Assembly (NCBI GenBank): GCA_009781005.1
Contig: WQYX01000005.1
Span: forward strand, 1 to 64,000
Source of the DNA: Polyangiaceae bacterium
GTDB lineage: Bacteria > Myxococcota_A > Polyangia > Polyangiales > Polyangiaceae
Direction: 5' to 3'
DNA: 64,000 nt
The notes under the pieces are model-generated. The model had not been told where the DNA came from. It saw only the letters and a list, made by a program, of their open reading frames with translations, and made no database searches. Numbering within the stretch: the first letter of the stretch is position 1; each line of letters starts with the position of its first letter. Positions 1 to 64,000 of the stretch are shown in pieces. Both the position numbers and the translations under genes were made by a program.

Positions 1-120
1 CCGCTTTCGATTTGACGCGATCTCATCGTTGGGGCCTGCGCTGCGGTCCTCAAAGCCATACAAGGCTGTTCCGGTCCGCTGCTCGGCCCCGCCTCGACCT
101 CGCGTCAACTTGAAAGCGGT
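1..120. repeat. Inverted-repeat element C, copy 1
   Basis: This non-coding element is bounded by near-perfect 20-bp inverted repeats at 1-20 and 100-119, CCGCTTTCGATTTGACGCGA on the left and the complement of CCGCTTTCAAGTTGACGCGA on the right. A near-identical copy lies at 49810-49926, and shorter pieces of its ends occur at 28128-28172, 40990-41000 and 62972-62993. It has no reading frame of note, so it behaves like a MITE or REP-type element. The window starts at its edge, so the left flank and any target duplication cannot be seen. Confidence 0.75.
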
Positions 121-202
121 CTACCGATTTCAAGCGGACTATACAGCGCAACCCAGTTGCGCTGAATGAACAGTCCATGGCGATGCACACACGTCATGCT
201 TC

Positions 203-268
203 GTTGAGCCCGAAATCCCGTGGCTCTCGAAAGAAGCGGAGCGTGAGCCACGGGATTTCGGGCTCAAC
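203..268 (-). terminator. Perfect 24-bp hairpin downstream of gmk
   Basis: The arms at 203-226 and 245-268 are perfect reverse complements over 24 bp with an 18-nt loop. The hairpin begins 14 bp past the gmk stop codon, so a role in transcription termination or mRNA 3-prime protection fits. No T-run follows on either strand, so it is not a textbook intrinsic terminator; a REP-type element is the alternative. Confidence 0.6.
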
Positions 269-282
269 GCAAGTGAGTGCCG

Positions 283-912
283 CTATAATTGGCCGACGCG
301 CAGCAGCCGTTCGGCAAGATCGGCACGACGGAAGCGTCGCGACCGCTCGGCGAGCACGATGGCCTCCAGATGACGGAATGCCATATCGAGATCATCGTTG
401 ACGACGAGATAATCAAATAATCCATAATGCGCGATCTCGATCATCGCGGCTTTGAAGCGGCGTTGGACAATCTCTTCACTCTCGCTGGCCCGGCCGCGCA
501 GGCGTCGCAAGAGTTCGCTCATGGAAGGTGGCAGAATGAATACGGTGACCGCGTCGTGCTGTTTGGCGCGGATCTGGCGCGCGCCTTGATAATCGATATC
601 GAAGATCATCCCTGCGCAGTTAGGCTCGACGCGCGCGCGCTCGATCTCGACGCGCGAGGTGCCGTAGCAGTTGCCATGGACTTCGGCCCACTCGATGAAC
701 GCACCCTCGTCGACGAGCGCGTCGAACTCGGACCGACTCACAAAATAATAATCGCGGCCATGAACTTCATCCGGGCGAGGCGTACGCGTCGTGTGCGAGA
801 CGCTGAATTTGAGCGCAGGAAATCTTTCTTGGAGTTTACGTGTAAGCGTCGTCTTTCCGGCCCCACTTGGCGACGAAAGAATGAGAAGCAGAAACGGTTC
901 GGCGTGATTCAC
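283..912 (-). CDS. gmk: Guanylate kinase
   Basis: This 209-aa protein phosphorylates GMP to GDP with ATP in the cytosol, an essential step of purine nucleotide supply. The P-loop PSGAGKTT is at residues 15-22, followed by the GMP-binding region (SHTTRTPRPDEVHGRDY) and the lid region with the VQRRF motif. The length is typical of the family. The start is GTG at 912, only 3 nt after the DUF507 stop codon, so the two genes are probably co-transcribed. Identification is firm. Confidence 0.95.
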   Translation of the reverse strand: MNHAEPFLLLILSSPSGAGKTTLTRKLQERFPALKFSVSHTTRTPRPDEVHGRDYYFVSRSEFDALVDEGAFIEWAEVHGNCYGTSRVEIERARVEPNCAGMIFDIDYQGARQIRAKQHDAVTVFILPPSMSELLRRLRGRASESEEIVQRRFKAAMIEIAHYGLFDYLVVNDDLDMAFRHLEAIVLAERSRRFRRADLAERLLRVGQL

Positions 913-915
913 GTC

Positions 916-1437
916 TCAACTCAATCCGCGTTTCCGTTTTACGGACTCGAGAGCGCGCGCATATTCGAAATCCCACTGGGGGGTGCCCTCACGAACGTGC
1001 TTGAGCTGGGCGCGGACTTCCGTGTCGATGTCGCTGTCAATGGCCATGTAGCGTCTGAAGATGGGCCTCATCTGGCGGCGCAGATCGACGTCCTCGGCAA
1101 AGACTTCGTCCACGTGGGACGAATGCATGAGCATTGCAACGACTTGATCGAGCAGATGATCCAGAGCGTCGTCGCCAACTTTGATGCCGTGATGCTCTGC
1201 GATCTGCTGGCGGACGCGACCGAACTCCGATGCACCGCGCCCCGTCTTCTGTAGGAGGTCGCGCGTCTTGCCGTCGACGATGCGCTCGGTTTCGAGGTAG
1301 TTGCGGAGCACGGATTCGACATCTGCGACGACCTCGCGCTGGGCGTGGGCGTCGTCGACTTCGATCGCTTTTGAGGAGGTGAGCTCGCGCACGATCTCTT
1401 GTGCAAGCGCAGAGACCTTAGACCCGTAGAGTCGCAT
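916..1437 (-). CDS. DUF507 family protein
   Basis: This 173-aa protein has the N-terminal pattern of DUF507 proteins (MRLYGSKVSALAQEIV), is predicted to be largely helical and has no signal peptide. The family has no assigned function. It is about twice the length of the shortest members and appears to contain two related halves. It is the first gene of a likely two-gene operon with gmk, and its ATG at 1437 faces the divergent kinase gene across a 142-bp gap. Confidence 0.8.
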   Translation of the reverse strand: MRLYGSKVSALAQEIVRELTSSKAIEVDDAHAQREVVADVESVLRNYLETERIVDGKTRDLLQKTGRGASEFGRVRQQIAEHHGIKVGDDALDHLLDQVVAMLMHSSHVDEVFAEDVDLRRQMRPIFRRYMAIDSDIDTEVRAQLKHVREGTPQWDFEYARALESVKRKRGLS

Positions 1438-1461
1438 CGAGACGTGAACTTAACCTACCCT

Positions 1462-1501
1462 CTGCTGAAAGCGAAGCCACTTGGGTCATTCGCTTCAGCA
1501 G
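1462..1501. promoter_or_regulatory. Imperfect inverted repeat between divergent genes
   Basis: Arms CTGCTGAAAGCGAA (1462-1475) and TTCGCTTCAGCAG (1489-1501) pair with one bulged base around a 13-nt loop. The repeat lies in the only intergenic space between the DUF507 operon and the divergent kinase gene, so it could be an operator or a leader hairpin. No clear -35/-10 pair was recognised here. Confidence 0.4.
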
Positions 1502-1579
1502 AACCGTCGCGGCGGAAGCTCCGGCAGGAGTGTCGCAGGGGCAAGAGGACTGTTCGATGTCACATTTTGGCCGTATTCT

Positions 1580-2947
1580 ATGGATCTCATGACCGAGGCG
1601 GTGGTTTGCAGCGAAGGTTTGCCGAACGTCGGCGACGTCGTCGCTGGCAAGTATCGGATCGAGCGCGTTCTCGGCAAAGGCAGCATGGGGATGGTCTACC
1701 GTGCTCAACACGAGATCCTCCGTAAGCCCGTGGCCATCAAGATGGTGCTCCCGCAGCTTGCGGATATCCCAGCCATCGCCTCACGCTTCGTCAACGAGGC
1801 TCGCGCAGCCGCCCGCATTCGAAGTGAGCACGTCGCGCAGGTGCTCGACGTCGGCAGGCTGGAGAACGGCATCCCGTTCATGGTTCTCGAGCTGCTCGAA
1901 GGACAGGATCTCTCCGATTTCGTCGAAGGGTTCAAGGAGCATCTCCCCATCGCGAGCGTCGTAGATATCGTCCTCGAAGCTCTCGAGGCGCTGGCGCTGG
2001 CGCATTCACTCGGCATCGTGCACCGTGATCTGAAACCGTCGAATATCTTCCTGGCGCATCGTCCCGACGGTTCTTGCGTCGTCAAGGTCCTCGATTTCGG
2101 GATCTCGAAAGCCACCACTCTGTCCAATCCGTTCGACGACACCGCAGTGACGTTGACGAACGTATCGCTTGGAACACCCGCGTATATGTCACCGGAGCAG
2201 ATCCGGAACGCGAAGCACGTCGACGCACGCGCAGACATCTGGTCCATCGGCGTGATCCTCTACACGCTCCTCACGAAGACGGACCCGTTCGTAGGCGACT
2301 CCGTCGGCGCCGTCTTCGCTTCGATCTTGGAGGACACGCCCAAGCGGCTTCGCGCAATCCGACCTGAAGTGCCGGAAGTCCTCGACAACGTAGTAATCAA
2401 ATGCCTCGAACGTGATCGACGGCGGCGCTATGCAAATGTCGCGGAGCTTGCAAAAGCGCTCGCCCCCATGGCCTCCACAGCGGGGCAAGGATCTGCCGAG
2501 CGCGTGTGCCGGACTCCGGTCGCGCGAAACAGGGGGGGCATGGACGCGTTCGCCGTGGAGACGCTTATCGACGGTAAGGCCCCGCCCGCTCGTCGTTGGA
2601 TGATCCGCGCAGCATTCGTCGCGCTGATTGCCCTCAGTGTGTTCATCGTCGTGGCCCCCCAAGGGCGGCGCGCGGAAATGAACGGTCCCCGTGTTACACA
2701 AGTTTCTCTCGTCACTACTTCAGCGCTCCCCCCGATCCCAACACCTTCTTCGAGTGCAGTGGTTCTGCCGGCAGCAAGTGCATCCGTGCCACTGGTCGCA
2801 TCGACCTATCCGCCGTTCAGCGAGCTCCCTCCTCCAACCAGCCAGGCTGCTGGCAAGCCAACCCGCACCCAAACCATGAAGCCAACGGGAGCGAAGTCTG
2901 CAAACGAAGTCTCCATTGATAACGTCCTCCGTGGAGGGCGGCACTGA
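1580..2947 (+). CDS. Membrane-anchored Hanks-type Ser/Thr protein kinase
   Basis: The predicted 455-aa kinase phosphorylates Ser/Thr on unknown targets. The kinase domain spans about residues 25-300: Gly-rich loop GKGSMG (32-37), ATP-binding Lys54, HRDLKPSN with catalytic Asp150, DFG at 172-174 and activation segment GTPAYMSPEQ. All catalytic residues are present. A single hydrophobic segment near 340-360 (MIRAAFVALIALSVFIVV) is followed by a Pro/Ser/Thr-rich outer segment without PASTA repeats. The ATG at 1580 was chosen because it sits just before the conserved domain; the frame is open upstream to a TTG at 1481. The next gene starts 2 nt after the stop, so they are probably one operon. Confidence 0.88.
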   Translation: MDLMTEAVVCSEGLPNVGDVVAGKYRIERVLGKGSMGMVYRAQHEILRKPVAIKMVLPQLADIPAIASRFVNEARAAARIRSEHVAQVLDVGRLENGIPFMVLELLEGQDLSDFVEGFKEHLPIASVVDIVLEALEALALAHSLGIVHRDLKPSNIFLAHRPDGSCVVKVLDFGISKATTLSNPFDDTAVTLTNVSLGTPAYMSPEQIRNAKHVDARADIWSIGVILYTLLTKTDPFVGDSVGAVFASILEDTPKRLRAIRPEVPEVLDNVVIKCLERDRRRRYANVAELAKALAPMASTAGQGSAERVCRTPVARNRGGMDAFAVETLIDGKAPPARRWMIRAAFVALIALSVFIVVAPQGRRAEMNGPRVTQVSLVTTSALPPIPTPSSSAVVLPAASASVPLVASTYPPFSELPPPTSQAAGKPTRTQTMKPTGAKSANEVSIDNVLRGGRH

Positions 2948-2949
2948 CG

Positions 2950-3918
2950 ATGACGCACAATCGTCGTTTCCTTGGTGCTCCCATCGCAACGCTCCTGTCG
3001 CTTTCCGTCGTGTGCGCCACGAATACAGCTTTCGCGCAAGACACGGCGATTGCCGAAACGCTGTACGAGGAAGGCCAGCGCCTCATTCAGGAGGGCAAGA
3101 CCGAAGAGGCTTGCGACAAGTTCGCGGCGAGTCACCGGATAGATCCGGCCCCGGGGACCATCCTCAATCTTGCGGCCTGTCATGAGACACTCGGCAAGAG
3201 TGCTTCTGCGTGGGCCGAGTACAAAGAAGCGCAGGCTCTTGCCGGGCGAAGCGGCGACAGGCGACGCGAGGAATATGCTGCACGAAGGGGCGACGCTCTC
3301 GAGAAGAAGATCCGTCGCGTGATGATCATCGTCGGGGCACCCCTTCAGAACATGGCGGTGACGCTCGACGATCGCGTCCTCGAACGCGGAGCATGGGGAG
3401 CTGGCCTCGCTCTCGACCCAGGCCTGCACACGATCGAGGCAACCGCGCCAGGCTATTTGACGTGGAAGACGGAGCTAACAATCCCTGATCGCCCCGGCAT
3501 CGATCGCGTGCAAATCCCCGCGCTCGAACCTTTGCCCAAAACGCCTGCACCCTCCGCAACGGCCCAACACGAGCAGCCCACGACCAAACGCGCAATTGGT
3601 TACGGCGTTGTTGGCGCCGGCGTTGTCTCCCTCGGTGCGTCCGTCTTCTTTGGACTCCGGATGCGGTCGTTCGCGAAAGATCGCGACGCGGCATGCGCAA
3701 CGGGGACACCATGCTTCGACCAGGCGGCGTTCAACGCCGACCACAACGCCCGCGTGAATCAACAGTGGATGTTCATCACGGCAGGCGCGGGTGTCGTTCT
3801 CGGCGGGCTCGGCGCGTGGCTCGTGCTCTCCAGCAAGAGCGCACCATCAACGCACGTTGCGGTGGTTCCACACGCGGATCCGTCAGGCGGAGGCGTTCAG
3901 GTGCTCGGCCGCTTCTGA
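2950..3918 (+). CDS. Secreted TPR/PEGA-type protein
   Basis: This 322-aa protein has a signal peptide (cleavage after AFA-QD, near residue 27), a TPR-like helical stretch (about 32-100, LYEEGQRLIQEGKTEEACDK) and a beta-rich segment around 115-175 resembling PEGA. A hydrophobic helix near 215-235 and a second near 278-295 follow. Such proteins are common beside kinase genes in myxobacteria, and this one starts 2 nt after the kinase gene, suggesting it is a partner or target outside the cytoplasm. The exact function is unknown. Confidence 0.7.
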   Translation: MTHNRRFLGAPIATLLSLSVVCATNTAFAQDTAIAETLYEEGQRLIQEGKTEEACDKFAASHRIDPAPGTILNLAACHETLGKSASAWAEYKEAQALAGRSGDRRREEYAARRGDALEKKIRRVMIIVGAPLQNMAVTLDDRVLERGAWGAGLALDPGLHTIEATAPGYLTWKTELTIPDRPGIDRVQIPALEPLPKTPAPSATAQHEQPTTKRAIGYGVVGAGVVSLGASVFFGLRMRSFAKDRDAACATGTPCFDQAAFNADHNARVNQQWMFITAGAGVVLGGLGAWLVLSSKSAPSTHVAVVPHADPSGGGVQVLGRF

Positions 3919-3921
3919 CCG

Positions 3922-5112
3922 CTATTGGACAATGATGGTTCCGTCGTCGCCACTCACTCCAACGTCGAGAGTGCAGACGTCAAACTGCATGCTGCGCCGC
4001 AACTTGTAGAGGCCTGGTTGCGATGGTGCCGTGACATGGATGGAAACGTCGTTTGGGGTCCAATTCCAAGTCCAAGTGCTCTTCAGGTAACAGCCTTCGG
4101 TAGCCAGAACGCCATAACCAGCGAATGGAACGCAGCCAGGACAGGCAGGGCAGTAGGTGAGGTAGGTGTTCCAGGCACGGTAGTCGACTTTCCCCGTGAG
4201 CGTCTGGCCCGGCGACGCGATCACAACCGGTCCATTCGTCGAATCCCAGCGTACATTCTGCACGAAGGCGCCGGCGCAAGCCCGAATGGACAAGGAGACG
4301 TAGTATTCCGACGGATCGATGGTTGCGTTATGGACCATGACGGTTTCGTCGATGGTTGTGAACCACTGCACAACCGTGTTCGACTTGACACCCGTGTTCG
4401 TGATCGTAAGCGTGAGAGGGCTTTGCGCGAAGTTCGAGGCGTACGTCGGAGTTGTGCCGTTCATCGTGTAAAAGATGACTGCGGGCATCACCGACTGGAT
4501 GGTCAATATGAAAGTGTCCGGAGCAACCACGCCACCATTGTTGTCGGTCGGATACGCGTAACTCGTTGGACCCACAATGGGGGAAACGTCTGTGCAGACA
4601 CCGTTGATACAGATATTGCCATTGGAGCAGCGGATGTTGCAGCCGCCGCAATGGCTCGCATCGATAGCTGTCGCGACTTCACAGCCGTTCGCCTTGTTTC
4701 CGTCACAGTCTTCGAAGTTTGCATTGCAGGCGGTGTATGTGCACGTGCCAGCGATGCACGCTCCCGTTGCGTGGATGGGGTCGCACACGATCCCGCAACC
4801 ACCGCAGTTTTGCGTGTCCCCGTCAATGCTTCGTTCGCAGCCATTCACGATGTCGCCATCGCAGTCTGCAAGGCCAGGCGTGCACGCGCCGTAGGTGCAC
4901 GCGCCCTTCGAGCACGCGTCACTGGCGCTCGGCGCAATGCATTTCGTGGTGCACGTTCCGCAGTGATTGGGATCGTCAAGGAGATCGATGCACTGCCCGT
5001 CGTCGGAACAAAAGACGCATTCCGCCGGGACCAATTGCGTGGTGATAGACGGATTGCACGCGGCAAACGCACAGCCAAAGACAGCAAGGAAAAACAGGAT
5101 TCCACGTTTCAT
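3922..5112 (-). CDS. Cys-rich lipoprotein with chitobiase-type C-terminal domain
   Basis: The predicted 396-aa product begins MKRGILFFLAVFGCAFAAC, a lipoprotein signal with lipobox FAAC. Residues about 25-180 carry repeats of the form DxxxCGxCxxxC alternating with CDGDxxNGCE, a Cys-rich pattern usual in secreted myxobacterial proteins. A following segment (VIFYTMNGTTPTYAS) matches the CHB_HEX_C / Fn3-associated beta-sandwich fold. It is the last gene of a three-lipoprotein operon (19 nt after its neighbour) and converges on the TPR gene with a 3-nt gap. The reading frame extends upstream, but the lipobox fixes the start at 5112. The function is unknown; surface adhesion or polysaccharide binding is an inference. 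Confidence 0.72.
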   Translation of the reverse strand: MKRGILFFLAVFGCAFAACNPSITTQLVPAECVFCSDDGQCIDLLDDPNHCGTCTTKCIAPSASDACSKGACTYGACTPGLADCDGDIVNGCERSIDGDTQNCGGCGIVCDPIHATGACIAGTCTYTACNANFEDCDGNKANGCEVATAIDASHCGGCNIRCSNGNICINGVCTDVSPIVGPTSYAYPTDNNGGVVAPDTFILTIQSVMPAVIFYTMNGTTPTYASNFAQSPLTLTITNTGVKSNTVVQWFTTIDETVMVHNATIDPSEYYVSLSIRACAGAFVQNVRWDSTNGPVVIASPGQTLTGKVDYRAWNTYLTYCPACPGCVPFAGYGVLATEGCYLKSTWTWNWTPNDVSIHVTAPSQPGLYKLRRSMQFDVCTLDVGVSGDDGTIIVQ

Positions 5113-5131
5113 GATGTTCTCAACGCACGAA

Positions 5132-6151
5132 TCACTTGACGACGACAGCACCGATGTCGATCGCGGCTGCACCAAAGGAGCTCGCCTGGGCCGCTTGGCA
5201 GTCCGCGGCAGACCGCAAATCGGCGCGCATGATATGAAGGCCGCTCGTCGTTGGGGCCACAACGTTCACCGTAGAGCTTACCGAGATGCCTCCGTTGCTT
5301 CCGTAAGGAGGAGCCGAGGTGTCGAAAAAACAGTCGACGGGCGTGGCATCGAACCCGTAAACAACCTGCACCCGCGCGCTCGAGGGGCTCCACACTTGAA
5401 TTGTTGCACTTGCGATGAGCGACGCTCCTGCGCTCGCTTCAATGACATGGCTTTGGCTTCCGCTCGAGGTGAACCTGAAACCCTCAATGATGTATCCGTT
5501 GTTTCTCGCCGGCGCATTCGTCGTGGTGCTGTCTAGCTGAAATACCATTGCATGATGGGGCGTCTCGTTGTCGGCATACCAGCGCAGGACATTGAATGCC
5601 TTATCCACATTGGTGGTTGGCAAGGAGGGAATCGATATCGGACTTGCCGCCGTGGAACTTGGATCGGTCCCGTCGGTTGAATAGTGGATGGTCGTTGTGC
5701 CAACGCCGCCGAGGGAAACCGCAATAGGCCGCGGCACGATCAAAAGGCCGCCAGGAGACGAAGGAGACGCAAAGCTGGTGCTGACGGGGATCGCGGCCGT
5801 GCAGATGCCGTTCATGCAAACGAGCCCCGAGTTGCATGGGTGCTTGCAGCTCCCGCAATTCGAGGGGTCGCTGGCCACATTGATCTCGCAACCCGTGGCC
5901 TCGTCGCCGTCGCAGTCGAGATAACCCGGTGTGCACGTGACGAGTTCGCAGTGACCAGACGTGCAACGTCCGACGGCATTGGATCGATCGCCGCACGAAT
6001 TTCCGCACGCGCCGCAGTTGGCTGGATCATTCTCGGTATCTGCCACGCACGCGGGCGTGACGTACTCACCCAACACGGGCGGATCGCCGATACATGCCGC
6101 GATGAGCAGCGTTGCGGCGAACAGGGTTGTGCCGATGTTCACGCGGCTCAT
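5132..6151 (-). CDS. Cys-rich lipoprotein, paralogue of the downstream gene
   Basis: This 339-aa protein starts MSRVNIGTTLFAATLLIAAC, with lipobox IAAC. It shows the same architecture as the 3922-5112 product: Cys-rich repeats (DPANCGACGNSC, CDGDEATGCE, DPSNCGSCKHPC), then a segment (TTIHYSTDGTDPSSTAA) of the chitobiase C-terminal type, then a beta-rich tail. Its ATG overlaps the stop of the RCC1 gene by 4 nt (ATGA), so translation is probably coupled. It looks like a diverged tandem duplicate of its neighbour, exported to the cell surface. Confidence 0.72.
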   Translation of the reverse strand: MSRVNIGTTLFAATLLIAACIGDPPVLGEYVTPACVADTENDPANCGACGNSCGDRSNAVGRCTSGHCELVTCTPGYLDCDGDEATGCEINVASDPSNCGSCKHPCNSGLVCMNGICTAAIPVSTSFASPSSPGGLLIVPRPIAVSLGGVGTTTIHYSTDGTDPSSTAASPISIPSLPTTNVDKAFNVLRWYADNETPHHAMVFQLDSTTTNAPARNNGYIIEGFRFTSSGSQSHVIEASAGASLIASATIQVWSPSSARVQVVYGFDATPVDCFFDTSAPPYGSNGGISVSSTVNVVAPTTSGLHIMRADLRSAADCQAAQASSFGAAAIDIGAVVVK

Positions 6152-7539
6152 GGAACAATGGCCACTTTCTGGGCGATGAGTGTGTACGATCCCCAAGCCC
6201 ACACGGTACGGTCCCGCGCGAGTCCAACGGTTGTACCCATGCGTGCCATGGGCTGCAGGAAGCCGATGCGGCGAGGAGCTGTCTGGCAGGCATCCCCGTT
6301 TTCGCACGCCGTGGTGGGGATGACTCCGTCGCCGAGGGAGTAGACTCCGACATAGCCCCAGCCAAGGACGTCTCCGGTTGCTGTCGTTGCCATGACGCTC
6401 TCCCCGCGTGCGTCGATCGCGGTGACGCCTGGCGGCAGGCTTGCAATTTTGATGGGGGCGGCATGCCTGTTGGTGTCGGACAAGCCAGTGCCAAATTGCG
6501 CATACCCATTGCTACCCCAGCACCATACCTCGCCGTTGATGAGCCTCGCGCAGGTGGTGGACCGCCCTGCGCTTACTTCGGCCACATTCGATAGGTTGCC
6601 AATTTTCGTCGGCGTTGCCGAGTACGTACTACCGTCAGAGGGAGCATATCCCAGCTTGCCGCGCACGTCGTTGCCCCAGCAATAGACCACATTGTCGGCG
6701 CCAATCGCGCATGCGTGCGTGGTTCCTGCGCTGACGCTGATGTTCTGCGCTGGGAGTGCCGCAGGCGGGATTTCGAATTCACTCACGCGCGCCGCTGCGA
6801 CCTTCGGACCTGGGTCCGTCCCACCCCAACACCACACCTTCCCCGTGTCGAGCTCAATCCCACATGAGAACCACTCGCCCGTGGCAACCTGCGAAAGAAG
6901 CAGTGGGGAGCCGTCGCTCTTTTTCACCAGCGTTGGCGCGGGCTCGGCCGTTGTCGCTGTGTCTTCGGATACCTGCTGGTAGGTGTTGTCGCCCCAGCAA
7001 AACGTCATGCCGTCTTCTTGGATGGCACAAACACCGTGTGGGCCCGCATTCATTGATGCGACGTTGGAGAGGATCTTGGTTGGCGTTGAAACACTGTCGC
7101 TTACCTCTCCAATACCAACGCCACCCATGCTGTTCGATCCCCAGCAGTAGAGATCGCCTCCTTCGCTCAACGCGCAGATGGGATTGTCTCCAAAGAGCGG
7201 TGGCTTCGAAGGATCGCTTCCAGAGAGTGGCGCTGCCGAAGTCTGCTTCACCGGAACGCTACATCGAAGCTGGGAAGACGCGTCCGTGCTGCCGTCGTTC
7301 AATGCGTCGGAATCCGCATCCGGTGCCCATGCGACGAGATCGCAAAGTGGATCAGCGGAATCGTTGTCGCTCGCGTCGGATGCTGCAGACACGTCCGCCG
7401 GCGATATTGCATCGAGCAAGCGATCATCAACGGTGGGAGGGGCGTCGATGCATGCGCTGATTGCCCCGGCCCACGCACTCGTCGCAACGCCGAACAGAGC
7501 AAGCGTTCTCCAGCGATTCAAGGAAAGCCTCCGGACCAT
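6148..7539 (-). CDS. RCC1-repeat beta-propeller lipoprotein
   Basis: This 463-aa protein has a signal peptide ending in lipobox ISAC, an Asp/Ser-rich linker, then about seven RCC1-like repeats with signatures such as CALSEGGDLYCWGSN, CAIQEDGMTFCWGDN, CAIGADNVVYCWGND and CARLINGEVWCWGSN. These should fold as a seven-bladed propeller whose paired Cys residues may form disulfides outside the cell. It is the first gene of the three-lipoprotein operon. The ATG at 7539 gives the best signal peptide. RCC1 propellers bind proteins or ligands; the partner here is unknown, and the two Cys-rich lipoproteins are candidates. Confidence 0.8.
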   Translation of the reverse strand: MVRRLSLNRWRTLALFGVATSAWAGAISACIDAPPTVDDRLLDAISPADVSAASDASDNDSADPLCDLVAWAPDADSDALNDGSTDASSQLRCSVPVKQTSAAPLSGSDPSKPPLFGDNPICALSEGGDLYCWGSNSMGGVGIGEVSDSVSTPTKILSNVASMNAGPHGVCAIQEDGMTFCWGDNTYQQVSEDTATTAEPAPTLVKKSDGSPLLLSQVATGEWFSCGIELDTGKVWCWGGTDPGPKVAAARVSEFEIPPAALPAQNISVSAGTTHACAIGADNVVYCWGNDVRGKLGYAPSDGSTYSATPTKIGNLSNVAEVSAGRSTTCARLINGEVWCWGSNGYAQFGTGLSDTNRHAAPIKIASLPPGVTAIDARGESVMATTATGDVLGWGYVGVYSLGDGVIPTTACENGDACQTAPRRIGFLQPMARMGTTVGLARDRTVWAWGSYTLIAQKVAIVP

Positions 7540-7568
7540 CGTGCGATAATGGCCGCCACTCCTCTCTA

Positions 7569-7928
7569 TCACGAGTTGGGGAATTCGTTCTCATCGGCTG
7601 GCATTGGCACATCCCCCGGCAGCTCCTCCTCGTCGTCGCGATCGGCACTCGTTTCGAACGGAGCCGTTCGGGCGCGCCCGTCGCGCTCGAAGCCGAGCAA
7701 CTGCTCGACTCGCTTTTGTGCACCATCAAGCCTCTCCTGCGTGGCACGGGACAGGCCCACGCCCTCTTCGAACAGACGCAGCGATTCTTCGAGAGGCAAA
7801 TCTCCGCGCTCGAGAGTCGTCACGATGGTCGCGAGGCGCTTGAGAGCATCCTCGAACGACGTGCCGCGCTCCTGCTCCTCTGGCTCGTCCTTCGCTTTGC
7901 GCCGTTTCGGATCCGTTTTCGAACTCAT
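7569..7928 (-). CDS. xseB: Exodeoxyribonuclease VII small subunit
   Basis: This 119-aa protein has the XseB core SFEDALKRLATIVTTLERGD followed by PLEESLRLFEEGVGL (about residues 24-62). XseB joins the large subunit XseA to form exonuclease VII, which degrades single-stranded DNA. The acidic C-terminal extension beyond residue 80 is longer than usual. The ATG overlaps the stop of the HEAT-repeat gene by 4 nt. xseA is not in this window, so the small subunit is encoded apart from its partner. Confidence 0.9.
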   Translation of the reverse strand: MSSKTDPKRRKAKDEPEEQERGTSFEDALKRLATIVTTLERGDLPLEESLRLFEEGVGLSRATQERLDGAQKRVEQLLGFERDGRARTAPFETSADRDDEEELPGDVPMPADENEFPNS

Positions 7929-10081
7929 CGCGCGGCAGGTTCGTATGGAGGCAAACGGGGTGCAAGTATGAGCCGAGATTGTCCGGGCACGAGACCCGGA
8001 ACGATGGCGAAGCCCTCCTCGTCGAAGGCCATTGGGATTGCGAAGCCTTCGCCGCCAACCATCGCGCCGGCATACGCGCTTCTAGGTGGAGCGCCGTCGC
8101 TGCGCGTGATGTGCAGCCATGCGGTCTCAGTCACGAGTGGCATGCCGAAGGGTTGCTCAGAACCCTCGAGAGCACGCTGCGCCGCACTTCGCGCTGGTCC
8201 ATCGGGATCGAGGCGCGCGGCTGTCTCAAGGGTCGCTTTGCGCGCGGGAGACGATGCGTCATCTGTGCGTGCTGCAAGTGCGGCAATGATCGCGCGGCGG
8301 ACGTTGACGTCGGTCTCGTACGCGTAGGCAGCTGCGAGACGACCGGAAGCGTCCGGCAACGTGGCTGCTCCGAGTCCGCGCGCCGCGTGCGCGCGAAGCA
8401 CCGGATCTTTTCCGGCGAGCAATGCCTGCACCTTGCGCTCCGTCGACGCGTCCGCGCGCCGTGCAAATGCGTAAGCCGCCAAGGCCATGTCGGCACCGCC
8501 GCCCTCGACGCGATCGATGAGCGAGCGTGTGGTCACGATTCCATCCGGATCGCCATTGAGCAGACCGACGGCAAAGAGCTGTCGCGTGACGAGATCCGTT
8601 TCAGTGTTCGCAGCGAGAAGCAGAGCGCGCACACTGCTCTTCGACAGACGTTGCCATCGCGCAAGGCTACCCATGGCCACCGCGCGACGAACGCGCGGAT
8701 CCCGATCCCCGAGCGCATCCTCGACGCTTCTCTCTTCGAATGCGACGCGCGCAAAAATGCCGAGCGCGCGCACGGATCCATCGTTCGATCGAGCAAACTC
8801 TTCGAGCATGCGATCGGTCGTACGGTCTCGATCCCCGCGCACGAGCGCGCGCACGACGTACGCACGCACACCGAGCGCGCCCCCACTTGGCAGAGGCTTC
8901 CGCGCGAGACTCGCGATCTGTGCTCCAGCATTCGGCGCTGGTGACCGAGCGAGCGCCAATGCAGCATCGTAAGCGAGCTCGGGATTGGCCACGATCGCGG
9001 CAAGTGCCTTGGCCGCATCGGGATCCGTGGAGCGGCCGAGTGCATGGATGCATGCTACACGGATCGATCGATCTGGATGCGACGCGGCACGCGCAACGAG
9101 CGCCTTCGTGACGTCGGGGCTCGAGACGCGTTCGGCGAGGTGCACGCCAGCGGACGTCGTGGCTTCGTCCTCGATGAGAGCGACGACAGCCTTGAAGCGC
9201 TGAGGGGCTGTGAGAGTCACCAACGCTTCCCCCGCAGCAGCACGAAGGCGCGCATCTGCATGCGTGAGGGAAGTCTGCGCCAACGTGATGGCTCGGTGAT
9301 CACCAAGCTCGGCGAGCGAAACGAGTGCCGCTGCCTGCACGTCAACGTCGCTTGCGTGAGTGGCGGTCCGCACGACATCGATCGCGCGCAGATCGCCGAG
9401 CTCACGGAGCATGCGGAGGACGGACAGCGAAACGGGCGGATCTCCGGGCTTGCCGAGGAGTCCCGGAGCGCGCGGCGGCGACGCGAGCAGCGCCACGATC
9501 GCCGCGCTCTGCCCAGTGCCCGCGCCCTTGGCGATGCCATAGAGTTGCTCGAGCGCGCGATCGACTCCGGACCGCGCGATGCCGATCGCCGCCGTCTGCC
9601 GCGCGAGCTCGACGCGCGCGACGGAATCTCCCTCTTCGTCGTTGAGGGCCTCGCCAGCGCGGCTCGTGGATGGTCGTCGCGTGCTGCCAGCGTGCGCGCT
9701 CGTGACGATGGCGAAGAGAGCGGTGCGAGCGCTTTCTTGATCGGCGAAAAGGCAGAGCGCACGTGCGAGTGCGATGAGCGCGCGGGGATCGCTTCGCGCA
9801 GCGGAGGAGTCCGAGCCTTTCTCAGCCGCTCGTGCGAGAAGCCCAACGGCCTGCGGAGTGCCGATAGACGCAGCGCGCTCGATGCCCCGTATGCGCTCGT
9901 CGGGATTGGCGGAGCGCAGAAGGCGGGATGCGTAATCGACACCGACGCGCGCGCGGACGTTGGTTGGAACCGTTGCCGCAGACTTCGGATCGTCCGCCCA
10001 ACTCGAACTCGGATGGCTCATCGCGATCATGATCGCGATGACAATCCACTGCGAGCGATGGCTCTCACGCACGCGGATCAT
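7925..10081 (-). CDS. Secreted HEAT-repeat protein
   Basis: This 718-aa protein starts [21 protein letters not shown], giving a signal peptide cleaved near SSSWA-DD. The rest is a long array of HEAT-like helical pairs (for example [20 protein letters not shown] and [20 protein letters not shown]), ending with a beta-rich tail of about 80 residues. HEAT solenoids are scaffolds; no catalytic motif was seen. The start ATG at 10081 overlaps the upstream stop by 4 nt, and the stop overlaps the xseB start by 4 nt, so three genes are coupled. The open frame continuing to 10621 is antisense-like noise. Confidence 0.8.
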
Positions 10082-11253
10082 GGCGGGCATCCGTTGCGCG
10101 CGGGATCGCTCGACGGCTCGCCCGGCACGTTCGGACACGCATCGTCCTTGTCGAGGATGCCGTCTTCGTCGTTGTCGATGTCCGGACAACCATCGGAGTC
10201 TTCGAAACCATCTTTGTCTTCGGGGATCTCGGGGCAACCATCGACGTCGTCCGGGATGCCATCGTGATCCATGTCGTGATCGCGGGGCGCCCAGCCCACG
10301 CTCACGATACCGCGGAAGACGGGTACGCCGATGGCCTGATTCAGACCCACTTCCGCGCCAACGAGAACGAACGCATCGCGGTAGTGACCGAGCTCGACGC
10401 GATCGCTCACGCCGAGGAGCGCGGGGGAGAGCGCGGCGCTCCCCGGATCTCCCGCTCCGAACGGTCCCACCGGACCCGCAGGCACCGAGCCGTGCGCGGC
10501 GATCTCCCAGCGCTGACGGTTCCCCGGATCGACACCCAGAATGCCTGGACGAAACATGAAGCCGATACTCCACGGGATCTCGTCGCCGAAGCGATAACCA
10601 CCGATGTCGGACCCCGGCCACGTGCGGTGGTCCGTTCTCAGCGTGTAACCGAGGCTCGCCTGCACGGCCGCAATCAAAAGAGTGTACTCTGCAATAATGC
10701 GCGCGCCGACGGTCACCGAGCCGTCACTTGCGAAGCTCGATCGACCGCCCGTTGGCAGCGTGACAAGCCCGATGCCCGCAAGACCGAAGCCGCCACTCTC
10801 GTTGGGAACGAAGGTACCCTTCATCGTGAGACCAATGTCGCCCATTGCTGTTGCCGGCACCTTGTCGCTCACGGCGGGAGGCAACCCTCCTGTTTGATAG
10901 AGAATGAGCGGAACATCTGCGCCCACGGCGAAGCGCTTGCCAATGCCAAGATTCGCAACGGCATCGAAGCCCGTCGCGTGCTTGACGATCCGATACGTGG
11001 TGTCATTCGCGTGCAGTATGAGCGGCCGATAAGCGTAGCTCGCGTACCCGCCGAAGCTATAAACACCGGGCCCGGGCGTCATGGCTGGCTCGACGATCAT
11101 CGAAGCGCTCGGATCGGTCGACGGACGCCACGTGCGCGTGTTGACCGAGGGAGCTTCCGCGCGAGCCACGTCGGCCACGAAAAGCGCAATGCTCATCGCG
11201 ACACCCGTTACGAATGTGAAGTTGGCAATCGATGATCGCGCCGAATGCGGCAT
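10078..11253 (-). CDS. Outer-membrane-like protein ending in thrombospondin type 3 repeats
   Basis: This 391-aa protein has a signal peptide (h-region [15 protein letters not shown], cleavage after ARA), then about 290 residues of alternating beta strands with PxGPG turns, resembling an outer-membrane barrel. The last 65 residues are Asp-rich calcium-binding TSP3 repeats ([38 protein letters not shown]). In related proteins these repeats usually lead into an OmpA peptidoglycan-binding domain, but here the protein stops at GCPP. The start at 11253 was chosen for the signal peptide. Confidence 0.78.
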
Positions 11254-11309
11254 CCCGATCGCGCAGCGTACGCGACCCGAACTAGTGCACCAAGCGCTAG
11301 AGACCGCTT

Positions 11310-11978
11310 TCAGTCCCACTCGCGTTCTGCAAGCACCATCGTGACGATCGCCTGTGCACCTGCCGCGCGGAGCACTTCCGCGCATGCCGACAATGTCGCC
11401 CCGGTCGTGCGAACGTCGTCGACGAGAAGAACGCGACGCCCGACGACAACCTCGGGAGCGCGAACGATGAAAGCCGCCGAGACGTTCGTTGCGCGCGCGT
11501 CGCGATCGAGTGACGCCTGCCGCGGAGTGTCCCGAGTCCGTGCGAGGGTACGCGGTCTCCATGCAATAGCGAGGCGCTTCGCAACGGGCCGAGCGATGAG
11601 CGCCGCTTGGTCGAAGCCGCGTTCAACGAGGCGCTTCGGATGGATCGGGACGGACACGACGACGTCGACACGACCAGCGAAAGACTCGGCCGAAGCCGCC
11701 ATGACTTCACCGAGGCGCGGCGCGAGATCGGCACGCCGATCGTACTTGCACCGCGTGATGGCCTTCGCAATCGCGCCACCGTAAGCAAAGATGGCGTGCT
11801 CACGGCACGAGCGCGAGGTGTGGGGCAAGACCGAATCCATGCACGAAGTACAGAAGAGCGTTCTTGGTTTCACGCGAACGTCGCAGGCGGCGCAACGGGT
11901 CGGTGCGACGAGTTCGGAGAGAACCTCGAACGCGAGCCGTGGAAATGCGCGGACGATATCGAGCCATGGAGCGTGCAT
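11310..11978 (-). CDS. comF: ComF family phosphoribosyltransferase-like protein
   Basis: This 222-aa protein has the ComF layout: an N-terminal zinc-ribbon-like segment (CAACDV and CTSC) and a type I phosphoribosyltransferase fold with the PRPP motif [13 protein letters not shown] near residue 185. ComF proteins act in transformation competence, where DNA enters as a single strand; whether this strain is competent is not shown. The stop codon is followed at once by AAGCGGTCT, matching the end of repeat element C. Confidence 0.85.
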
Positions 11979-12016
11979 CGCAATACACGTCGGCCGCCGC
12001 TCGCGCTGGTTGCGCG

Positions 12017-12622
12017 CTATGGCGGCGTCGGCGCGTCGGCACGGGACACTTCATGCTCCTCGCGCGTGCGCGCGAAAATGATGTGGTCCTCCCAGAGGCC
12101 CGCGATTCGCAGATACCGCTCCGCGTAACCCTCACGACGGAAGCCAACCTTCTCGATGACATGGAGGCTTCTTGGATTCTTCGGCATGATCGCGGCCTGA
12201 ATGCGGTGCAAACCGAGTGGACCGAACGCAAAGTCGAGGACCGCGCCGATCCCCTCGGTCGCGAGCCCCTGTCCTTGCGCGCTTACGTCCATCCAATAAC
12301 CGAGATGGGCGCCGAGCATTGCGCCTCGCATCACGCCCGACAGGGCGATCTTGCCGATGAACGCACCCGGCGACGCACGAAACGAGAGCATGAAGACATA
12401 GCCCGAACCGCGCTTCCACTCGCCGCGCTGCCGCAGCACGGCGTTCGACACTTCGGTCATGGAGGAAGGATCCTCTCCTGCGGGCGACGCCGGATTCCAG
12501 GGACGGAGATGCTCTTGGTTGTCGCGCAAGAGACGACGGACCGCGCCGATGTCCCCCGTGCGCGGCGGCCTCAGCACGAGTCGCTGCGTGAGGAGGCGCG
12601 TTGTCAGTGGCGGACTCTGCAC
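12017..12622 (-). CDS. GNAT acetyltransferase, RimJ/RimL type
   Basis: About 201 aa. Motifs TTRLLTQRLVLRPPRTGD (N-terminal strand), LGYWMDVSAQGQGLATEG (acetyl-CoA pyrophosphate loop) and LHRIQAAIMPKNPRSLHVIEKVGFRREG (C-terminal part) mark a RimJ/RimL-like N-acetyltransferase acting on protein alpha-amino groups or small molecules. The GTG at 12622, 7 nt past the priA stop, is the likely start; the open frame continues upstream inside priA. It is probably co-transcribed with priA. The substrate is unknown. Confidence 0.8.
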   Translation of the reverse strand: MQSPPLTTRLLTQRLVLRPPRTGDIGAVRRLLRDNQEHLRPWNPASPAGEDPSSMTEVSNAVLRQRGEWKRGSGYVFMLSFRASPGAFIGKIALSGVMRGAMLGAHLGYWMDVSAQGQGLATEGIGAVLDFAFGPLGLHRIQAAIMPKNPRSLHVIEKVGFRREGYAERYLRIAGLWEDHIIFARTREEHEVSRADAPTPP

Positions 12623-12629
12623 GCGCGAT

Positions 12630-14915
12630 TCATAGCAGGCCGACCGGATCGACGTCGATCGCGGCACGCACCGTGCGCGGCAGTCGAGACATGACACCTT
12701 GCACCGCGAGCATCCCCTGACGCAACCGGCTACGCGACACGCTTTTCAGCATCACGCGAAACCGGAAGCGATTGCGCACCTTCGCGATCGGAGCAACCGC
12801 AGGACCGAGCACATCGAGCGAGCCCTCGCGCGCCACGACGCGCGCCGCCCGGGCGATCTCGGCGGCCGCTTTTTGCGCTGCCGCTTCGTCAAGCGAATCG
12901 ACGCGCGCAAGTGCCATGCGCGAAAACGGTGGATACAAAAGCTCGCGCCGATCTTTGAGTTCGCGCTCGAGAAACCCAGGAACATCGTGGCGCACCGCAA
13001 ATGCAATGGCGTGGTGCTCCGGATCGTAGGTCTGCACGAGCACGCGCCCTTTCGCGTCGCCTCTGCCCGCGCGTCCCGCAACTTGCACGAGGAGCTGAAA
13101 GGCGCGCTCGCTCGCGCGAAAATCTGGGATGGAGAGAGCGGCGTCGGCGTTGATGACGCCAACCAACGTGACGTGCGGCAGATCATGGCCTTTGGTGACC
13201 ATCTGCGTGCCGACGAGAATGTCGATCTCGCGCGAACGTACGCGCGCGAGCACCTTCTCGATGTCTTTGCCCCGAGCCACATCGCGATCGAGCCGCGCGA
13301 CGCGCGCACGAGGAAAAGCTTCGCCAAGAGTCTCTTCCAACTTCTCGGTACCGAGCCCTTCGAGCGCCACGCGATCCGACGAGCACTTTGGGCACCGCGG
13401 AGGAATTTTCGCCGCGTAATCACACCAGTGGCAGCGCATGATGCCGCTCGGCCCCACTGCGTCCCCCGCCGATCGTCCGCCGAACCTCTTGTGGAATGTG
13501 AGCGCAACGGAGCATTGCGGGCAGCTTGCGAGCTCTCCGCAGCTCTCGCAGCGAACGCTCGGCGCGAAGCCTCGTCGATTCAGAAAGAGGATCACCTGTT
13601 CGTTCTTCGCAAGGGTCTCTTCGATCGCCCGATGAAGCAGCAGACTCAACTTGCGATCGCCCGTTGGTCCGGGCCCGATCGCGCGAAGATCGATGATCTC
13701 GACTTTCGGCATCTCCTGGGCGCGCGCGCGATCGGGCAACGTGAGTTTCTTCACCTTGCCCAGGCGCGAGAGCTGCTCGGTCTCGAGCGACGGCGTCGCA
13801 CTGCCGAGCACGCAGACGCCGCCACGCATGTGCGCGCGCAGCATCGACATATCGCGCGCGTGGTAGCGCACGCCTTCTTCCTGCTTGAACGACGGATCGT
13901 GCTCTTCGTCGACGATGACGAGCCCGAGGTTCGCAATCGGCGCAAAGAGAGCACTGCGCGCGCCGATCGCGACATCGACCTCACCGCGGACGAGGCGCAT
14001 CCACATGTCGAAGCGCTCGCGCGCGGTAAGTGCAGAATGCAAGACCGCAACGTCGTCGCCAAAGCGCGCGCGAAAACGGCCGACGAGTTGGGGCGTGAGT
14101 GCAATCTCGGGCACGAGCACGATCGTGCCGCAACCGAGCTTCTTCGCTGCAGCGATCGCGCGAAGATAGACTTCGGTCTTGCCCGAGCCGGTGACGCCGT
14201 GGAGCAAGAACGTCGTCGCCACCTTCGAGGTGAGCGCACCCTCGATAGCCGCGAAGGCCTCGCACTGAGCTCGGGTGGGCTCGGGCGGCTCGTCCATCGC
14301 CACGGGCTCGGCAAAAAATGGATCGCGCGGCGCCTCTCTCTCGAAGAGCGAGAGCAGTCCCTGTTCAACGAGCCGCCTCACCGTTGCGCGTGCACCGCCA
14401 AACTGTGCCTCAAGCCTCGAGATCGGAAGCGCGCCGTGCGCGCGCACGTACGCGAGCACGCTCGCTGTTTTGGCTTTGACAGACGACTCGACGATCGACG
14501 TCGACGTAACCCACTGAATCTTGCGCGGCGCAACGCCCTTCGTCGTCGAAAACAGCGTCGGCGTTGAAACCGCACGCTCCGCGTCGCGATCCGCGGGCGG
14601 CAGCGCGAGGCGCACGACCTCGCCGATGGGCGCGAGGTAGTAGGCGGCAACGCGCGAGAGGAAGCTCACGAGATCGGGCGGCAGCGCGATCCCCTCCAGC
14701 ACATCGAGCAAAGGCTTCGCGCGAGGAGGCGGCTCGCCTTGGCGCACGGAGATCACCACGCCGACTACGCGGCGCACGCCAATCGTGCAGAGGACGCGGC
14801 GTCCCGGGGCCACGGCGCCCGCGAGCGACTCGGGCACCAAGTAGCTGAATGACCGCTCGACCGGGACAGGCAGGGCCACGTCCGCGAGACGGCTTTCGAT
14901 TTGCTGCGACGTCAT
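12630..14915 (-). CDS. priA: Primosomal protein N-prime (replication restart helicase)
   Basis: This 761-aa superfamily 2 helicase reloads the replisome at stalled forks. It has the N-terminal DNA-binding domain (about 10-105), Walker A GVTGSGKT (240-247), a DEEH box, helicase motifs IV-VI, and a zinc-binding insert with paired cysteines (CESC, CPQC, CHWC, CPKC). The zinc region holds a short extra insert (GGRSAGDAVGPSG). The ATG at 14915 was chosen over an upstream open frame because it gives the standard N-terminus; it lies 7 nt after the kinase stop. Confidence 0.95.
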   Translation of the reverse strand: MTSQQIESRLADVALPVPVERSFSYLVPESLAGAVAPGRRVLCTIGVRRVVGVVISVRQGEPPPRAKPLLDVLEGIALPPDLVSFLSRVAAYYLAPIGEVVRLALPPADRDAERAVSTPTLFSTTKGVAPRKIQWVTSTSIVESSVKAKTASVLAYVRAHGALPISRLEAQFGGARATVRRLVEQGLLSLFEREAPRDPFFAEPVAMDEPPEPTRAQCEAFAAIEGALTSKVATTFLLHGVTGSGKTEVYLRAIAAAKKLGCGTIVLVPEIALTPQLVGRFRARFGDDVAVLHSALTARERFDMWMRLVRGEVDVAIGARSALFAPIANLGLVIVDEEHDPSFKQEEGVRYHARDMSMLRAHMRGGVCVLGSATPSLETEQLSRLGKVKKLTLPDRARAQEMPKVEIIDLRAIGPGPTGDRKLSLLLHRAIEETLAKNEQVILFLNRRGFAPSVRCESCGELASCPQCSVALTFHKRFGGRSAGDAVGPSGIMRCHWCDYAAKIPPRCPKCSSDRVALEGLGTEKLEETLGEAFPRARVARLDRDVARGKDIEKVLARVRSREIDILVGTQMVTKGHDLPHVTLVGVINADAALSIPDFRASERAFQLLVQVAGRAGRGDAKGRVLVQTYDPEHHAIAFAVRHDVPGFLERELKDRRELLYPPFSRMALARVDSLDEAAAQKAAAEIARAARVVAREGSLDVLGPAVAPIAKVRNRFRFRVMLKSVSRSRLRQGMLAVQGVMSRLPRTVRAAIDVDPVGLL

Positions 14916-14922
14916 CGCGTCG

Positions 14923-16704
14923 TCAGTAGGGGTTTCCGCCCGCCGCTCGGCATTGTCTGTCGAGCGTGAGGTTGGGCCGGCCGCTCTGACGAGCCGTGCG
15001 TGCCTGAGCACAGACAGCGGCCGCCGCCGGAGGCATCTGAGACACGCGCGGCGTTGGCGTTGGGGCCGGCGTTGGCGAGGGAGGCATGTACGGCGGAGGC
15101 GTTGGTGCGGGAGGGTTCGGCTGCGGGGGTGGTGGATTTGGTTCCGGAGACGGCGTTGGCACCGGAAGCACGAACGGCGGCAGCGTTGGACCCGGCTCCG
15201 GAGGTGACGAAGGCGTTGGCTTGGGCGCCGGCGGTGGAACTGGCTTCGGCGTATTTCCCGGCACGTTCAGCGTGGGGATTTCAGGAGGGGGGACATGGAC
15301 GGGCGTTGTTGACGACGCTGTTGCAATGACCGTTGCGGTACTCGTCGGCACCACCGCCGCGTCGAACTCGACAAGCTCCGTTCGGTTGCTGCCAATGCCG
15401 ACGACGACAGCGATGATGCTCGCAACACCGACGACTGCGACCAAGCCGAGAAGGAGCCCCCTGCCCTTCTTCCTGCTGCCCACCGTGGGCGAGAGCGCGT
15501 ACGGCATCCCTTGCATGCCGTACGGCGATGGTGTCACCGAGACAGGAGCCATCCTCGGCGATGCGGGCGCGCCATACGCCATCCCGCCCGCGCCGGCGAA
15601 GCCCGCTGGTGTCGGCACCATGGGTTCACCGATTTGCGTCTGACCTTTGAGCGAATCAGTGTTCCCCATCCGGACGCCGTACGGACTTGGCGCCGCGGGC
15701 ACGGAAGGATCTATCGCCGTTGGCGTACGCTGCGGAGCCGCAACCTGGCCCGACCCCGCGACGCCGCAGAAACAATCGAGAAACGCCTGCACGCTCGCGA
15801 AGCGTTGCTCTCTGTTCTTTGCAAGTGCACGCATGATCGCGCCGCGCATGGGCTCGGGAAGCGCCGCACCGCGCGGCGTTGTTTCCATCGGCCTCGGCGT
15901 AGCCGTCATGTGGAGCGTGGCCCACTCCCACGGTGTCTTCGCGTCGAACGGCAACTCACCGGTGAGCATCTCGTAAGCCATGACGCCGAGCGAATAGACA
16001 TCCGATCGCCAATCGAGAGGCTCTCCGGTGAACTGCTCGGGACTCATATACGGCGGCGTTCCGAGCACCGTGCCCTGCTGCGTGAGCTTCGCCTCGCGAC
16101 GATCCTCTTCGCCGCTTCGCTTCGCGATGCCGAAGTCGAGAACCTTCACGAAATCCTTCTGACCAGCGCGCTCCGTGAGGATCACGTTGTCCGGTTTGAG
16201 ATCGCGATGGATGATGCCTTTGCTATGTGCTTCGCCGAGTGAGCCGCAGATCTGCGCGAGGATTTTCTCGGTGCGTACGGGCGCAAGGGCCCCAGATTTC
16301 GTTAGGACCTCGGCGATGCTCTCGCCCTGCACGAACTCCATGACAATGAAAAGGACACCATCCTCGGTCGCGCCGAAGTCGAAGACTTGCACCGTGTTCG
16401 GGTGCTCGAGCCCGGCGAGCGTTCCCACCTCGCGATAAAACCTTTCGCGGATTTGCGGATCGTTCGACAGATGCGGGTGCAACGTCTTGATGGCAATCCT
16501 TCGTATCGTGTGCCCGAGCGGCTGCTCGCCGACGTACACCGCACCCATGCCGCCCTCGCCGAGCAGCTTCACGATCTTGTACTTGCCAGCCAGCGTGCGG
16601 CCGATCAGCGGATCCGGTGGACCCTCATGAGGAAGCGCGGCGCCGCACGCCGAGCAGAACGGCCGGTTATCGTCGACGGCGGCGTGGCACGAAGGACATT
16701 GCAT
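14923..16704 (-). CDS. Ser/Thr protein kinase with N-terminal zinc ribbon
   Basis: This 593-aa protein begins with a zinc ribbon (CPSC at 3-6 and CSAC at 17-20). A complete Hanks kinase domain follows at about 40-305: Gly loop GEGGMG, ATP Lys at AIKTL, HRDLKPDN, DFGIAK and GTPPYMSPEQF. A hydrophobic segment near 400-425 (GLLLGLVAVVGVASIIAVVVG) is followed by a long Pro-rich tail. The soluble zinc ribbon and kinase should be cytoplasmic and the tail outside. It is a close relative of the next kinase gene, so a tandem duplication is likely. The ATG at 16704 or GTG at 16707 may serve as start. Confidence 0.88.
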   Translation of the reverse strand: MQCPSCHAAVDDNRPFCSACGAALPHEGPPDPLIGRTLAGKYKIVKLLGEGGMGAVYVGEQPLGHTIRRIAIKTLHPHLSNDPQIRERFYREVGTLAGLEHPNTVQVFDFGATEDGVLFIVMEFVQGESIAEVLTKSGALAPVRTEKILAQICGSLGEAHSKGIIHRDLKPDNVILTERAGQKDFVKVLDFGIAKRSGEEDRREAKLTQQGTVLGTPPYMSPEQFTGEPLDWRSDVYSLGVMAYEMLTGELPFDAKTPWEWATLHMTATPRPMETTPRGAALPEPMRGAIMRALAKNREQRFASVQAFLDCFCGVAGSGQVAAPQRTPTAIDPSVPAAPSPYGVRMGNTDSLKGQTQIGEPMVPTPAGFAGAGGMAYGAPASPRMAPVSVTPSPYGMQGMPYALSPTVGSRKKGRGLLLGLVAVVGVASIIAVVVGIGSNRTELVEFDAAVVPTSTATVIATASSTTPVHVPPPEIPTLNVPGNTPKPVPPPAPKPTPSSPPEPGPTLPPFVLPVPTPSPEPNPPPPQPNPPAPTPPPYMPPSPTPAPTPTPRVSQMPPAAAAVCAQARTARQSGRPNLTLDRQCRAAGGNPY

Positions 16705-16747
16705 CACGTTCTCTCAGAACTCCGGCGGCCTGCCCGCACCATGCAAC

Positions 16748-18343
16748 TTAAGGGTTGCCCCCCTGTTCGCGACACCTGTTCTCGAGCGCCGCGATGATGG
16801 CCGCGGGCTGACGACGCGAGCGTGCCGAGCGGGCCTGCGCGCAAATCTCCTCGGTCCTCTGCTGGTGCCGGAACGGACGCTGCGGCGGCTGGGGGGGCGG
16901 TGGCACGGGAACCGGGTTGACGTTCGGTGTTGGATTTGCGGGCGGTGTTGGCGGCGTCGGGGGTTTCGGCTGGACAACCGCCGCGGGCGGCTGGGCAGAC
17001 TTTCCCGTCTCGAGCGCCGGGACCGTCACAGACGCCTCCTGCTGCTCTTGGGGTGGCGGGACCACCTCGGTCGGCGGTGTCGTTGGTGCGATTGTCGCCG
17101 CCGCGTCCACGCCGAGATCCATTTGCGGGGGAGGCGGCGGTTTCCTCGAGAACACGGCGGCGAGGGCGCCGCCACCCAAGAGCACCAGGGCAAGCGCCCC
17201 GAGCACGATGACGAGCCCTTTGCCTTTCTTCGGCGGTGGAGAGTACGGCGGTTGCGGATATGGCGCCTGACCGGGTCCGCCCATTCCCGAAGATGGGCCC
17301 CACGGAGTCGCCGGAGGCGGCGTATACATGCCCATGGGCTGCACCATCTCTGTCTGGGGGCCCGCCGGCGCCACGACGTTTGGAGGTGGTGCATCCATCG
17401 CAACGGTGTTGGCAAATGCGTTCGGCGAATTGGCCACGCTCACGGCGGACGCGCTCGCCGCGGAGTCGGCGGTGAACGCGTCGATGAACTGTTTGACGGA
17501 CGAGAAGCGATCATCACGATTCTTCGCGAGCGCCTTCATGATCGCTGCGCGCATGGCAGGAGGAACGTGCGCGCCGAGCGGCTGGCGCTCGAGCGGCGTT
17601 GGCATCTCGGTCATGTGCTTCGATGCCCACTCCCACGCGGTGTTCGCCTTGAAGGGCAAACAAGCCGTGAGCATCTCGTACGCCATGATGCCGAGCGCGT
17701 AGATGTCCGATCGCTTGTCGATCGGCTGCCCCGTGAACTGCTCCGGGCTCATGTACGGCGGCGTGCCGAGCACCATGCCTTGTTGCGTGAGCTTCGCCTC
17801 GTTCGGATCCTGCTCCGTCGATCGCTTCGCGATCCCGAAGTCGAGCACCTCGACCCAATCCTTCTGACCGGCGCGTTCGCAGAGAACGACGTTGTCCGGT
17901 TTGAGATCGCGGTGAATGATGCCGTGATTGTGCGCCTCTTCGAGCGAGCCGCAGATCTGCTTCATGATGTGCTCGACGCGCGCCGGCGGCATCGGCCCGT
18001 CCTTCTCTAGGATGTCGCCGACGCTCCGCCCCTGCACGAACTCCATGACGATGTAGAGCGTGCCATCATCCATCTTGCCGTAGTCGAACACCTGGATTGT
18101 GTTGGGGTGCTCGAGTCCCGCGACGGTGCCCGCTTCGCGATCGAAACGGGCTTGGATACTCGCGTCGTGCGACAAGTGCTTGTGCAACGTCTTGAGCGCG
18201 ACCTTCCTTGCAGCCGACCCAAGTTGCTGCTCGGCGAGATACACGCAGCCCATGCCGCCTTCACCGAGCAGACGGACAACTTTGTACTTTCCCGCAATCG
18301 TTTGACCGACCAACGAAGCCTGCGCGTCATCGCCACTATTCAT
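16748..18343 (-). CDS. Ser/Thr protein kinase, paralogue of the downstream kinase
   Basis: This 531-aa protein has a Hanks kinase domain at about 20-280 with GEGGMG, KVALKTL (catalytic Lys51), HRDLKPDN, DFGIAK and GTPPYMSPEQF, so it should be active. It lacks the zinc ribbon of its neighbour but shares long identical stretches with it. A membrane segment near 380-400 (GLVIVLGALALVLLGGGALAA) is followed by a Pro-rich tail ending in a short Cys-containing motif also present in the neighbour (AxIxALxxxCRxQGGNP-like). The ATG at 18343 is preferred over a TTG 21 nt upstream. Targets are unknown. Confidence 0.87.
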   Translation of the reverse strand: MNSGDDAQASLVGQTIAGKYKVVRLLGEGGMGCVYLAEQQLGSAARKVALKTLHKHLSHDASIQARFDREAGTVAGLEHPNTIQVFDYGKMDDGTLYIVMEFVQGRSVGDILEKDGPMPPARVEHIMKQICGSLEEAHNHGIIHRDLKPDNVVLCERAGQKDWVEVLDFGIAKRSTEQDPNEAKLTQQGMVLGTPPYMSPEQFTGQPIDKRSDIYALGIMAYEMLTACLPFKANTAWEWASKHMTEMPTPLERQPLGAHVPPAMRAAIMKALAKNRDDRFSSVKQFIDAFTADSAASASAVSVANSPNAFANTVAMDAPPPNVVAPAGPQTEMVQPMGMYTPPPATPWGPSSGMGGPGQAPYPQPPYSPPPKKGKGLVIVLGALALVLLGGGALAAVFSRKPPPPPQMDLGVDAAATIAPTTPPTEVVPPPQEQQEASVTVPALETGKSAQPPAAVVQPKPPTPPTPPANPTPNVNPVPVPPPPQPPQRPFRHQQRTEEICAQARSARSRRQPAAIIAALENRCREQGGNP

Positions 18344-18402
18344 CGGAACGTAAGGGTCGCACAAAGTTGGTCACTTGCCGAGGAAAGGCCGCGCGTCCCG
18401 GC

Positions 18403-18996
18403 TCAGGCGCCGCCGGCGTCGACTCGGTCTGCTTGTGGTGGCCACGGGAGCGGCCAGCGCATATCGCGGGCACGGTCCCAGAGCTCGAGCCGCGTTCCGC
18501 GCTTCGTGGCCGGGAAGAACACGCCGATTCGCGTCTTCAGCTTGGGTTCGAAACGCGGGGGAGTCCTCATCCCAGCATCCGGAGCTTCGGGGGCGCCCAG
18601 CATGGGAAAATCGAATCGGACACGCTCGATCAAGGTCGGCCCCTCATAGAGCTCGAGTGCGAAGCGGCCCATCATCCGAGGTGTGGTTACAGGCTCACCC
18701 ATGTCCTGCTTACGGACCGCGAGAAGAAAGATTTCTCCGCGGTCGTAGCGCAGATCGTAGACCCACTGTTCACGCTCCTTCATCGCCGGAGGATCGGGCG
18801 GGATCTTCGAGATGGGCGCACCCGCATCGCGTTTTGCTCCTCCATCCAACGGCGCCACCGCGTCGGGCGCCGCTGCATCACCGGCGCTCGCGTCGTAAAC
18901 AGGCGGCCCAGCGTCCGCGCGCGCGCCCGGAGCAAACGCGACGAAGAACCCGAGCCCGAGACCGCCGAGCACAATCAACAAGCGACAAGGCTTCAC
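18403..18996 (-). CDS. Secreted protein of unknown function
   Basis: About 197 aa. The GTG at 18996 overlaps the stop of the pseudouridine synthase gene by 4 nt (GTGA) and gives a clear signal peptide (LLIVLGGLGLGFFVAFAPGARA). A low-complexity Ala/Asp/Pro linker (about 30-65) is followed by a beta-rich domain with no family I recognise. It is the last gene of the overlapping set that begins with the PEP-utilizing enzyme. Confidence 0.6.
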   Translation of the reverse strand: MKPCRLLIVLGGLGLGFFVAFAPGARADAGPPVYDASAGDAAAPDAVAPLDGGAKRDAGAPISKIPPDPPAMKEREQWVYDLRYDRGEIFLLAVRKQDMGEPVTTPRMMGRFALELYEGPTLIERVRFDFPMLGAPEAPDAGMRTPPRFEPKLKTRIGVFFPATKRGTRLELWDRARDMRWPLPWPPQADRVDAGGA

Positions 18997-19964
18997 GCGG
19001 ATGCAGCAGGATCGAGGTCGCACGACACGGCCATATCCCATGCATCGGCCGCACCGCCAAGCAGAGTCCACAGGCGCGCGAGCTCGGCGGGAATCGGCGC
19101 ATCGGCGACGAGCACGTTGCCTTCGCCAAACGACACGGTCACGCGTGCCGCGTGAAGAGCGATGCGAGACAGCGCGATGACGCGACCATCATCGAGCGTG
19201 ATACGGCCCGTGCCGCCGTAGTCGCGATCACCCACGAGAGGCATGCGCGCGTGGCTCGCGTGAACGCGGATCTGGTGCGTTCTGCCGGTGATGGGCGCGA
19301 CCGCGAGCAGCGCGAAGCGCGTCTCACCGCCCGCAAACGCGACGATCTCCCATCGCGTTTCCGCTGGCTTTGCGTCGGGACCGGCAACGGCCCGGTGGAG
19401 CGCGTCTCTCCCGCGACCAATGGCACTCGTCCAGAATCCTTTGCAGAGTGCAACATTTTGGGCCGCGTCGCCGCGAAGAGCCGCGATGGCAACATATCTT
19501 CGCGCGTACCGACCCTCGGCGCGTGCCTTTCGCAAGCGCGCCTCCGTGCGATCCTCGGTTGCGAAAAGAACGACGCCGCTCACGTCGCGATCGAGACGCG
19601 ATGTGATGCGCAGGTCCGACGCGCGCAGCTTTGCTTGCTCTGCGACGAGCGCGACGAGCGAGTGGGCGGCGCCCGCATGATCGGGCACCGTCGGGATCCC
19701 CGCAGGCTTGTTGCACGCGAGAATGCCATCCTCCGCGAAGAGGATTGGCACGTGCGCGGCTTGCACCGTGGGATCTTGCCGAGTGCCGATACGCACCTCG
19801 TCGCCCGGCCGCACCTTCGCATCGAGCGTCGTCGCGCGTTTGCTTCCAATGAAGACGCGTCCCTCCGAGATCGCGCTGTGGTCCTCACCGGCGCACGCGA
19901 CGACGTCGGCCAGGCGTGCACCGTCCTCGAGGCGCACGACCCACCGTTTCATGCGCGCTTTCAC
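18993..19964 (-). CDS. RluA-family pseudouridine synthase
   Basis: This 323-aa enzyme isomerises uridine to pseudouridine in RNA. An S4-like RNA-binding segment lies at the N-terminus (about 10-65), and the catalytic core contains RLDRDVSG, where the second Asp is the nucleophile of the family; the usual HRLD is SRLD here. The motif GRTHQIRVHASH is also present. The GTG at 19964 overlaps the upstream stop by 4 nt; an ATG at 19952 is the alternative. The subfamily (RluC, RluD or TruC) and target base cannot be decided. Confidence 0.88.
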   Translation of the reverse strand: MKARMKRWVVRLEDGARLADVVACAGEDHSAISEGRVFIGSKRATTLDAKVRPGDEVRIGTRQDPTVQAAHVPILFAEDGILACNKPAGIPTVPDHAGAAHSLVALVAEQAKLRASDLRITSRLDRDVSGVVLFATEDRTEARLRKARAEGRYARRYVAIAALRGDAAQNVALCKGFWTSAIGRGRDALHRAVAGPDAKPAETRWEIVAFAGGETRFALLAVAPITGRTHQIRVHASHARMPLVGDRDYGGTGRITLDDGRVIALSRIALHAARVTVSFGEGNVLVADAPIPAELARLWTLLGGAADAWDMAVSCDLDPAASA

Positions 19965-22672
19965 GTCGCCGCGCTCACGAGCCGTTCGACGATGCCTTGG
20001 TCGCCGTCGACTCTCACTCGATCACCCGTCTTGAGAGCGCGCGTGACGCCGTCGACGTTGACGACGCTCGGGACACCCAGCTCGCGTGCAACGACGGCGG
20101 CGTGGCTGAGCGGGCCACCGAGCTCCGTCACCACGCCCGCGGCAAGGCAAAAGAGCGGTGTCCAGCCGACGTCGGTCGTATGCACGACGAGCACCTCACC
20201 CGGCTCGAGTTCGCTCATGCGCGAAACCGACAAGAGAACGCGCGCGCGCCCTTCGACGATGCCGGAGCTCGCGCCGATGCCGCGCAGCACGTCGCCGCCC
20301 GAAGGCGGAAGCTGCACCGACGGCGGCACACCAACGAAGGTCGCCGGCGGATCCGGACGGGCGCAATCTCGGGCGAATTCTGCGCGACGTGCACGAACGA
20401 GCGGAGCGAGGTCCGTCCGCGATGAACGCAACGCCGTCACGACTTCGTCGACCGTAAGGAAGAACACGGTGCGGACCGGCTCGACGCCCGCGTCGTCTTT
20501 CCGGAGCGCTGCCCAGTCGCGCGCAAGATCGGGCACGAGGCGAAGGATACGTCGATCGGCGTCGAGGGCCACGTCGCGGAGCGCGCCGAGCACACGCGTC
20601 ACCCATGCACGCATCTGCTCGCGACGGCGCGCCGCCATTTGCGCGCGCGCCACCAGGTGGCGCAAGAGCGTCTTCTCGACGAAGTTGAAACGCCGCAAGA
20701 TTGCGTGCATCGACGCGTGCGCGTCTTCTTTGGCGCGCGCGATCTTCGACTCCACTTCGCGCCGCTCGCCGCGGAGCGCAACGCGGATCATCGCGAGCAC
20801 CGGGCGCGGATCCTCTTTCCACCGCGGCGTCGAGAGCTCCGCTTCGCGAACGACGCGATCGCCATAGAGATCGAGAAACGCAGACAGCGCATTTTTGGTC
20901 GGGCCCTCGGGCAGCGCGGACAATGTCGCCGTCTCACGTTCCAACACGGCGCGCGCTTCGGGTTCGCGACGTGCGAGGTTGACGATGCGGGCCACACCGA
21001 TGGCCGGCCGCGCGCTCTCGAGATCGCGGATGCCGCGCGTGAGATCGTGCGCGAGCCGCTCGGCGTCGTTCGGCTCCACGCGCGCGAGCAAGCTTTTGAG
21101 GACGATATGCGTGCCGAGCGAGCTCGATGCGCACGTGAGCATCACGTCACCCGTGCGCTCGAGCAGCCTCTGCACGTCGCGGATCTTTTTGGCCACACCC
21201 TCGTCCGGCAAGATGGCGAGATCGAGCGCGTTGTGCACACGCAACGCCCGTTCGGCTTCCGCTTCGAAGCGGAGGACGTGCTGCTCGAGCCGGAACTGTT
21301 CGCGCACGAGCCGCGTGGCCGTCAGAGGAAGCCGTGCATAAAAGCTACGGCGTGACACCACGCCGAGCTGGTTCGTAAGCTCCTGCCCGCCCGCACCTCC
21401 ACCGAGGTCGACGAGCGTATGCGGATCCAACCACGGCACTTGCGCAGCGATGCGCATGAACTCGGTCAGATTCAAATAGAAGCGCCCGTAGACATTGCCA
21501 ACGAGGCGCGCATGCTTCGGCACCGAGCAGCCGAGAGTGCCAAACGCCTTGCGAAAGCCGGATTCGCTGTATGCGCCGGCCACTGACCACGTGAACGGCG
21601 TCGCAACACCCGGCAGCGCCTCACCGACATTCGCGTTGCTCCACACCGTCGCCGCGTCTCCGCCATCGGGGAATCCGCTGCCCGTCACGTGGCGCGCTTG
21701 GACGAGCCACGTGCGCGCCTGCCCGCCGTCTGCCGTTGCCTCACACGCGAACTCGACGTCCCAAGGCACGTCCTCGATCGCCTCGAGACGCTTGGCGATG
21801 CCAGCAAGCTCGGTGATCGCCGACTGCGCGAGCGCGGGGGCATCCGGATTCGGTGCGTCGCGTTCGACGAGACCGTCTTCACCAACGACGGTGGCGCGTT
21901 GCTTTCGCGCGATGGTCTGCTCGAGCACGCGGCCGTCTTGGTCGATGCGAAGCATGTCGGGCGTGGTGACGCCATCCACGACCGGGGAGCCGAGACCGAG
22001 ACCCACGTTGACGATGCGTTCACGTGGGCCACCGTGCTTGCGCGTGAACATCACGCCCGCCGCAACCGCTGGGACGATGGGCTGGATGACGACGGCCATG
22101 CCGACATCGCGAATGCGGTGCGCCGCGAGGTAGCCGAGCGCACGCCCTGAAGCGATGGATGCCCAAACGCGCCGCACGGCCCGAACGAGACCTTGGACAC
22201 CGCGCGCACCAAGGATGGATTCGGCAAGACCTGCCATCGACAAGATCGCACCGTCTTCGCACGTGGCGCTCGAGCGCACGGCGAACCCCCAAGACGCCAC
22301 GCCCACTTTCGCATGCCAGAGATCGGCGAGTTCGCTCTCGAGTCGCGATGGGAGCTTGGCCTCTAGGATTTGCTCGCGTGCCTCGGCGGCGCGCGCGTAG
22401 ACGGTTCGCCCGGTGGCCGCACGTAAAAGCGAACGCGGCTCGCACGACGGAGGAAGTTCTCGCAAAGCTGCGGCGAAAGCCTGGGCTGGGATCACCCACG
22501 TCTCGGGCACGTTGAATCCGTGACGTTTGAGCCACGCGAGCTTCGAAGCTTTCCCTCCGACGTTCTTCGGATCCGAAAGAGCAATGTCCTCTGCGAGGGC
22601 ATCGAGCGTCAGAAGCCACGACTCTTTGGACACTTTGCCGAAAGCTCCCTTCGTGAGAACGGCATCGGCCAT
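19961..22672 (-). CDS. PEP-utilizing enzyme, rifampicin phosphotransferase-like
   Basis: This 903-aa protein has a PPDK/PEP-synthase ATP-binding domain at about 30-380 (VGGKASKLAWLKRHGFNVPE; RSSATCEDG), a long middle region, and a swivelling phosphohistidine domain at the C-terminus (ELGGPLSHAAVVARELGVPS, His857). It lacks the PEP/pyruvate-binding TIM barrel of PpsA and PpdK. That three-part plan is the one known for rifampicin phosphotransferases, which transfer the beta-phosphate of ATP to the drug. Whether this one acts on rifamycins or another substrate is not shown. The start ATG at 22672 is set by the conserved N-terminus. Confidence 0.75.
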   Translation of the reverse strand: MADAVLTKGAFGKVSKESWLLTLDALAEDIALSDPKNVGGKASKLAWLKRHGFNVPETWVIPAQAFAAALRELPPSCEPRSLLRAATGRTVYARAAEAREQILEAKLPSRLESELADLWHAKVGVASWGFAVRSSATCEDGAILSMAGLAESILGARGVQGLVRAVRRVWASIASGRALGYLAAHRIRDVGMAVVIQPIVPAVAAGVMFTRKHGGPRERIVNVGLGLGSPVVDGVTTPDMLRIDQDGRVLEQTIARKQRATVVGEDGLVERDAPNPDAPALAQSAITELAGIAKRLEAIEDVPWDVEFACEATADGGQARTWLVQARHVTGSGFPDGGDAATVWSNANVGEALPGVATPFTWSVAGAYSESGFRKAFGTLGCSVPKHARLVGNVYGRFYLNLTEFMRIAAQVPWLDPHTLVDLGGGAGGQELTNQLGVVSRRSFYARLPLTATRLVREQFRLEQHVLRFEAEAERALRVHNALDLAILPDEGVAKKIRDVQRLLERTGDVMLTCASSSLGTHIVLKSLLARVEPNDAERLAHDLTRGIRDLESARPAIGVARIVNLARREPEARAVLERETATLSALPEGPTKNALSAFLDLYGDRVVREAELSTPRWKEDPRPVLAMIRVALRGERREVESKIARAKEDAHASMHAILRRFNFVEKTLLRHLVARAQMAARRREQMRAWVTRVLGALRDVALDADRRILRLVPDLARDWAALRKDDAGVEPVRTVFFLTVDEVVTALRSSRTDLAPLVRARRAEFARDCARPDPPATFVGVPPSVQLPPSGGDVLRGIGASSGIVEGRARVLLSVSRMSELEPGEVLVVHTTDVGWTPLFCLAAGVVTELGGPLSHAAVVARELGVPSVVNVDGVTRALKTGDRVRVDGDQGIVERLVSAAT

Positions 22673-22739
22673 GGGACCCGCGCATGTTAGCAAAGTTCCA
22701 CACACCACCGCGCCCCTCGCGCGCTTGCTTCTTTCGATG

Positions 22740-23687
22740 TCAGGCGTGAGCGAGAACACGGTCGTGCCACAGAAGCATTTCGATCGCGCCCGGACCTCGA
22801 TTGAACGGATAGTCGTGCGGTCCGGGCACGTCCGCAAAGTCGTGGACGATGCCAGCGGCTCGAAACGCATTCGACAACTTCGAGATCGCGCCGCGGAAGT
22901 AATCTTCCTTGCTCGTAAGAAGTCGTAGCTTCAAATCTGGGTTTTTCCCACGCGCGCCCTTCGCGAGCTCCGTCAACTCGCCGATCTGATCGTCGTTGAT
23001 GGCCGCCTGCAACGTGCCCACCGCGCCGAGCGACGACGCTCCTTCGAGCCCAACGCGCAGCGCGACGGCGCCGCCGAGCGAAACGCCGTCGATCCCCGTT
23101 GACGCAGGCGACGCGAGGATCGGGAGCTCGCGCCGCACGCGCGGCATGACGCTCTTCCAGAGGTATTCGCCATACTCATGGATGCGCGCGGGCTTGCGGA
23201 GATCGATGTCCGGCAGGTACGGGCAGACGACAACGAGACCGCGGAAGGGTTGTGCCTCGAGCGCCTTGTTCGTGTTGGCAAGGTGGCGCGCTTCGACGAA
23301 GCCTTCGAAGTCGTCCGTCGTGAGCGGAGGCGCACAAACCCGTTCAATGGCGCGAAGGAGCGCGTAATCGCGAGGCCACCCCAGGACACCGAGCTCGGGC
23401 CCTTTCAAGGCTTCGCCGCGACCATGCAGCGCGACGAGAACCGGGAGCCGCACCGTCGATGCCACCCACGCCGGAACGATGACGACGGCACGACCACCTC
23501 CGTCGAACGACCACGTCTGCGTTCCAACGGTGCCGCGCGCGAGCGGAGCCGACGCCGCGTCTAGCATCGGAGGAAGAGGTGCCGAGGCAGCGAGGGAGGG
23601 CGATCCGTCTGCAGAACGATCACGCCGCGAGCACGCTGCGAGTGCGAGAGCCGCGAGAAAACTACGTCGGTCGATCGCGTCGTTCAC
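22740..23687 (-). CDS. Exported alpha/beta-hydrolase (esterase D / PHB depolymerase type)
   Basis: This 315-aa protein starts with a twin-arginine signal and lipobox (DRRSFLAALALAAC), so it is probably a Tat-exported lipoprotein. The hydrolase domain covers about 60-315: oxyanion-hole region VALHGRGE, nucleophile elbow GVSLGG with Ser203, and a C-terminal His in GPHDYPF. This suggests cleavage of esters outside the cytoplasm; the substrate is unknown. The start is GTG at 23687. Element A lies 13 bp upstream of the start, so its promoter region may have been altered by insertion. Confidence 0.75.
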   Translation of the reverse strand: MNDAIDRRSFLAALALAACSRRDRSADGSPSLAASAPLPPMLDAASAPLARGTVGTQTWSFDGGGRAVVIVPAWVASTVRLPVLVALHGRGEALKGPELGVLGWPRDYALLRAIERVCAPPLTTDDFEGFVEARHLANTNKALEAQPFRGLVVVCPYLPDIDLRKPARIHEYGEYLWKSVMPRVRRELPILASPASTGIDGVSLGGAVALRVGLEGASSLGAVGTLQAAINDDQIGELTELAKGARGKNPDLKLRLLTSKEDYFRGAISKLSNAFRAAGIVHDFADVPGPHDYPFNRGPGAIEMLLWHDRVLAHA

Positions 23688-23700
23688 GGGACAGAGCTTA

Positions 23701-23843
23701 GAGCGTGTTTACCAGCCGTTGCGAGCGAATCGAGGCTAGGGCGGAGCGCGAGGAGCCCGCGTAAACGTACTTGGCGTACGTGCGCAGGCACCGCAGCGCC
23801 CAACCGACGTATCGATTTGCGCAGCAGGCTGGTAAACACGCTC
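23701..23843. mobile_element. MITE-like element A, copy 1 (143 bp)
   Basis: The element has 17-bp perfect inverted ends (GAGCGTGTTTACCAGCC and its complement) and a central palindrome around ACGTAC at 23765-23781. It is flanked on both sides by TTA (23698-23700 and 23844-23846), a 3-bp target duplication of the TNA type. The right TTA is the stop codon (TAA) of the gene at 23844-24251. It contains no transposase, so it must have moved by an enzyme encoded elsewhere. TNA duplications are known for the IS1031 group of the IS5 family; assignment to it is an inference. Confidence 0.85.
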
Positions 23844-24251
23844 TTACTCCTCTGGAGGCTTGGGCATCTGTCCGGTCGCCCTGTGAACGAGATCGACGAG
23901 CTCTGGGTCGGTCATCATCTGATCGCGCAGCACGCTCTTGATGTCTTCGAGCTTGCTTGGCGACAGTCCTTTGAGTCTCGATGTGGCCTGATCGATCTTG
24001 AGATCGACGTAGCCATTCACGTCGATCTCGCCCGCGCGCAACCGCGCAAGGGGCGAGGCTGTGTCGGCTGCGCCGACGCCACCGGCGTGCTCCGTGCCCG
24101 CGGTCTTATCCGTCGCCTGCGCGCCGGTCGCGTCGCCGCGTTCGACATGGAACGCCTTCGACGGAGCGTGGGTCGAGCCGACCGCACCTGTCCCCTGCAT
24201 GTCGGGGGTTGGGGGCAAACCCCCGCTTTTTCCAATACCGTCGATGCCCAT
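23844..24251 (-). CDS. Small helical protein of unknown function
   Basis: This 135-aa protein has a flexible Gly/Ala/Thr-rich N-terminal half and a helical C-terminal half (PLARLRAGEIDVNGYVDLKI then SKLEDIKSVLRDQMMTDPEL). The pattern of two amphipathic helices after a disordered arm is like small regulatory or secretion-linked proteins of myxobacteria, but I cannot name the family. A good ribosome-binding site, AGGAGA, precedes the ATG at 24251. Its TAA stop is the target duplication of element A. Confidence 0.6.
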   Translation of the reverse strand: MGIDGIGKSGGLPPTPDMQGTGAVGSTHAPSKAFHVERGDATGAQATDKTAGTEHAGGVGAADTASPLARLRAGEIDVNGYVDLKIDQATSRLKGLSPSKLEDIKSVLRDQMMTDPELVDLVHRATGQMPKPPEE

Positions 24252-24344
24252 GGGGAATCTCCTTTTATCTCCTGGTCGGTCGGGTGCGGGCAGTTGTTGT
24301 GCGAAAAAAGACAGACCCCAAAAATTCTTCCAGCGAAGCCCGGG

Positions 24345-26996
24345 CTAACGCCAGACGATCTTCGCTCGACGTACACGCCTGTCGACGTCGCGCGAACCTT
24401 GGTCGTTGAAATAAAGAATGTCGCCCTCGAGAACGATGGCAACGTCGAGCGAGGGTGGGCCGTCGAGTGTGAGCAGCGGGAAGGCCTGCGGAGGGGCCGA
24501 AGACAGATCGACCGCATCGAGCGCGACGGAATCTTGCGTGCTGCGAGCGACGATCGCATGCAAGTTGGGTGTGCTCGCATCGAGGGCAACGGACGTGGCC
24601 GCACCCTCCCCCGCAAAAGGCAATTTGATCGGGCGACGAACGAGCCTTCCAGCGCTGTCGAGCGTCGCCCACATGGCACCGTAGCCGCTTGAATTCGGTG
24701 TCTGGACTCCGAGCGGCGCTTCCTCGATCCATGCGACTTGAACACCGTCGTCTGCGGGCGCGAGCGCCGGGGTGCGCGAGTGCGCCGCCGTGGCAAGAAT
24801 GCGTTGCTCATCGATGACGCGCTTGGCGTCGCGGGCCCCGATCGCACACGCGAAGATATCCGCAATGCCGTCTTTCGGACGCTCGCGAGGGTCAGCCCAT
24901 GCAAGCCAAACGAGATCCCCGCGGGCGAGCGCAACGAGATCGCTTGCGTCGCCCGGTGCCTTCGTGATCCGTTCTTCGCGCGCGACGCGGTGGAGATCGA
25001 GTCCTACCTTCGTCGCGTACACCTCGCCGTTGCCGTCGCGGCCATCGACCCAGGCAACGATCCACCCAGAGCCGGCCCACGTGATGGTCACGTCGCTCGC
25101 GTCGCCCTTCGTCTTCGTGAGCTGAACGTCGTTCGTGCGCTTACCGGACCTGTCGATGCGTGCAACATGCACCTCTGGATCGCCGCCGTCGCTCGCAACC
25201 CACGCTACAGCACCGCCGTCTTCGGGTTTGCCGCCCGGCGCAAGCGCAACGCCACCGGCGGCGAGGGCGCGCGTGGAGAACACGATGGGAGCGCTGGCAA
25301 TACCGGCAGCGTCGATGGTGCGCGTCGCGAGCGTCAGGAGCGAGCGCGAGTCATCGCCGTGCCCCTTTCCGGCTTGCGGCTTAGGACTCGTCGCGAGCGT
25401 TGCGAGCACGGTTACGTTCCCCAAGTGCGTCGTTGCGAAATCCACCACGGTCTCGCCGGCGATCACCGCCGTGAGATCTGCGACGCGCGAATCCTGTCGT
25501 GAACCCTGGGCCGGGAGTTTTTGCTCGGGCGCAGGCTGCATGTTGGTGCGCGGACGGACTTCGGCAACGCGAATACGTGCAGGAGCGTTACCTGACGCCG
25601 CGAGGGCAAGACAGCCGTCGTCATTGCACGTCGCCCCCCAAGCGAACGATGCGGGGTCCGAACCGAATGTCAGGGGCTCGCGCTGCAAGCCAGTCACGCG
25701 CGCGTCGGTGCGAAGGAGCGTCGGAACGAACGCGGCATCCGCGCAGGCTGCAGAACCGCGGTCGCAATCCTGCAACGTGGCAAGAATGGCAAAGCCGGAT
25801 CCCGCAGCAGTGAGCTCGGGCAGCGCGCGGCCCTGCGTTTCGAGCGACAGAGGCACGCCGTCGGGCAATCCGCGAGCATCAATATGTGCAACATGCATGT
25901 GTCGAACGTCGCCGATACGGCGCGTCGGTGATTCCCACATGAGCGCGGCGCCCGCGGGGCCCGACGCGACACCGAGAAGAGCGGCGCCACCAGGCGCTTC
26001 GACGACGCTGCGGGCAGGGGCGAGCACGCCGTGCTCGTCAAGAGAAGCCGCGGCAACGAAGGGTTCATCGGTCGTGCGATCCGTCCACGCGAAGAGCAGC
26101 CGAGTGCCTGAGGTCCCGCCGCCAGGCGGGCCGACCGCGCCGAAGGCGCCGTGAACGATGCGTGCCACTTCCACGTCACCGCTCACCGTGGGCTTGTCGG
26201 CAATCGTGACGGGTGCACCAACCGGACGCGCCTCCGCGTCGAGACGCACGAACGTGAGCACACCACCGCGCCCCGCATCGGCAGACGCTTGCGCGGAGAC
26301 GGTCGATAGACCGACTCCGCCAGGTAGCTCGACGACGTGCCATCCGGTGATCCCGCGGGCAACGTGAGGAGGTGCATCGTGAACCGTGCCGTCGGCGTTG
26401 AGCGCCGCCGCAACCATGTTCGCCTTGCCATCGTGCGTCTCCTCCACCCAAAGGCACGTGGCACCTGCGTCCGTGGGAACGATGTCGACCCAGATGACGT
26501 CGTCGTTCGTGTGTGCGAGCTCCACAGGCTTACCGCGCGGCACGCCGTCGGCGCCGACCGCCATCACCCACAGCGAGTCGCCTCGATCCGCGAGCGTTGT
26601 CCACGCCACGACGAACCCGGGTGAAGGTCCGCGCGACGGACGCACGACGAGCATGTTGGTCTCGATGCCGACGAGGGCGAGAGTTTTGTCCGGACCGCGA
26701 CGCTCGCCATTCGGATCGAGTGGGACTGCGATGACGCGCCGGTCATTCCCTTCGGCCCCCGTCACCCACGTGGCGAGCGCGGCGCCACCCGGCAGCTTCG
26801 CAAAAAATGGTCCTATTGCACGCTCGTCGATCGAGGTCACGATGTGCCCCGTTACGGACGGCGTCACAGATGCTTTTTTCGGTATCGAGGCACCGGGAAC
26901 TTCCAGCGTCGTGGATTTCGCGCCGCCGCACGCGATGCCAAGTGCAAGGGCTGCCAAGAACGCACAGACAACGAGCACCCTACTTTTTCGAATCAC
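24345..26996 (-). CDS. Large beta-propeller-like lipoprotein
   Basis: About 883 aa. The GTG at 26996, preceded by AGGTAGGA, gives a lipoprotein signal (VLVVCAFLAALALGIAC). The mature part is built of repeated strands with motifs such as FVVAWTTLADRGDSLWVMAV, TCLWVEETHDGKANMVAAAL, WIVAWVDGRDGNGEVYATKV and VWLAWADPRERPKDGIADIF, typical of multi-bladed propellers with AWxD motifs. No catalytic site was seen. The same frame stays open to 27881, but that part is antisense to the next gene. The role is probably surface binding; the ligand is unknown. Confidence 0.68.
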   Translation of the reverse strand: MIRKSRVLVVCAFLAALALGIACGGAKSTTLEVPGASIPKKASVTPSVTGHIVTSIDERAIGPFFAKLPGGAALATWVTGAEGNDRRVIAVPLDPNGERRGPDKTLALVGIETNMLVVRPSRGPSPGFVVAWTTLADRGDSLWVMAVGADGVPRGKPVELAHTNDDVIWVDIVPTDAGATCLWVEETHDGKANMVAAALNADGTVHDAPPHVARGITGWHVVELPGGVGLSTVSAQASADAGRGGVLTFVRLDAEARPVGAPVTIADKPTVSGDVEVARIVHGAFGAVGPPGGGTSGTRLLFAWTDRTTDEPFVAAASLDEHGVLAPARSVVEAPGGAALLGVASGPAGAALMWESPTRRIGDVRHMHVAHIDARGLPDGVPLSLETQGRALPELTAAGSGFAILATLQDCDRGSAACADAAFVPTLLRTDARVTGLQREPLTFGSDPASFAWGATCNDDGCLALAASGNAPARIRVAEVRPRTNMQPAPEQKLPAQGSRQDSRVADLTAVIAGETVVDFATTHLGNVTVLATLATSPKPQAGKGHGDDSRSLLTLATRTIDAAGIASAPIVFSTRALAAGGVALAPGGKPEDGGAVAWVASDGGDPEVHVARIDRSGKRTNDVQLTKTKGDASDVTITWAGSGWIVAWVDGRDGNGEVYATKVGLDLHRVAREERITKAPGDASDLVALARGDLVWLAWADPRERPKDGIADIFACAIGARDAKRVIDEQRILATAAHSRTPALAPADDGVQVAWIEEAPLGVQTPNSSGYGAMWATLDSAGRLVRRPIKLPFAGEGAATSVALDASTPNLHAIVARSTQDSVALDAVDLSSAPPQAFPLLTLDGPPSLDVAIVLEGDILYFNDQGSRDVDRRVRRAKIVWR

Positions 26997-27022
26997 AGAC
27001 GCATTCCTACCTGATCTCGGCT

Positions 27023-27931
27023 TCAGGAAGCGGAAAGGAGTCGATGGAGGTGACGACGCTCCCATGCAAGCGCGCGATCGTAGTTGCAGAACGCACGCTC
27101 TTTCTCCAGGAACTCCGGAGGATGCAAGACGCGGCGAGTGACTTGCCCTTTGGCCGACGCGATGTTCGAGCTCGCCCCACGCGCGCTGCGCGCCGTCGGA
27201 ATCATGTGGTGGTGGAGCATCTCGTGGTAGACGATGTATTCGACGAAGTACCGAGGGATCCAAGGCTTGTCGAGCACCGGGTGAATGCGGATGAGGCGCT
27301 CGAGGCTGCCGTAGCTTCCGAGCCGAATGGCCTTGCGCGGAGCACCGCGCCTGCGGGTTGTCTTGCGGCCCCACGTGATGAGCGCATGGCAGCCGCCTCC
27401 GAAATAAAGAGCATTGAGGTCGTTGTAAATTGCACGCAAATCGTGATGCGTGCCTTTGGCGGAGAGCGGAATGGCGCGGGGACAACGGCGCGCCAGCCAG
27501 GCACCGCTTGCCTCGATGTATTCGCCGACGAGCAAGCTCGCATGGCGATCGCCATGCGTGACGTAGCGCACGAGCGCGTCGACGACGGGCGGAGGCGCGT
27601 CGAGAAACATGTGGTGGATGCGCGCGTGAAGCACACCGCGCTTGATCGAGTGCGAGATGATGGAGTGCCGGTTGTCCGTGATCGAGAGCACGACCGGACG
27701 GCCGGGATACGCTGCCTTCAGACGCCGCTCGAGCGCCTGGCGCGCTCCTTCGTGAACGAAGAGGCGAGGCGATTGCGTTGGGAAGAGGAATGCGAGCTCG
27801 GCGCTCACCCGTTCCGAGATGCGGATGGCCGCCCGCATCGTGACCGGCGAACGAACCAGCGCGGCATTTGCGCGCAACCACCGCGGGGAAAGCGAACCAT
27901 GGATATTCAAAACCCCCGTTCGAACAGTCAT
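27023..27931 (-). CDS. SprT-like zinc metalloprotein
   Basis: This 302-aa protein contains HEMLH at 236-240, inside YIVYHEMLHHHM, with the preceding pattern ALITWGRK and RLGSYGSLERLIRIHPVLD found in SprT/DUF45-type peptidases. It has no signal peptide. A zinc peptidase role, perhaps on DNA-bound or damaged proteins, is suggested by the family. The ATG at 27931 is used; an ATG at codon 32 could also serve. It precedes the large lipoprotein gene by 26 nt and may share its transcript. Confidence 0.7.
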   Translation of the reverse strand: MTVRTGVLNIHGSLSPRWLRANAALVRSPVTMRAAIRISERVSAELAFLFPTQSPRLFVHEGARQALERRLKAAYPGRPVVLSITDNRHSIISHSIKRGVLHARIHHMFLDAPPPVVDALVRYVTHGDRHASLLVGEYIEASGAWLARRCPRAIPLSAKGTHHDLRAIYNDLNALYFGGGCHALITWGRKTTRRRGAPRKAIRLGSYGSLERLIRIHPVLDKPWIPRYFVEYIVYHEMLHHHMIPTARSARGASSNIASAKGQVTRRVLHPPEFLEKERAFCNYDRALAWERRHLHRLLSAS

Positions 27932-28127
27932 ATTGTCTCTATTTGGGGGTACGGGAGGGTGCGCCGGCTGTCAAGAAGTGGTCATTTTGCAAGCAATTTC
28001 AGTAGCTTAGACGCATATCAAGAGCTCTCGAATTCACGTATTCAAGAATCGTTTTAGCGGAAGAAATACGCCCCAGTGGCAACTCTTGACGAGAGACTCG
28101 GGACTCGCAAAAATTTGAATTTTATAG

Positions 28128-28172
28128 ACCGCTTTCAAGTTGACGATGAGATCGCAGCAAATCGAAAGCGGT
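28128..28172. repeat. Short form of element C
   Basis: This 45-bp sequence has the ends of element C, ACCGCTTTCAAGTTGACG on the left and CAAATCGAAAGCGGT on the right, without its central 75 bp. It lies 1 bp from the stop codon of sixA, so the sixA mRNA would end in a hairpin with 9-bp arms. It looks like an internal deletion derivative. Confidence 0.65.
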
Positions 28173-28173
28173 G

Positions 28174-28713
28174 TTAGCCGCGTCGCCAGGCGAGCGTCTT
28201 TGGATGAAGGACGAAACGTAATTTCGACGAGAAGTCCGCGCCGTGGGCATTGGGCGTGAGCTTCAATCCGACCACCATGGCTTTGAGCATGCCCTCTCGG
28301 GGCGGTTCTCCAATGAGACGCGCCACGAGCACTCCGAGATCAGGTTCATGGCCGACGATCATCACGCGCTTTCGCCCAGCACTTACGAGCTCGGAGACGA
28401 GGCCCATCTGGTCGCCACCTGGCGCCATCTCCAGGCGCATTTCGACCGAGCCTTTTGCGCCGGACGATCGTGCCTTTTTCTCCGATGCAACACGCTCCGC
28501 GAGCCCCGTTACCGAGGCGACGATTTCTGCGGTTTGAAAGGCCCGCACGAGCGGGCTCGACAGAATCACGAACGGCGCCTCGCCGTGCTCGGCAAGGGTC
28601 CGAGCCACGGCGTGAACCCGATTGCGTCCCGACTCCGTGAGCGCACGATCGGCGTCACGCTTCGTTGGCGAAGTATCCTCGGCGGGTCCGTGCCGCATCA
28701 CATAGAGCTTCAT
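28174..28713 (-). CDS. sixA: Phosphohistidine phosphatase SixA
   Basis: This 179-aa protein has the histidine phosphatase signature RHG at 7-9 and the second catalytic His in VMIVGHEPDLG. The family removes phosphate from His of phosphotransfer proteins. The N-terminal MKLYVMRHGPAE and the length agree with SixA. It lies alone: divergence or wide gaps separate it from both neighbours. The stop is TAA, next to the short element C. Confidence 0.88.
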   Translation of the reverse strand: MKLYVMRHGPAEDTSPTKRDADRALTESGRNRVHAVARTLAEHGEAPFVILSSPLVRAFQTAEIVASVTGLAERVASEKKARSSGAKGSVEMRLEMAPGGDQMGLVSELVSAGRKRVMIVGHEPDLGVLVARLIGEPPREGMLKAMVVGLKLTPNAHGADFSSKLRFVLHPKTLAWRRG

Positions 28714-28754
28714 CGGAACCCATCATATCGAAGGATAGGATGAGAGTGACGTCA

Positions 28755-29062
28755 GAGCGTGTTTACCAGCCGTTGCGAGCGAATCGAGGCTAGGGCCTGT
28801 CCCTGAATTCGACTCCACGTCGGCGGACTCGGCGGGTTTTGGCGGTCTTCATCGTTGCTCGTCGTCGACGTACTCCAGTACGTCTCCTCCTCGCGCCTCG
28901 AATCCCGCGCAAAACGCGCTCTCTCCTCCTCGGTCCGGAATTCAGGGACAGGCCCTAGGGCGGAGCGCGAGGAGCCCGCGTAAACGTACTTGTCGTACGT
29001 GCGCAGGCACCGCAGCGCCCAACCGACGTATCGATTTGCGCAGCAGGCTGGTAAACACGCTC
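28755..29062. mobile_element. MITE-like element A, copy 2, interrupted by element B
   Basis: The ends are the same 17-bp inverted repeats as copy 1. The element is flanked by TCA on both sides (28752-28754 and 29063-29065), and the right TCA is the complement of the recA stop codon TGA. Removing element B and one TA leaves 143 bp, the exact length of copy 1. So element A inserted first at the recA stop codon and element B inserted later into it. Confidence 0.88.
28793..28955. mobile_element. MITE-like element B, copy 1 (163 bp), nested in element A
   Basis: The inverted ends are GGGCCTGTCCCTGAATTC (18 bp, perfect). The element is flanked by TA at 28791-28792 and 28956-28957, while the uninterrupted copy of element A has a single TA at that point. 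A 2-bp TA duplication is typical of IS630/Tc1-mariner transposition, and is also known in part of the IS5 family. A second copy lies at 58618-58778. It has no coding capacity. Confidence 0.88.
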
Positions 29063-30229
<1,167 letters not shown>

Positions 30230-30245
30230 GGCGATGCACCCTATA

Positions 30246-30261
30246 CTGGTTTTTTGTTCAG
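30246..30261 (-). promoter_or_regulatory. LexA-box-like site upstream of recA
   Basis: On the plus strand the sequence is CTGGTTTTTTGTTCAGG, of CTG-N10-CAG form, 17-32 nt upstream of the recA ATG. Its right part TTTGTTCAGG agrees with the GTTCAG core that I recall for LexA sites in Myxococcus; the left half fits poorly. It overlaps the MMPL stop codon. The adjoining TTGACC and TATAGG (15 bp apart, on the recA strand) could be a promoter overlapped by the box. Confidence 0.5.
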
Positions 30262-32645
30262 GTCAATGAGAGTCCTCGCCGCGTCAGGCGCAGACCCGCC
30301 GGGATCACCACGAGCGCGCACACGAGACCAACCGCCGAACCGAGCGCGCCGATCTTGCCGACGTCAACGAGACCTCCGAAGCGGCACACCACGAGCGCAC
30401 CGAAACCCGCCGCGGTCGTGAGCGCCGTTGCCGACGCGAGCGGTGCCTGCTCAGCGAGCGCATCGCCGATGCCACGACGCTTGGCTGCGTCGAGGAGAAA
30501 GAGTGCTTCGTCGAGCGTGATGCCGAGCAGCACTGGGAGCACGAGCGCGTCGTAGGCATGCCACCGTGCGCCGACGAGTCGCGAGGTCAGAAGCACGATC
30601 GAAATCTCGACGACGAGAACGGCGATCGCCAGCGCAATGGCCACGGTCCGCTTGAGCGAAATGGCCAGGACGACGAACACGATGGCCATCGCGGCGACGA
30701 GCACCCGCGGCAGATCGCGTTCGAGCGTATCTTTGAGCGAGCTCTCGAGATCCGAAAACCCCGTGAGGATCGCCTCCGGATCGGCGGCGCGGAGGGTCGC
30801 ACGCGCGGCTCTGTCCTTGGCTGGATCTTGCATGAGGCGAACGTACGTGACGGCGATTGCACCCTTGTCGTCGAAGCCAAGATGGCGTCGCACAAGCCAC
30901 GGCATGCCGGCAGCGCCACCGGGCAACTCGTTGGTTGCATTCATCGTCGGATGCTCGAATGCCGCGAGCGCCGGTGCAAACGCGTCAGGCGACAATCCTT
31001 CTTCCTTCAAGACGCGCGCGAGGAGCGGCACTTTCGATGGCAAGTCGAGTCTGTCGCGCTCGGCGAGGCGCATGTGCTGAGCCGCTGCAGAAGGTGCGAT
31101 CGTCCCAAGCGCGTCGAAGCCCGCGATGGTGCCTTGTGCCGCGAGCGTCTCGGCAACCTCGGCGACGGCGTCCGCGCGTGCCCGCGCACGCGCCTCGTCG
31201 CGATCGGCCGACACGACGACGAGCTGACCGCGGGTGCCCCCAAACGCCGCGTAGATCTGCTCGTAGGTTGCAAGCGCAGGTAACGTCTTCGCATCGAGTG
31301 CGACGACGCCGTGATCGAACTCGGGGATCCCGATCGCGAACGCCCCCACGACGCACGCGGCTGCAGCGGCGAGCGCAAGCCAGGATCGACGGCGCGTCGC
31401 GGTGAGCGCGGAGATCCACGGAAGCGTCGTCGGCGCTGGGGGCGCGCCGCGTTCGAGCCATGATCCAACGAGCGGCACGACGAGCAGAATCGCCACCGCC
31501 GTGAGCACTTCGCCGATCCCGCAGAGCACCCCGAGCTGGCGCATGCCCGCAATGTCCGACAGTCCGAGGCAGGCAAAAGCACCGCCCGAAGCAAGCGCGG
31601 CTCCGAGCGTTGGCCGCCACGTTTCGCGCAGCGCAATGGCTGCAGACGTTGCCGGTGCGTGACCCTCTCGTCGCGCCATCAAGAGGTGCCCGTAGACGTG
31701 CACTCCCGTGTCGACGCCGACGCCGATGACGACGGCAGCAAACGCGGTCGCGATGGCCGAGAGATGCGGATAGGCGACTGCCGCAACGGCGGTGGTCCAG
31801 AGTGTCCCCGCAGCAAGTGGAGGGAGCACGGCGATGAGCGCGCGCACTCTGCGGAACGTCAAGACGAATACGACCGACGCGAGGACGAGCGAGAGAACGG
31901 AGCTAATCTCGAGATCTCGGCGCATCATCGCTTCGGTCTGCGTGGCGATGACGTGACCGCCCGTGAGCGAAATACTCACGTTCGGGTGAGCTCTTCTCAC
32001 GACGTCGAGCGCGGAGTCCGCTTCGTTCGTGAATCGTGCGGCCGCACCGGAATCGAACACGCGTCCTCTCGGTTCGACGACGAGCAAACGCGCCTTCCCG
32101 TCCTCCGCAACGAACGCGCCTCCGGGCGCGGCGCGTGCGCCCGCGGTAAGCTCGATGCGCTCCTCCCACGGAATCATCGAGAGCCGCAGCGGATCGTGCG
32201 TGAGGATCGGCGCAACGTCACTCGACCCGGGCGCGAGCAAGAGCGCTCGCGTGTCACGGATACGCTTTCGCATTCCGTCCTCGGTGAGCGCTGCGCGTAG
32301 CTTGTCGCGCGCGACGGGGCCTGCCCATCGCCACGCAGACGTCGGATCAGGCGCGCCGTCCATCTCTGGCGCGGGCGGACCACTCATCACCTGAGCCACC
32401 GACGCGCACCCTTCGAGCTTGTCCGCGGCTTCGCGGGCAGCTACTTGCAACTCAGTTGCGTTATTGCCACGCAGCAAGACGAGCGCAACGTCGCCTCCTC
32501 CGAACACACGCGTGACGCGCGCGAGCGCGGAAGCCTCCGGTGTTGCCGGAAAAAGTTCCGTGAGATCTCGCGAGAGCTCGAGCCGCAGAACGAGGATGAT
32601 CGAGAACACCGTGAGCAGCACGGCGGCGATGCGTGCAATCTTCAC
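30258..32645 (-). CDS. MMPL/RND-family membrane exporter
   Basis: This 795-aa protein shows the duplicated layout of the RND superfamily: an N-terminal helix (about 5-22), a large outer loop (to about 235), five or so helices, then a second copy of the pattern (helix near 425, loop to about 625, helices to the end). The motif [13 protein letters not shown] lies in the first helix bundle and [12 protein letters not shown] in the second. Such proteins export lipids or hydrophobic compounds using the proton gradient. GTG at 32645 overlaps the upstream stop by 4 nt. The substrate is unknown. Confidence 0.82.
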
Positions 32646-33955
32646 GTTTTGCTCGAGGGCTCGATGTGCACGCGCACACCCATGATGCGACGCCGGCTGA
32701 CGCTCGTGATTTCGGCGGTGGCGTAGGGGTCGAGATCGACCCTGTCACCAACACGCGGGATACGCCCGAGGCGGTTCAGGACGACCGTCCCGACCGTTTC
32801 GGCCCACTCCTCCGGCGCAGCTTGAACGCCCGCAGGACGGAGCTCCTCCATCGACGCGCGCGCGTCGACGTCCCACGTGTTGTATTCACCCGGCACTTCG
32901 ACCAGATGTGCAGCCTCCACGTCGAGCTCGTCGCGGATCTCGCCAACGATTTCCTCGAGCAGATCCTCCATGGTGAGGATGCCGCTCGTACCGCCATACT
33001 CGTCGACGACGACCGCGATCTGAACCTGCGAACGCTGCATCTCGCGCAGTACGTCCGAGAGGCTCTGCGCCTCCGGGACGAACAATATCTCACGGCGCAA
33101 GTTCTCGAGCGAAGGAAGCGCAGCGCTCTCGGGATCGAGCAAGAAGTCCTTGACGTAGAGATAGCCCGCGATCTCGTCGAGACTGCGGTCTCTCGTCAAG
33201 ATGACGCGCGAATATTGATGCATGCGAAGTTGGGCAATCGCATCGACGCCGGTGGTTGCGACGGGGAGGCTGAAGACGTCGACACGCGGCACCATCGCGT
33301 GGCGCGCGGTGCGTTGCGCGAAACGCGAAACATGCTCGAACAGCTCCGCGCGACTTTTGCCGTTGTGGCCGCGCGCAGCGTTCGCAGCAAGGATGCCAAT
33401 GAGTTCCTCTTCGGACAGCGTGCCCTCGTTCGCAGCGTCCGCGTTGAGACCCATGGTGCGCAAGATGAGGCGCGTGGCGCGCTCCAAGATCCAGAGCAGC
33501 GGCCGAAAGATCACGTACACGAGCTGGAGCGATGGAGCGGCCCCGTAAGCGATTTTTTCCGATCGCTGAATCGCAACGAGCTTCGGAACGAGCTCACCGA
33601 GCAGGACGTGGCTGAACGTGAGGACGGTGAACGACAGGACGACGATCGCAACATGGACGACTTCGCCCGGCTCTCTGCCGAGCAGAGAGCGCACCGCGTT
33701 GTCGACGAGCTGCTCGATTGCCGGCTGACCGATCCAGCCGAGCCCGAGACTCGCGAGCGTGACGCCGAACTGCGTGACCGACAAATAGCGATCGAGCCGC
33801 CCTACGACCGCGCGCGCCCGCCTGATGCGCGGATCTTCGCGCGGCGCTTTCTTCGTGTACGCGAGCGTGGTGCTGATCTTGACGATCGCAAATTCGGCCG
33901 CAACGAAGAAGCCATTGAGCGCGATGAAGACGACGGCGAGGAGAATCCCGACCAC
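32642..33955 (-). CDS. CNNM/CorC-type (hemolysin C) membrane protein
   Basis: This 437-aa protein has a DUF21 membrane domain with four helices (about 1-180), a pair of CBS domains (about 205-330, with VDEYGGTSGILTMEDLLEEIVG) and a C-terminal CorC_HlyC domain (about 345-430). The family is linked to Mg/Co efflux or metal resistance. It is translationally coupled to the MMPL gene by a GTGA overlap and is the first of a likely three-gene operon with recA. The start is GTG at 33955. Confidence 0.88.
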   Translation of the reverse strand: MVGILLAVVFIALNGFFVAAEFAIVKISTTLAYTKKAPREDPRIRRARAVVGRLDRYLSVTQFGVTLASLGLGWIGQPAIEQLVDNAVRSLLGREPGEVVHVAIVVLSFTVLTFSHVLLGELVPKLVAIQRSEKIAYGAAPSLQLVYVIFRPLLWILERATRLILRTMGLNADAANEGTLSEEELIGILAANAARGHNGKSRAELFEHVSRFAQRTARHAMVPRVDVFSLPVATTGVDAIAQLRMHQYSRVILTRDRSLDEIAGYLYVKDFLLDPESAALPSLENLRREILFVPEAQSLSDVLREMQRSQVQIAVVVDEYGGTSGILTMEDLLEEIVGEIRDELDVEAAHLVEVPGEYNTWDVDARASMEELRPAGVQAAPEEWAETVGTVVLNRLGRIPRVGDRVDLDPYATAEITSVSRRRIMGVRVHIEPSSKT

Positions 33956-34011
33956 GTTGAGCGCGCGACTCTAGCATCCATCGCTCATCGTCATGCGCGA
34001 CGTGCGCTCTA

Positions 34012-36294
34012 CTACTTCATCGAGAGCGCGATGCGCGGGACACCGGCTTCCCCACGCTCGAGGAAGCCATAGCGCGCAAGGTTGCTCATCACGCGGACCA
34101 CGTAGCCGCGTGTCTCGAGGAACGGAATCATCTCGACGAACACGTCGAGCGTCTCGCCCTTGGCGTGGTTTTGCCAGCGCACGATCGCATCGGCGCCCGC
34201 GTTGTATGCGGCCGCGGCGAGCGTCTCGTTGCCCGCAAACTTGTCGAGCAACTCGCGCAAGTAACGTGCGCCGAGCAACACGTTGTGCCCCGGGCGAACG
34301 AGCCAGCCCTCCTCGTGCGGCAAGCCTGCGGCCGTTGCCAGGACCTTCGCGGTGGCGGGCATGAGCTGCAGAAGCCCCACGGCACGCGCGGGCGAGACAG
34401 CGTCGGGATCGAACGCACTCTCCTGTCGCATCACAGCCCAAAGAAAATTCGTGTCGACGTGCGCGGTTTCGGCGGCGTTCTCGACGTGGCGTTCGTACGG
34501 CCTCGGAAATGCGCAGTCCCACGCCCAGCGGCTGTTCGGTCCCGGAGCCGTGGCGAGCAACGTCGGGGGCACCTTCAGCGAAAGCTGGTAGCGCCGCTTG
34601 GCGCGATCGAGTTCGGCGTACGCGCGGCAGAGAGCTTCGGTGCTGGGTCCTTGGGCTTTGCCAATGACAGCAGACTCGCGCTCGCGGAGGGCTTGTTCGG
34701 CGTCGGCGTCGAGACCGATGCGGTGAAGCACGTCGACCGGCGGCGGCAAAACGACGTCGAATGGTGTTGGCGGCGCACTCATCGCCGGCAGAGGATCGAT
34801 GACCGGGGGCACCGGGGTCGACTCGGCTACGAGGTGCGCTCGGGCGACGAGCGCCGGCCACGTCAGCGGGTGCGCGCGCGCAACTTCGGTCCACCGCGAG
34901 AGCGCATGAAGCCTGTCGCCATCACGCAGCGCCGCGAGCGTCGCAAGGTTCGTCCACCGCGCTCGCGCGATGGGATCATCACCGCTTCCTGCGAGATCTT
35001 CGAGAAGCTTTCGCGCAATCTTGTGATCTTGCGCCATGAGGTGTGACAGCGCGCGATAGCGGTCGGCTTCGCGCTTCTCGCGGCCGCGAGGCCACTCTTC
35101 TGCGTAGCCGTCGAACGCACGCGCAGCTTCACGCCATCGGCCGGCGAGCGCGTGCGTCCGCGCGATGTGAAAGGCGGCCTGATCCGCCCACGTCGTTTTC
35201 GGGTGCTGCCGGATCACCGATGCGAATGCGGCAAGCGCATCGGCATCGCGATCCGCGCGGGAAAACGCGCGTGCCGACAGGAATGCATCCTCGGCCGCGT
35301 GCGGACCTCCGAGGCGAGCGCACGCGCGATACGCGAGGGCTGCCTCGGTGTAGCGCGTGCGTGATTTGTACTCGATCTCCGCGCGCGCGCGGCACCGATC
35401 GATCTCGCTCAGATTGCCCTTCGCGTCTTTCGCGCTCGTGGCACGCTCGACGGTCCGCAACGCTTCGTCGGTGCGCCCCGCCTCGCCGAGCATGCGCGCC
35501 CGCGTGAGGAGATCGTCGGGGCTGAGCGTCACCCCGGGCGCGAAGTGCGCGAGCACGTCTTCGGCCGTCGTGGCGCGGCTGCTGTCGAGGGCGTGAACCG
35601 CGAGCCATTTCGCGTCGGTCGCAAGCGTGGATTCATCCGCGCCACCGTCGTTTCGGCCCGAAGTTCGTGCATCGCGGACAATACGCATGCGAAGTGCACG
35701 CGCGGCCTCTTCCTGCGTGCGCGTTCGGTTCGGCGCGCCAACGACGCGATCGCATTGCACCCGTGCGCGTGCCGTATCGCCAGCACGATCCCAGGCTTCA
35801 GCCGCGAGGAGCCACATCGATGGTACCGGCTGCGCCGCGAACCACTCCGCAGCCTCGTCTGCAGGGCCTGCCGCGATCTGCGAGAGCGCGCGCTCTTTGG
35901 CGATGAGATCGCGAAGCAAAGGCAGCGCGTCTTCGAGTTTGTCGAGCAGCGTGATCGCGAACGCTTCCTTACCGAGCATGCGCGCGACGCGCGCACGCGC
36001 AAGACGAACTTCGGGCTTGGCTCGTTCGGCAGGGGGTAGCGCGGAGATGATCGCCTCGGCCTCCGCCCATCGTTCGGCAGCGATGGCGGAAGGCCACGGC
36101 ACGTTGTCGATCGATCCCGCGTCGTTCGACACAGATTTTTCGATCGGAGCAAGTGCCGCGGACGCGTCACTCGATACTGGAGACGTTGACGCTGCTGGAT
36201 CGCTACGCGGGCAGCCCGCACACGCAGTCATGAGAAGCATGACAGACACGCAGGCAACGGCGCGTTCTCTTTTAAACAACGTGGGCGACGGCAA
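34012..36294 (-). CDS. Soluble lytic murein transglycosylase-like lipoprotein
   Basis: This 760-aa protein starts with a lipoprotein signal (ACVSVMLLMTAC). A long helical TPR-like region (about 60-560) precedes a lysozyme-fold SLT domain at about 605-760, with the catalytic Glu625 in VMRQESAFDPDAVS, then GLLQLMPATA and AYNAGADAI. It should cleave glycan strands of peptidoglycan with release of anhydro-muropeptides. The TTG at 36294 follows a strong GGAGGAGGAGG site that lies inside the end of the methyltransferase gene, giving a 23-nt overlap. Confidence 0.88.
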   Translation of the reverse strand: MPSPTLFKRERAVACVSVMLLMTACAGCPRSDPAASTSPVSSDASAALAPIEKSVSNDAGSIDNVPWPSAIAAERWAEAEAIISALPPAERAKPEVRLARARVARMLGKEAFAITLLDKLEDALPLLRDLIAKERALSQIAAGPADEAAEWFAAQPVPSMWLLAAEAWDRAGDTARARVQCDRVVGAPNRTRTQEEAARALRMRIVRDARTSGRNDGGADESTLATDAKWLAVHALDSSRATTAEDVLAHFAPGVTLSPDDLLTRARMLGEAGRTDEALRTVERATSAKDAKGNLSEIDRCRARAEIEYKSRTRYTEAALAYRACARLGGPHAAEDAFLSARAFSRADRDADALAAFASVIRQHPKTTWADQAAFHIARTHALAGRWREAARAFDGYAEEWPRGREKREADRYRALSHLMAQDHKIARKLLEDLAGSGDDPIARARWTNLATLAALRDGDRLHALSRWTEVARAHPLTWPALVARAHLVAESTPVPPVIDPLPAMSAPPTPFDVVLPPPVDVLHRIGLDADAEQALRERESAVIGKAQGPSTEALCRAYAELDRAKRRYQLSLKVPPTLLATAPGPNSRWAWDCAFPRPYERHVENAAETAHVDTNFLWAVMRQESAFDPDAVSPARAVGLLQLMPATAKVLATAAGLPHEEGWLVRPGHNVLLGARYLRELLDKFAGNETLAAAAYNAGADAIVRWQNHAKGETLDVFVEMIPFLETRGYVVRVMSNLARYGFLERGEAGVPRIALSMK

Positions 36295-37504
36295 AGCCTC
36301 CTCCTCCTTCGAAACCGAACGATGCGCTCACCCCCGTCTCGTCGTCACCGCGGACGACGCGCAGAAGCCGCGGCTCGCACAGGGTCTCGCAATGATCCCC
36401 GGACTCGATCCCGATCCAACGCCGGCCCATTTTGTGCGCGACAGCGGCCGTGGTGCCGCTGCCGAGAAACGGGTCAATCACCCAATCACCGGGCTCGCTC
36501 GCCATCGCGAGAACGCGCGCAACGAGGCGCTCGGGCTTTTTGTTGCGCGAGAAGACGACGCCGCCTTCGCGCGCGATGCCCTGGAACTTCACGTCGTCCC
36601 ACACGTTGGTGATCGGCTCGACGATGACGTTTTCGCCGTCGACGCTCTGGACCTTGTCCTTCAAAAACAGGATGCGATTCCCCCCGCGCACGATGAAGGG
36701 CGGCCTGCCTTCACGCTCGTGAACGAACACGCACGATGGTTCCGCGCGCGACCGATCCACGATCCGTTGCGCGGCGCGCGCGATGGCTTCGTAGCGCGGC
36801 TGCGCGAAACGCACGACGTGCCCAGCGTGATCGATCGCAAAGCGCTCCACGACGTGCGCGAGCTCGCGGGCGCCGAGCGCGCGCGCGGCATCGCGCACCG
36901 ATGCGTGACCGAGCTCTTTGCATGCAGCCGTGCGCAAGGGGCGAAACGTCCAGCACGCGTGCGGCGCATCCGGATTGTCGAGCCACGTGCCGTATGCTGA
37001 ATCGTATCCACAACGCACGCGCACCTGCGGATGGTAGCGCCAGTTTTTTTTGTCCTTCGCGTAGGCGAGCAAAAAGTCACTGACGTGCACGGGTCCGCGG
37101 TTTTGCGCCTTGTGCCCCGTTGGCGCGCTCCGAACGATCGTGATCGTGCTGATATGATTTTTTGCGCCGAAGACTTCGTCCATCAGGAGCGTGAGGCGCG
37201 CAAGCTCCGTGTCGTCGATCTCCACGAACACGGACCCGTCGCTGGCAAGCAGCGGAGCGAGCGCCAGAAGGCGCGATCTCATCATGCTGACCCACGCGTC
37301 GCTCGTTCTCGAATCAGTGTATTCTGCAAACTTGCGGCCCGTATTGAACGGCGGATCGAGGTACGCACAACGAATCTTTCCGTCGAAGTTCGCTCGCAGA
37401 GCCAGAAGCGCCGCAAGATTGTCACCGTGCACGAGCAAATTCTCCGCGCCCGCATGTCCGTGGCGCCTCACGACGTGCACTCCTTCGCTCGCGCATTCGC
37501 TCAC
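36272..37504 (-). CDS. Solitary beta-class DNA methyltransferase
   Basis: About 410 aa. The catalytic motif DPPF(NTG) is at 50-53 and the AdoMet-binding motif DPFLGSGTT at 344-352, the order of beta-class N6-adenine or N4-cytosine enzymes (type III Mod-like). The 200 residues between them are long enough for a target recognition region. No restriction gene is next to it, so it may be an orphan epigenetic enzyme. The GTG at 37504 overlaps the ABC1 stop (GTGA); an ATG at 37534 is the alternative. The frame extends far upstream as antisense noise. Confidence 0.83.
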   Translation of the reverse strand: MSECASEGVHVVRRHGHAGAENLLVHGDNLAALLALRANFDGKIRCAYLDPPFNTGRKFAEYTDSRTSDAWVSMMRSRLLALAPLLASDGSVFVEIDDTELARLTLLMDEVFGAKNHISTITIVRSAPTGHKAQNRGPVHVSDFLLAYAKDKKNWRYHPQVRVRCGYDSAYGTWLDNPDAPHACWTFRPLRTAACKELGHASVRDAARALGARELAHVVERFAIDHAGHVVRFAQPRYEAIARAAQRIVDRSRAEPSCVFVHEREGRPPFIVRGGNRILFLKDKVQSVDGENVIVEPITNVWDDVKFQGIAREGGVVFSRNKKPERLVARVLAMASEPGDWVIDPFLGSGTTAAVAHKMGRRWIGIESGDHCETLCEPRLLRVVRGDDETGVSASFGFEGGGGFAVAHVV

Positions 37505-38940
37505 GAGATCTCGATGCGCGGTCCGCGAATCCATGGCTCGGCGATTGTGCGAAAATTGGCTTCGCCGCCGATCCCTGCCATCACGCTCGCGAGCCCCCAC
37601 TGAAGGCGGTTGATGAACGTAAAGTCCTGCGGCATGCGAACGGGACCGGGGAGACTCGGCAACAGATCGCCCTCTTTGGGCTTCATGAGCTCTTTCGAGC
37701 CGCGCACCAAGAATGCGATGGACTCGCGTGCCGTCGCGTGGGTGTGCCTGTAGTTGCCGTCGCGCGTGAGGGACTCGATCATGAGTTTCGTGTAATCCAC
37801 ACACATCTTGAACGACGCGGGATCCGAGTCGTCGTAACCGAGCACCTCGACGCATGCGCGCTCGAAATCATCCCAGCGCTCGTCCATCGCCGCGGTGAGG
37901 TAACGCTTCATGCCTGCAAGGAGCGGAGGCGGCAAGACCTTCACGCAGCCGTAGTCGAGGAAGGCGACCTTGCCACCTCCGAGGAAGCGGTAGTTGCCCG
38001 GGTGCGGATCGGCGTACAGCCATCCATGCTTGAAGAGTGCACGGAACATGAAGCGCCAGATCGTCTGCGCGGCGCGGCTGCGTTCCTCCTGCGTTGCGGT
38101 CGTGGAGAACGTTGCGTAGTCGACGCCCTCGATGAGTTCGGCTGTGAGCACGCGGCGTGACGAGAACGCACTCCAAGTCTTCGGCACGACGATCTCGTCG
38201 TCACCGGCGTGCATCTTTCGAAATGCCTCGGCGTTGTCGGCCTCGCGCCGGTAGTCGAGTTCGGCGAGGAACACGGCCTTGATCTCGTCGATGGTTTCCC
38301 GCGAGTGATAGCGCCGGCCGATGGGCGCGATCATCGTCTCGAACATGGAGAGGCTCTTGAGATCATTTTCAATGGCCTTGTCGATGTCCGGATATTGAAC
38401 CTTCACCGCAACGCGATCACCGCTCTTGGTAGTTGCATGATGCACCTGACCGATGCTCGCCGCGGCAAAGGGATCGGCCTCCCAGGTGGCAAAGATCTCT
38501 TCGGGAGGACCGAGCTCCTTGGTCACCATCTTCACCGCAGCCTGTCGTGATAGCGGCGGTGCCTTTGCCTGAAGCTTCTTCAGAACCTGCTGGAATTTTT
38601 CTTCGTAGCCGGGCGGGGCGAGGCCGTCGATGTACGACGCCATCTGTCCGAGCTTGAGCGGCAGCCCCTTCATCTCGCCAAGCGTCTTGAGCATGGCCTT
38701 GGCGGTTTTCTTCGCGTTGTCGATCGTGCGGCGCTGCGCTTCGAGCTCCTCTTGTTCGTCGCGACGCCGGCCCAGCGTTGCGCGCCGGACCGCTTCGGTC
38801 GCGATGGGCAGCGCTCGCGTCGAGAGTGCGCCGAGACGCGCAAGACGCCCGAACCGAGACGTGGGAGGAGCGTCGGGCCTTCGTGACCCAAGGGACTCGC
38901 CATCATGGTCATCGTCCGGGCGCTTCGCGTCGTCCGCCAT
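37501..38940 (-). CDS. ABC1/UbiB-family atypical kinase
   Basis: This 479-aa protein has the family signatures: KLGQMAS (KxGQ motif, about 95), the Ala-rich loop AAASIGQVH, invariant Lys in VAVKVQYPD, DPHPGN and LDYG. Members hydrolyse ATP and support quinone biosynthesis or lipid-related processes; unlike UbiB, no C-terminal membrane helices are evident. The ATG at 38940 starts MADDAKRP. A charged, disordered N-terminus of about 35 residues precedes the domain. Confidence 0.85.
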   Translation of the reverse strand: MADDAKRPDDDHDGESLGSRRPDAPPTSRFGRLARLGALSTRALPIATEAVRRATLGRRRDEQEELEAQRRTIDNAKKTAKAMLKTLGEMKGLPLKLGQMASYIDGLAPPGYEEKFQQVLKKLQAKAPPLSRQAAVKMVTKELGPPEEIFATWEADPFAAASIGQVHHATTKSGDRVAVKVQYPDIDKAIENDLKSLSMFETMIAPIGRRYHSRETIDEIKAVFLAELDYRREADNAEAFRKMHAGDDEIVVPKTWSAFSSRRVLTAELIEGVDYATFSTTATQEERSRAAQTIWRFMFRALFKHGWLYADPHPGNYRFLGGGKVAFLDYGCVKVLPPPLLAGMKRYLTAAMDERWDDFERACVEVLGYDDSDPASFKMCVDYTKLMIESLTRDGNYRHTHATARESIAFLVRGSKELMKPKEGDLLPSLPGPVRMPQDFTFINRLQWGLASVMAGIGGEANFRTIAEPWIRGPRIEIS

Positions 38941-39009
38941 CGCCACCGAATACTGCCACAAGGAATGCGGAGATGCGCCTTCGCGTGCCGCTAGGAATTT
39001 GGCCCACTC

Positions 39010-39052
39010 GAGAGTTCCTCCTTAGAGAGCGGAGTTGTCCGGAGGAACTCTC
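39010..39052 (+). promoter_or_regulatory. Hairpin covering the ribosome-binding site of the PilZ-AMIN gene
   Basis: GAGAGTTCCTCC (39010-39021) is the perfect complement of GGAGGAACTCTC (39041-39052), with a 19-nt loop. The right arm contains the Shine-Dalgarno sequence GGAGGA, and the ATG follows 3 nt after it at 39056. In an mRNA that includes the left arm, the hairpin would block ribosome binding. It could be an RNA thermometer, a ligand or protein switch, or a DNA operator. Confidence 0.65.
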
Positions 39053-39055
39053 ACC

Positions 39056-40861
39056 ATGAATTCTGCAACTGATCGCCGCGCGCCAGGTGTGCCCCGAATC
39101 CCCTTCGATGCATTGGTGGAATTGGGTGGCGCGCTTGGACCATCGTTCGAAGCGCGGGCGGTCAACCTCTCCGAAGACGGGATGCAGCTACGTACGGCGT
39201 ACCTTCCCGAAGTTGGTCAACCAGTCAAATGCTGCTTCGACGGGGGGCCCGAGCTCTCGGTCGTCGCGGAGGGTGAGGTCACCTGGAACGAACAGCGCGG
39301 CCAAGGCGGCGAGTTCGGTATTCGGTTTACCAACCTCGATACCGAGAGCGCCGCCGCGCTCGGGCGCATCGTGGGCATGGGCGAAGACGGCAACTTCGCG
39401 AAAACACCTTCTGGCCGCAAGGTCCGCTTGCACATCGAAGGTCTCGTGACGCCGATGCGAGCGCGCGTCAAAAGCACGCAGGGCTCGAGCCTCACGGCGT
39501 ACAGCGAGCTCGGTTTCCTCCAAGTTGGCAAGGGGCTCGATCTCGAAGATGCCAAAAGTGGGGATCGTCGCTTCGCGCACATCGACGGTGTTTCGATCGA
39601 GATGGAACCCGATTCGCACGTTCCGCAGCTCGTCGTGGCGCTTCGCTATGACGACAAGGACGCCGGAGTCGGCGAGGCAAGCGTCGAGGCTGCAACGCCC
39701 GACATCCTGAGCCCCGAGGACATCGTGCACGTGTCTTCGTCGACAGCAAACGAACTTCACGAGCACGCCGGCGAAGACGCATCCATCGACGATCACGATG
39801 GCTTCGCAGGGGACGCGCACGCCGCTTCTGCAGCGCCCTCCGCTGCGAAGACCGACGGCGACTTCGAGCTCTCCGAAGCCGATCGGATGAAGAGCCCGAT
39901 GGCGCGAACAGCCGCCAAGATCGCCCCTGCAATCGCGAGATGGGCGAAGCGCACGAAGACAACCATTGGGTTGCTCGCGGCGCGCGGGGCGGCGAAGCGC
40001 GGAGCAAAAAGTTCTGATCTCGTGTCGCCCGTTCGTCGAACGACGGCACCTCCGCCGGGTGGTGGCCTGCATACGGCAGGACGCAAAGTCGTGCGCGGTG
40101 AGATCGAAGGGAAGGTTGCGATGTCCGAAGACAAGCCGCGATTCAAGATGACCAGGAAGAAGATGGCGGTCGCAGGTGCAGCCGTGATGGCGACGGCGCT
40201 CGTTGCGGTCGCGTTGCACAAGTCCGCGCCCGCTCCTGCTGCAAGCACGCCTCCGGAGAGCAGCGCCGTCGTTGCATCCGCCACCCCATCTGCGTCCGTA
40301 GCTCCGCCCGCTTCCGTGTTGGCGTCCGCGGTTGCACCGCCCTCGATGGCGTCGGCCATGGCGGTGAACGATCCGCTTGCCGCGCAAGCAGCAACACTCG
40401 CCAACGGTAACGACGTGAGCGACGATCTGTCGTCGACGCGCTCCGCAGCCCAAAGGAGAATCAAGGTCACTCCGTTCGGCAACGGACCGGTCGGTCACGG
40501 CAACGTGATGCGCATCAAGATGGATGGCGCGATCGAAAAAATTCAGGGCGCCTCGCAACCGGCAGGGTTCACGGTCGTCATCCCGGGGCGAAAATCGCTC
40601 GAAGCAGCGGGTCCGCTCGCTGCCAAAGACTCTCGCATTGCTGCCATTCGCATGGCGAACGAGGCCGGCGGCGCCGAGCTCACCGTCACTTTCAAAGACG
40701 GCGTTCCCAATTACCAGGTGCGCGGCAAAGGTGACACTCTCGAACTCGTTCTCGCGAAGGCGGGCCAGGCCGGCGACAAGGCGCCGGAGGCGAACTCAAC
40801 GACTCCAGCAAAGAAGAAGCATCACACGCGCAGGCGACATGTTGCAACTCAGTCGCAATAA
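39056..40861 (+). CDS. PilZ and AMIN domain membrane protein
   Basis: This 601-aa protein has an N-terminal PilZ-like domain (about 15-105; NLSEDGMQ matches the NxSxxG motif, while the RxxxR part is irregular), a second less clear domain (115-205), an acidic linker, and a membrane helix near 373-390 (MAVAGAAVMATALVAVALHK). The end carries an AMIN domain at about 470-580 (IKVTPFGNGP, FTVVIPGRKSLEAAG), which in other proteins directs envelope complexes to peptidoglycan or pili. It may link cyclic di-GMP in the cytoplasm to an envelope machine. The basic C-terminus ends KKKHHTRRR. An upstream TTG in frame is less likely than the ATG at 39056. Confidence 0.72.
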   Translation: MNSATDRRAPGVPRIPFDALVELGGALGPSFEARAVNLSEDGMQLRTAYLPEVGQPVKCCFDGGPELSVVAEGEVTWNEQRGQGGEFGIRFTNLDTESAAALGRIVGMGEDGNFAKTPSGRKVRLHIEGLVTPMRARVKSTQGSSLTAYSELGFLQVGKGLDLEDAKSGDRRFAHIDGVSIEMEPDSHVPQLVVALRYDDKDAGVGEASVEAATPDILSPEDIVHVSSSTANELHEHAGEDASIDDHDGFAGDAHAASAAPSAAKTDGDFELSEADRMKSPMARTAAKIAPAIARWAKRTKTTIGLLAARGAAKRGAKSSDLVSPVRRTTAPPPGGGLHTAGRKVVRGEIEGKVAMSEDKPRFKMTRKKMAVAGAAVMATALVAVALHKSAPAPAASTPPESSAVVASATPSASVAPPASVLASAVAPPSMASAMAVNDPLAAQAATLANGNDVSDDLSSTRSAAQRRIKVTPFGNGPVGHGNVMRIKMDGAIEKIQGASQPAGFTVVIPGRKSLEAAGPLAAKDSRIAAIRMANEAGGAELTVTFKDGVPNYQVRGKGDTLELVLAKAGQAGDKAPEANSTTPAKKKHHTRRRHVATQSQ

Positions 40862-40862
40862 C

Positions 40863-40985
40863 GGGCGGCCACGGGGGGCCGCCCCTACGATTGCGTTGTT
40901 GTGGCCGTAGGGGCAGGCCTCCGTGCCTGCCCTGTCGAAGGTGTGTTGTCCGCTGTAGGGGCAGGCCTCCGTGCCTGCCCTGTCG
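40863..40985. repeat. REP-like palindromes and 31-bp direct repeats
   Basis: GGGCGGCC/GGCCGCCC (40863-40884) forms a hairpin just after the PilZ-AMIN stop. Two identical 31-bp repeats follow at 40907-40937 and 40955-40985, each with the palindrome GGGCAGGC-CTCCGT-GCCTGCCC. They lie between convergent genes, so they may end transcription from both sides. Right after them, 40990-41000 matches the end of element C and contains the ppx stop codon. Confidence 0.75.
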
Positions 40986-40992
40986 TGTCGCG

Positions 40993-41919
40993 TCAACTGG
41001 AAGCGGTCTCTTCGGCCAATCCCCATCGGACACCCCGGTCAGAGATCACCACCTCGCGAGTGCCGATGCGCATCAAGAAGGCGAGCGCAATGAGCCCGCC
41101 GGCGACGATGACGTCCGCGCGCTTTGGTTGGAGACCGGGAATTTTTTTTCGCTGATCGAGCGGCGTGCTCGCGAGCCTCGAGACGACGCGTTCGAGCGTG
41201 GCCACGCTGAGCCGGGCGCCGTGCACGCGCGATCCGTCGTAGCTGCCCATACCGAGCGCCACTGCCGCAAGCGTCGTCATCGTGCCGGCGATGCCGATCG
41301 GCGCCTGCGTCGTCGCACACGAGGGCACGGCCTCGAACGCGTTGCGCGCGTCGCGCGAAACGGCGTCGCAATCCTCCGCGGTTGGAGGATCGCTTCGAAC
41401 GCGGCGTTCGGTAAGGCGCACGCTGCCGACGTCGTAACTCTGCGCAAAGGAGATCGTGCCCGTAACTCCATCGCCGAAAACGACTTCGGTGCTTCCTCCG
41501 CCAATATCGAAGACGATGGCATTGCCGTTGCGCGCTCCTCGCGGGAGACCGCTCAGCGCTCCGGCAAAGGTGAGGCGCGCCTCTTCATCGCCCGAGATGG
41601 TGCGCGCGGGAACGCCGAATTTCGCGACGACGTGATCGCCAACGGCGCCGCCGCCTTCGGCGTCGCGCATGGCGCTCGTGCCGACGACGGCGACGCGCGT
41701 GACGCCCGCGCGCGCAACGATCTCCGCGTACTCATCGAGGCATGCGTTCGTCCGCGCGATGGCGGCCGGCGCAAGCATCCGCGTCTTGTCGACACCTTCG
41801 CCGAGGCGCGTGATGGTCGCGCGCTCTTCGACGGCAACGAGCTCCCCTGCCGCATTCCGTTCCGCCACGAGGAGCAGGACGGTGTTTGTGCCGATATCGA
41901 TGGTCGCTACGCGAGACAC
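40993..41919 (-). CDS. Ppx/GppA-family phosphatase
   Basis: This 308-aa protein has the actin-like ATPase fold signatures VATIDIGTNTVLLLVAE (N-terminus), VVGTSAMRDAEGG and VFDIGGGSTEVVFGDG. Members hydrolyse polyphosphate or pppGpp. It is the short form without a C-terminal HD-like domain, as in many Ppx2-type enzymes. GTG at 41919 is the start. The last codons and the stop lie in a sequence like the end of element C. Confidence 0.85.
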   Translation of the reverse strand: MSRVATIDIGTNTVLLLVAERNAAGELVAVEERATITRLGEGVDKTRMLAPAAIARTNACLDEYAEIVARAGVTRVAVVGTSAMRDAEGGGAVGDHVVAKFGVPARTISGDEEARLTFAGALSGLPRGARNGNAIVFDIGGGSTEVVFGDGVTGTISFAQSYDVGSVRLTERRVRSDPPTAEDCDAVSRDARNAFEAVPSCATTQAPIGIAGTMTTLAAVALGMGSYDGSRVHGARLSVATLERVVSRLASTPLDQRKKIPGLQPKRADVIVAGGLIALAFLMRIGTREVVISDRGVRWGLAEETASS

Positions 41920-41930
41920 CGAATGAGCCC

Positions 41931-42770
41931 TTAGTGAATATTGCCCAAGTTCAACATCTCCTCGACGTTCGGTTGCACGACGAGTTCGACGCGGCGGTTC
42001 TTCTTCCGGTCAGCCTCGGACTGCTGCAGCATTGTGCCGGCAACCGGATCGGTTTCGCCGTAGCCGGCGGCTGCCCAACGCGTGGGATTGAGACCACCAC
42101 CCGAGATCTTGGCCCCCGGTTTCACCTCGCCGACGAGAAAGAGGAGAACTTGGCGCGCGCGAGCGAGCGACAGACCCCAGTTGTCTTTGAATGGGCCGCC
42201 CGGCGGGTACTTCACGTTGTCGGTGTGACCAGCGACGAGAAAGAAGCGATTCATGAGATCTTTGTCGCTGCGAATGACCTCGGCGATCTGGCCAAGAACG
42301 TCCTTGCCTTGCGCCTTGAGATCGTCACGACCCGAGTCGAAGAGGATGTCCCCCGGCAACTGAATCACGAGGCGGTTGTTGCGCGGCTCGACCTTGACGC
42401 CGAACTGAGTCAGCTTGTCGAGTTTCGCGCGCAGCTCGCGGAAGCGCTGTTCGATGACTGCGAGCTGATCGGCGCGCGTCCTGTACTCAGAAAGCGCTTG
42501 CTGGAGACGTGCGCTGTCGGATTTGGATTGTGCGAGCCCTAAACCAGCGGCCTTGAGCTGCTCCCTCATGGTGTTCAGCGAGTTCTGCGTATCGCTGAAT
42601 TTCGCCTGATCGTCGGCGATCTGCGCCTTCGCTGCTTTCAGATCTGCTTGGAGTTTGTCGATCTCGCGCTGCTTGCCAGCCATCTCCTCGTCGGTATGTC
42701 CACAGCCGACGAGCGACAGCGCACCGAGCGACAGCGCGGCGACACACAACCAAAGCCACATTTTTTTCAT
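41931..42770 (-). CDS. OmpA-family lipoprotein with coiled coil
   Basis: This 279-aa protein has lipobox LVGC (residues 20-23), a long coiled coil at about 30-120 and an OmpA-type peptidoglycan-binding domain at about 135-270 (ILFDSGRDDLKAQG, AGHTDN, LSLARARQVLLFL, GYGETDPV, NRRVELVV). It should tether the outer membrane to peptidoglycan, in the manner of MotB/Pal domains. It is 11 nt upstream of the Ppx gene and probably co-transcribed with it. Confidence 0.88.
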   Translation of the reverse strand: MKKMWLWLCVAALSLGALSLVGCGHTDEEMAGKQREIDKLQADLKAAKAQIADDQAKFSDTQNSLNTMREQLKAAGLGLAQSKSDSARLQQALSEYRTRADQLAVIEQRFRELRAKLDKLTQFGVKVEPRNNRLVIQLPGDILFDSGRDDLKAQGKDVLGQIAEVIRSDKDLMNRFFLVAGHTDNVKYPPGGPFKDNWGLSLARARQVLLFLVGEVKPGAKISGGGLNPTRWAAAGYGETDPVAGTMLQQSEADRKKNRRVELVVQPNVEEMLNLGNIH

Positions 42771-43105
42771 CGGCCCGACCCTTTCGTTCCCTTTCGTTGC
42801 TTGCGACCGTATCGGGCTCTCAAAGTCATCGTCAAGGCAGCACTCGATCGCGCATTCGGGAGGATGCGCGCGTCAAAAAATTCGATCTGCTCCGAAGTGC
42901 TTCTTTATCGAGGGGCCGCGGCGATCCGACCACAATCCATATTTTTTATTGAATACGGAATCTCTAAACACCGACACGGCGATGCTGATTTTCATGGCCG
43001 CGAGCTATCGGCTGCACGAATTCATAAAAAACACAAGATGACTTTTCGAGATTCGTTCAGTTCACGGATCGCCCTTTCACCCTGCGCGTGCGTCAAGTTT
43101 TTTGT
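42771..43105. other. Intergenic region without a clear gene
   Basis: This stretch between the divergent OmpA and H1-like genes is AT-richer than its surroundings, with several short A and T runs. No convincing gene was seen. A TTGACG (complement of 42829-42834) followed after 16 bp by GATACG is a possible promoter for the OmpA gene, but is weak. Confidence 0.4.
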
Positions 43106-43135
43106 TTGACAACCTAACGTAGGTGACCATATACG
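43106..43135 (+). promoter_or_regulatory. Sigma70-like promoter of the H1-like gene
   Basis: A perfect -35 hexamer TTGACA (43106-43111) is followed after 18 bp by TATACG (43130-43135), which keeps the TATA of the -10 box. Transcription would start near 43142, with AGGAGG about 15 nt further on and ATG at 43168. This is the clearest housekeeping-type promoter in the window. Confidence 0.6.
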
Positions 43136-43167
43136 TCATGTAGATCACCTCTGCAGGAGGACTCGAT

Positions 43168-43515
43168 ATGGCTGCTAAGAAGAAGGCCGGCGCTAAAAAG
43201 ACCACGAAGACTACAAAAAAGGCCGCCGGCAAGACGGCAAAGGCCGCCGGCAAGACGGCAAAGAAGGCGAGCGCCAAGGCGGGCGCCAAGAAGCGTACCG
43301 CCAAGAAGGCATCGGCCAAAAAGGCTGGTGCAAAAAAGGCGAGCAAAAAGCCAGCTAGAAAAGCCGCCCCAAAGGCGGCGAAAGCTGGACGATCCGCGGC
43401 AAAGCGTTCGTCTGGTGCGCGTGGAGGCAGCCGCGGCAAGGCTGCGGCCCAGGCGGCACCGCCACCCTCGGCCGGTTCATCGGCCGGCGCGCATATGGAC
43501 GAAGGCGAAGAGTAG
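43168..43515 (+). CDS. Histone H1-like Lys/Ala-rich protein
   Basis: This 115-aa protein is made of repeats such as AAGKTAKAAGKTAKKASAKA, rich in Lys and Ala, like the C-terminal tail of histone H1 and HctA/HctB-type bacterial proteins. It should bind DNA through charge and could help condense the chromosome. The short C-terminal end is acidic (MDEGEE). A consensus-like promoter, AGGAGG and a strong terminator frame it as a highly expressed single gene. Similar proteins are common in myxobacteria. Confidence 0.82.
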   Translation: MAAKKKAGAKKTTKTTKKAAGKTAKAAGKTAKKASAKAGAKKRTAKKASAKKAGAKKASKKPARKAAPKAAKAGRSAAKRSSGARGGSRGKAAAQAAPPPSAGSSAGAHMDEGEE

Positions 43516-43580
43516 TCATTCCCGCCGCAAATCGTATTGGTTTTGCCGCTTTCACACCTGGCTCTGCCGGGGTGAAATAG

Positions 43581-43622
43581 GGATAGAGGGCGAGCTTCCT
43601 AGAAGCCGCCCTCTATCCTTTT
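43581..43622 (+). terminator. Intrinsic terminator of the H1-like gene
   Basis: GGATAGAGGGCG (43581-43592) pairs with CGCCCTCTATCC (43607-43618); the inner GCTTC/GAAGC extends the stem, and TTTT follows directly. The stem with U-run is a standard intrinsic terminator for the plus strand; the complementary strand has an AT-rich side too, so it may also stop the convergent gene. Confidence 0.85.
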
Positions 43623-43669
43623 AAACTATAAAACTCTGCAGTTTACAATGTGACTGATCATCGGTTCAG

Positions 43670-45304
43670 TCAATCCCCAAGGTAGAGCGTGAGCGCTTGG
43701 GCGGCCGCGCGGCGATCGAACGATACTCCTCGGAGTTCGTCGCGTTGTCCGATTTGATCGAAGAGCGCATAGAGGAATACGTAAAATTCCTCGGCCTCTC
43801 CCACTGCATGATCGAGACGCTCCGGATCGAGGAGATCGGTCTCCTCCAGCGCAGACAGGGCCGCGATGAAAACATCGACGCGCGGATAATCCGCGGCACG
43901 AAGAAGCGGATAGCCCATCGCGTTGAAGTACGAGAGGAACTCGCGCACGAATTGAAGCGACGACGGACCGCTCCACCGATCGTCCTGGTTTGCCGTGACG
44001 CGAGCCTTCGCGCCAAAGGCTCGAACGATCTGCGCGAACATCCAGACGTCGCGACGCAAACGATTCGATATGGATCGGCGTTCTGCGATGCCGTCGAAGA
44101 GGCCGTGCTCGTCGAGGCGCGCGCCCAACGATTTGCCGAGTACGAGCACGCCGTTCTGTAGGGCCGGACGCAAGTTCGCGGTCGTCGCAGTGATCGCAGC
44201 GCGAAACGCGTCTATCGATGCCGTTCGATCGGGGGCGGGCAGATCGTGCTCGAAAGCACGACGAAGTTCGAGCCGGATATTTGCTGCAATGCCCCCGAGC
44301 GTGGACTTGATGGATAGGAGGTGCCCGGCCTCCGCGATCATGCCGTCGTAGCGCGAGGTGATTTGCGACGCGGGGATCTTGAGGATCTCGCGCTCGAAGC
44401 CGCCCGCGAGCTGCGAGCCAGCCTGCTTGCGAAGGTAGCCGGTGAGCGCGCGCGCATCCGACCTGAGCACACTGAGAACGAGATGGACGAGCCCCGCCGG
44501 GCGAGGCTCTTCGATGACGCGCTCGACCAACGCGATGTAGTGCAGCATGCGCAGGAGCGAGAGAAACGCCAGCGCGACGAGGCGGCGAGCTTGCTCGCCG
44601 CCGGGTACCTGCTGCATCAACTCGAGCAGCCGAGCGTTCGTGATGCGATCGAATTCGGGACGGAATTCGAGTGCTGCAAGCGGGTTGAAAAATGCCGACT
44701 GCGACACCTCGCGGTGCGCAACCGAGAGCGTCGCGTAGAACGTGCGGAAGGGTACCCGCGGCAGTCGCGTGATGCCGGACGTGACCTCGACGAGGTTCGT
44801 CATCGCATGACGGAGAAGGAAGAGCGATTCCTCGGGGGTATCCTGACGAGTGGCGCCGCGCACGAGGCGCGAGCGGGCGCTGTCGTCCGGCAGAAGCATT
44901 TCGAGGTAGCGCTGAAAGACGTACGCGCGCTCCTGCTGTCCGAGAAGCACGCGGCTAAGGTGCGCGATGCGCTGCATGCCGTCACGCGCCAGAGCGAGGT
45001 GGTCGCGATAATCCTGGGCCACGATGGGCGTGCCATGCGCCGGTCCTGGGTGGTTGCGAGGATTCGCGAAGCACGCAAGCCCCTTGAGGAGAATCTCGAG
45101 CTCGAAGAGGGCGTCTTCGCGGCTATCGGCCGGAAGCTTGGAAATCCAAAGCTCGCGTGCACGTGATTGCTCGTCGCGAAGACCGCGTGTGTCGCGCAAA
45201 AGATCTGCGTAAGCGTCGCCTCCCGGCGGTGGCGGTGGCGGGGCTCCGATTTCCGCTTCCGCGCGGGGTCGTGATCGAGGGGGAAACGATCGAGATCGTA
45301 TCAT
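43670..45304 (-). CDS. Large helical protein of unknown function
   Basis: This 544-aa protein has a Pro-rich N-terminus (PPPPPP near residue 25) and an otherwise helical make-up with many Leu, Arg and Ala residues, and no signal peptide, membrane helix or known motif that I recognise. The ATG at 45304 faces the glutaredoxin gene. It converges on the H1-like gene behind a terminator. No function is proposed. Confidence 0.6.
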   Translation of the reverse strand: MIRSRSFPPRSRPRAEAEIGAPPPPPPGGDAYADLLRDTRGLRDEQSRARELWISKLPADSREDALFELEILLKGLACFANPRNHPGPAHGTPIVAQDYRDHLALARDGMQRIAHLSRVLLGQQERAYVFQRYLEMLLPDDSARSRLVRGATRQDTPEESLFLLRHAMTNLVEVTSGITRLPRVPFRTFYATLSVAHREVSQSAFFNPLAALEFRPEFDRITNARLLELMQQVPGGEQARRLVALAFLSLLRMLHYIALVERVIEEPRPAGLVHLVLSVLRSDARALTGYLRKQAGSQLAGGFEREILKIPASQITSRYDGMIAEAGHLLSIKSTLGGIAANIRLELRRAFEHDLPAPDRTASIDAFRAAITATTANLRPALQNGVLVLGKSLGARLDEHGLFDGIAERRSISNRLRRDVWMFAQIVRAFGAKARVTANQDDRWSGPSSLQFVREFLSYFNAMGYPLLRAADYPRVDVFIAALSALEETDLLDPERLDHAVGEAEEFYVFLYALFDQIGQRDELRGVSFDRRAAAQALTLYLGD

Positions 45305-45404
45305 CGTTCGACGCTACACCCGGTTGTTGGCGCAAGCGATGATTCAGGCAAGGGTAAAGCGGAGGCTTGACGAGGCGAAGCGGACGCGTAAACCCTCTTT
45401 TTCG

Positions 45405-46022
45405 ATGCTCACCGATGCGCTCCGAAACCAATTCGACAACCTCGTACAGGAAAACAATGTCGTGCTCTTCATGAAGGGCAATAGGCAATTTCCGCAGTGC
45501 GGATTCTCCGCTCAGGTCGTGCATATCTTGAGACAACTTGGCGTGAGCTTCGAGACCGTCAACGTGCTCGCGGACGGAGCCGTGCGCGAGGGAATCAAAG
45601 AATATTCGAATTGGCCGACGATCCCGCAGCTCTACATCGGCGGGGAATTCGTCGGCGGATGCGACATCGTCAAAGAAATGTACGCCTCGGGGGAGCTCGC
45701 GAAGAAGCTCGGCGTCGAGGTCAAATCCGTCGCTCCACCCTCGATCAGCATTGAAGACGCCGCCGCAAATGCCATTCGCGCCGCGGACGAGGGCAACGGC
45801 GAAATGCTCCGCCTCGAAATCACGGACGCATTCCAATACGATCTTTACTTCGGTCCAAAACAGGCCGGCGATGTGGTTGCCACATCGGACAATGGCATTT
45901 CCATTCTCTTCGATGCCCCGAGCGCCAGCCGCGCCAACGGGCTTCACATCCGCTGGGTCGAGACGGCCGACGGCGACGGCGCCTTCAAGATTGAAAATCC
46001 GAACGAGCCCGCAGACGCCTGA
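45405..46022 (+). CDS. Monothiol glutaredoxin fused to an A-type-carrier-like domain
   Basis: This 205-aa protein has a Grx4-type glutaredoxin domain at about 1-108 with the CGFS active site (QCGFS, Cys32) and WPTIPQLYIGGEFVGGCDIV. Residues about 115-205 resemble HesB/IscA A-type iron-sulfur carriers (LRLEITDAFQYDLYF, GDVVATSDNGISILFDA), but lack the Cys residues that bind the cluster in that family. The product should bind an iron-sulfur cluster with glutathione and work with BolA, encoded next to it by a TGATG overlap. The ATG at 45405 was chosen to match the family N-terminus; the frame is open to 45324. Confidence 0.85.
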   Translation: MLTDALRNQFDNLVQENNVVLFMKGNRQFPQCGFSAQVVHILRQLGVSFETVNVLADGAVREGIKEYSNWPTIPQLYIGGEFVGGCDIVKEMYASGELAKKLGVEVKSVAPPSISIEDAAANAIRAADEGNGEMLRLEITDAFQYDLYFGPKQAGDVVATSDNGISILFDAPSASRANGLHIRWVETADGDGAFKIENPNEPADA

Positions 46023-46279
46023 TGAATTCTATGAATTCTGTCGTCACGGCGCTCGAAACCGCCATCCTCGAAAAGATTCCGGACGCGCACGTGCACGTCA
46101 CACCCGGTTCTGATGGCCACTACTCGCTTTTGGTCGTCTCGCACGTCTTTGCTGGCAAGAGCATGCTCGAGAGTCAGCGCCTCGTCCTCGGCGCCATCGC
46201 GCATCTCATGGCCGGCGAGAGCGCACCGGTGCACGCCATCGACAGCCTAAAAACACGCGCCTCCGCTCCGGTGAAGTGA
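46022..46279 (+). CDS. bolA: BolA-family protein
   Basis: This 85-aa protein matches BolA over its whole length (VVTALETAILEKIPDAHVHV then SLLVVSHVFAGKSMLESQRL), including the conserved His in the FxGKSxxxxHR-like region (HVFAGKSMLESQ here). BolA proteins form heterodimers with CGFS glutaredoxins that hold a [2Fe-2S] cluster. The start codon overlaps the glutaredoxin stop (TGATG), so the two partners are made together. Confidence 0.9.
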   Translation: MNSMNSVVTALETAILEKIPDAHVHVTPGSDGHYSLLVVSHVFAGKSMLESQRLVLGAIAHLMAGESAPVHAIDSLKTRASAPVK

Positions 46280-46514
46280 CGGCACAATTCTACAGTTTTT
46301 TTCTATAGTTTTTTATTCACTCCATAAAATGATGTGAAGCAATCATAGAATTCTGCGCCGAGCCAGTTTTCGCGCAAATTCGCTTGCGCGGCAGGTCTCA
46401 TTTATAAGATAACAAGGAACCGAGCCTCGAGGGCTCGCCATAAAAGGCGGTGAAGTTTACTCCGTCGGCCGTGCACGCACGCTTGTCGTGCGATTCCCTT
46501 GAATGGAGAAAATA

Positions 46515-48176
46515 ATGAATATCCCCCGTTGCGAGTGTCTTTCTGGCAAAATCAAAAAAATCCAGTTTGCAATTCCACTGCTTCTCGCGGGTGTGGCAAT
46601 TCCCGCTTGTTCGGCCGAAAAATCCTCGAGTGAGAACGATCTGTCTGGATTGTCCGAATCGGCGTCCGTCACTTCCTCTGCAGGTACAGCCCCGGATTGT
46701 TCCGCGCTGTCATCCAGTCCCATCTATCAAGTCGTCAACCCGAAGCTCAAAACGAATCTCCTGACGGCTTCGCAGACGGAGGCGCAGAAGGCCGCCAGCA
46801 ACAATGGATTTACAGAAGACCACGGCACGCCATTCTACGCGTCGCTCACGGCCGCCACCGGTCTCGTTGGCGCGCATCGGATGTACAGCTCGAAAACCAA
46901 CGACTTCTTCTGGACGATCAACTCGGGCGAAATTGCGTCCGCTACTCAGAGCTACGGTTACGTTGATCAAGGGATCAACTTTTACGTGTCGGCTTCGGAG
47001 GCAAGCTGTACGCAGCCCGTCTATCGTTTCCTCTCAGGCAGTGCCCACCGTTTTGCGGTAAGCCAGGCGGATCGGGATGCTCTCACAGCCAGCGGCTGGA
47101 CATCCGAAGGCATCAAGTTCTACGCCGCCGTCAAAGGTGCTGCGGGGCCAGATGGTGGAACAGATGCCGGGCCAGACAGTGGAACACCAGATAGTGGAAC
47201 AACGAATGGAACTGGTAAAACAGCGTTCTTTGGTGTGGTACCGACAGCGAGTTATCAAATTGCCGACGACGAATGGTCAAATTACAAGACAATGGGCGTA
47301 AAGAGCCTCCGCATCCATCTCGAATATGATGAAAACTGGGCGGACATCGGCAATGTCGTCAAAAAAGCCAAGTCCCTCGGCATTGAAGTGATGATGCTTG
47401 TAAGTTATGCATCCTACAAGAACACGGACCGGTCGTGCGGCGCTCCCTGGGATAGCAACACCAAAATTCTTTGCTATACCTATGACACCGATGCAAAAGG
47501 CCTTATTGCTGTTCTGAAAGATGCGGTCCCTTATTTTTCCGCGCTGGGCGTTAAATCATGGGAAATATGGAACGAGGAAAACGGCTATTGGAACATGCCC
47601 GCCGGTGACTACGCGAAGATGATAGGGGACATTTATGAGAATTTCAAATATACGGCGACCCCCTGGGATCCGGCGGCGACGATTGTGTTTGGAGGACTCG
47701 ACGACGTTAACGTAGGAGAGCCAGGTGGAACCAATTCTGGGGCGCAGCAGTATGTGAAGAATGTTTACAGCTCGACCGGATACAAGGCATTCAAGAGCAA
47801 ATATGGCCGCTCGCCCTTTGACGCGGTTGGGGTCCATCCGTATGGTTCGGTTTCCGTGGATACGAAATCCGCTTTAAAATTTAACTATTTTGCATCTTCC
47901 GTCCACGGCGCGGCTCTGGACACGATGAAAAGCAATGGCGACGGCAATATCCCTATTTGGATCACAGAGCTCGGGAGTGAACAGCAGAACGACGACATGC
48001 AAGCGGCGGAGGTCCGGGCCTATATGGAATCCGCGTATACCATGCCGGAAGTGCAGCGGTTCTTCTATTTCCAATATGTATATCCCGGTGAATATTGGGG
48101 CCTTGTAAATTGGGACCGTACTCCTCGGAAGTCTCTTTACGAATACACTGCCGTAGTCAAACAATACTCTAACTGA
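46515..48176 (+). CDS. Glycoside hydrolase lipoprotein with N-terminal DUF5648-like domain
   Basis: This 553-aa protein starts with a lipoprotein signal (PLLLAGVAIPAC), then a DUF5648-like domain at about 60-200 (repeats IYQVVNP...HRMYSSKTNDFFWTI and PVYRFLSGSAHRFAV), a linker (GPDSGTPDSGTTNGTG), and a clan A glycoside hydrolase domain at about 235-553. Candidate catalytic residues are the Glu of WEIWNEEN (acid/base) and of WITELGS (nucleophile). It probably cleaves a polysaccharide outside the cell. The gene and its upstream gap are clearly AT-richer than the neighbours, which suggests recent transfer. The exact GH family is undecided. Confidence 0.78.
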   Translation: MNIPRCECLSGKIKKIQFAIPLLLAGVAIPACSAEKSSSENDLSGLSESASVTSSAGTAPDCSALSSSPIYQVVNPKLKTNLLTASQTEAQKAASNNGFTEDHGTPFYASLTAATGLVGAHRMYSSKTNDFFWTINSGEIASATQSYGYVDQGINFYVSASEASCTQPVYRFLSGSAHRFAVSQADRDALTASGWTSEGIKFYAAVKGAAGPDGGTDAGPDSGTPDSGTTNGTGKTAFFGVVPTASYQIADDEWSNYKTMGVKSLRIHLEYDENWADIGNVVKKAKSLGIEVMMLVSYASYKNTDRSCGAPWDSNTKILCYTYDTDAKGLIAVLKDAVPYFSALGVKSWEIWNEENGYWNMPAGDYAKMIGDIYENFKYTATPWDPAATIVFGGLDDVNVGEPGGTNSGAQQYVKNVYSSTGYKAFKSKYGRSPFDAVGVHPYGSVSVDTKSALKFNYFASSVHGAALDTMKSNGDGNIPIWITELGSEQQNDDMQAAEVRAYMESAYTMPEVQRFFYFQYVYPGEYWGLVNWDRTPRKSLYEYTAVVKQYSN

Positions 48177-48222
48177 TCACTGTATCGCCACGTGGACAGC
48201 CTGATGTCGCTTTGAGGGCCGC

Positions 48223-48251
48223 GGTCGGCAGCGCCTTCGGCGCTGCCGACC
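48223..48251. terminator. Bidirectional hairpin between convergent genes
   Basis: GGTCGGCAGCGCC (48223-48235) pairs perfectly with GGCGCTGCCGACC (48239-48251) around a 3-nt loop. It lies 46 bp past the glycoside hydrolase stop and 19 bp past the M50 protease stop. No U-run is present; the very stable stem suggests termination or 3-prime end protection for both. Confidence 0.6.
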
Positions 48252-48269
48252 CGGCATTCACTCTCGCCG

Positions 48270-49262
48270 CTAGCCGAAATCATTTGCCATGCGCGGACGC
48301 ATGGTTGCGACGAGCGACTCGATGCGTGCAGCATCTTCGGCACGTCCGAGTTCGCGCGCTGTATTCGCATAACGCTCGAGCTCGTCGAGGCCGATGACCA
48401 TTCTCTCGTTTTCGAGGACCGGCAAGAGTGCGCCCCACTGCCCTTCGAGGAGAAGTGCATAAGCGAAAAGGCGCAGCCCTACTTGCCTATGTTCCGGGGA
48501 CACGGGAGAGGCGAGCACGGGATTCAAGGCGCCAATCGCGGCTGCACCGTCGTGCGCCTCGAGCGCGCGGTAAGCCTCTTGGATCGCGGCGGCTTCCGCG
48601 GCGCTGGCGATCCGATATCTGCTTACGGCACGCAGCGCCTGAATGTTCGAATACATAAAGAGGCCGCCGAGCATGGCAAACCACATCCCCGACGACGACA
48701 GACCGATGAAGACCATCACGCCTGCCAAGGCAATGGAGACGACGCGTGCCGCCTTTTCACCATTGCCCTTGGTGACGAGATGCAGAAAGGATCGCATCAC
48801 GTTGCCGCCGTCGAGCGGCAACATCGGAATGAGATTGATGATGCCCCAGCCAATGTTCACCCAGAGAAGTTGTCTCAGTGCATTGCTTGCGAGGGCCCCC
48901 TGGGGCGCGAGGATCCCCTTATGATTCAGGATGTACAGCGGGATCCCAATCGCGAAGCCGGCAAACGGACCCGCGAGACTGATGGCAATGCTGCGCGCAT
49001 GACCGACGTCACGCCCGCTGATCCATGACGTCGTTCCGCCCATCCCATGAAGGTCGATCTGCGGCGACAGTCCGAACGCGCGGCCAACGAGCGCATGCCC
49101 GAGTTCGTGCAGGAGCACCGACGCGAACACGATGACGCCCCAAATAAGGAGCGCGCGGACGTCAGGCTTGCTCTGATCCGTCGCACCGGCACCGAGAGCC
49201 AGGATCATGATGAGAAAAAATCCGTGCACGCGGACTGGGATGCTGCCGAGCCTGAACTTCAC
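48270..49262 (-). CDS. Site-2 protease-like M50 membrane metallopeptidase
   Basis: This 330-aa protein has the zinc motif HELGH at 52-56 in a membrane helix and LPLDGGNVM at about 150, the second metal-binding site of the family. Around five helices are predicted up to about residue 215, then a soluble helical tail of about 100 residues with TPR-like character. Such enzymes cut within the membrane, often activating regulators. The start is GTG at 49262. The substrate is unknown. Confidence 0.85.
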   Translation of the reverse strand: MKFRLGSIPVRVHGFFLIMILALGAGATDQSKPDVRALLIWGVIVFASVLLHELGHALVGRAFGLSPQIDLHGMGGTTSWISGRDVGHARSIAISLAGPFAGFAIGIPLYILNHKGILAPQGALASNALRQLLWVNIGWGIINLIPMLPLDGGNVMRSFLHLVTKGNGEKAARVVSIALAGVMVFIGLSSSGMWFAMLGGLFMYSNIQALRAVSRYRIASAAEAAAIQEAYRALEAHDGAAAIGALNPVLASPVSPEHRQVGLRLFAYALLLEGQWGALLPVLENERMVIGLDELERYANTARELGRAEDAARIESLVATMRPRMANDFG

Positions 49263-49306
49263 ACCGTGACTTTAGCGTGTCCTGAGTTGCTTTGGTCGGT
49301 AGCAAC

Positions 49307-49441
49307 ATGCTCGCGCTTCGCACCGCGATGGCGGCATGCGAGAACGCCGCTGCCGCATTCGAGTCCCGCGTCGCCCGGTGCTTGCAAGCGGAGGATCGAG
49401 GGGGACCGCTCCACTCGAGGCCGCTTGGAGGTGAACCATGA
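49307..49441 (+). CDS. Possible 44-aa coupled small protein
   Basis: This short frame starts at an ATG (MLALRTAMAACENAAAAFES) and ends in a TGA that overlaps the ATG of the next gene (ATGA). That overlap pattern marks coupled genes throughout the window. The N-terminal half is Ala-rich and amphipathic. No good ribosome-binding site precedes it. It could be a real small protein or a leader that couples translation of the next gene. Confidence 0.4.
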   Translation: MLALRTAMAACENAAAAFESRVARCLQAEDRGGPLHSRPLGGEP

Positions 49442-49809
49442 AGGGTCGAAACGAATTCGTGCAGCGCGGGACGGCCGCCGATCAGGTGGGCGTCGCGCGG
49501 GTGCAGGCGATCCAGTGGTCGCATCCCGCGGTCGCGCAACTCAGCGACGCCGCGCGACTCATCTACGCTTGCCTCGTCGACGGGTGCTCGAGCACGGCGC
49601 GCGAGACAATCGACAGCGTCGAGCTCGTCTGGCGTAACCGCTATCGCGCACGTGAGCGCTACGCCGGAACGATCGAGATGAAGGACGCGCTCGACGAGAT
49701 CTGCCTCGCCGTCGAAGAGCTCCTCGCAGCGGGGTTGCTCGTGCTGCTCGATCGCAGCTCCATCCAGGCGGGTTGGGTACGCCGCCCCTGGGAAGAATTG
49801 CCCAACTGA
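49438..49809 (+). CDS. Small protein of unknown function
   Basis: This 123-aa protein is preceded by a good GGAGGTG ribosome-binding site 7 nt before the ATG. The sequence is mixed helical, with one Cys pair (ACLVDGC near 45-50) and a C-terminal Trp-containing end (VRRPWEEL). I do not recognise a family. Its stop codon is followed directly by element C copy 2. Confidence 0.55.
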   Translation: MKGRNEFVQRGTAADQVGVARVQAIQWSHPAVAQLSDAARLIYACLVDGCSSTARETIDSVELVWRNRYRARERYAGTIEMKDALDEICLAVEELLAAGLLVLLDRSSIQAGWVRRPWEELPN

Positions 49810-49926
49810 GCGCTTTCGATTTGGCGCGATCTCATCGTTGGGGCCTGCGCTGCGGTCCTCAAAGCCAAGAGGCTGTTCCGGTCCGCTGCTCGGCCCCGCC
49901 TCGACCTCGCGCCAACTTGAAAGCGC
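49810..49926. repeat. Inverted-repeat element C, copy 2
   Basis: This 117-bp sequence is nearly identical to 1-119, with matched changes at its ends: GCGCTTTCGATTTGGCGCGA on the left and the complement of GCGCTTTCAAGTTGGCGCGA on the right. Changes in one arm are mirrored in the other (G for C at the second position, G for A at the middle), so pairing has been kept, as expected if the folded form matters. It starts 0 nt after the stop codon of the 123-aa protein. Confidence 0.78.
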
Positions 49927-49965
49927 TCTCATCGATCGCAGCTACGCGTCACGCAATCTGGATAT

Positions 49966-50020
49966 GTGCATCATGCACATTGATGCGTGCATGATGCACA
50001 TTCAGCTCATGCAGTGCATC
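49966..50020. promoter_or_regulatory. Three phased palindromes upstream of the KGG gene
   Basis: GTGCATCATGCAC (49966-49978), TGCATGATGCA (49988-49998) and ATGCAGTGCAT (50009-50019) have centres at 49972, 49993 and 50014, exactly 21 bp apart each time. The equal spacing of two DNA turns places all three on one face of the helix, as for a cooperatively bound operator. The first two match the palindrome array at 59731-59957. The KGG gene begins about 190 bp downstream. Confidence 0.65.
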
Positions 50021-50211
50021 GTTTCGTTTCGGATGCCGTGGGCACATTAACTCCACGAATGTTGCGCGACGACACGTAATCCTTCGACTTGTTCGCTCTC
50101 TTTGCGGGGCTGGTCTCTGGCACGACCGTCGCTTCGTACCGTTCCATACAACCTAACCAATAGCCGGTGGGCCGCGCCACGTGTGCGGAGCCGCAGGAGT
50201 GAGTGGTCAAC

Positions 50212-50541
50212 ATGTGGTACGGCGACGACAACAACCCGGATGACTCGCAGTCGTCCGAGATCAAGACCGACGCCGCGACGGAAGAGCGCCGGCCGCGCCG
50301 CCGCGGGTTCGCTGCGATGGATCGTGACCGCGTCCGTGAGATCGCGAGCAAGGGCGGAAAAGCTGCACACTCTGCGGGCACCGCTCACCAGTTCAGCAGC
50401 GAGGAAGCGCGCGTCGCGGGACGCAAAGGAGGAATGGCTCCGCACATACGCCGCGGCGGCGTTCGGCGGCGTCCTACGGCGGAAGCTCCCAGTAGCGCGT
50501 CCAGCAATAGTCATACGGAACACGGCAGCGACAACCGTTGA
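50212..50541 (+). CDS. KGG-motif stress protein
   Basis: This 109-aa hydrophilic protein contains two KGG repeats: RGFAAMDRDRVREIASKGGK AAH and SSEEARVAGRKGGMAPH, in the spacing seen in the general stress proteins of the Con-10/YciG/GsiB-like group. Such proteins build up during starvation or desiccation and are thought to be disordered. The ATG at 50212 follows AGGAG; a GTG at 50203 is the alternative. Three palindromes lie upstream, and a strong hairpin separates it from the convergent kinase gene. Confidence 0.82.
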   Translation: MWYGDDNNPDDSQSSEIKTDAATEERRPRRRGFAAMDRDRVREIASKGGKAAHSAGTAHQFSSEEARVAGRKGGMAPHIRRGGVRRRPTAEAPSSASSNSHTEHGSDNR

Positions 50542-50601
50542 AGACGTTTCGATCGCTGAGAAGAATCGTGTAGATTGCACACTTCTTCTTACGTGCAATT
50601 C

Positions 50602-50693
50602 GTTCACGTCGCCGTCGCCGTCAAAGACCACGTCAACGATCACGTCGTCTTTCGTAGTCGTTGACGTTGACCTGATCGGCGACGGCGACGAAC
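50602..50693. terminator. Long stem-loop between convergent genes
   Basis: TCGCCGTCGCCG (50609-50620) pairs with CGGCGACGGCGA (50677-50688), and inside it ACGTCAACGA (50630-50639) pairs with TCGTTGACGT (50658-50667); GTTC/GAAC close the outer end. The structure lies between the KGG gene and the hybrid kinase gene, pointing at each other, and can fold on either strand, so it may stop both transcripts. Confidence 0.65.
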
Positions 50694-50696
50694 CTC

Positions 50697-51968
50697 TCAG
50701 CGTTTCGCAAGCTCCGTGAGGACTTCGACGAGCTCCGCGGGTTCGATGGGTTTGGCAACGTGACGTTGAAACCCGGCAGCGAGCACGCGGTGACGATCCT
50801 CGATGCGCGCGTACGCCGTCATGGCAACCACGGGAATCGTGCGGAGCGCCTCGCGGCTCGTGCTGCGGACGCGACGAACGAACGCGTAGCCATCCTCCAC
50901 GGGCATTGCGAGATCCGACACGACGACATCGGGGGGATCGGCCTCGAGCGAATGCATGGCGGCTTCGACGTTCGACGCGCGCGTCACCCGCGCGCCCGCT
51001 TGCTCGAGGATCATCCCCACCAGATCGCGCATGTCCTCTTCGTCGTCGAGCACGAGCACGGTCACACCCGCGAGCTTGCTCGTCGGTGCGGCGACCCACC
51101 GCGACGTGCCTTCGTCGTCTGCGCTCACCTCGAAGGCCGCGAAGAGCGGCAGCGTCACGGTGAAGCAAGCCCCCAAGCCGCGGCCTTTGCTCGAAGCGGT
51201 GACGGTTCCTCCGTGCAGCTCGGTGAGGTGGCGGACGATGGCGAGGCCGAGGCCGAGACCACCGTGGCGCGCCGTCGAGTCGTGCGCCTGACGGAAGGGA
51301 TCGAAGACGAGCGGCAAGAAGGACGGAGCGATCCCTTGGCCCGTGTCCCGCACCGACAAGACAACGGCGTCCGCCGTGCGGCCTGCGCCGATCGTCACCA
51401 CGCCGCCGCGCGGCGTGAATTTGACGGCATTCGTGGCGAGGTTCGAGAGGATCTGTTGCACGCGATCTCCGTCGGCAACGATGCTTCCAGGCTCACCCTC
51501 TATCTCGGACCCGAGCGCGACACCCTTTGCCTGCGCGAGAGACCGCACGGCGTCGACGCACGACTCGATCTCCGCGCGCACGTTCACCTGACCCTTCGAC
51601 AAGCGAAGCTTGCCGCTCACGATGCGTGCGACGTCGAGCATGTCGTCGACGAGCTGCACCTGCGCGTGCGCGCTTCGTGCGATGACCTCGAGTCCTTTGT
51701 TCCAGCGCTCGATCGGCAGATCTTCGCCCCCCTCTTGAAGGACGCGCGACCAACCGAGGATCGCATTGAGCGGATTTCTGAGCTCGTGACTCAGCATGGC
51801 GAGAAATTCATCTTTGGCGCGGCTCGCAGCTTCGGCACGTGCGAGTGCACCTTCGGCTTGCTCGCGTGCTTGCCGTTCACGCGCGAGCAACGCAGAGACG
51901 GCGCCCACGCGCTTGCGTGCGCCGGAGCTGGGGTTTTGTGCGACAGGGAACTTATCTAGGCGAGCCAC
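50697..51968 (-). CDS. Cytosolic hybrid histidine kinase
   Basis: About 423 aa. A coiled coil (ALLARERQAREQAEGALARA) leads to a HisKA domain with phosphorylated His in MLSHELRNPLNAILGW, a HATPase_c domain (NAVKFTPRGG, DTGQGI, GLGLGLAIVRHL) and a C-terminal receiver domain (VLDDEEDMRDLV, phosphorylated Asp in VVSDLAMP, Lys in HVAKPIE). No membrane helix or sensor domain is present, so its signal is unclear. The start is uncertain: GTG at 51968 or 51908, or TTG at 52007. Confidence 0.85.
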   Translation of the reverse strand: MARLDKFPVAQNPSSGARKRVGAVSALLARERQAREQAEGALARAEAASRAKDEFLAMLSHELRNPLNAILGWSRVLQEGGEDLPIERWNKGLEVIARSAHAQVQLVDDMLDVARIVSGKLRLSKGQVNVRAEIESCVDAVRSLAQAKGVALGSEIEGEPGSIVADGDRVQQILSNLATNAVKFTPRGGVVTIGAGRTADAVVLSVRDTGQGIAPSFLPLVFDPFRQAHDSTARHGGLGLGLAIVRHLTELHGGTVTASSKGRGLGACFTVTLPLFAAFEVSADDEGTSRWVAAPTSKLAGVTVLVLDDEEDMRDLVGMILEQAGARVTRASNVEAAMHSLEADPPDVVVSDLAMPVEDGYAFVRRVRSTSREALRTIPVVAMTAYARIEDRHRVLAAGFQRHVAKPIEPAELVEVLTELAKR

Positions 51969-52149
51969 TTGATGGCGAATGCATGAGTCCGAAGTCAGGC
52001 CGGTCAACGTGTCGAGGTGTCGCCCCCAGCGAACGCAAGCGGTGTGGGATCGCTCTTTGCTGGCGCTCTTCTCTCAACCAAGGAGCGCCACTCGAAAGCC
52101 CCGTCGAATGCCGTCAACTTCCGAGCGAACGCCACCACCGGAGAGCCAC

Positions 52150-52533
52150 ATGAGCCATCGTGCCACGGTCCTCGTCGTCGACGACGACGAAGACACGGTC
52201 GAGACCATGCGAGACATCTTGAGCGAAGAAGGTCACATCGTCTCGTGCGCAAAGAACGGCAGGGAGGCGCTCGCGCTCGCGTCGTCGACGCGTCCCGACC
52301 TCATCCTGCTCGACCTCAACATGCCGGAGATGGATGGCCGGCACGTTCTCGACGCCATTCGCCGCGATCCATGTCTCTCGGACACGCACGTCGTCGTGCT
52401 CTCGGGAGCGGCGGATGCGCCGCAGGTGGCGTGCGAAAGCGTTGCAAAACCGCTGCGTCTCGACACGCTGCTCGGTCTCCTTCGACGCGTTGCCCACTCT
52501 GCGCCACGAGGAGCGTCGTCCTCCATGCGATAG
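52150..52533 (+). CDS. Single-domain response regulator
   Basis: This 127-aa protein is a receiver domain alone: VLVVDDDEDTVETM (acidic pocket), LILLDLNMPEMDG (phosphorylated Asp in DLNM), VVLSGA and VAKPLR. It has no output domain. It starts at ATG 52150 in a divergent position to the hybrid kinase and is followed 59 nt later by another histidine kinase. It probably relays phosphate between kinases or to a partner protein. Confidence 0.88.
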   Translation: MSHRATVLVVDDDEDTVETMRDILSEEGHIVSCAKNGREALALASSTRPDLILLDLNMPEMDGRHVLDAIRRDPCLSDTHVVVLSGAADAPQVACESVAKPLRLDTLLGLLRRVAHSAPRGASSSMR

Positions 52534-52592
52534 CAGAGAAAGCCGGCACAACGCCGCAGCATCGCGAGGAGTCGCTCGAGTATCCTGCGCTC

Positions 52593-53771
52593 GTGAACGA
52601 CGCAGGCAGTCATGCGGCGCTGCTCAAGCACATGCGAGTGATCACCAAATCGCTGTGCCGACGGTTGTCCGCGGTCGAGGTTGCGCACATCGTGGTGACC
52701 GGAGCACGCACCGCGATCGGTGCCGATCGCACGGCGATCTCCGTCGCCCTAGTAGAAGACGGCGAAACACTCGAGACCATTGCCACGGACGGGAGCCTCG
52801 CGCGCCGCGACAGCCACGTCGGGTTCGTCAGCGAGCGAACGCCCGCCGCTGTCGAAGCCACGAATGTGACCGACTACGAATCTGTCGCGCGCGGAGTTTT
52901 TCTTCTCGAGATCGACGGGCGAATGCTCGGGACACTCGACGTCGAGTTCGATGACGAGCACTTCTTCTCCGCCGAGGAGTGCGCGTTCTTGCACGCGCTC
53001 GCGAACGTGACGGGGTGCGCACTTCATCACGCACAGCAGTTGGACAGCGTAGAACGAGCTGCGCGCGAGATCGACGACGCCGCGCAGCTCAAGGATGCAT
53101 TTCTCTCGACCGTTAGCCACGAGCTCCGCACGCCGCTCAACGCGATCCTCGGTTGGTCGGCCATGCTCAGAGAGCCGCTCGAGAGCGCGGCGGCAAACAA
53201 GGGCATCGAGGTCATCGAGCGCAATGCTCGCGCGCTCGCGAGGCTCATCGATGACATCCTCGACGTTTCACGGATCGTTCGAGGCAAGCTCGAGGTCAAA
53301 CGCCGCACGGTCAGCGTCACCGAGATCGTGCGCGCGGTGGCTGCTGCCGTCCGTCCAACGGCGGCAGCGCGAGGCGTGGAGTTCGACGCGCCTGCGGACG
53401 GCGACGCGGGAGTCGTGCTCGGCGATCCGGATCGTTTGCAGCAAGTCGTCTGGAACCTCGCTATGAACGCGGTGAAGTTCACTCCACGCGGAGGCTCGGT
53501 GGCGATGAGCGCGGAGCACGACGCGCAGATGGTTCGAATTCGTATTGCCGACACGGGCGCGGGAATCGAGCCGTCGTTTCTTCCGCATCTCTTCGAACGA
53601 TTTCGCCAATTCGACAGTTCAACGACGAGACTGCATAACGGACTTGGACTCGGACTCGCCATCAGTCGCCATCTCGTCGAGCTGCACGGCGGCACGATTA
53701 CCGCAGAGAGCGCCGGCGCGGGCCGTGGAACAACGTTCATCATCGAATTGCCCAAACTCGCTCGGACATAA
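52593..53771 (+). CDS. Cytosolic histidine kinase with GAF-like sensor
   Basis: About 392 aa. A GAF-like domain at about 10-150 (SLCRRLSAVEVAHIVVTGARTAIGADRTAI..LLEIDGRMLGTLDVEF) precedes HisKA (TVSHELRTPLNAILGW) and HATPase_c (NAVKFTPRGG, DTGAGI, GLGLGLAISRHL). It closely resembles the hybrid kinase at 50697-51968 in its catalytic part, but has no receiver; the single receiver next to it may serve this role. The start is uncertain: GTG at 52593 is used, ATG at 52632 is possible. Confidence 0.85.
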   Translation: MNDAGSHAALLKHMRVITKSLCRRLSAVEVAHIVVTGARTAIGADRTAISVALVEDGETLETIATDGSLARRDSHVGFVSERTPAAVEATNVTDYESVARGVFLLEIDGRMLGTLDVEFDDEHFFSAEECAFLHALANVTGCALHHAQQLDSVERAAREIDDAAQLKDAFLSTVSHELRTPLNAILGWSAMLREPLESAAANKGIEVIERNARALARLIDDILDVSRIVRGKLEVKRRTVSVTEIVRAVAAAVRPTAAARGVEFDAPADGDAGVVLGDPDRLQQVVWNLAMNAVKFTPRGGSVAMSAEHDAQMVRIRIADTGAGIEPSFLPHLFERFRQFDSSTTRLHNGLGLGLAISRHLVELHGGTITAESAGAGRGTTFIIELPKLART

Positions 53772-53815
53772 CGTCATTGGCATTACCGCCGCGTACGCAA
53801 TCGCTGTCATCGACT

Positions 53816-55261
53816 ATGGTCTCTCCCTCCATGCGTCGAATCTCCGTCCTCGTCGTATCGACTCTGCTCTCCATCGTGTCACGCGGGTACGCGGACGTTT
53901 CAACGCGTGCTACCGCGGGCGAGCCCTCGTCCTCTGCGTCTGCACCATTGCCCGTCTCGATCGTTGCAGAGAAGGTGGAACTGCCGAACGGGCTCACGGT
54001 GATCTACGACGAGGACCACCGCACACCCATCGTGACCGTGAACCTCTGGTACCACGTGGGATCGAAGGACGAGCCAAAGGGGCGAAACGGCTTCGCGCAC
54101 CTCTTCGAGCATCTGATGTTTCAAGGGAGCAAGCACGTCCCCGAAGACACTTACTTTCGCTTCTTGGAAAAGGCGGGAGCCACCTCGATCAACGGCTCCA
54201 CGAATACGGATCGGACGAATTACTTTCAGACCGTTCCGCGCAACCAGCTTGCGCTCGCACTCTGGCTCGAGAGTGACCGTATGGGATTTCTGCTCGACCA
54301 CGTCGACGAGGCAACGTTCGAGAGCCAGCGCGACGTCGTCAAGAACGAGCGACGACAGAACTATGAAAATGCGCCCTACGGACTCGTGTTCGAAGCGATC
54401 TACGGCGAACTCTTTCCCGAAGGCCACCCCTATCGCCTTCTGACGATTGGCACGCCGAAGGATCTCGATGCGGCGACACTCGCCGACGTAAAAGCGTTCT
54501 TCCGAACCTTTTACGTGCCGAACAACTGCACGCTCGTGATCTCGGGCGACATCGATAAGACAACGGCGAAGTCCCTCGTCGACAAGTACTTCGGTCCGAT
54601 CCCGCGCGGCGACGACGTTGCTCGAAAAAAACCTGCGCTCGTCACTCATCCAGGGGAGGCGCGCATCGAGATGGAGGCCGCCGTGGAGCTGCCCCGCGTC
54701 TACGTGGCCTGGCCCACACCCGCGTTCTTTCAGACCGGCGACGCCGAGCTCGATCTTTTGGCGCACGTGCTCGCGGGCGGCAAGACGAGCCGCCTGTACA
54801 AGCGCCTCGTCTACGATCTTCAGATTGCTCAGAACGTGAGCGCGTCGCAGGACTCGCGCGAGCTCGCGAGCGTCTTCGAGATCGTTGCCACGGCACGCCC
54901 GGGACATAGCGCCGACGAGCTGCTCAAGGTGATTGACGAAGAGCTCGACAAGTTTCGCAAGAGCGGCATCGAGGATGCGGAACTTGCGCGCGCCAAGACG
55001 AGCACTCTCGCCGACAACATCTTCGATCTCGAGCGAAGCTCCTCGCGCGCAAACCGCCTCAACACGTATAGCCATTACGTCGGCGATCCGAATTACCTCG
55101 CACGAGACATGGCGCGAACAACGGATGCGACAACGGTTGGTGTCGTGGACGCGGCGCGAAGCTGGGTCAAAGCGCAGGACTGCGTCGTGACGCTCGTAAC
55201 TCCCAACCCACGAGCGCCCGTGGCCGGACGCGTCGTCACCATCAAGCGAGGTGGCAAGTGA
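53816..55261 (+). CDS. M16 zinc peptidase, catalytic subunit
   Basis: This 481-aa exported protein has a signal peptide (MRRISVLVVSTLLSIVSRGYA) and the inverted zinc motif HLFEH at 95-99, with the third ligand Glu178 in VVKNERRQNY. It belongs to the M16B (PqqL/processing-peptidase-like) group that digests peptides inside a chamber made by two subunits. The next gene overlaps its end by 4 nt (GTGA) and encodes the partner. The ATG at 53816 is chosen for the signal peptide. Confidence 0.9.
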   Translation: MVSPSMRRISVLVVSTLLSIVSRGYADVSTRATAGEPSSSASAPLPVSIVAEKVELPNGLTVIYDEDHRTPIVTVNLWYHVGSKDEPKGRNGFAHLFEHLMFQGSKHVPEDTYFRFLEKAGATSINGSTNTDRTNYFQTVPRNQLALALWLESDRMGFLLDHVDEATFESQRDVVKNERRQNYENAPYGLVFEAIYGELFPEGHPYRLLTIGTPKDLDAATLADVKAFFRTFYVPNNCTLVISGDIDKTTAKSLVDKYFGPIPRGDDVARKKPALVTHPGEARIEMEAAVELPRVYVAWPTPAFFQTGDAELDLLAHVLAGGKTSRLYKRLVYDLQIAQNVSASQDSRELASVFEIVATARPGHSADELLKVIDEELDKFRKSGIEDAELARAKTSTLADNIFDLERSSSRANRLNTYSHYVGDPNYLARDMARTTDATTVGVVDAARSWVKAQDCVVTLVTPNPRAPVAGRVVTIKRGGK

Positions 55262-56793
55262 TCCGCCCTCAACACTGTTTGGCGATGTTCGCGTTCGTGC
55301 TCGGTACCTCCACGATCGCGTGCGGAGGATCGGCGCCGCCGCCCGCGCCGCCGGCTTCCGCTGCACCGATCACTACGGCACATCCGCCGCGCACCACGCC
55401 GGATGCGCCGTTCCGCGACAAGGCTCCGTCGCCAGACGGTCGCATCACGTTCACGCCGCCGACGATCACCGAGTTCAAGTTGAAGAGCGGCGTGCGCGTC
55501 CTGCTCGCCGAGCGCCATGAACTGCCCATCGTTGCCGTGCGTCTCGTCATCGGCGTGGGTGCGGGCGATCTCGAAAATGTCCGCCCTGGACTCGTGTCGT
55601 TTCTGGGACAGATGCTCGAGCAAGGAACGAAGAAGCGTAGCGCCCTTGCGATCGACGACGACTACGAGGCCATCGGCGCGGCGCACGCGACGTGGTTCGA
55701 CTGGGACTCCGGTGGAACGAGCGTGAAGGTCCTCGCCAACAAACTCGACGCCGCGCTCGAGATCATGAGCGACGTCGCGCTCGCACCGACCTTCCCGGAC
55801 GCGGAGATCGAGCGGACGCGCGCGCGCCGCATCGCCGGCATCCAGGCGGACAAAAGCAGCCCGGGCGCGATCGCACAGAACGCACTTGCGCCAGCCATCT
55901 TCGGACGCGCGCATCCGTACGGGCACACACTCGGCGGCGAAGAAGCGGACGCGAAGAAGCTCACGCGACAAGAGCTCGTCGCCGTCTACGAACGATTGTT
56001 CCAACCGGCGAATGCGACCATCGTGGTTGCAGGGGACGTCACGCGCGAAGGTTTGCAGCCGAAGCTCGAGGCAGCGTTCGGCAAATGGAAAGCGCACCCA
56101 GGCGCCAAGCCCGTCTCGAAGAGAGGCCCCAAGACGCCGCCAAAAGCGAGCGCCGAGCGGCGCATCGTGATTGTCGACAAACCAGGTGCGCAGTCGCAGG
56201 TGCAGATCGCGCGCCCCGGCGTCCCGTTCTCCACGAAGGACCGCGACGCCATCGGTGTGATGAACGCGATCCTCGGCGGGATGTTCTCGAGCCGAATCAA
56301 TCTGAACTTGCGCGAGAAGCACGCGTACACGTACGGCGCGCGTTCGTTCGTGGCGATGCGCCACGGTGCAGGGCCTTTCGTCGTCGCCGCACCCGTCGTC
56401 GCGGACAAGACCGTGCCCGCCATCCAGGAAATGTTCGCGGAGCTCGATGGCATGCGTCGAGACGGTCCAACCGACGAAGAGCTCGCGCTCGCAAAGGAGA
56501 GCATCTTGCTCGGCATGCCGGGACGCTTCGAGGCCGTCACGGACGTCGCGGCTGCCCTCGCGGATCTCGCCGTCTACGATCTGCCGCTCGATGAGTACGC
56601 GAAAAAGCCTGCGCGCATCGAAGCCGTGACAGCCGCCGACGTGAAGCGCGTCGCCGGAGAGCTTCTCCATCGCGATGCGATGACCGTCATCGTGGTCGGC
56701 GACAAGGCGAAGCTCGCGTCCGAATCGATCGCACTCGGTCTCGGGCCGCTCGAAGAACGCGACGCCTACGGCAACGTCGTGTCCGCAAAGTAG
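55258..56793 (+). CDS. M16 peptidase-like partner subunit lacking the zinc motif
   Basis: This 511-aa lipoprotein (lipobox TIAC, near residue 22) has the M16 fold but reads FLGQMLEQG where HxxEH is expected, so the zinc site is lost. It keeps the R/Y-containing C-terminal region (LREKHAYTYGARSF) that binds substrate in M16B pairs. The arrangement copies the alpha/beta processing peptidases: one subunit cuts, the other only binds. GTG start at 55258 ensures paired synthesis. It converges on a receiver gene with a 4-nt gap. Confidence 0.88.
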   Translation: MIRPQHCLAMFAFVLGTSTIACGGSAPPPAPPASAAPITTAHPPRTTPDAPFRDKAPSPDGRITFTPPTITEFKLKSGVRVLLAERHELPIVAVRLVIGVGAGDLENVRPGLVSFLGQMLEQGTKKRSALAIDDDYEAIGAAHATWFDWDSGGTSVKVLANKLDAALEIMSDVALAPTFPDAEIERTRARRIAGIQADKSSPGAIAQNALAPAIFGRAHPYGHTLGGEEADAKKLTRQELVAVYERLFQPANATIVVAGDVTREGLQPKLEAAFGKWKAHPGAKPVSKRGPKTPPKASAERRIVIVDKPGAQSQVQIARPGVPFSTKDRDAIGVMNAILGGMFSSRINLNLREKHAYTYGARSFVAMRHGAGPFVVAAPVVADKTVPAIQEMFAELDGMRRDGPTDEELALAKESILLGMPGRFEAVTDVAAALADLAVYDLPLDEYAKKPARIEAVTAADVKRVAGELLHRDAMTVIVVGDKAKLASESIALGLGPLEERDAYGNVVSAK

Positions 56794-56797
56794 TCGG

Positions 56798-57193
56798 TCA
56801 CATGGTTCCGGGCACGGGCACTCGCGGTGCACCGTTACCGAGTGCGGCACGCAATGCTCGATCGAGCTGATCGAACGTGATCGGCTTGACGAGATGCGCG
56901 TGAAACCCTGCGGCAGCGGAGGCCTCTCGGTCTGCGTGTCCGCCGAAACCCGTGACCAGGACGAGGGCACGCGGCCTCCGCCGGCCGAGCGTGGAGACGA
57001 GCTCGAACGCCGTTCCGTCGCCGAGCGACAGATCGGTGACGAGCGCGTCCGCCTCTCGTCCGTCGAGTAGCGCTCGCGCGTCGGCGCACGAACGCGCGGC
57101 TCGCACATCGAAGCCACGCTTGGTCAGCGCAGCCTCGAGAATGAGGAGATTGTCCTCGTCGTCGTCCAGCACGACCACGCTCGGTTTATTCAT
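56798..57193 (-). CDS. Single-domain response regulator
   Basis: This 131-aa receiver domain has VVVLDDDEDNLLIL, phosphorylatable Asp in LVTDLSLGDG, TGFGG and VKPITF. There is no output domain. It is a clear paralogue of the receiver at 60044-60508 (shared SCADARALL..TDLSLGDGTAFELV against SCATARAML..SDLALGDGTALDLV). It may serve one of the nearby histidine kinases. Confidence 0.85.
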   Translation of the reverse strand: MNKPSVVVLDDDEDNLLILEAALTKRGFDVRAARSCADARALLDGREADALVTDLSLGDGTAFELVSTLGRRRPRALVLVTGFGGHADREASAAAGFHAHLVKPITFDQLDRALRAALGNGAPRVPVPGTM

Positions 57194-57308
57194 GTAAACC
57201 GGACGTTAACCACCCACGAGTTTCGAGCGAGCGCGGGCACGTGGAGCCCTCGCGTGGTGCAACGGATCGCGTGATGCATCGGTTGGATCTTTCGCCCTCG
57301 GAGGTCCA

Positions 57309-57623
57309 ATGGAGACGATGACTTGTCCGTCTTGCAAAGAAGAGGTGATGCCGATCGCGCCGAAGACGGCGTGGAAGATTGCGGTCGTTCTTTTCTGGGT
57401 TGGTCTGCTCGCGATATCGATGCTCTACGGGACCTTGCTAGGCCTCAACGTCGTGCTCGTTCCCGTCTGGTGCGCCATGGCTGGTGCCGTGGGCGTGGCG
57501 ACCGATCGTGCGACGAGCTGGTCTTGCCCTGCATGCCACGCCAAGCTCGTGCCGATCTTCACGACACGCGACGAAGCGAGGGAGCACCGCGCAGCCGCGA
57601 TGCACCACCCGCGTCACGCGTAA
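57309..57623 (+). CDS. Small zinc-ribbon membrane protein
   Basis: This 104-aa protein has two CxxC pairs (CPSC at 6-9 and CPAC at about 73-76) that could bind zinc, around two membrane helices (about 24-44 and 47-65). An AGGAGGTCC-like ribosome-binding site (ggaggtcc) precedes the ATG. The function is unknown. It converges directly on the ferritin gene. Confidence 0.65.
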   Translation: METMTCPSCKEEVMPIAPKTAWKIAVVLFWVGLLAISMLYGTLLGLNVVLVPVWCAMAGAVGVATDRATSWSCPACHAKLVPIFTTRDEAREHRAAAMHHPRHA

Positions 57624-58166
57624 CTACTTGCTGTGAGCACGCAATAGATCGTGCATGTCGTTGGCGTGCTCTTCTTCCTTCTCGAGAATGCGCTCGAGCA
57701 AGATCCGCGTCGTTGGATCCTTGTCACTGAAAAATCGGATCATCTCGCGATAGCTCTCGATGGCGATGCGCTCGGCGATGAGGTTTTCACGAATCATGTC
57801 GATGAGCGTGTCGCCTTCGATGTACTCGGCCGACGAGCGTGAGAGCAGCCCTGCCGGATCGAGATTCGGCTTTCCGCCAAGCTGATTGATACGCTCGGCG
57901 AGCCACTCCATGTGTTGGAGTTCATCTGTCGCGTGCTGCGAAAACTCGGATTTCACCGACTCGCTCGCGATGCCGACGGCCATGGTCGCGTGATACTTGT
58001 AGCGGAGCATGCAAACGAGCTCCGTCGCGACCGCCTCGTTGAGCACATTCACCGCGGTCGTGAGATCCAAGCCATAGTTTTTTGTGACCGCGCCTTTCTC
58101 GAGATGCTCGCGCGCGCGGCGGCGAATCTCCTTGATGTCGGTCACAAAGGAGCCCTCTTGCCTCAT
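57624..58166 (-). CDS. Ferritin-like / bacterioferritin-type protein
   Basis: This 180-aa four-helix protein has diiron ligands in the ferritin order: Glu49 (ATELVC), Glu82 and His85 (DELQHMEW), Glu132/137 (ERIAIESY) and Glu166/His167 (EEEHAND). It should oxidise and store iron or protect against peroxide. The heme-binding Met of classical bacterioferritin was not identified. The ATG at 58166 is preceded by GGAAG. The frame upstream of it is antisense noise. Confidence 0.88.
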   Translation of the reverse strand: MRQEGSFVTDIKEIRRRAREHLEKGAVTKNYGLDLTTAVNVLNEAVATELVCMLRYKYHATMAVGIASESVKSEFSQHATDELQHMEWLAERINQLGGKPNLDPAGLLSRSSAEYIEGDTLIDMIRENLIAERIAIESYREMIRFFSDKDPTTRILLERILEKEEEHANDMHDLLRAHSK

Positions 58167-58280
58167 GTCACCACTTCCTTTCGATCGCCTCACCATGCAA
58201 CCGAGGTGCCCCAGACACCCGTGCAGGGACGCAGGCGCGAGCGTTGCAACTCGCCCGACGTAACGCGGGAGATCTCTTGG

Positions 58281-58604
58281 ATGGCGACAAAGACAAAAAG
58301 CGAAAGGCCGCGGCAGAAGGCCACGACCTCTCGGCGGTCCAACGCAACAACGACGAAGAAGAAGCGCGCCGCCGCGCCGTCGAAGCACAAACGCGGAACC
58401 GCGCTGGCAGCGAAAAAGCGCGCAACGACGCGAAAGCGTACAGATTACACGCTTGAGATGGCGGCGGCAGAAGCCAACGTGCGTCCCTCGCGAAAATCGA
58501 CGCGAGGCTCGGCGAATCGCTCGAAGCCTGATTCGAACTTGCGACGGAGACAGACACGCCGCGTGCGCAGTCCGGGGAGCCGAGCTGCAGCACGAAGCGG
58601 TTGA
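58281..58604 (+). CDS. Small Lys/Arg-rich basic protein
   Basis: This 107-aa protein (MATKTKSERPRQKATTSRRS start) is dominated by Lys, Arg, Thr and Ala, with a short non-repetitive stretch (YTLEMAAAEANVRPSRK). It resembles small nucleoid or histone-like proteins. GGGAG precedes the ATG. It diverges from the ferritin gene. Composition alone supports DNA binding, so confidence is moderate. Element B copy 2 follows 14 nt after the stop. Confidence 0.55.
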   Translation: MATKTKSERPRQKATTSRRSNATTTKKKRAAAPSKHKRGTALAAKKRATTRKRTDYTLEMAAAEANVRPSRKSTRGSANRSKPDSNLRRRQTRRVRSPGSRAAARSG

Positions 58605-58617
58605 TGCAATCTACACT

Positions 58618-58778
58618 CGGGCCTGTCCCTGAATTCCTCCGCGTCGGCGGACTCGGCGGGTTTTGGCGGTCTTCGTCGTTGCTCGTCGTCGACGTACTTC
58701 AGTACGCTCCTCCTCGCGCCTCGAATCCCGCTCAAAACGCGCCCTCGCCGCCTCGGTCCGGAATCCAGGGACAGGCCC
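58618..58778. mobile_element. MITE-like element B, copy 2 (161 bp)
   Basis: The sequence matches element B copy 1 over its whole length, with ends GGGCCTGTCCCTGAATTC and GAATCCAGGGACAGGCCC. The right end carries one mismatch in the inverted repeat. No TA duplication is visible at the flanks, so it is older or has been altered. It lies just after the stop codon of the basic-protein gene. Confidence 0.8.
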
Positions 58779-58827
58779 GGAATGCCTCACCCCCGTCCGA
58801 GCGCTCGCAGCAGGTTAGGAAATGCAT

Positions 58828-59097
58828 TTAAGTCATGGCGCGGCGGCCACGACCCGTCAGGCCAACGAGGAACATCACGATCAACGCTCCGATGATGCTG
58901 CCAATGATGCCCGACGTGTGCAGATCGAAGATGTTTCGTCCTCGGTGAATGAGGCTGCCAAGCAAACCTCCTACGAACGAACCGGCGATGCCGAGCAGCG
59001 CGGTTGCCACAATCCCCATGCTTTGCCGGCCCGGCATGATGGCGCGCGCAATGAGACCGACGACGAAACCGAACAGGATGAAGGTAATCAGACCCAT
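58828..59097 (-). CDS. GlsB/YeaQ/YmgE-family membrane protein
   Basis: This 89-aa protein has three hydrophobic segments (MGLITFILFGFVVGLIARAI; VATALLGIAGSFVGGLLGSL; GIIGSIIGALIVMFLVGL) and the family pattern PGRQSMG followed by LLGIAGSFVGG. Members are stress-induced inner-membrane proteins of unclear role. The ATG at 59097 is used. Confidence 0.85.
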   Translation of the reverse strand: MGLITFILFGFVVGLIARAIMPGRQSMGIVATALLGIAGSFVGGLLGSLIHRGRNIFDLHTSGIIGSIIGALIVMFLVGLTGRGRRAMT

Positions 59098-59730
59098 TTT
59101 TCCTATCTCCCTTGAAGCGACCAGCGGCCGCAAGACTGTCCGCCGATTACGCACGGTGCGGGCCAGCGCAAAGCCGCGCCGCATCCGAGAGCAACACACC
59201 CACGAGCCAGACCGAGCGACGCGTCATCGCGAGCGCGATGACGCGGAAGTCCCTGTCGAGCGCGTTGTTGTCCCTGCATCCGACAGCGGGCTCGGCACGG
59301 TCGGCTTCGGCTCCTCACGGCGCTCGACCTCTGGAATTGGCGAGTTCGGAGGCAGGGTTGGCGGTTCCGAACAGCGGTATGCCGAGAGACTCGCAAACAG
59401 CGCCGTACCAAGTGCCGTTCGGCGGACGTTCGGCCAGGTTTGGCCAAACACGCTGACACGAACAATCCGCATCGATGCCGCCGACTGCAACACGCGTTCC
59501 TCGACATGGCTCGGACGTGCGAAAAGGCTTCGAGGCACACTGCCACGCGTAGCGTTGGGCTACACGGTTGCCGATGCGGTCGGTGCCGCCCCAACATTCG
59601 GAGCACCGACCAAGTGCAGCTTGCATGCAATTGTACTCTAAAAAGGAGCACAATTGCCGCGTGCAAACAGGCAGGGCCGCCCTTGAATTGCGGCACGCGC
59701 GCTCGCCGGATGGCCGCGCCGGAACGAGCA
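59098..59730. other. Long region without a confident gene
   Basis: This region upstream of the palindrome array has several overlapping open frames on both strands with ordinary GC composition, but none with a recognised family. The best candidate is the small frame at 59224-59472. A second minus-strand frame (59315-59731) has Cys-rich text (CMQAALGRCSECW) but starts inside the array. A degenerate gene is possible. Confidence 0.4.
59224..59472 (-). CDS. Possible small exported protein
   Basis: This 82-aa frame (MRIVRVSVFGQTWPNVRRTA start) has a basic N-terminus, a short hydrophobic stretch (ALGTALFASLSA) and a Cys followed by SEPPTLPPNSP, in the style of a lipoprotein, then a Pro/Thr/Ser-rich tail. 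The lipobox is not standard. It lies on the far side of the palindrome array, so it could be its second target. Weak support. Confidence 0.3.
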   Translation of the reverse strand: MRIVRVSVFGQTWPNVRRTALGTALFASLSAYRCSEPPTLPPNSPIPEVERREEPKPTVPSPLSDAGTTTRSTGTSASSRSR

Positions 59731-59957
59731 TGCATCATGCATGCATGCGAACATCTTGTAAAATGCATGCATGCACAGGAGCGTGCATCATGCATACGAG
59801 TCGCACGCCCATGTAAAATGCACGCGTCATGCACGTCACGTGCATCATGCATGCGAGTCGCATATGTGCAGATCGCACGCATGCGAAGTGTATGCATGAT
59901 GCACGCGTGCGGCTTTGTTGTAGATTGCACGTACGAGAATGTACGTGCATCATGCAC
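59731..59957. promoter_or_regulatory. Array of five TGCATSATGCA palindromes
   Basis: The 11-bp palindrome occurs at 59731-59741, 59784-59794, 59841-59851, 59893-59903 and 59946-59956, with centres 53, 57, 52 and 53 bp apart. Several degenerate copies (59764-59775, 59823-59833) lie between. Longer repeats around it include GTGCATCATGCATRCGAGT (twice) and TGTAAAATGC (twice). No reading frame explains it. The receiver gene starts 87 bp after it. A multi-site operator, or a binding array for a structural protein, would fit. Confidence 0.7.
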
Positions 59958-60043
59958 TCGATGCCGCTGCGCGCGGATTTCGTGCACGATTTTCTTCAAC
60001 CAGCGATGGCTCTCCAGACGCCGTGGCGCTATCCACTGACGCC

Positions 60044-60508
60044 ATGTCTGACGAACTTCTCGCGCCCGTGGTGCTCGTCGTCGACGATGATGACGATCAC
60101 AACTTCGTGGTCTCCATGAGCCTCGAAGCTCTCGGCTACGAAGTCCGCTCGGCCTCGTCGTGCGCCACCGCGCGAGCGATGCTCGCGCGCGAAAAGACGG
60201 ATGCGCTCCTGTCCGATCTCGCGCTCGGCGACGGCACCGCGCTCGATCTCGTTGCCTCACTCGAAAGACGACCGCGTGTGGCGATCGTGCTCACAGGTTT
60301 CGATGACGTGGGTCCGAAAGTCAGGGCCGCATTCGACGCCGTGCTTCTCAAGCCGACGGCGATCGAACACCTCGACGAGGTGTTGCGCGCGCGACTCTCC
60401 ACGCCGCGCGGCGATGATGACGATGACAAAGTCGTCGAGAGCGGCTTCCGTCCGACGCGACTTGCCACGACGCGCCCGTCCGCACAGCACCGCCGTGGTG
60501 CCGCGTAG
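60044..60508 (+). CDS. Single-domain response regulator with basic tail
   Basis: This 154-aa protein has a receiver domain at about 8-118 (LVVDDDDDHNFVV, Asp in LLSDLALGDG, VLTGFDD, LLKPTAI) and a short disordered tail (DDDDDKVV.. RPTRLATTRPSAQHRRGAA). There is no output domain. It is a paralogue of the 56798-57193 receiver. It sits downstream of the palindrome array and 143 bp before the trehalose gene, in the same direction. Confidence 0.82.
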   Translation: MSDELLAPVVLVVDDDDDHNFVVSMSLEALGYEVRSASSCATARAMLAREKTDALLSDLALGDGTALDLVASLERRPRVAIVLTGFDDVGPKVRAAFDAVLLKPTAIEHLDEVLRARLSTPRGDDDDDKVVESGFRPTRLATTRPSAQHRRGAA

Positions 60509-60651
60509 AACGCGTTTGATAACCGTCGCGAGCTGAATCATTTCGTTGCGAGCCTCATCGACGCGTGAGCCGCATGTCGCGCGGAGCATCGTCCCACGCG
60601 CGCGCATCATTCGGTCTTACGTTGCGCGTGGTACCCGCTTTGAGTGATCCC

Positions 60652-62964
60652 ATGATGGAAGGCACACCTCCCGCTCGATCCGCTTCCGCTCCGCCAACCG
60701 CCCTGGATTCTGTCCAGCAGGGTGGGGCTTCGGACGTGAAGGTTCACGTCGCGCACTGGATGGCCATCGCACGACACACGCCGCTCGGGATCCTCTGCGA
60801 TCTCGACGGGACGCTCGTGCCGTTCGCAAGTGCACCGGAAGATGCACGACCCGATCGCGACGCCATCGCGCTCATCGAAGATCTCGCGGCGTTGCCTGGC
60901 GTCGTGGTCGCCATCGTCAGCGGCCGCCCGCACGAGTGGCTCGAGCGCTTCTTCCCGAGTCCGAGCGTCCGCCTCGTCGCTGAACACGGCGCCATGCGAC
61001 GTGGTGCGGGTGCTTGGGAGAACGTGCTCGATCTCGATCTGACACCTCTTCGCGAACTCGGAGCCGAGCTCGCGGCGCTCGTCGCAAGGCACCCCGGCGC
61101 GCTGCTCGAACGAAAGACCACCACGGTGGCGTTGCACTACCGAGGCGTCCGGCGCGGTCAGCGCGGTGAGTTGATCGTGGAAGCGTACGGCATCATCGAT
61201 CGCTTCCTCGCGCGCCAGCCCGCCTACGAACGCCTCGAAGGAACTCTCGTTACGGAAGTGCGCCCTGCATCGGTCAAGAAATCTTCGGCGGTACCCTGGG
61301 TACGTGAGATCGCTGGCGCGGGCGCGCGTCTCGTCGCGATCGGCGACGACGTGACCGACGAACACATGTTCCAGGCGCTCGCACCACAAGACGAGTCCAT
61401 CGTCGTTCGCACCGCCGAGACGCGAAGAACCTTCGCGCGCTGGGAGCTCGCGGATACCGACGAAGTGCGCGCAGTGCTCCGCTACGTTCATGGACTGCGC
61501 GCGGGGCACACGCCTTTGCCCATCGTGCTTCCACGCGAGGTCGCGCCACCGCATGCGACGCAAATCGTTGTCGATCGCGACCTGCTCGTCGTATCGAACC
61601 GCTTACCTGATTTCCGTCATATCGAAGGCGACGAGGAGGTCCGAAAGAAGAACGTCGGCGGACTCGTCTCGGCACTCGAGCCAGCGCTGCGCGCTCGCGG
61701 TGGCATGTGGCTTGGTTGGAGTGGACGGACCGTGCCTGATACCGAATCTGTGGCAAGCGGCGTCATCGACAACGGTACGGCCCAATTCGCGTGGGTCGAT
61801 TACAAAGAAGCCTGGTATCGCGATTACTATTCAGGCTTCTGCAACGGCACGCTCTGGCCGCTCTTTCACTCGTTCCCATCGCGCGTAACGCTCTCCGACA
61901 AGGGATGGGGCGCGTACCGCGAGGTTCACGAGACCCTTGCAGATGTCGCGTCGACGCACATTGGCCGCCGCGGGATGATCTGGGTGCACGACTACCACCT
62001 CTTGCTCTTTGCACAGGTGATGCGCCAAAAAGGTCACAGCGGGCCCATTGGGCATTTTCTGCATATCCCATTTCCATCTCTCGATATGTTCTCCATGCTC
62101 CCTTGGGCCGGTGAGGTGCTCGACGCGCTCCTCGATTTCGATCTGCTCGGGTTTCACACGTCCGCGAGCGTCGCAAACTTTTTATCGTGCGTGTCGTCCA
62201 TCCTCCCGGCGCGCGTGACCGACGACGTCGTCTCGCATCGCGGGCGCATCACGCACGTGGCCGCCATGCCCATCGGCATTCTGCCGGATACGTTTCAGGA
62301 GCCCCCCGAGCCTGCGATCATCGAAGAGATCGAAGGGATCATGCGCTCTCTCGGCGAGTCGCGGCTCGTGCTCGGCGTCGACCGCCTCGACTACACGAAG
62401 GGGATTCCGGAGCGACTTCTCGCGTTCGGACGCCTGCTTGAAATGTTTCCAGAGTGGCGAGGCAAGGTCTCGCTCGTGCAAGTCTCGGTTCCTTCGCGCG
62501 CGGACGTTCCGCTCTACGCCGAGCAACGCGCGACGATCGAGAGCATCGTCGGCCGCATCAACGGCGAATTCGGCGAAGCCGCGTGGGTTCCGATTCGCTA
62601 TTTGTATCGGTCGTATTCGAAGCCCCAGCTATCGCAACTCTATCGTGCCGCAAGCGTCGGTTACGTGACACCGCTCCGCGACGGCATGAACCTCGTCGCA
62701 AAGGAATACGTTGCAGCGCAAGATCCGGAGAGCCCCGGCGTCCTTTTATTGTCGCAATTTGCCGGCGCCGCCGTTGAAATGCGCGACGCAGTCCTGACGA
62801 ATCCAAACTACATCGATGGGATGGCTCGCGATCTCGATCGCGCACTGCGCATCGATCTCACGGAGCGAAAGGCGAGACACGCGAAGCTCCTCGCCTCCGT
62901 GCAACGATCGAACGCCGTGACATGGGCGGAGGGATTCCTCGACGCTCTCTCCGCATGCCGTTAG
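60652..62964 (+). CDS. Fused trehalose-6-phosphate phosphatase and synthase
   Basis: This 770-aa protein makes and dephosphorylates trehalose-6-phosphate. The N-terminal HAD phosphatase (about 41-285) has DLDGT at 50-54 with nucleophile Asp50, VSGR, and GDDVTDEHMF at 231-240, so it should be active. The C-terminal GT20 synthase (about 308-766) has LLVVSNRLP, GGLVSALEP, HDYHLL, RLDYTKG and RDGMNLVAKEY. The order, phosphatase first, is the reverse of the usual TPS-TPP fusions. Trehalose protects against drying and osmotic stress. ATG at 60652 is used; an upstream GTG at 60565 also fits. Confidence 0.9.
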   Translation: MMEGTPPARSASAPPTALDSVQQGGASDVKVHVAHWMAIARHTPLGILCDLDGTLVPFASAPEDARPDRDAIALIEDLAALPGVVVAIVSGRPHEWLERFFPSPSVRLVAEHGAMRRGAGAWENVLDLDLTPLRELGAELAALVARHPGALLERKTTTVALHYRGVRRGQRGELIVEAYGIIDRFLARQPAYERLEGTLVTEVRPASVKKSSAVPWVREIAGAGARLVAIGDDVTDEHMFQALAPQDESIVVRTAETRRTFARWELADTDEVRAVLRYVHGLRAGHTPLPIVLPREVAPPHATQIVVDRDLLVVSNRLPDFRHIEGDEEVRKKNVGGLVSALEPALRARGGMWLGWSGRTVPDTESVASGVIDNGTAQFAWVDYKEAWYRDYYSGFCNGTLWPLFHSFPSRVTLSDKGWGAYREVHETLADVASTHIGRRGMIWVHDYHLLLFAQVMRQKGHSGPIGHFLHIPFPSLDMFSMLPWAGEVLDALLDFDLLGFHTSASVANFLSCVSSILPARVTDDVVSHRGRITHVAAMPIGILPDTFQEPPEPAIIEEIEGIMRSLGESRLVLGVDRLDYTKGIPERLLAFGRLLEMFPEWRGKVSLVQVSVPSRADVPLYAEQRATIESIVGRINGEFGEAAWVPIRYLYRSYSKPQLSQLYRAASVGYVTPLRDGMNLVAKEYVAAQDPESPGVLLLSQFAGAAVEMRDAVLTNPNYIDGMARDLDRALRIDLTERKARHAKLLASVQRSNAVTWAEGFLDALSACR

Positions 62965-62971
62965 CAAATCG

Positions 62972-62993
62972 AAAGCGGGCTTGAATCCGCTTT
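62972..62993. terminator. Small hairpin after the trehalose gene
   Basis: AAAGCGG (62972-62978) pairs with CCGCTTT (62987-62993) around an 8-nt loop, right after the TAG stop. The sequence CAAATCGAAAGCGG before the loop equals the end of element C, so this is another partial copy of it. Confidence 0.5.
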
Positions 62994-63044
62994 ACGCCGA
63001 CAAATTTCCGAGTCTGGCGTGCGCCGGAGTATCGTCGTCCGATC

Positions 63045-63884
63045 ATGTCTCGTGCGCCGCTGCTTCCCGTTCCGATCCTCTGCCTAACGAGCATGACGGC
63101 GGCGTGCGCAGACTGGGGCAGCGGCTCCTCCTGGATGAAGGAGCCACTCACGCAGGAGGAGACGCGCACGGCGCAGCCGCCCGATCCCGAAGGACGCGCG
63201 CCGGCCGGGCGCGCCGCGTCGCGAACGATCGGCGAGCGGGGTGCGCCGAAGGACGACGAGCGCGCCGACGCATCGAGCGACGAACGCGATCGCCCGGGTG
63301 GCGGGCGCGTGCTCGGAACGTTTCGCAACACGTACTACCACTTCCCGCGCGAGGCAGATTACGCGGGAGATGAAGTCGCGCTGATGAATGCATCCTGCAC
63401 TCCCATCGCGAAAGTCTCACGCGGTTTCTACGACGCCGTCTGCGTGCAAGGATCCGGATCGTTGCGCCAAGGCAAGACCGTCAGCTTCGCCCAGCGTGAC
63501 TGCGCGTGCGCCGAAGTATGTCCGCGCACCGGACAACGTATCTGCTTCGACGCGCTCGATGCTGCGACGTTTCCTTGGGGGCGCGGCGCCGCTGGCAAGT
63601 CCATCGTTCCCATGCGATCCGTGGCGGCCGACACTTCCGTGTTGCCGATGGGCACCGTGCTCTACATTCCCGAGTTCGACGGCGCGACGCGTGCGGAGAG
63701 TGACGGCACGTCGGACGGCTGCTTCGTCGTCGAAGATCGCGGACTCAAGGTCCGCGGCGAACACGTGGACATCTTCACAGGTACTTCCACGCAAACCGCA
63801 ATATTGAACGCCCGTGTTCCGAGCAACCAAGGCGTCACCATCATCGTCGACGCGCCTCGGTGCGCGCATCTCGCGGGGCACTGA
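63045..63884 (+). CDS. Exported 3D-domain protein
   Basis: This 279-aa protein has a lipoprotein-like signal (LCLTSMTAAC, Cys near 21), a disordered charged region (about 30-85), and a C-terminal 3D (double-psi beta-barrel) domain at about 185-275: SVAADTSVLPMGTVLYIPEF, then DGCFVVEDRGLKVRGEHVDI with the conserved Asp residues. These domains occur in MltA-like and resuscitation-promoting-type enzymes acting on peptidoglycan. Two Cys pairs near 150-170 may form disulfides. Confidence 0.8.
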   Translation: MSRAPLLPVPILCLTSMTAACADWGSGSSWMKEPLTQEETRTAQPPDPEGRAPAGRAASRTIGERGAPKDDERADASSDERDRPGGGRVLGTFRNTYYHFPREADYAGDEVALMNASCTPIAKVSRGFYDAVCVQGSGSLRQGKTVSFAQRDCACAEVCPRTGQRICFDALDAATFPWGRGAAGKSIVPMRSVAADTSVLPMGTVLYIPEFDGATRAESDGTSDGCFVVEDRGLKVRGEHVDIFTGTSTQTAILNARVPSNQGVTIIVDAPRCAHLAGH

Positions 63885-63886
63885 GC

Positions 63887-64000
63887 ATGAGCGATCCGAC
63901 ACAACGCTTCGAAGGGCGCGCGGCTGCATACGACAAGGCGCGCCCAAGCTATCCGCTCGCGGTCCTCGATCTGCTCGCACGCGACTTCCATCTGCGCGCG
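63887..64000 (+). CDS. SAM-dependent methyltransferase (partial, cut by window end)
   Basis: Only the first 38 residues are in the window. The N-terminus (RFEGRAAAYDKARPSYPLAV) is the usual start of class I methyltransferases related to UbiE/Methyltransf_11. The ATG is 2 nt past the 3D-domain gene stop, so the two are probably in one operon. The AdoMet-binding motif lies beyond the end of the window. Confidence 0.75.
   Translation, partial: MSDPTQRFEGRAAAYDKARPSYPLAVLDLLARDFHLRA

Follow-up and report, generated by a model that had tools for sequence, protein, structure and literature searches.

The window, that is, the whole 64,000-nucleotide stretch analysed here, contains two copies only of a short repeat, element A, each of which abuts the 3' end of a gene. 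Copy 1 (23701-23843, no strand assigned) is a quasi-palindromic sequence of 143 bp with inverted ends GAGCGTGTTTACCAGCC, and is bordered by a duplicated TTA triplet, the left one at 23698-23700 and the right one at 23844-23846, where, on the minus strand, it is the TAA stop of a 135-aa ORF (23844-24251, minus strand) without a Pfam family; the orthologue in the congener G009 has a similar end point and an empty site. Copy 2 (28755-29062, no strand assigned) lies between a left TCA (28752-28754) and a right TCA (29063-29065), the latter being the TGA stop of recA (29063-30229, minus strand, 388 aa), and the protein's last residues, KPAN, also stand before the stop in most of the 12 congeneric genomes that gave a RecA match, the present one included. 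Among named records, the best counterpart of this RecA belongs to a Polyangiaceae MAG (69% identity), which makes a myxobacterium-like host likely. Copy 2 is longer (308 bp) because a second repeat of approximately 160 bp, element B (28794-28954, ends GGCCTGTCCCTGAATTC), is nested inside it and flanked by a CTAG duplication of its own (28790-28793 and 28955-28958, the whole spanning 28790-28958); with this nested repeat excluded, the two copies are 100% identical in a segment of 43 bp and 99% identical in one of 109 bp. The other copy of element B in the window (58620-58777) is freestanding and has unequal flanks, and when element B was tried as a selection control, the sample proved too thin, with four end pairs, of which two had CTAG on either side. 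A search of the window against Rfam returned zero families at the gathering score. These coordinates confirm the preliminary description, in which both copies carried a TNA duplication whose right triplet was the stop codon of a minus-strand gene. The accompanying statement that stop codons read on the complementary strand (TTA, TCA, or CTA) all suit a TNA-targeting element holds for TTA and TCA, but CTA, the complement of TAG, is no TNA triplet, and exact hits are therefore possible only at TAA and TGA stops.

Element A is abundant in the host genome (4.77 Mb in 199 contigs), where a 30-base core pattern allowing up to three mismatches gave 165 matches, against 0 for the reversed control, and where the strict two-ended consensus occurs intact at 58 places. 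Stretches around 150 located core copies and 46 lone ends, 0.85 Mb in all, were fetched and contained 217 BLAST clusters, 131 of them with both ends present; after the 86 clusters lacking one or both ends and the 24 two-ended copies without TNA on both sides were dropped, 107 insertions at 105 sites were kept. Of the 131 two-ended copies, 105 measure 142-144 bp (10 of 142 bp, 65 of 143 bp, and 30 of 144 bp). The 3-bp flanks are equal in 98 of these 131 copies and are TNA in 97 of the 98, with the four triplets nearly even (TAA 27, TCA 24, TTA 23, and TGA 23). A preceding C in 76/98 and a following G in 63/98 of the equal-flank copies give the consensus CTNAG, and A or T is favoured at the middle base relative to the local background. 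Ten two-ended copies have a TNA on each side with a different middle base, as ectopic recombination between copies would yield, and four others (in L052, L054, L097, and L102) combine a left TTA with a right TTC or TTG. At L062 2775-3108 and L076 2729-3017, paired adjacent copies are separated by a single triplet, one element having inserted at the triplet beside an existing copy.

The inverted ends of element A follow GAGC[GA]TGTnnnnCAGCC, reading GAGC[GA]TGT-nnnn-CAGCC, in which nnnn is TTAC, AGGG, TCGA, TCGC, or TCTA. The two ends of one copy differ in this tetranucleotide in 57 of 90 copies, a mixing that looks as if recombination or several related transposases had been involved. Pieces of IS5-family transposase genes (NCBIfam NF033580 transpos_IS5_3; Pfam PF13340 and PF01609) were found near GAGCATGTTTACCAGGA and GAGCGTGTTCGACAGCA ends, which belong to the TTAC and TCGA types, and these ends equal those of element A of the same type for the first 15-16 bp, any mismatch being confined to the last one or two of 17 bases. 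A 3-bp TNA duplication fits some subgroups of the IS5 family. Unlike an IS of this family, element A has 143 bp and no transposase gene, for which it is too short. No intact autonomous IS5-type copy was seen; those encountered were fragments, most of them at contig edges, and one copy with an internal deletion. At L192 3-518 an IS5 transposase gene, apparently internally deleted, lies close to a TCGA-type end. A 1068-bp end pair in L119 was considered as an autonomous IS and discarded, its ORFs looking by eye like ordinary host proteins. Element A is thus short, non-coding, and bounded by terminal inverted repeats, is dispersed at high copy number, and duplicates its target, as attested by the TNA flanks and by six empty orthologous sites. 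Since IS5-family transposase pieces accompany TTAC-type and TCGA-type ends that are nearly identical to its own, we classify it as a non-autonomous IS5-type MITE.

The preliminary description further held that element A inserts exactly at stop codons, a claim that can be weighed by counting stop-touching copies against the number expected from intergenic TNA sites. Genes were called with a hexamer script trained on the present genome in place of a standard annotator, the flanks of the 107 two-ended copies were joined (the left flank being taken as the empty site in the ten with TNA differing in the middle base), and the background comprised all TNA sites of these stretches, weighted by C/G context. 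In a first classification, 43 of the 107 insertions fell exactly on a stop, 42 were intergenic, 14 internal to genes, six partly over a stop, and two at a start; when each site was counted once and overlaps were treated by a second rule, stops accounted for 45/105, and whether 14 or 19 insertions are counted as internal depends on the overlapping-gene rule. With the window copies left out, stops were hit at 43/103 sites and, outside genes, at 43/84 against 16.2 expected (P ~6e-11), a 2.7-fold excess in which the flank context is already included; restriction of this set to equal flanks gave 39/75 against 14.3 expected. The odds ratio of stops versus other intergenic sites was 6.6 (z 7.1) with a target matrix built from the 60 non-stop insertions only. 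The regressions presented here and below are conditional rather than experimental evidence, and all P values are raw, several tests having been run. Exact stop hits are about two to three times as frequent as the target sequence predicts, and the contrary result, zero stop excess over random intergenic TNA sites, is not what the count gave. The excess at stops therefore stands, but the word "exactly" does not, as 60 of the 105 sites are not stops and the enrichment reaches 30 bp downstream.

The position of the remaining insertions indicates what this excess consists of. Sites 1-30 bp past a stop received 17 insertions against 8.5 expected, and the rest of the non-genic sites 24 against 61. 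A position-class model gave an odds ratio of 2.1 for the stop versus 1-30 bp downstream (z 2.1 with a fixed matrix; z 1.9 in an earlier model), 0.30 for sites further out (z -3.1), 0.24 for divergent regions (z -2.9), and 2.3 for convergent ones (z 2.7). A simple test of the stop versus 1-30 bp gave P 0.17, and under strict filters (56 insertions, repeat-borne background sites being masked only where insertion-free) stops were favoured 1.6-fold over near sites (P 0.11) and 4.1-fold over far ones (P 1.5e-5). Gene-internal sites are those most strongly avoided, with 19 insertions observed and 292 expected, an approximately 15-fold deficit. Divergent regions hold eight insertions against 17 expected, and stops of convergent genes 21 against 5.3; in convergent intergenic regions, 29 insertions lie within 30 bp of a stop and two further away, the expected numbers being 7.6 and 4.8 (P 5.5e-5), although the contrast of convergent stop and far sites weakens to P 0.057 under the strict filters. 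Because the 1-30 bp sites are enriched too, whereas insertions are scarcer than expected in divergent regions and at more distant sites, the stop bias is mostly a gene-3'-end effect, and the stop-specific excess, about twofold, is borderline.

Comparison with G009 bears on both the consequences and the history of these insertions. In all seven alignable stop-class genes the G009 protein has approximately the same end point (within about two residues in six of them), in agreement with the earlier proposal that insertion leaves the protein intact, and the orthologous site in G009 is empty in six of the seven, the exception being recA. The recA tail of G009 is slightly longer and different, and the element A copy there (L253 2725-2875) lies three bases past the stop, with a TGA flanking its other side, immediately at the beginning of the following gene. 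It belongs to a divergent subfamily, with 0.77 identity to the recA copy described here and at most 0.90 to the other element A copies of the present genome, and by eye its orientation is opposite to that of the recA copy here. This points to what would be two separate insertions at the recA stop in two species, a single case in which the flanks show no clean duplication. Stops were also hit in 6/11 of the equal-TNA copies of G009, and in 4/7 end pairs from seven contigs picked irrespective of element A, one of these four pairs having unequal flanks and another being also among the 11.

We consider that selection acting on a CTNAG-targeting IS5-family MITE probably explains most of the stop overlap, and we rank this reading before active targeting of gene ends. 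The IS5-type transposases with almost equal ends, whose association with element A is observed, most likely move it in trans, and element A inserts at CTNAG, with A or T favoured in the middle of the site, and duplicates TNA, as its flanks show. TNA covers TAA, TGA, and their complements, and each such stop is therefore a candidate target by definition. Selection may then purge most gene-internal and promoter-side insertions, whose depletion is observed, and the survivors collect at gene 3' ends, the stop codon being the suitable site most often available there; an insertion at that site duplicates the stop and leaves the protein unchanged, and the long hairpin is the body of a palindromic MITE. 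The excess at stops would thus arise mainly because copies collect at harmless gene ends. The gene-internal depletion, which is weaker in recent copies (10/45 inside genes, against 3/45 of the older ones; P 0.07), is consistent with selective removal, as is the depletion in divergent regions. Nevertheless, selection alone does not account for everything. The stop fraction does not rise with age (18/45 in younger copies and 15/45 in older ones), a result that would not be expected from plain selection acting over time, although these numbers for age and position are small and every observed copy is a survivor of selection. In addition, convergent insertions hug stops even though no promoter should need protecting there, the stop-specific odds ratio of 2.1 (z 2.1, fixed matrix) persists, and the recA stop was hit in two genomes by different subfamilies.

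These same observations, namely, the 3' clustering inside convergent regions, the stop-specific odds ratio, the flat age profile, and the independent insertions of oppositely oriented members of different subfamilies at the recA stop of two species, would be accommodated by an IS5-type transposase drawn to gene 3' ends, for instance by the stop of transcription or by exposed or supercoiled DNA; stops would then be hit on account of their location, in addition to the loss of insertions elsewhere. However, the convergent signal becomes weak once strictly filtered, the difference between the stop and the 1-30 bp downstream is non-significant in both simple tests, all visible copies have already passed through selection, and recA is a single case that was found because it was sought, so that we regard such targeting as unlikely. 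We are equally doubtful that the stop is a favoured landing point since CTNAG holds the stop triplet, the transposon in effect reading gene ends. If targeting were active, it would allow an element to spread harmlessly through a dense bacterial genome, with more than 100 copies accommodated almost without damage, and the recA stop hit independently by two subfamilies in two species would point that way. If, on the other hand, selection alone is at work, the case shows that an element need not recognise a functional signal in order to coincide with it exactly.

A far less probable explanation, in our opinion, is that element A has been domesticated as a 3' element, its hairpin being kept for the protection of mRNA 3' ends, for stopping transcription, or for separating convergent genes. 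Copy 1 does fold very strongly on either strand, at -91.1 kcal/mol (z about -10) and -87.9 kcal/mol (z about -9), and among 90 copies 98.5% of the cells belonging to 42 consensus pairs are paired, as opposed to 24-45% in slid control versions, with double changes at 10 pairs; arm-to-arm conversion, however, can maintain the pairing of a palindrome, and 57/90 copies have unlike end tetranucleotides. Element A is slightly asymmetric, and in the stop-class insertions it lies with the gene in 13 cases and against it in 30 of 43 (P 0.014, uncorrected), an orientation bias that would suit a role at gene ends, but the element is absent from 6/7 of the orthologous genes in G009. The suggestion in the preliminary description that the fold could act as a terminator is likewise not supported, since no terminator-like site was found at either window copy and a T-rich tail follows only 1/46 of the stop-class copies in the genome. 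An intrinsic terminator was accordingly rejected, the stem having no T-rich tail at the window copies. That the two window copies touched stops by luck, a thought which owes its appeal to the window having two copies only, is scarcely credible, already refuted as it is by the 43/84 non-genic insertions against 16.2 expected with those two copies left out, and the pattern is repeated in G009.

Element A offers a large and countable natural collection of transposon insertions whose target triplet doubles as a translation signal, and which lets target choice, selection, and gene-end preference be separated. Among the open-licence papers listed in our searches, none reported a count of MITE or IS insertions at stop codons tested against a target null. 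The general traits described for bacterial MITEs are that they are short and non-coding, have terminal inverted repeats and target duplications, produce transcripts with strong stem-loops, and are mainly intergenic (PMC10969869). Element A has the same general traits, but bacterial MITEs are typically AT-rich according to that text (PMC10969869), whereas element A is G+C-rich by eye, and it differs further in that its overlap with stops has been gauged against a target-site null.

Accumulation at gene 3' ends has precedents. QMITE2 of Coxiella burnetii is found mainly in 3' untranslated regions (PMC5896051, PMC10969869) and resembles element A in this 3' gene location, but has variable direct repeats of 7-9 bases (PMC10969869), and the accessible portions of the QMITE2 accounts make no mention of stop-codon duplication. 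For BOX of Streptococcus pneumoniae, 36/58 overlapped genes are reported to terminate within the repeat (PMC3049150), which means that the BOX repeat provides the stop, while for element A it is the target that provides the stop and the repeat contributes nothing. MIRU of mycobacteria is a mobile repeat that inserts at start codons and has a coupled ORF inside (PMC12548453); as with element A, the insertion point is a translation signal and the gene is little affected, but MIRU differs in its start-codon site, the target of element A being CTNAG. MITEs that gather at gene 3' ends are already known from QMITE2 and BOX, and what element A adds to them is an unusual and measurable overlap of the target triplet with the stop codon.
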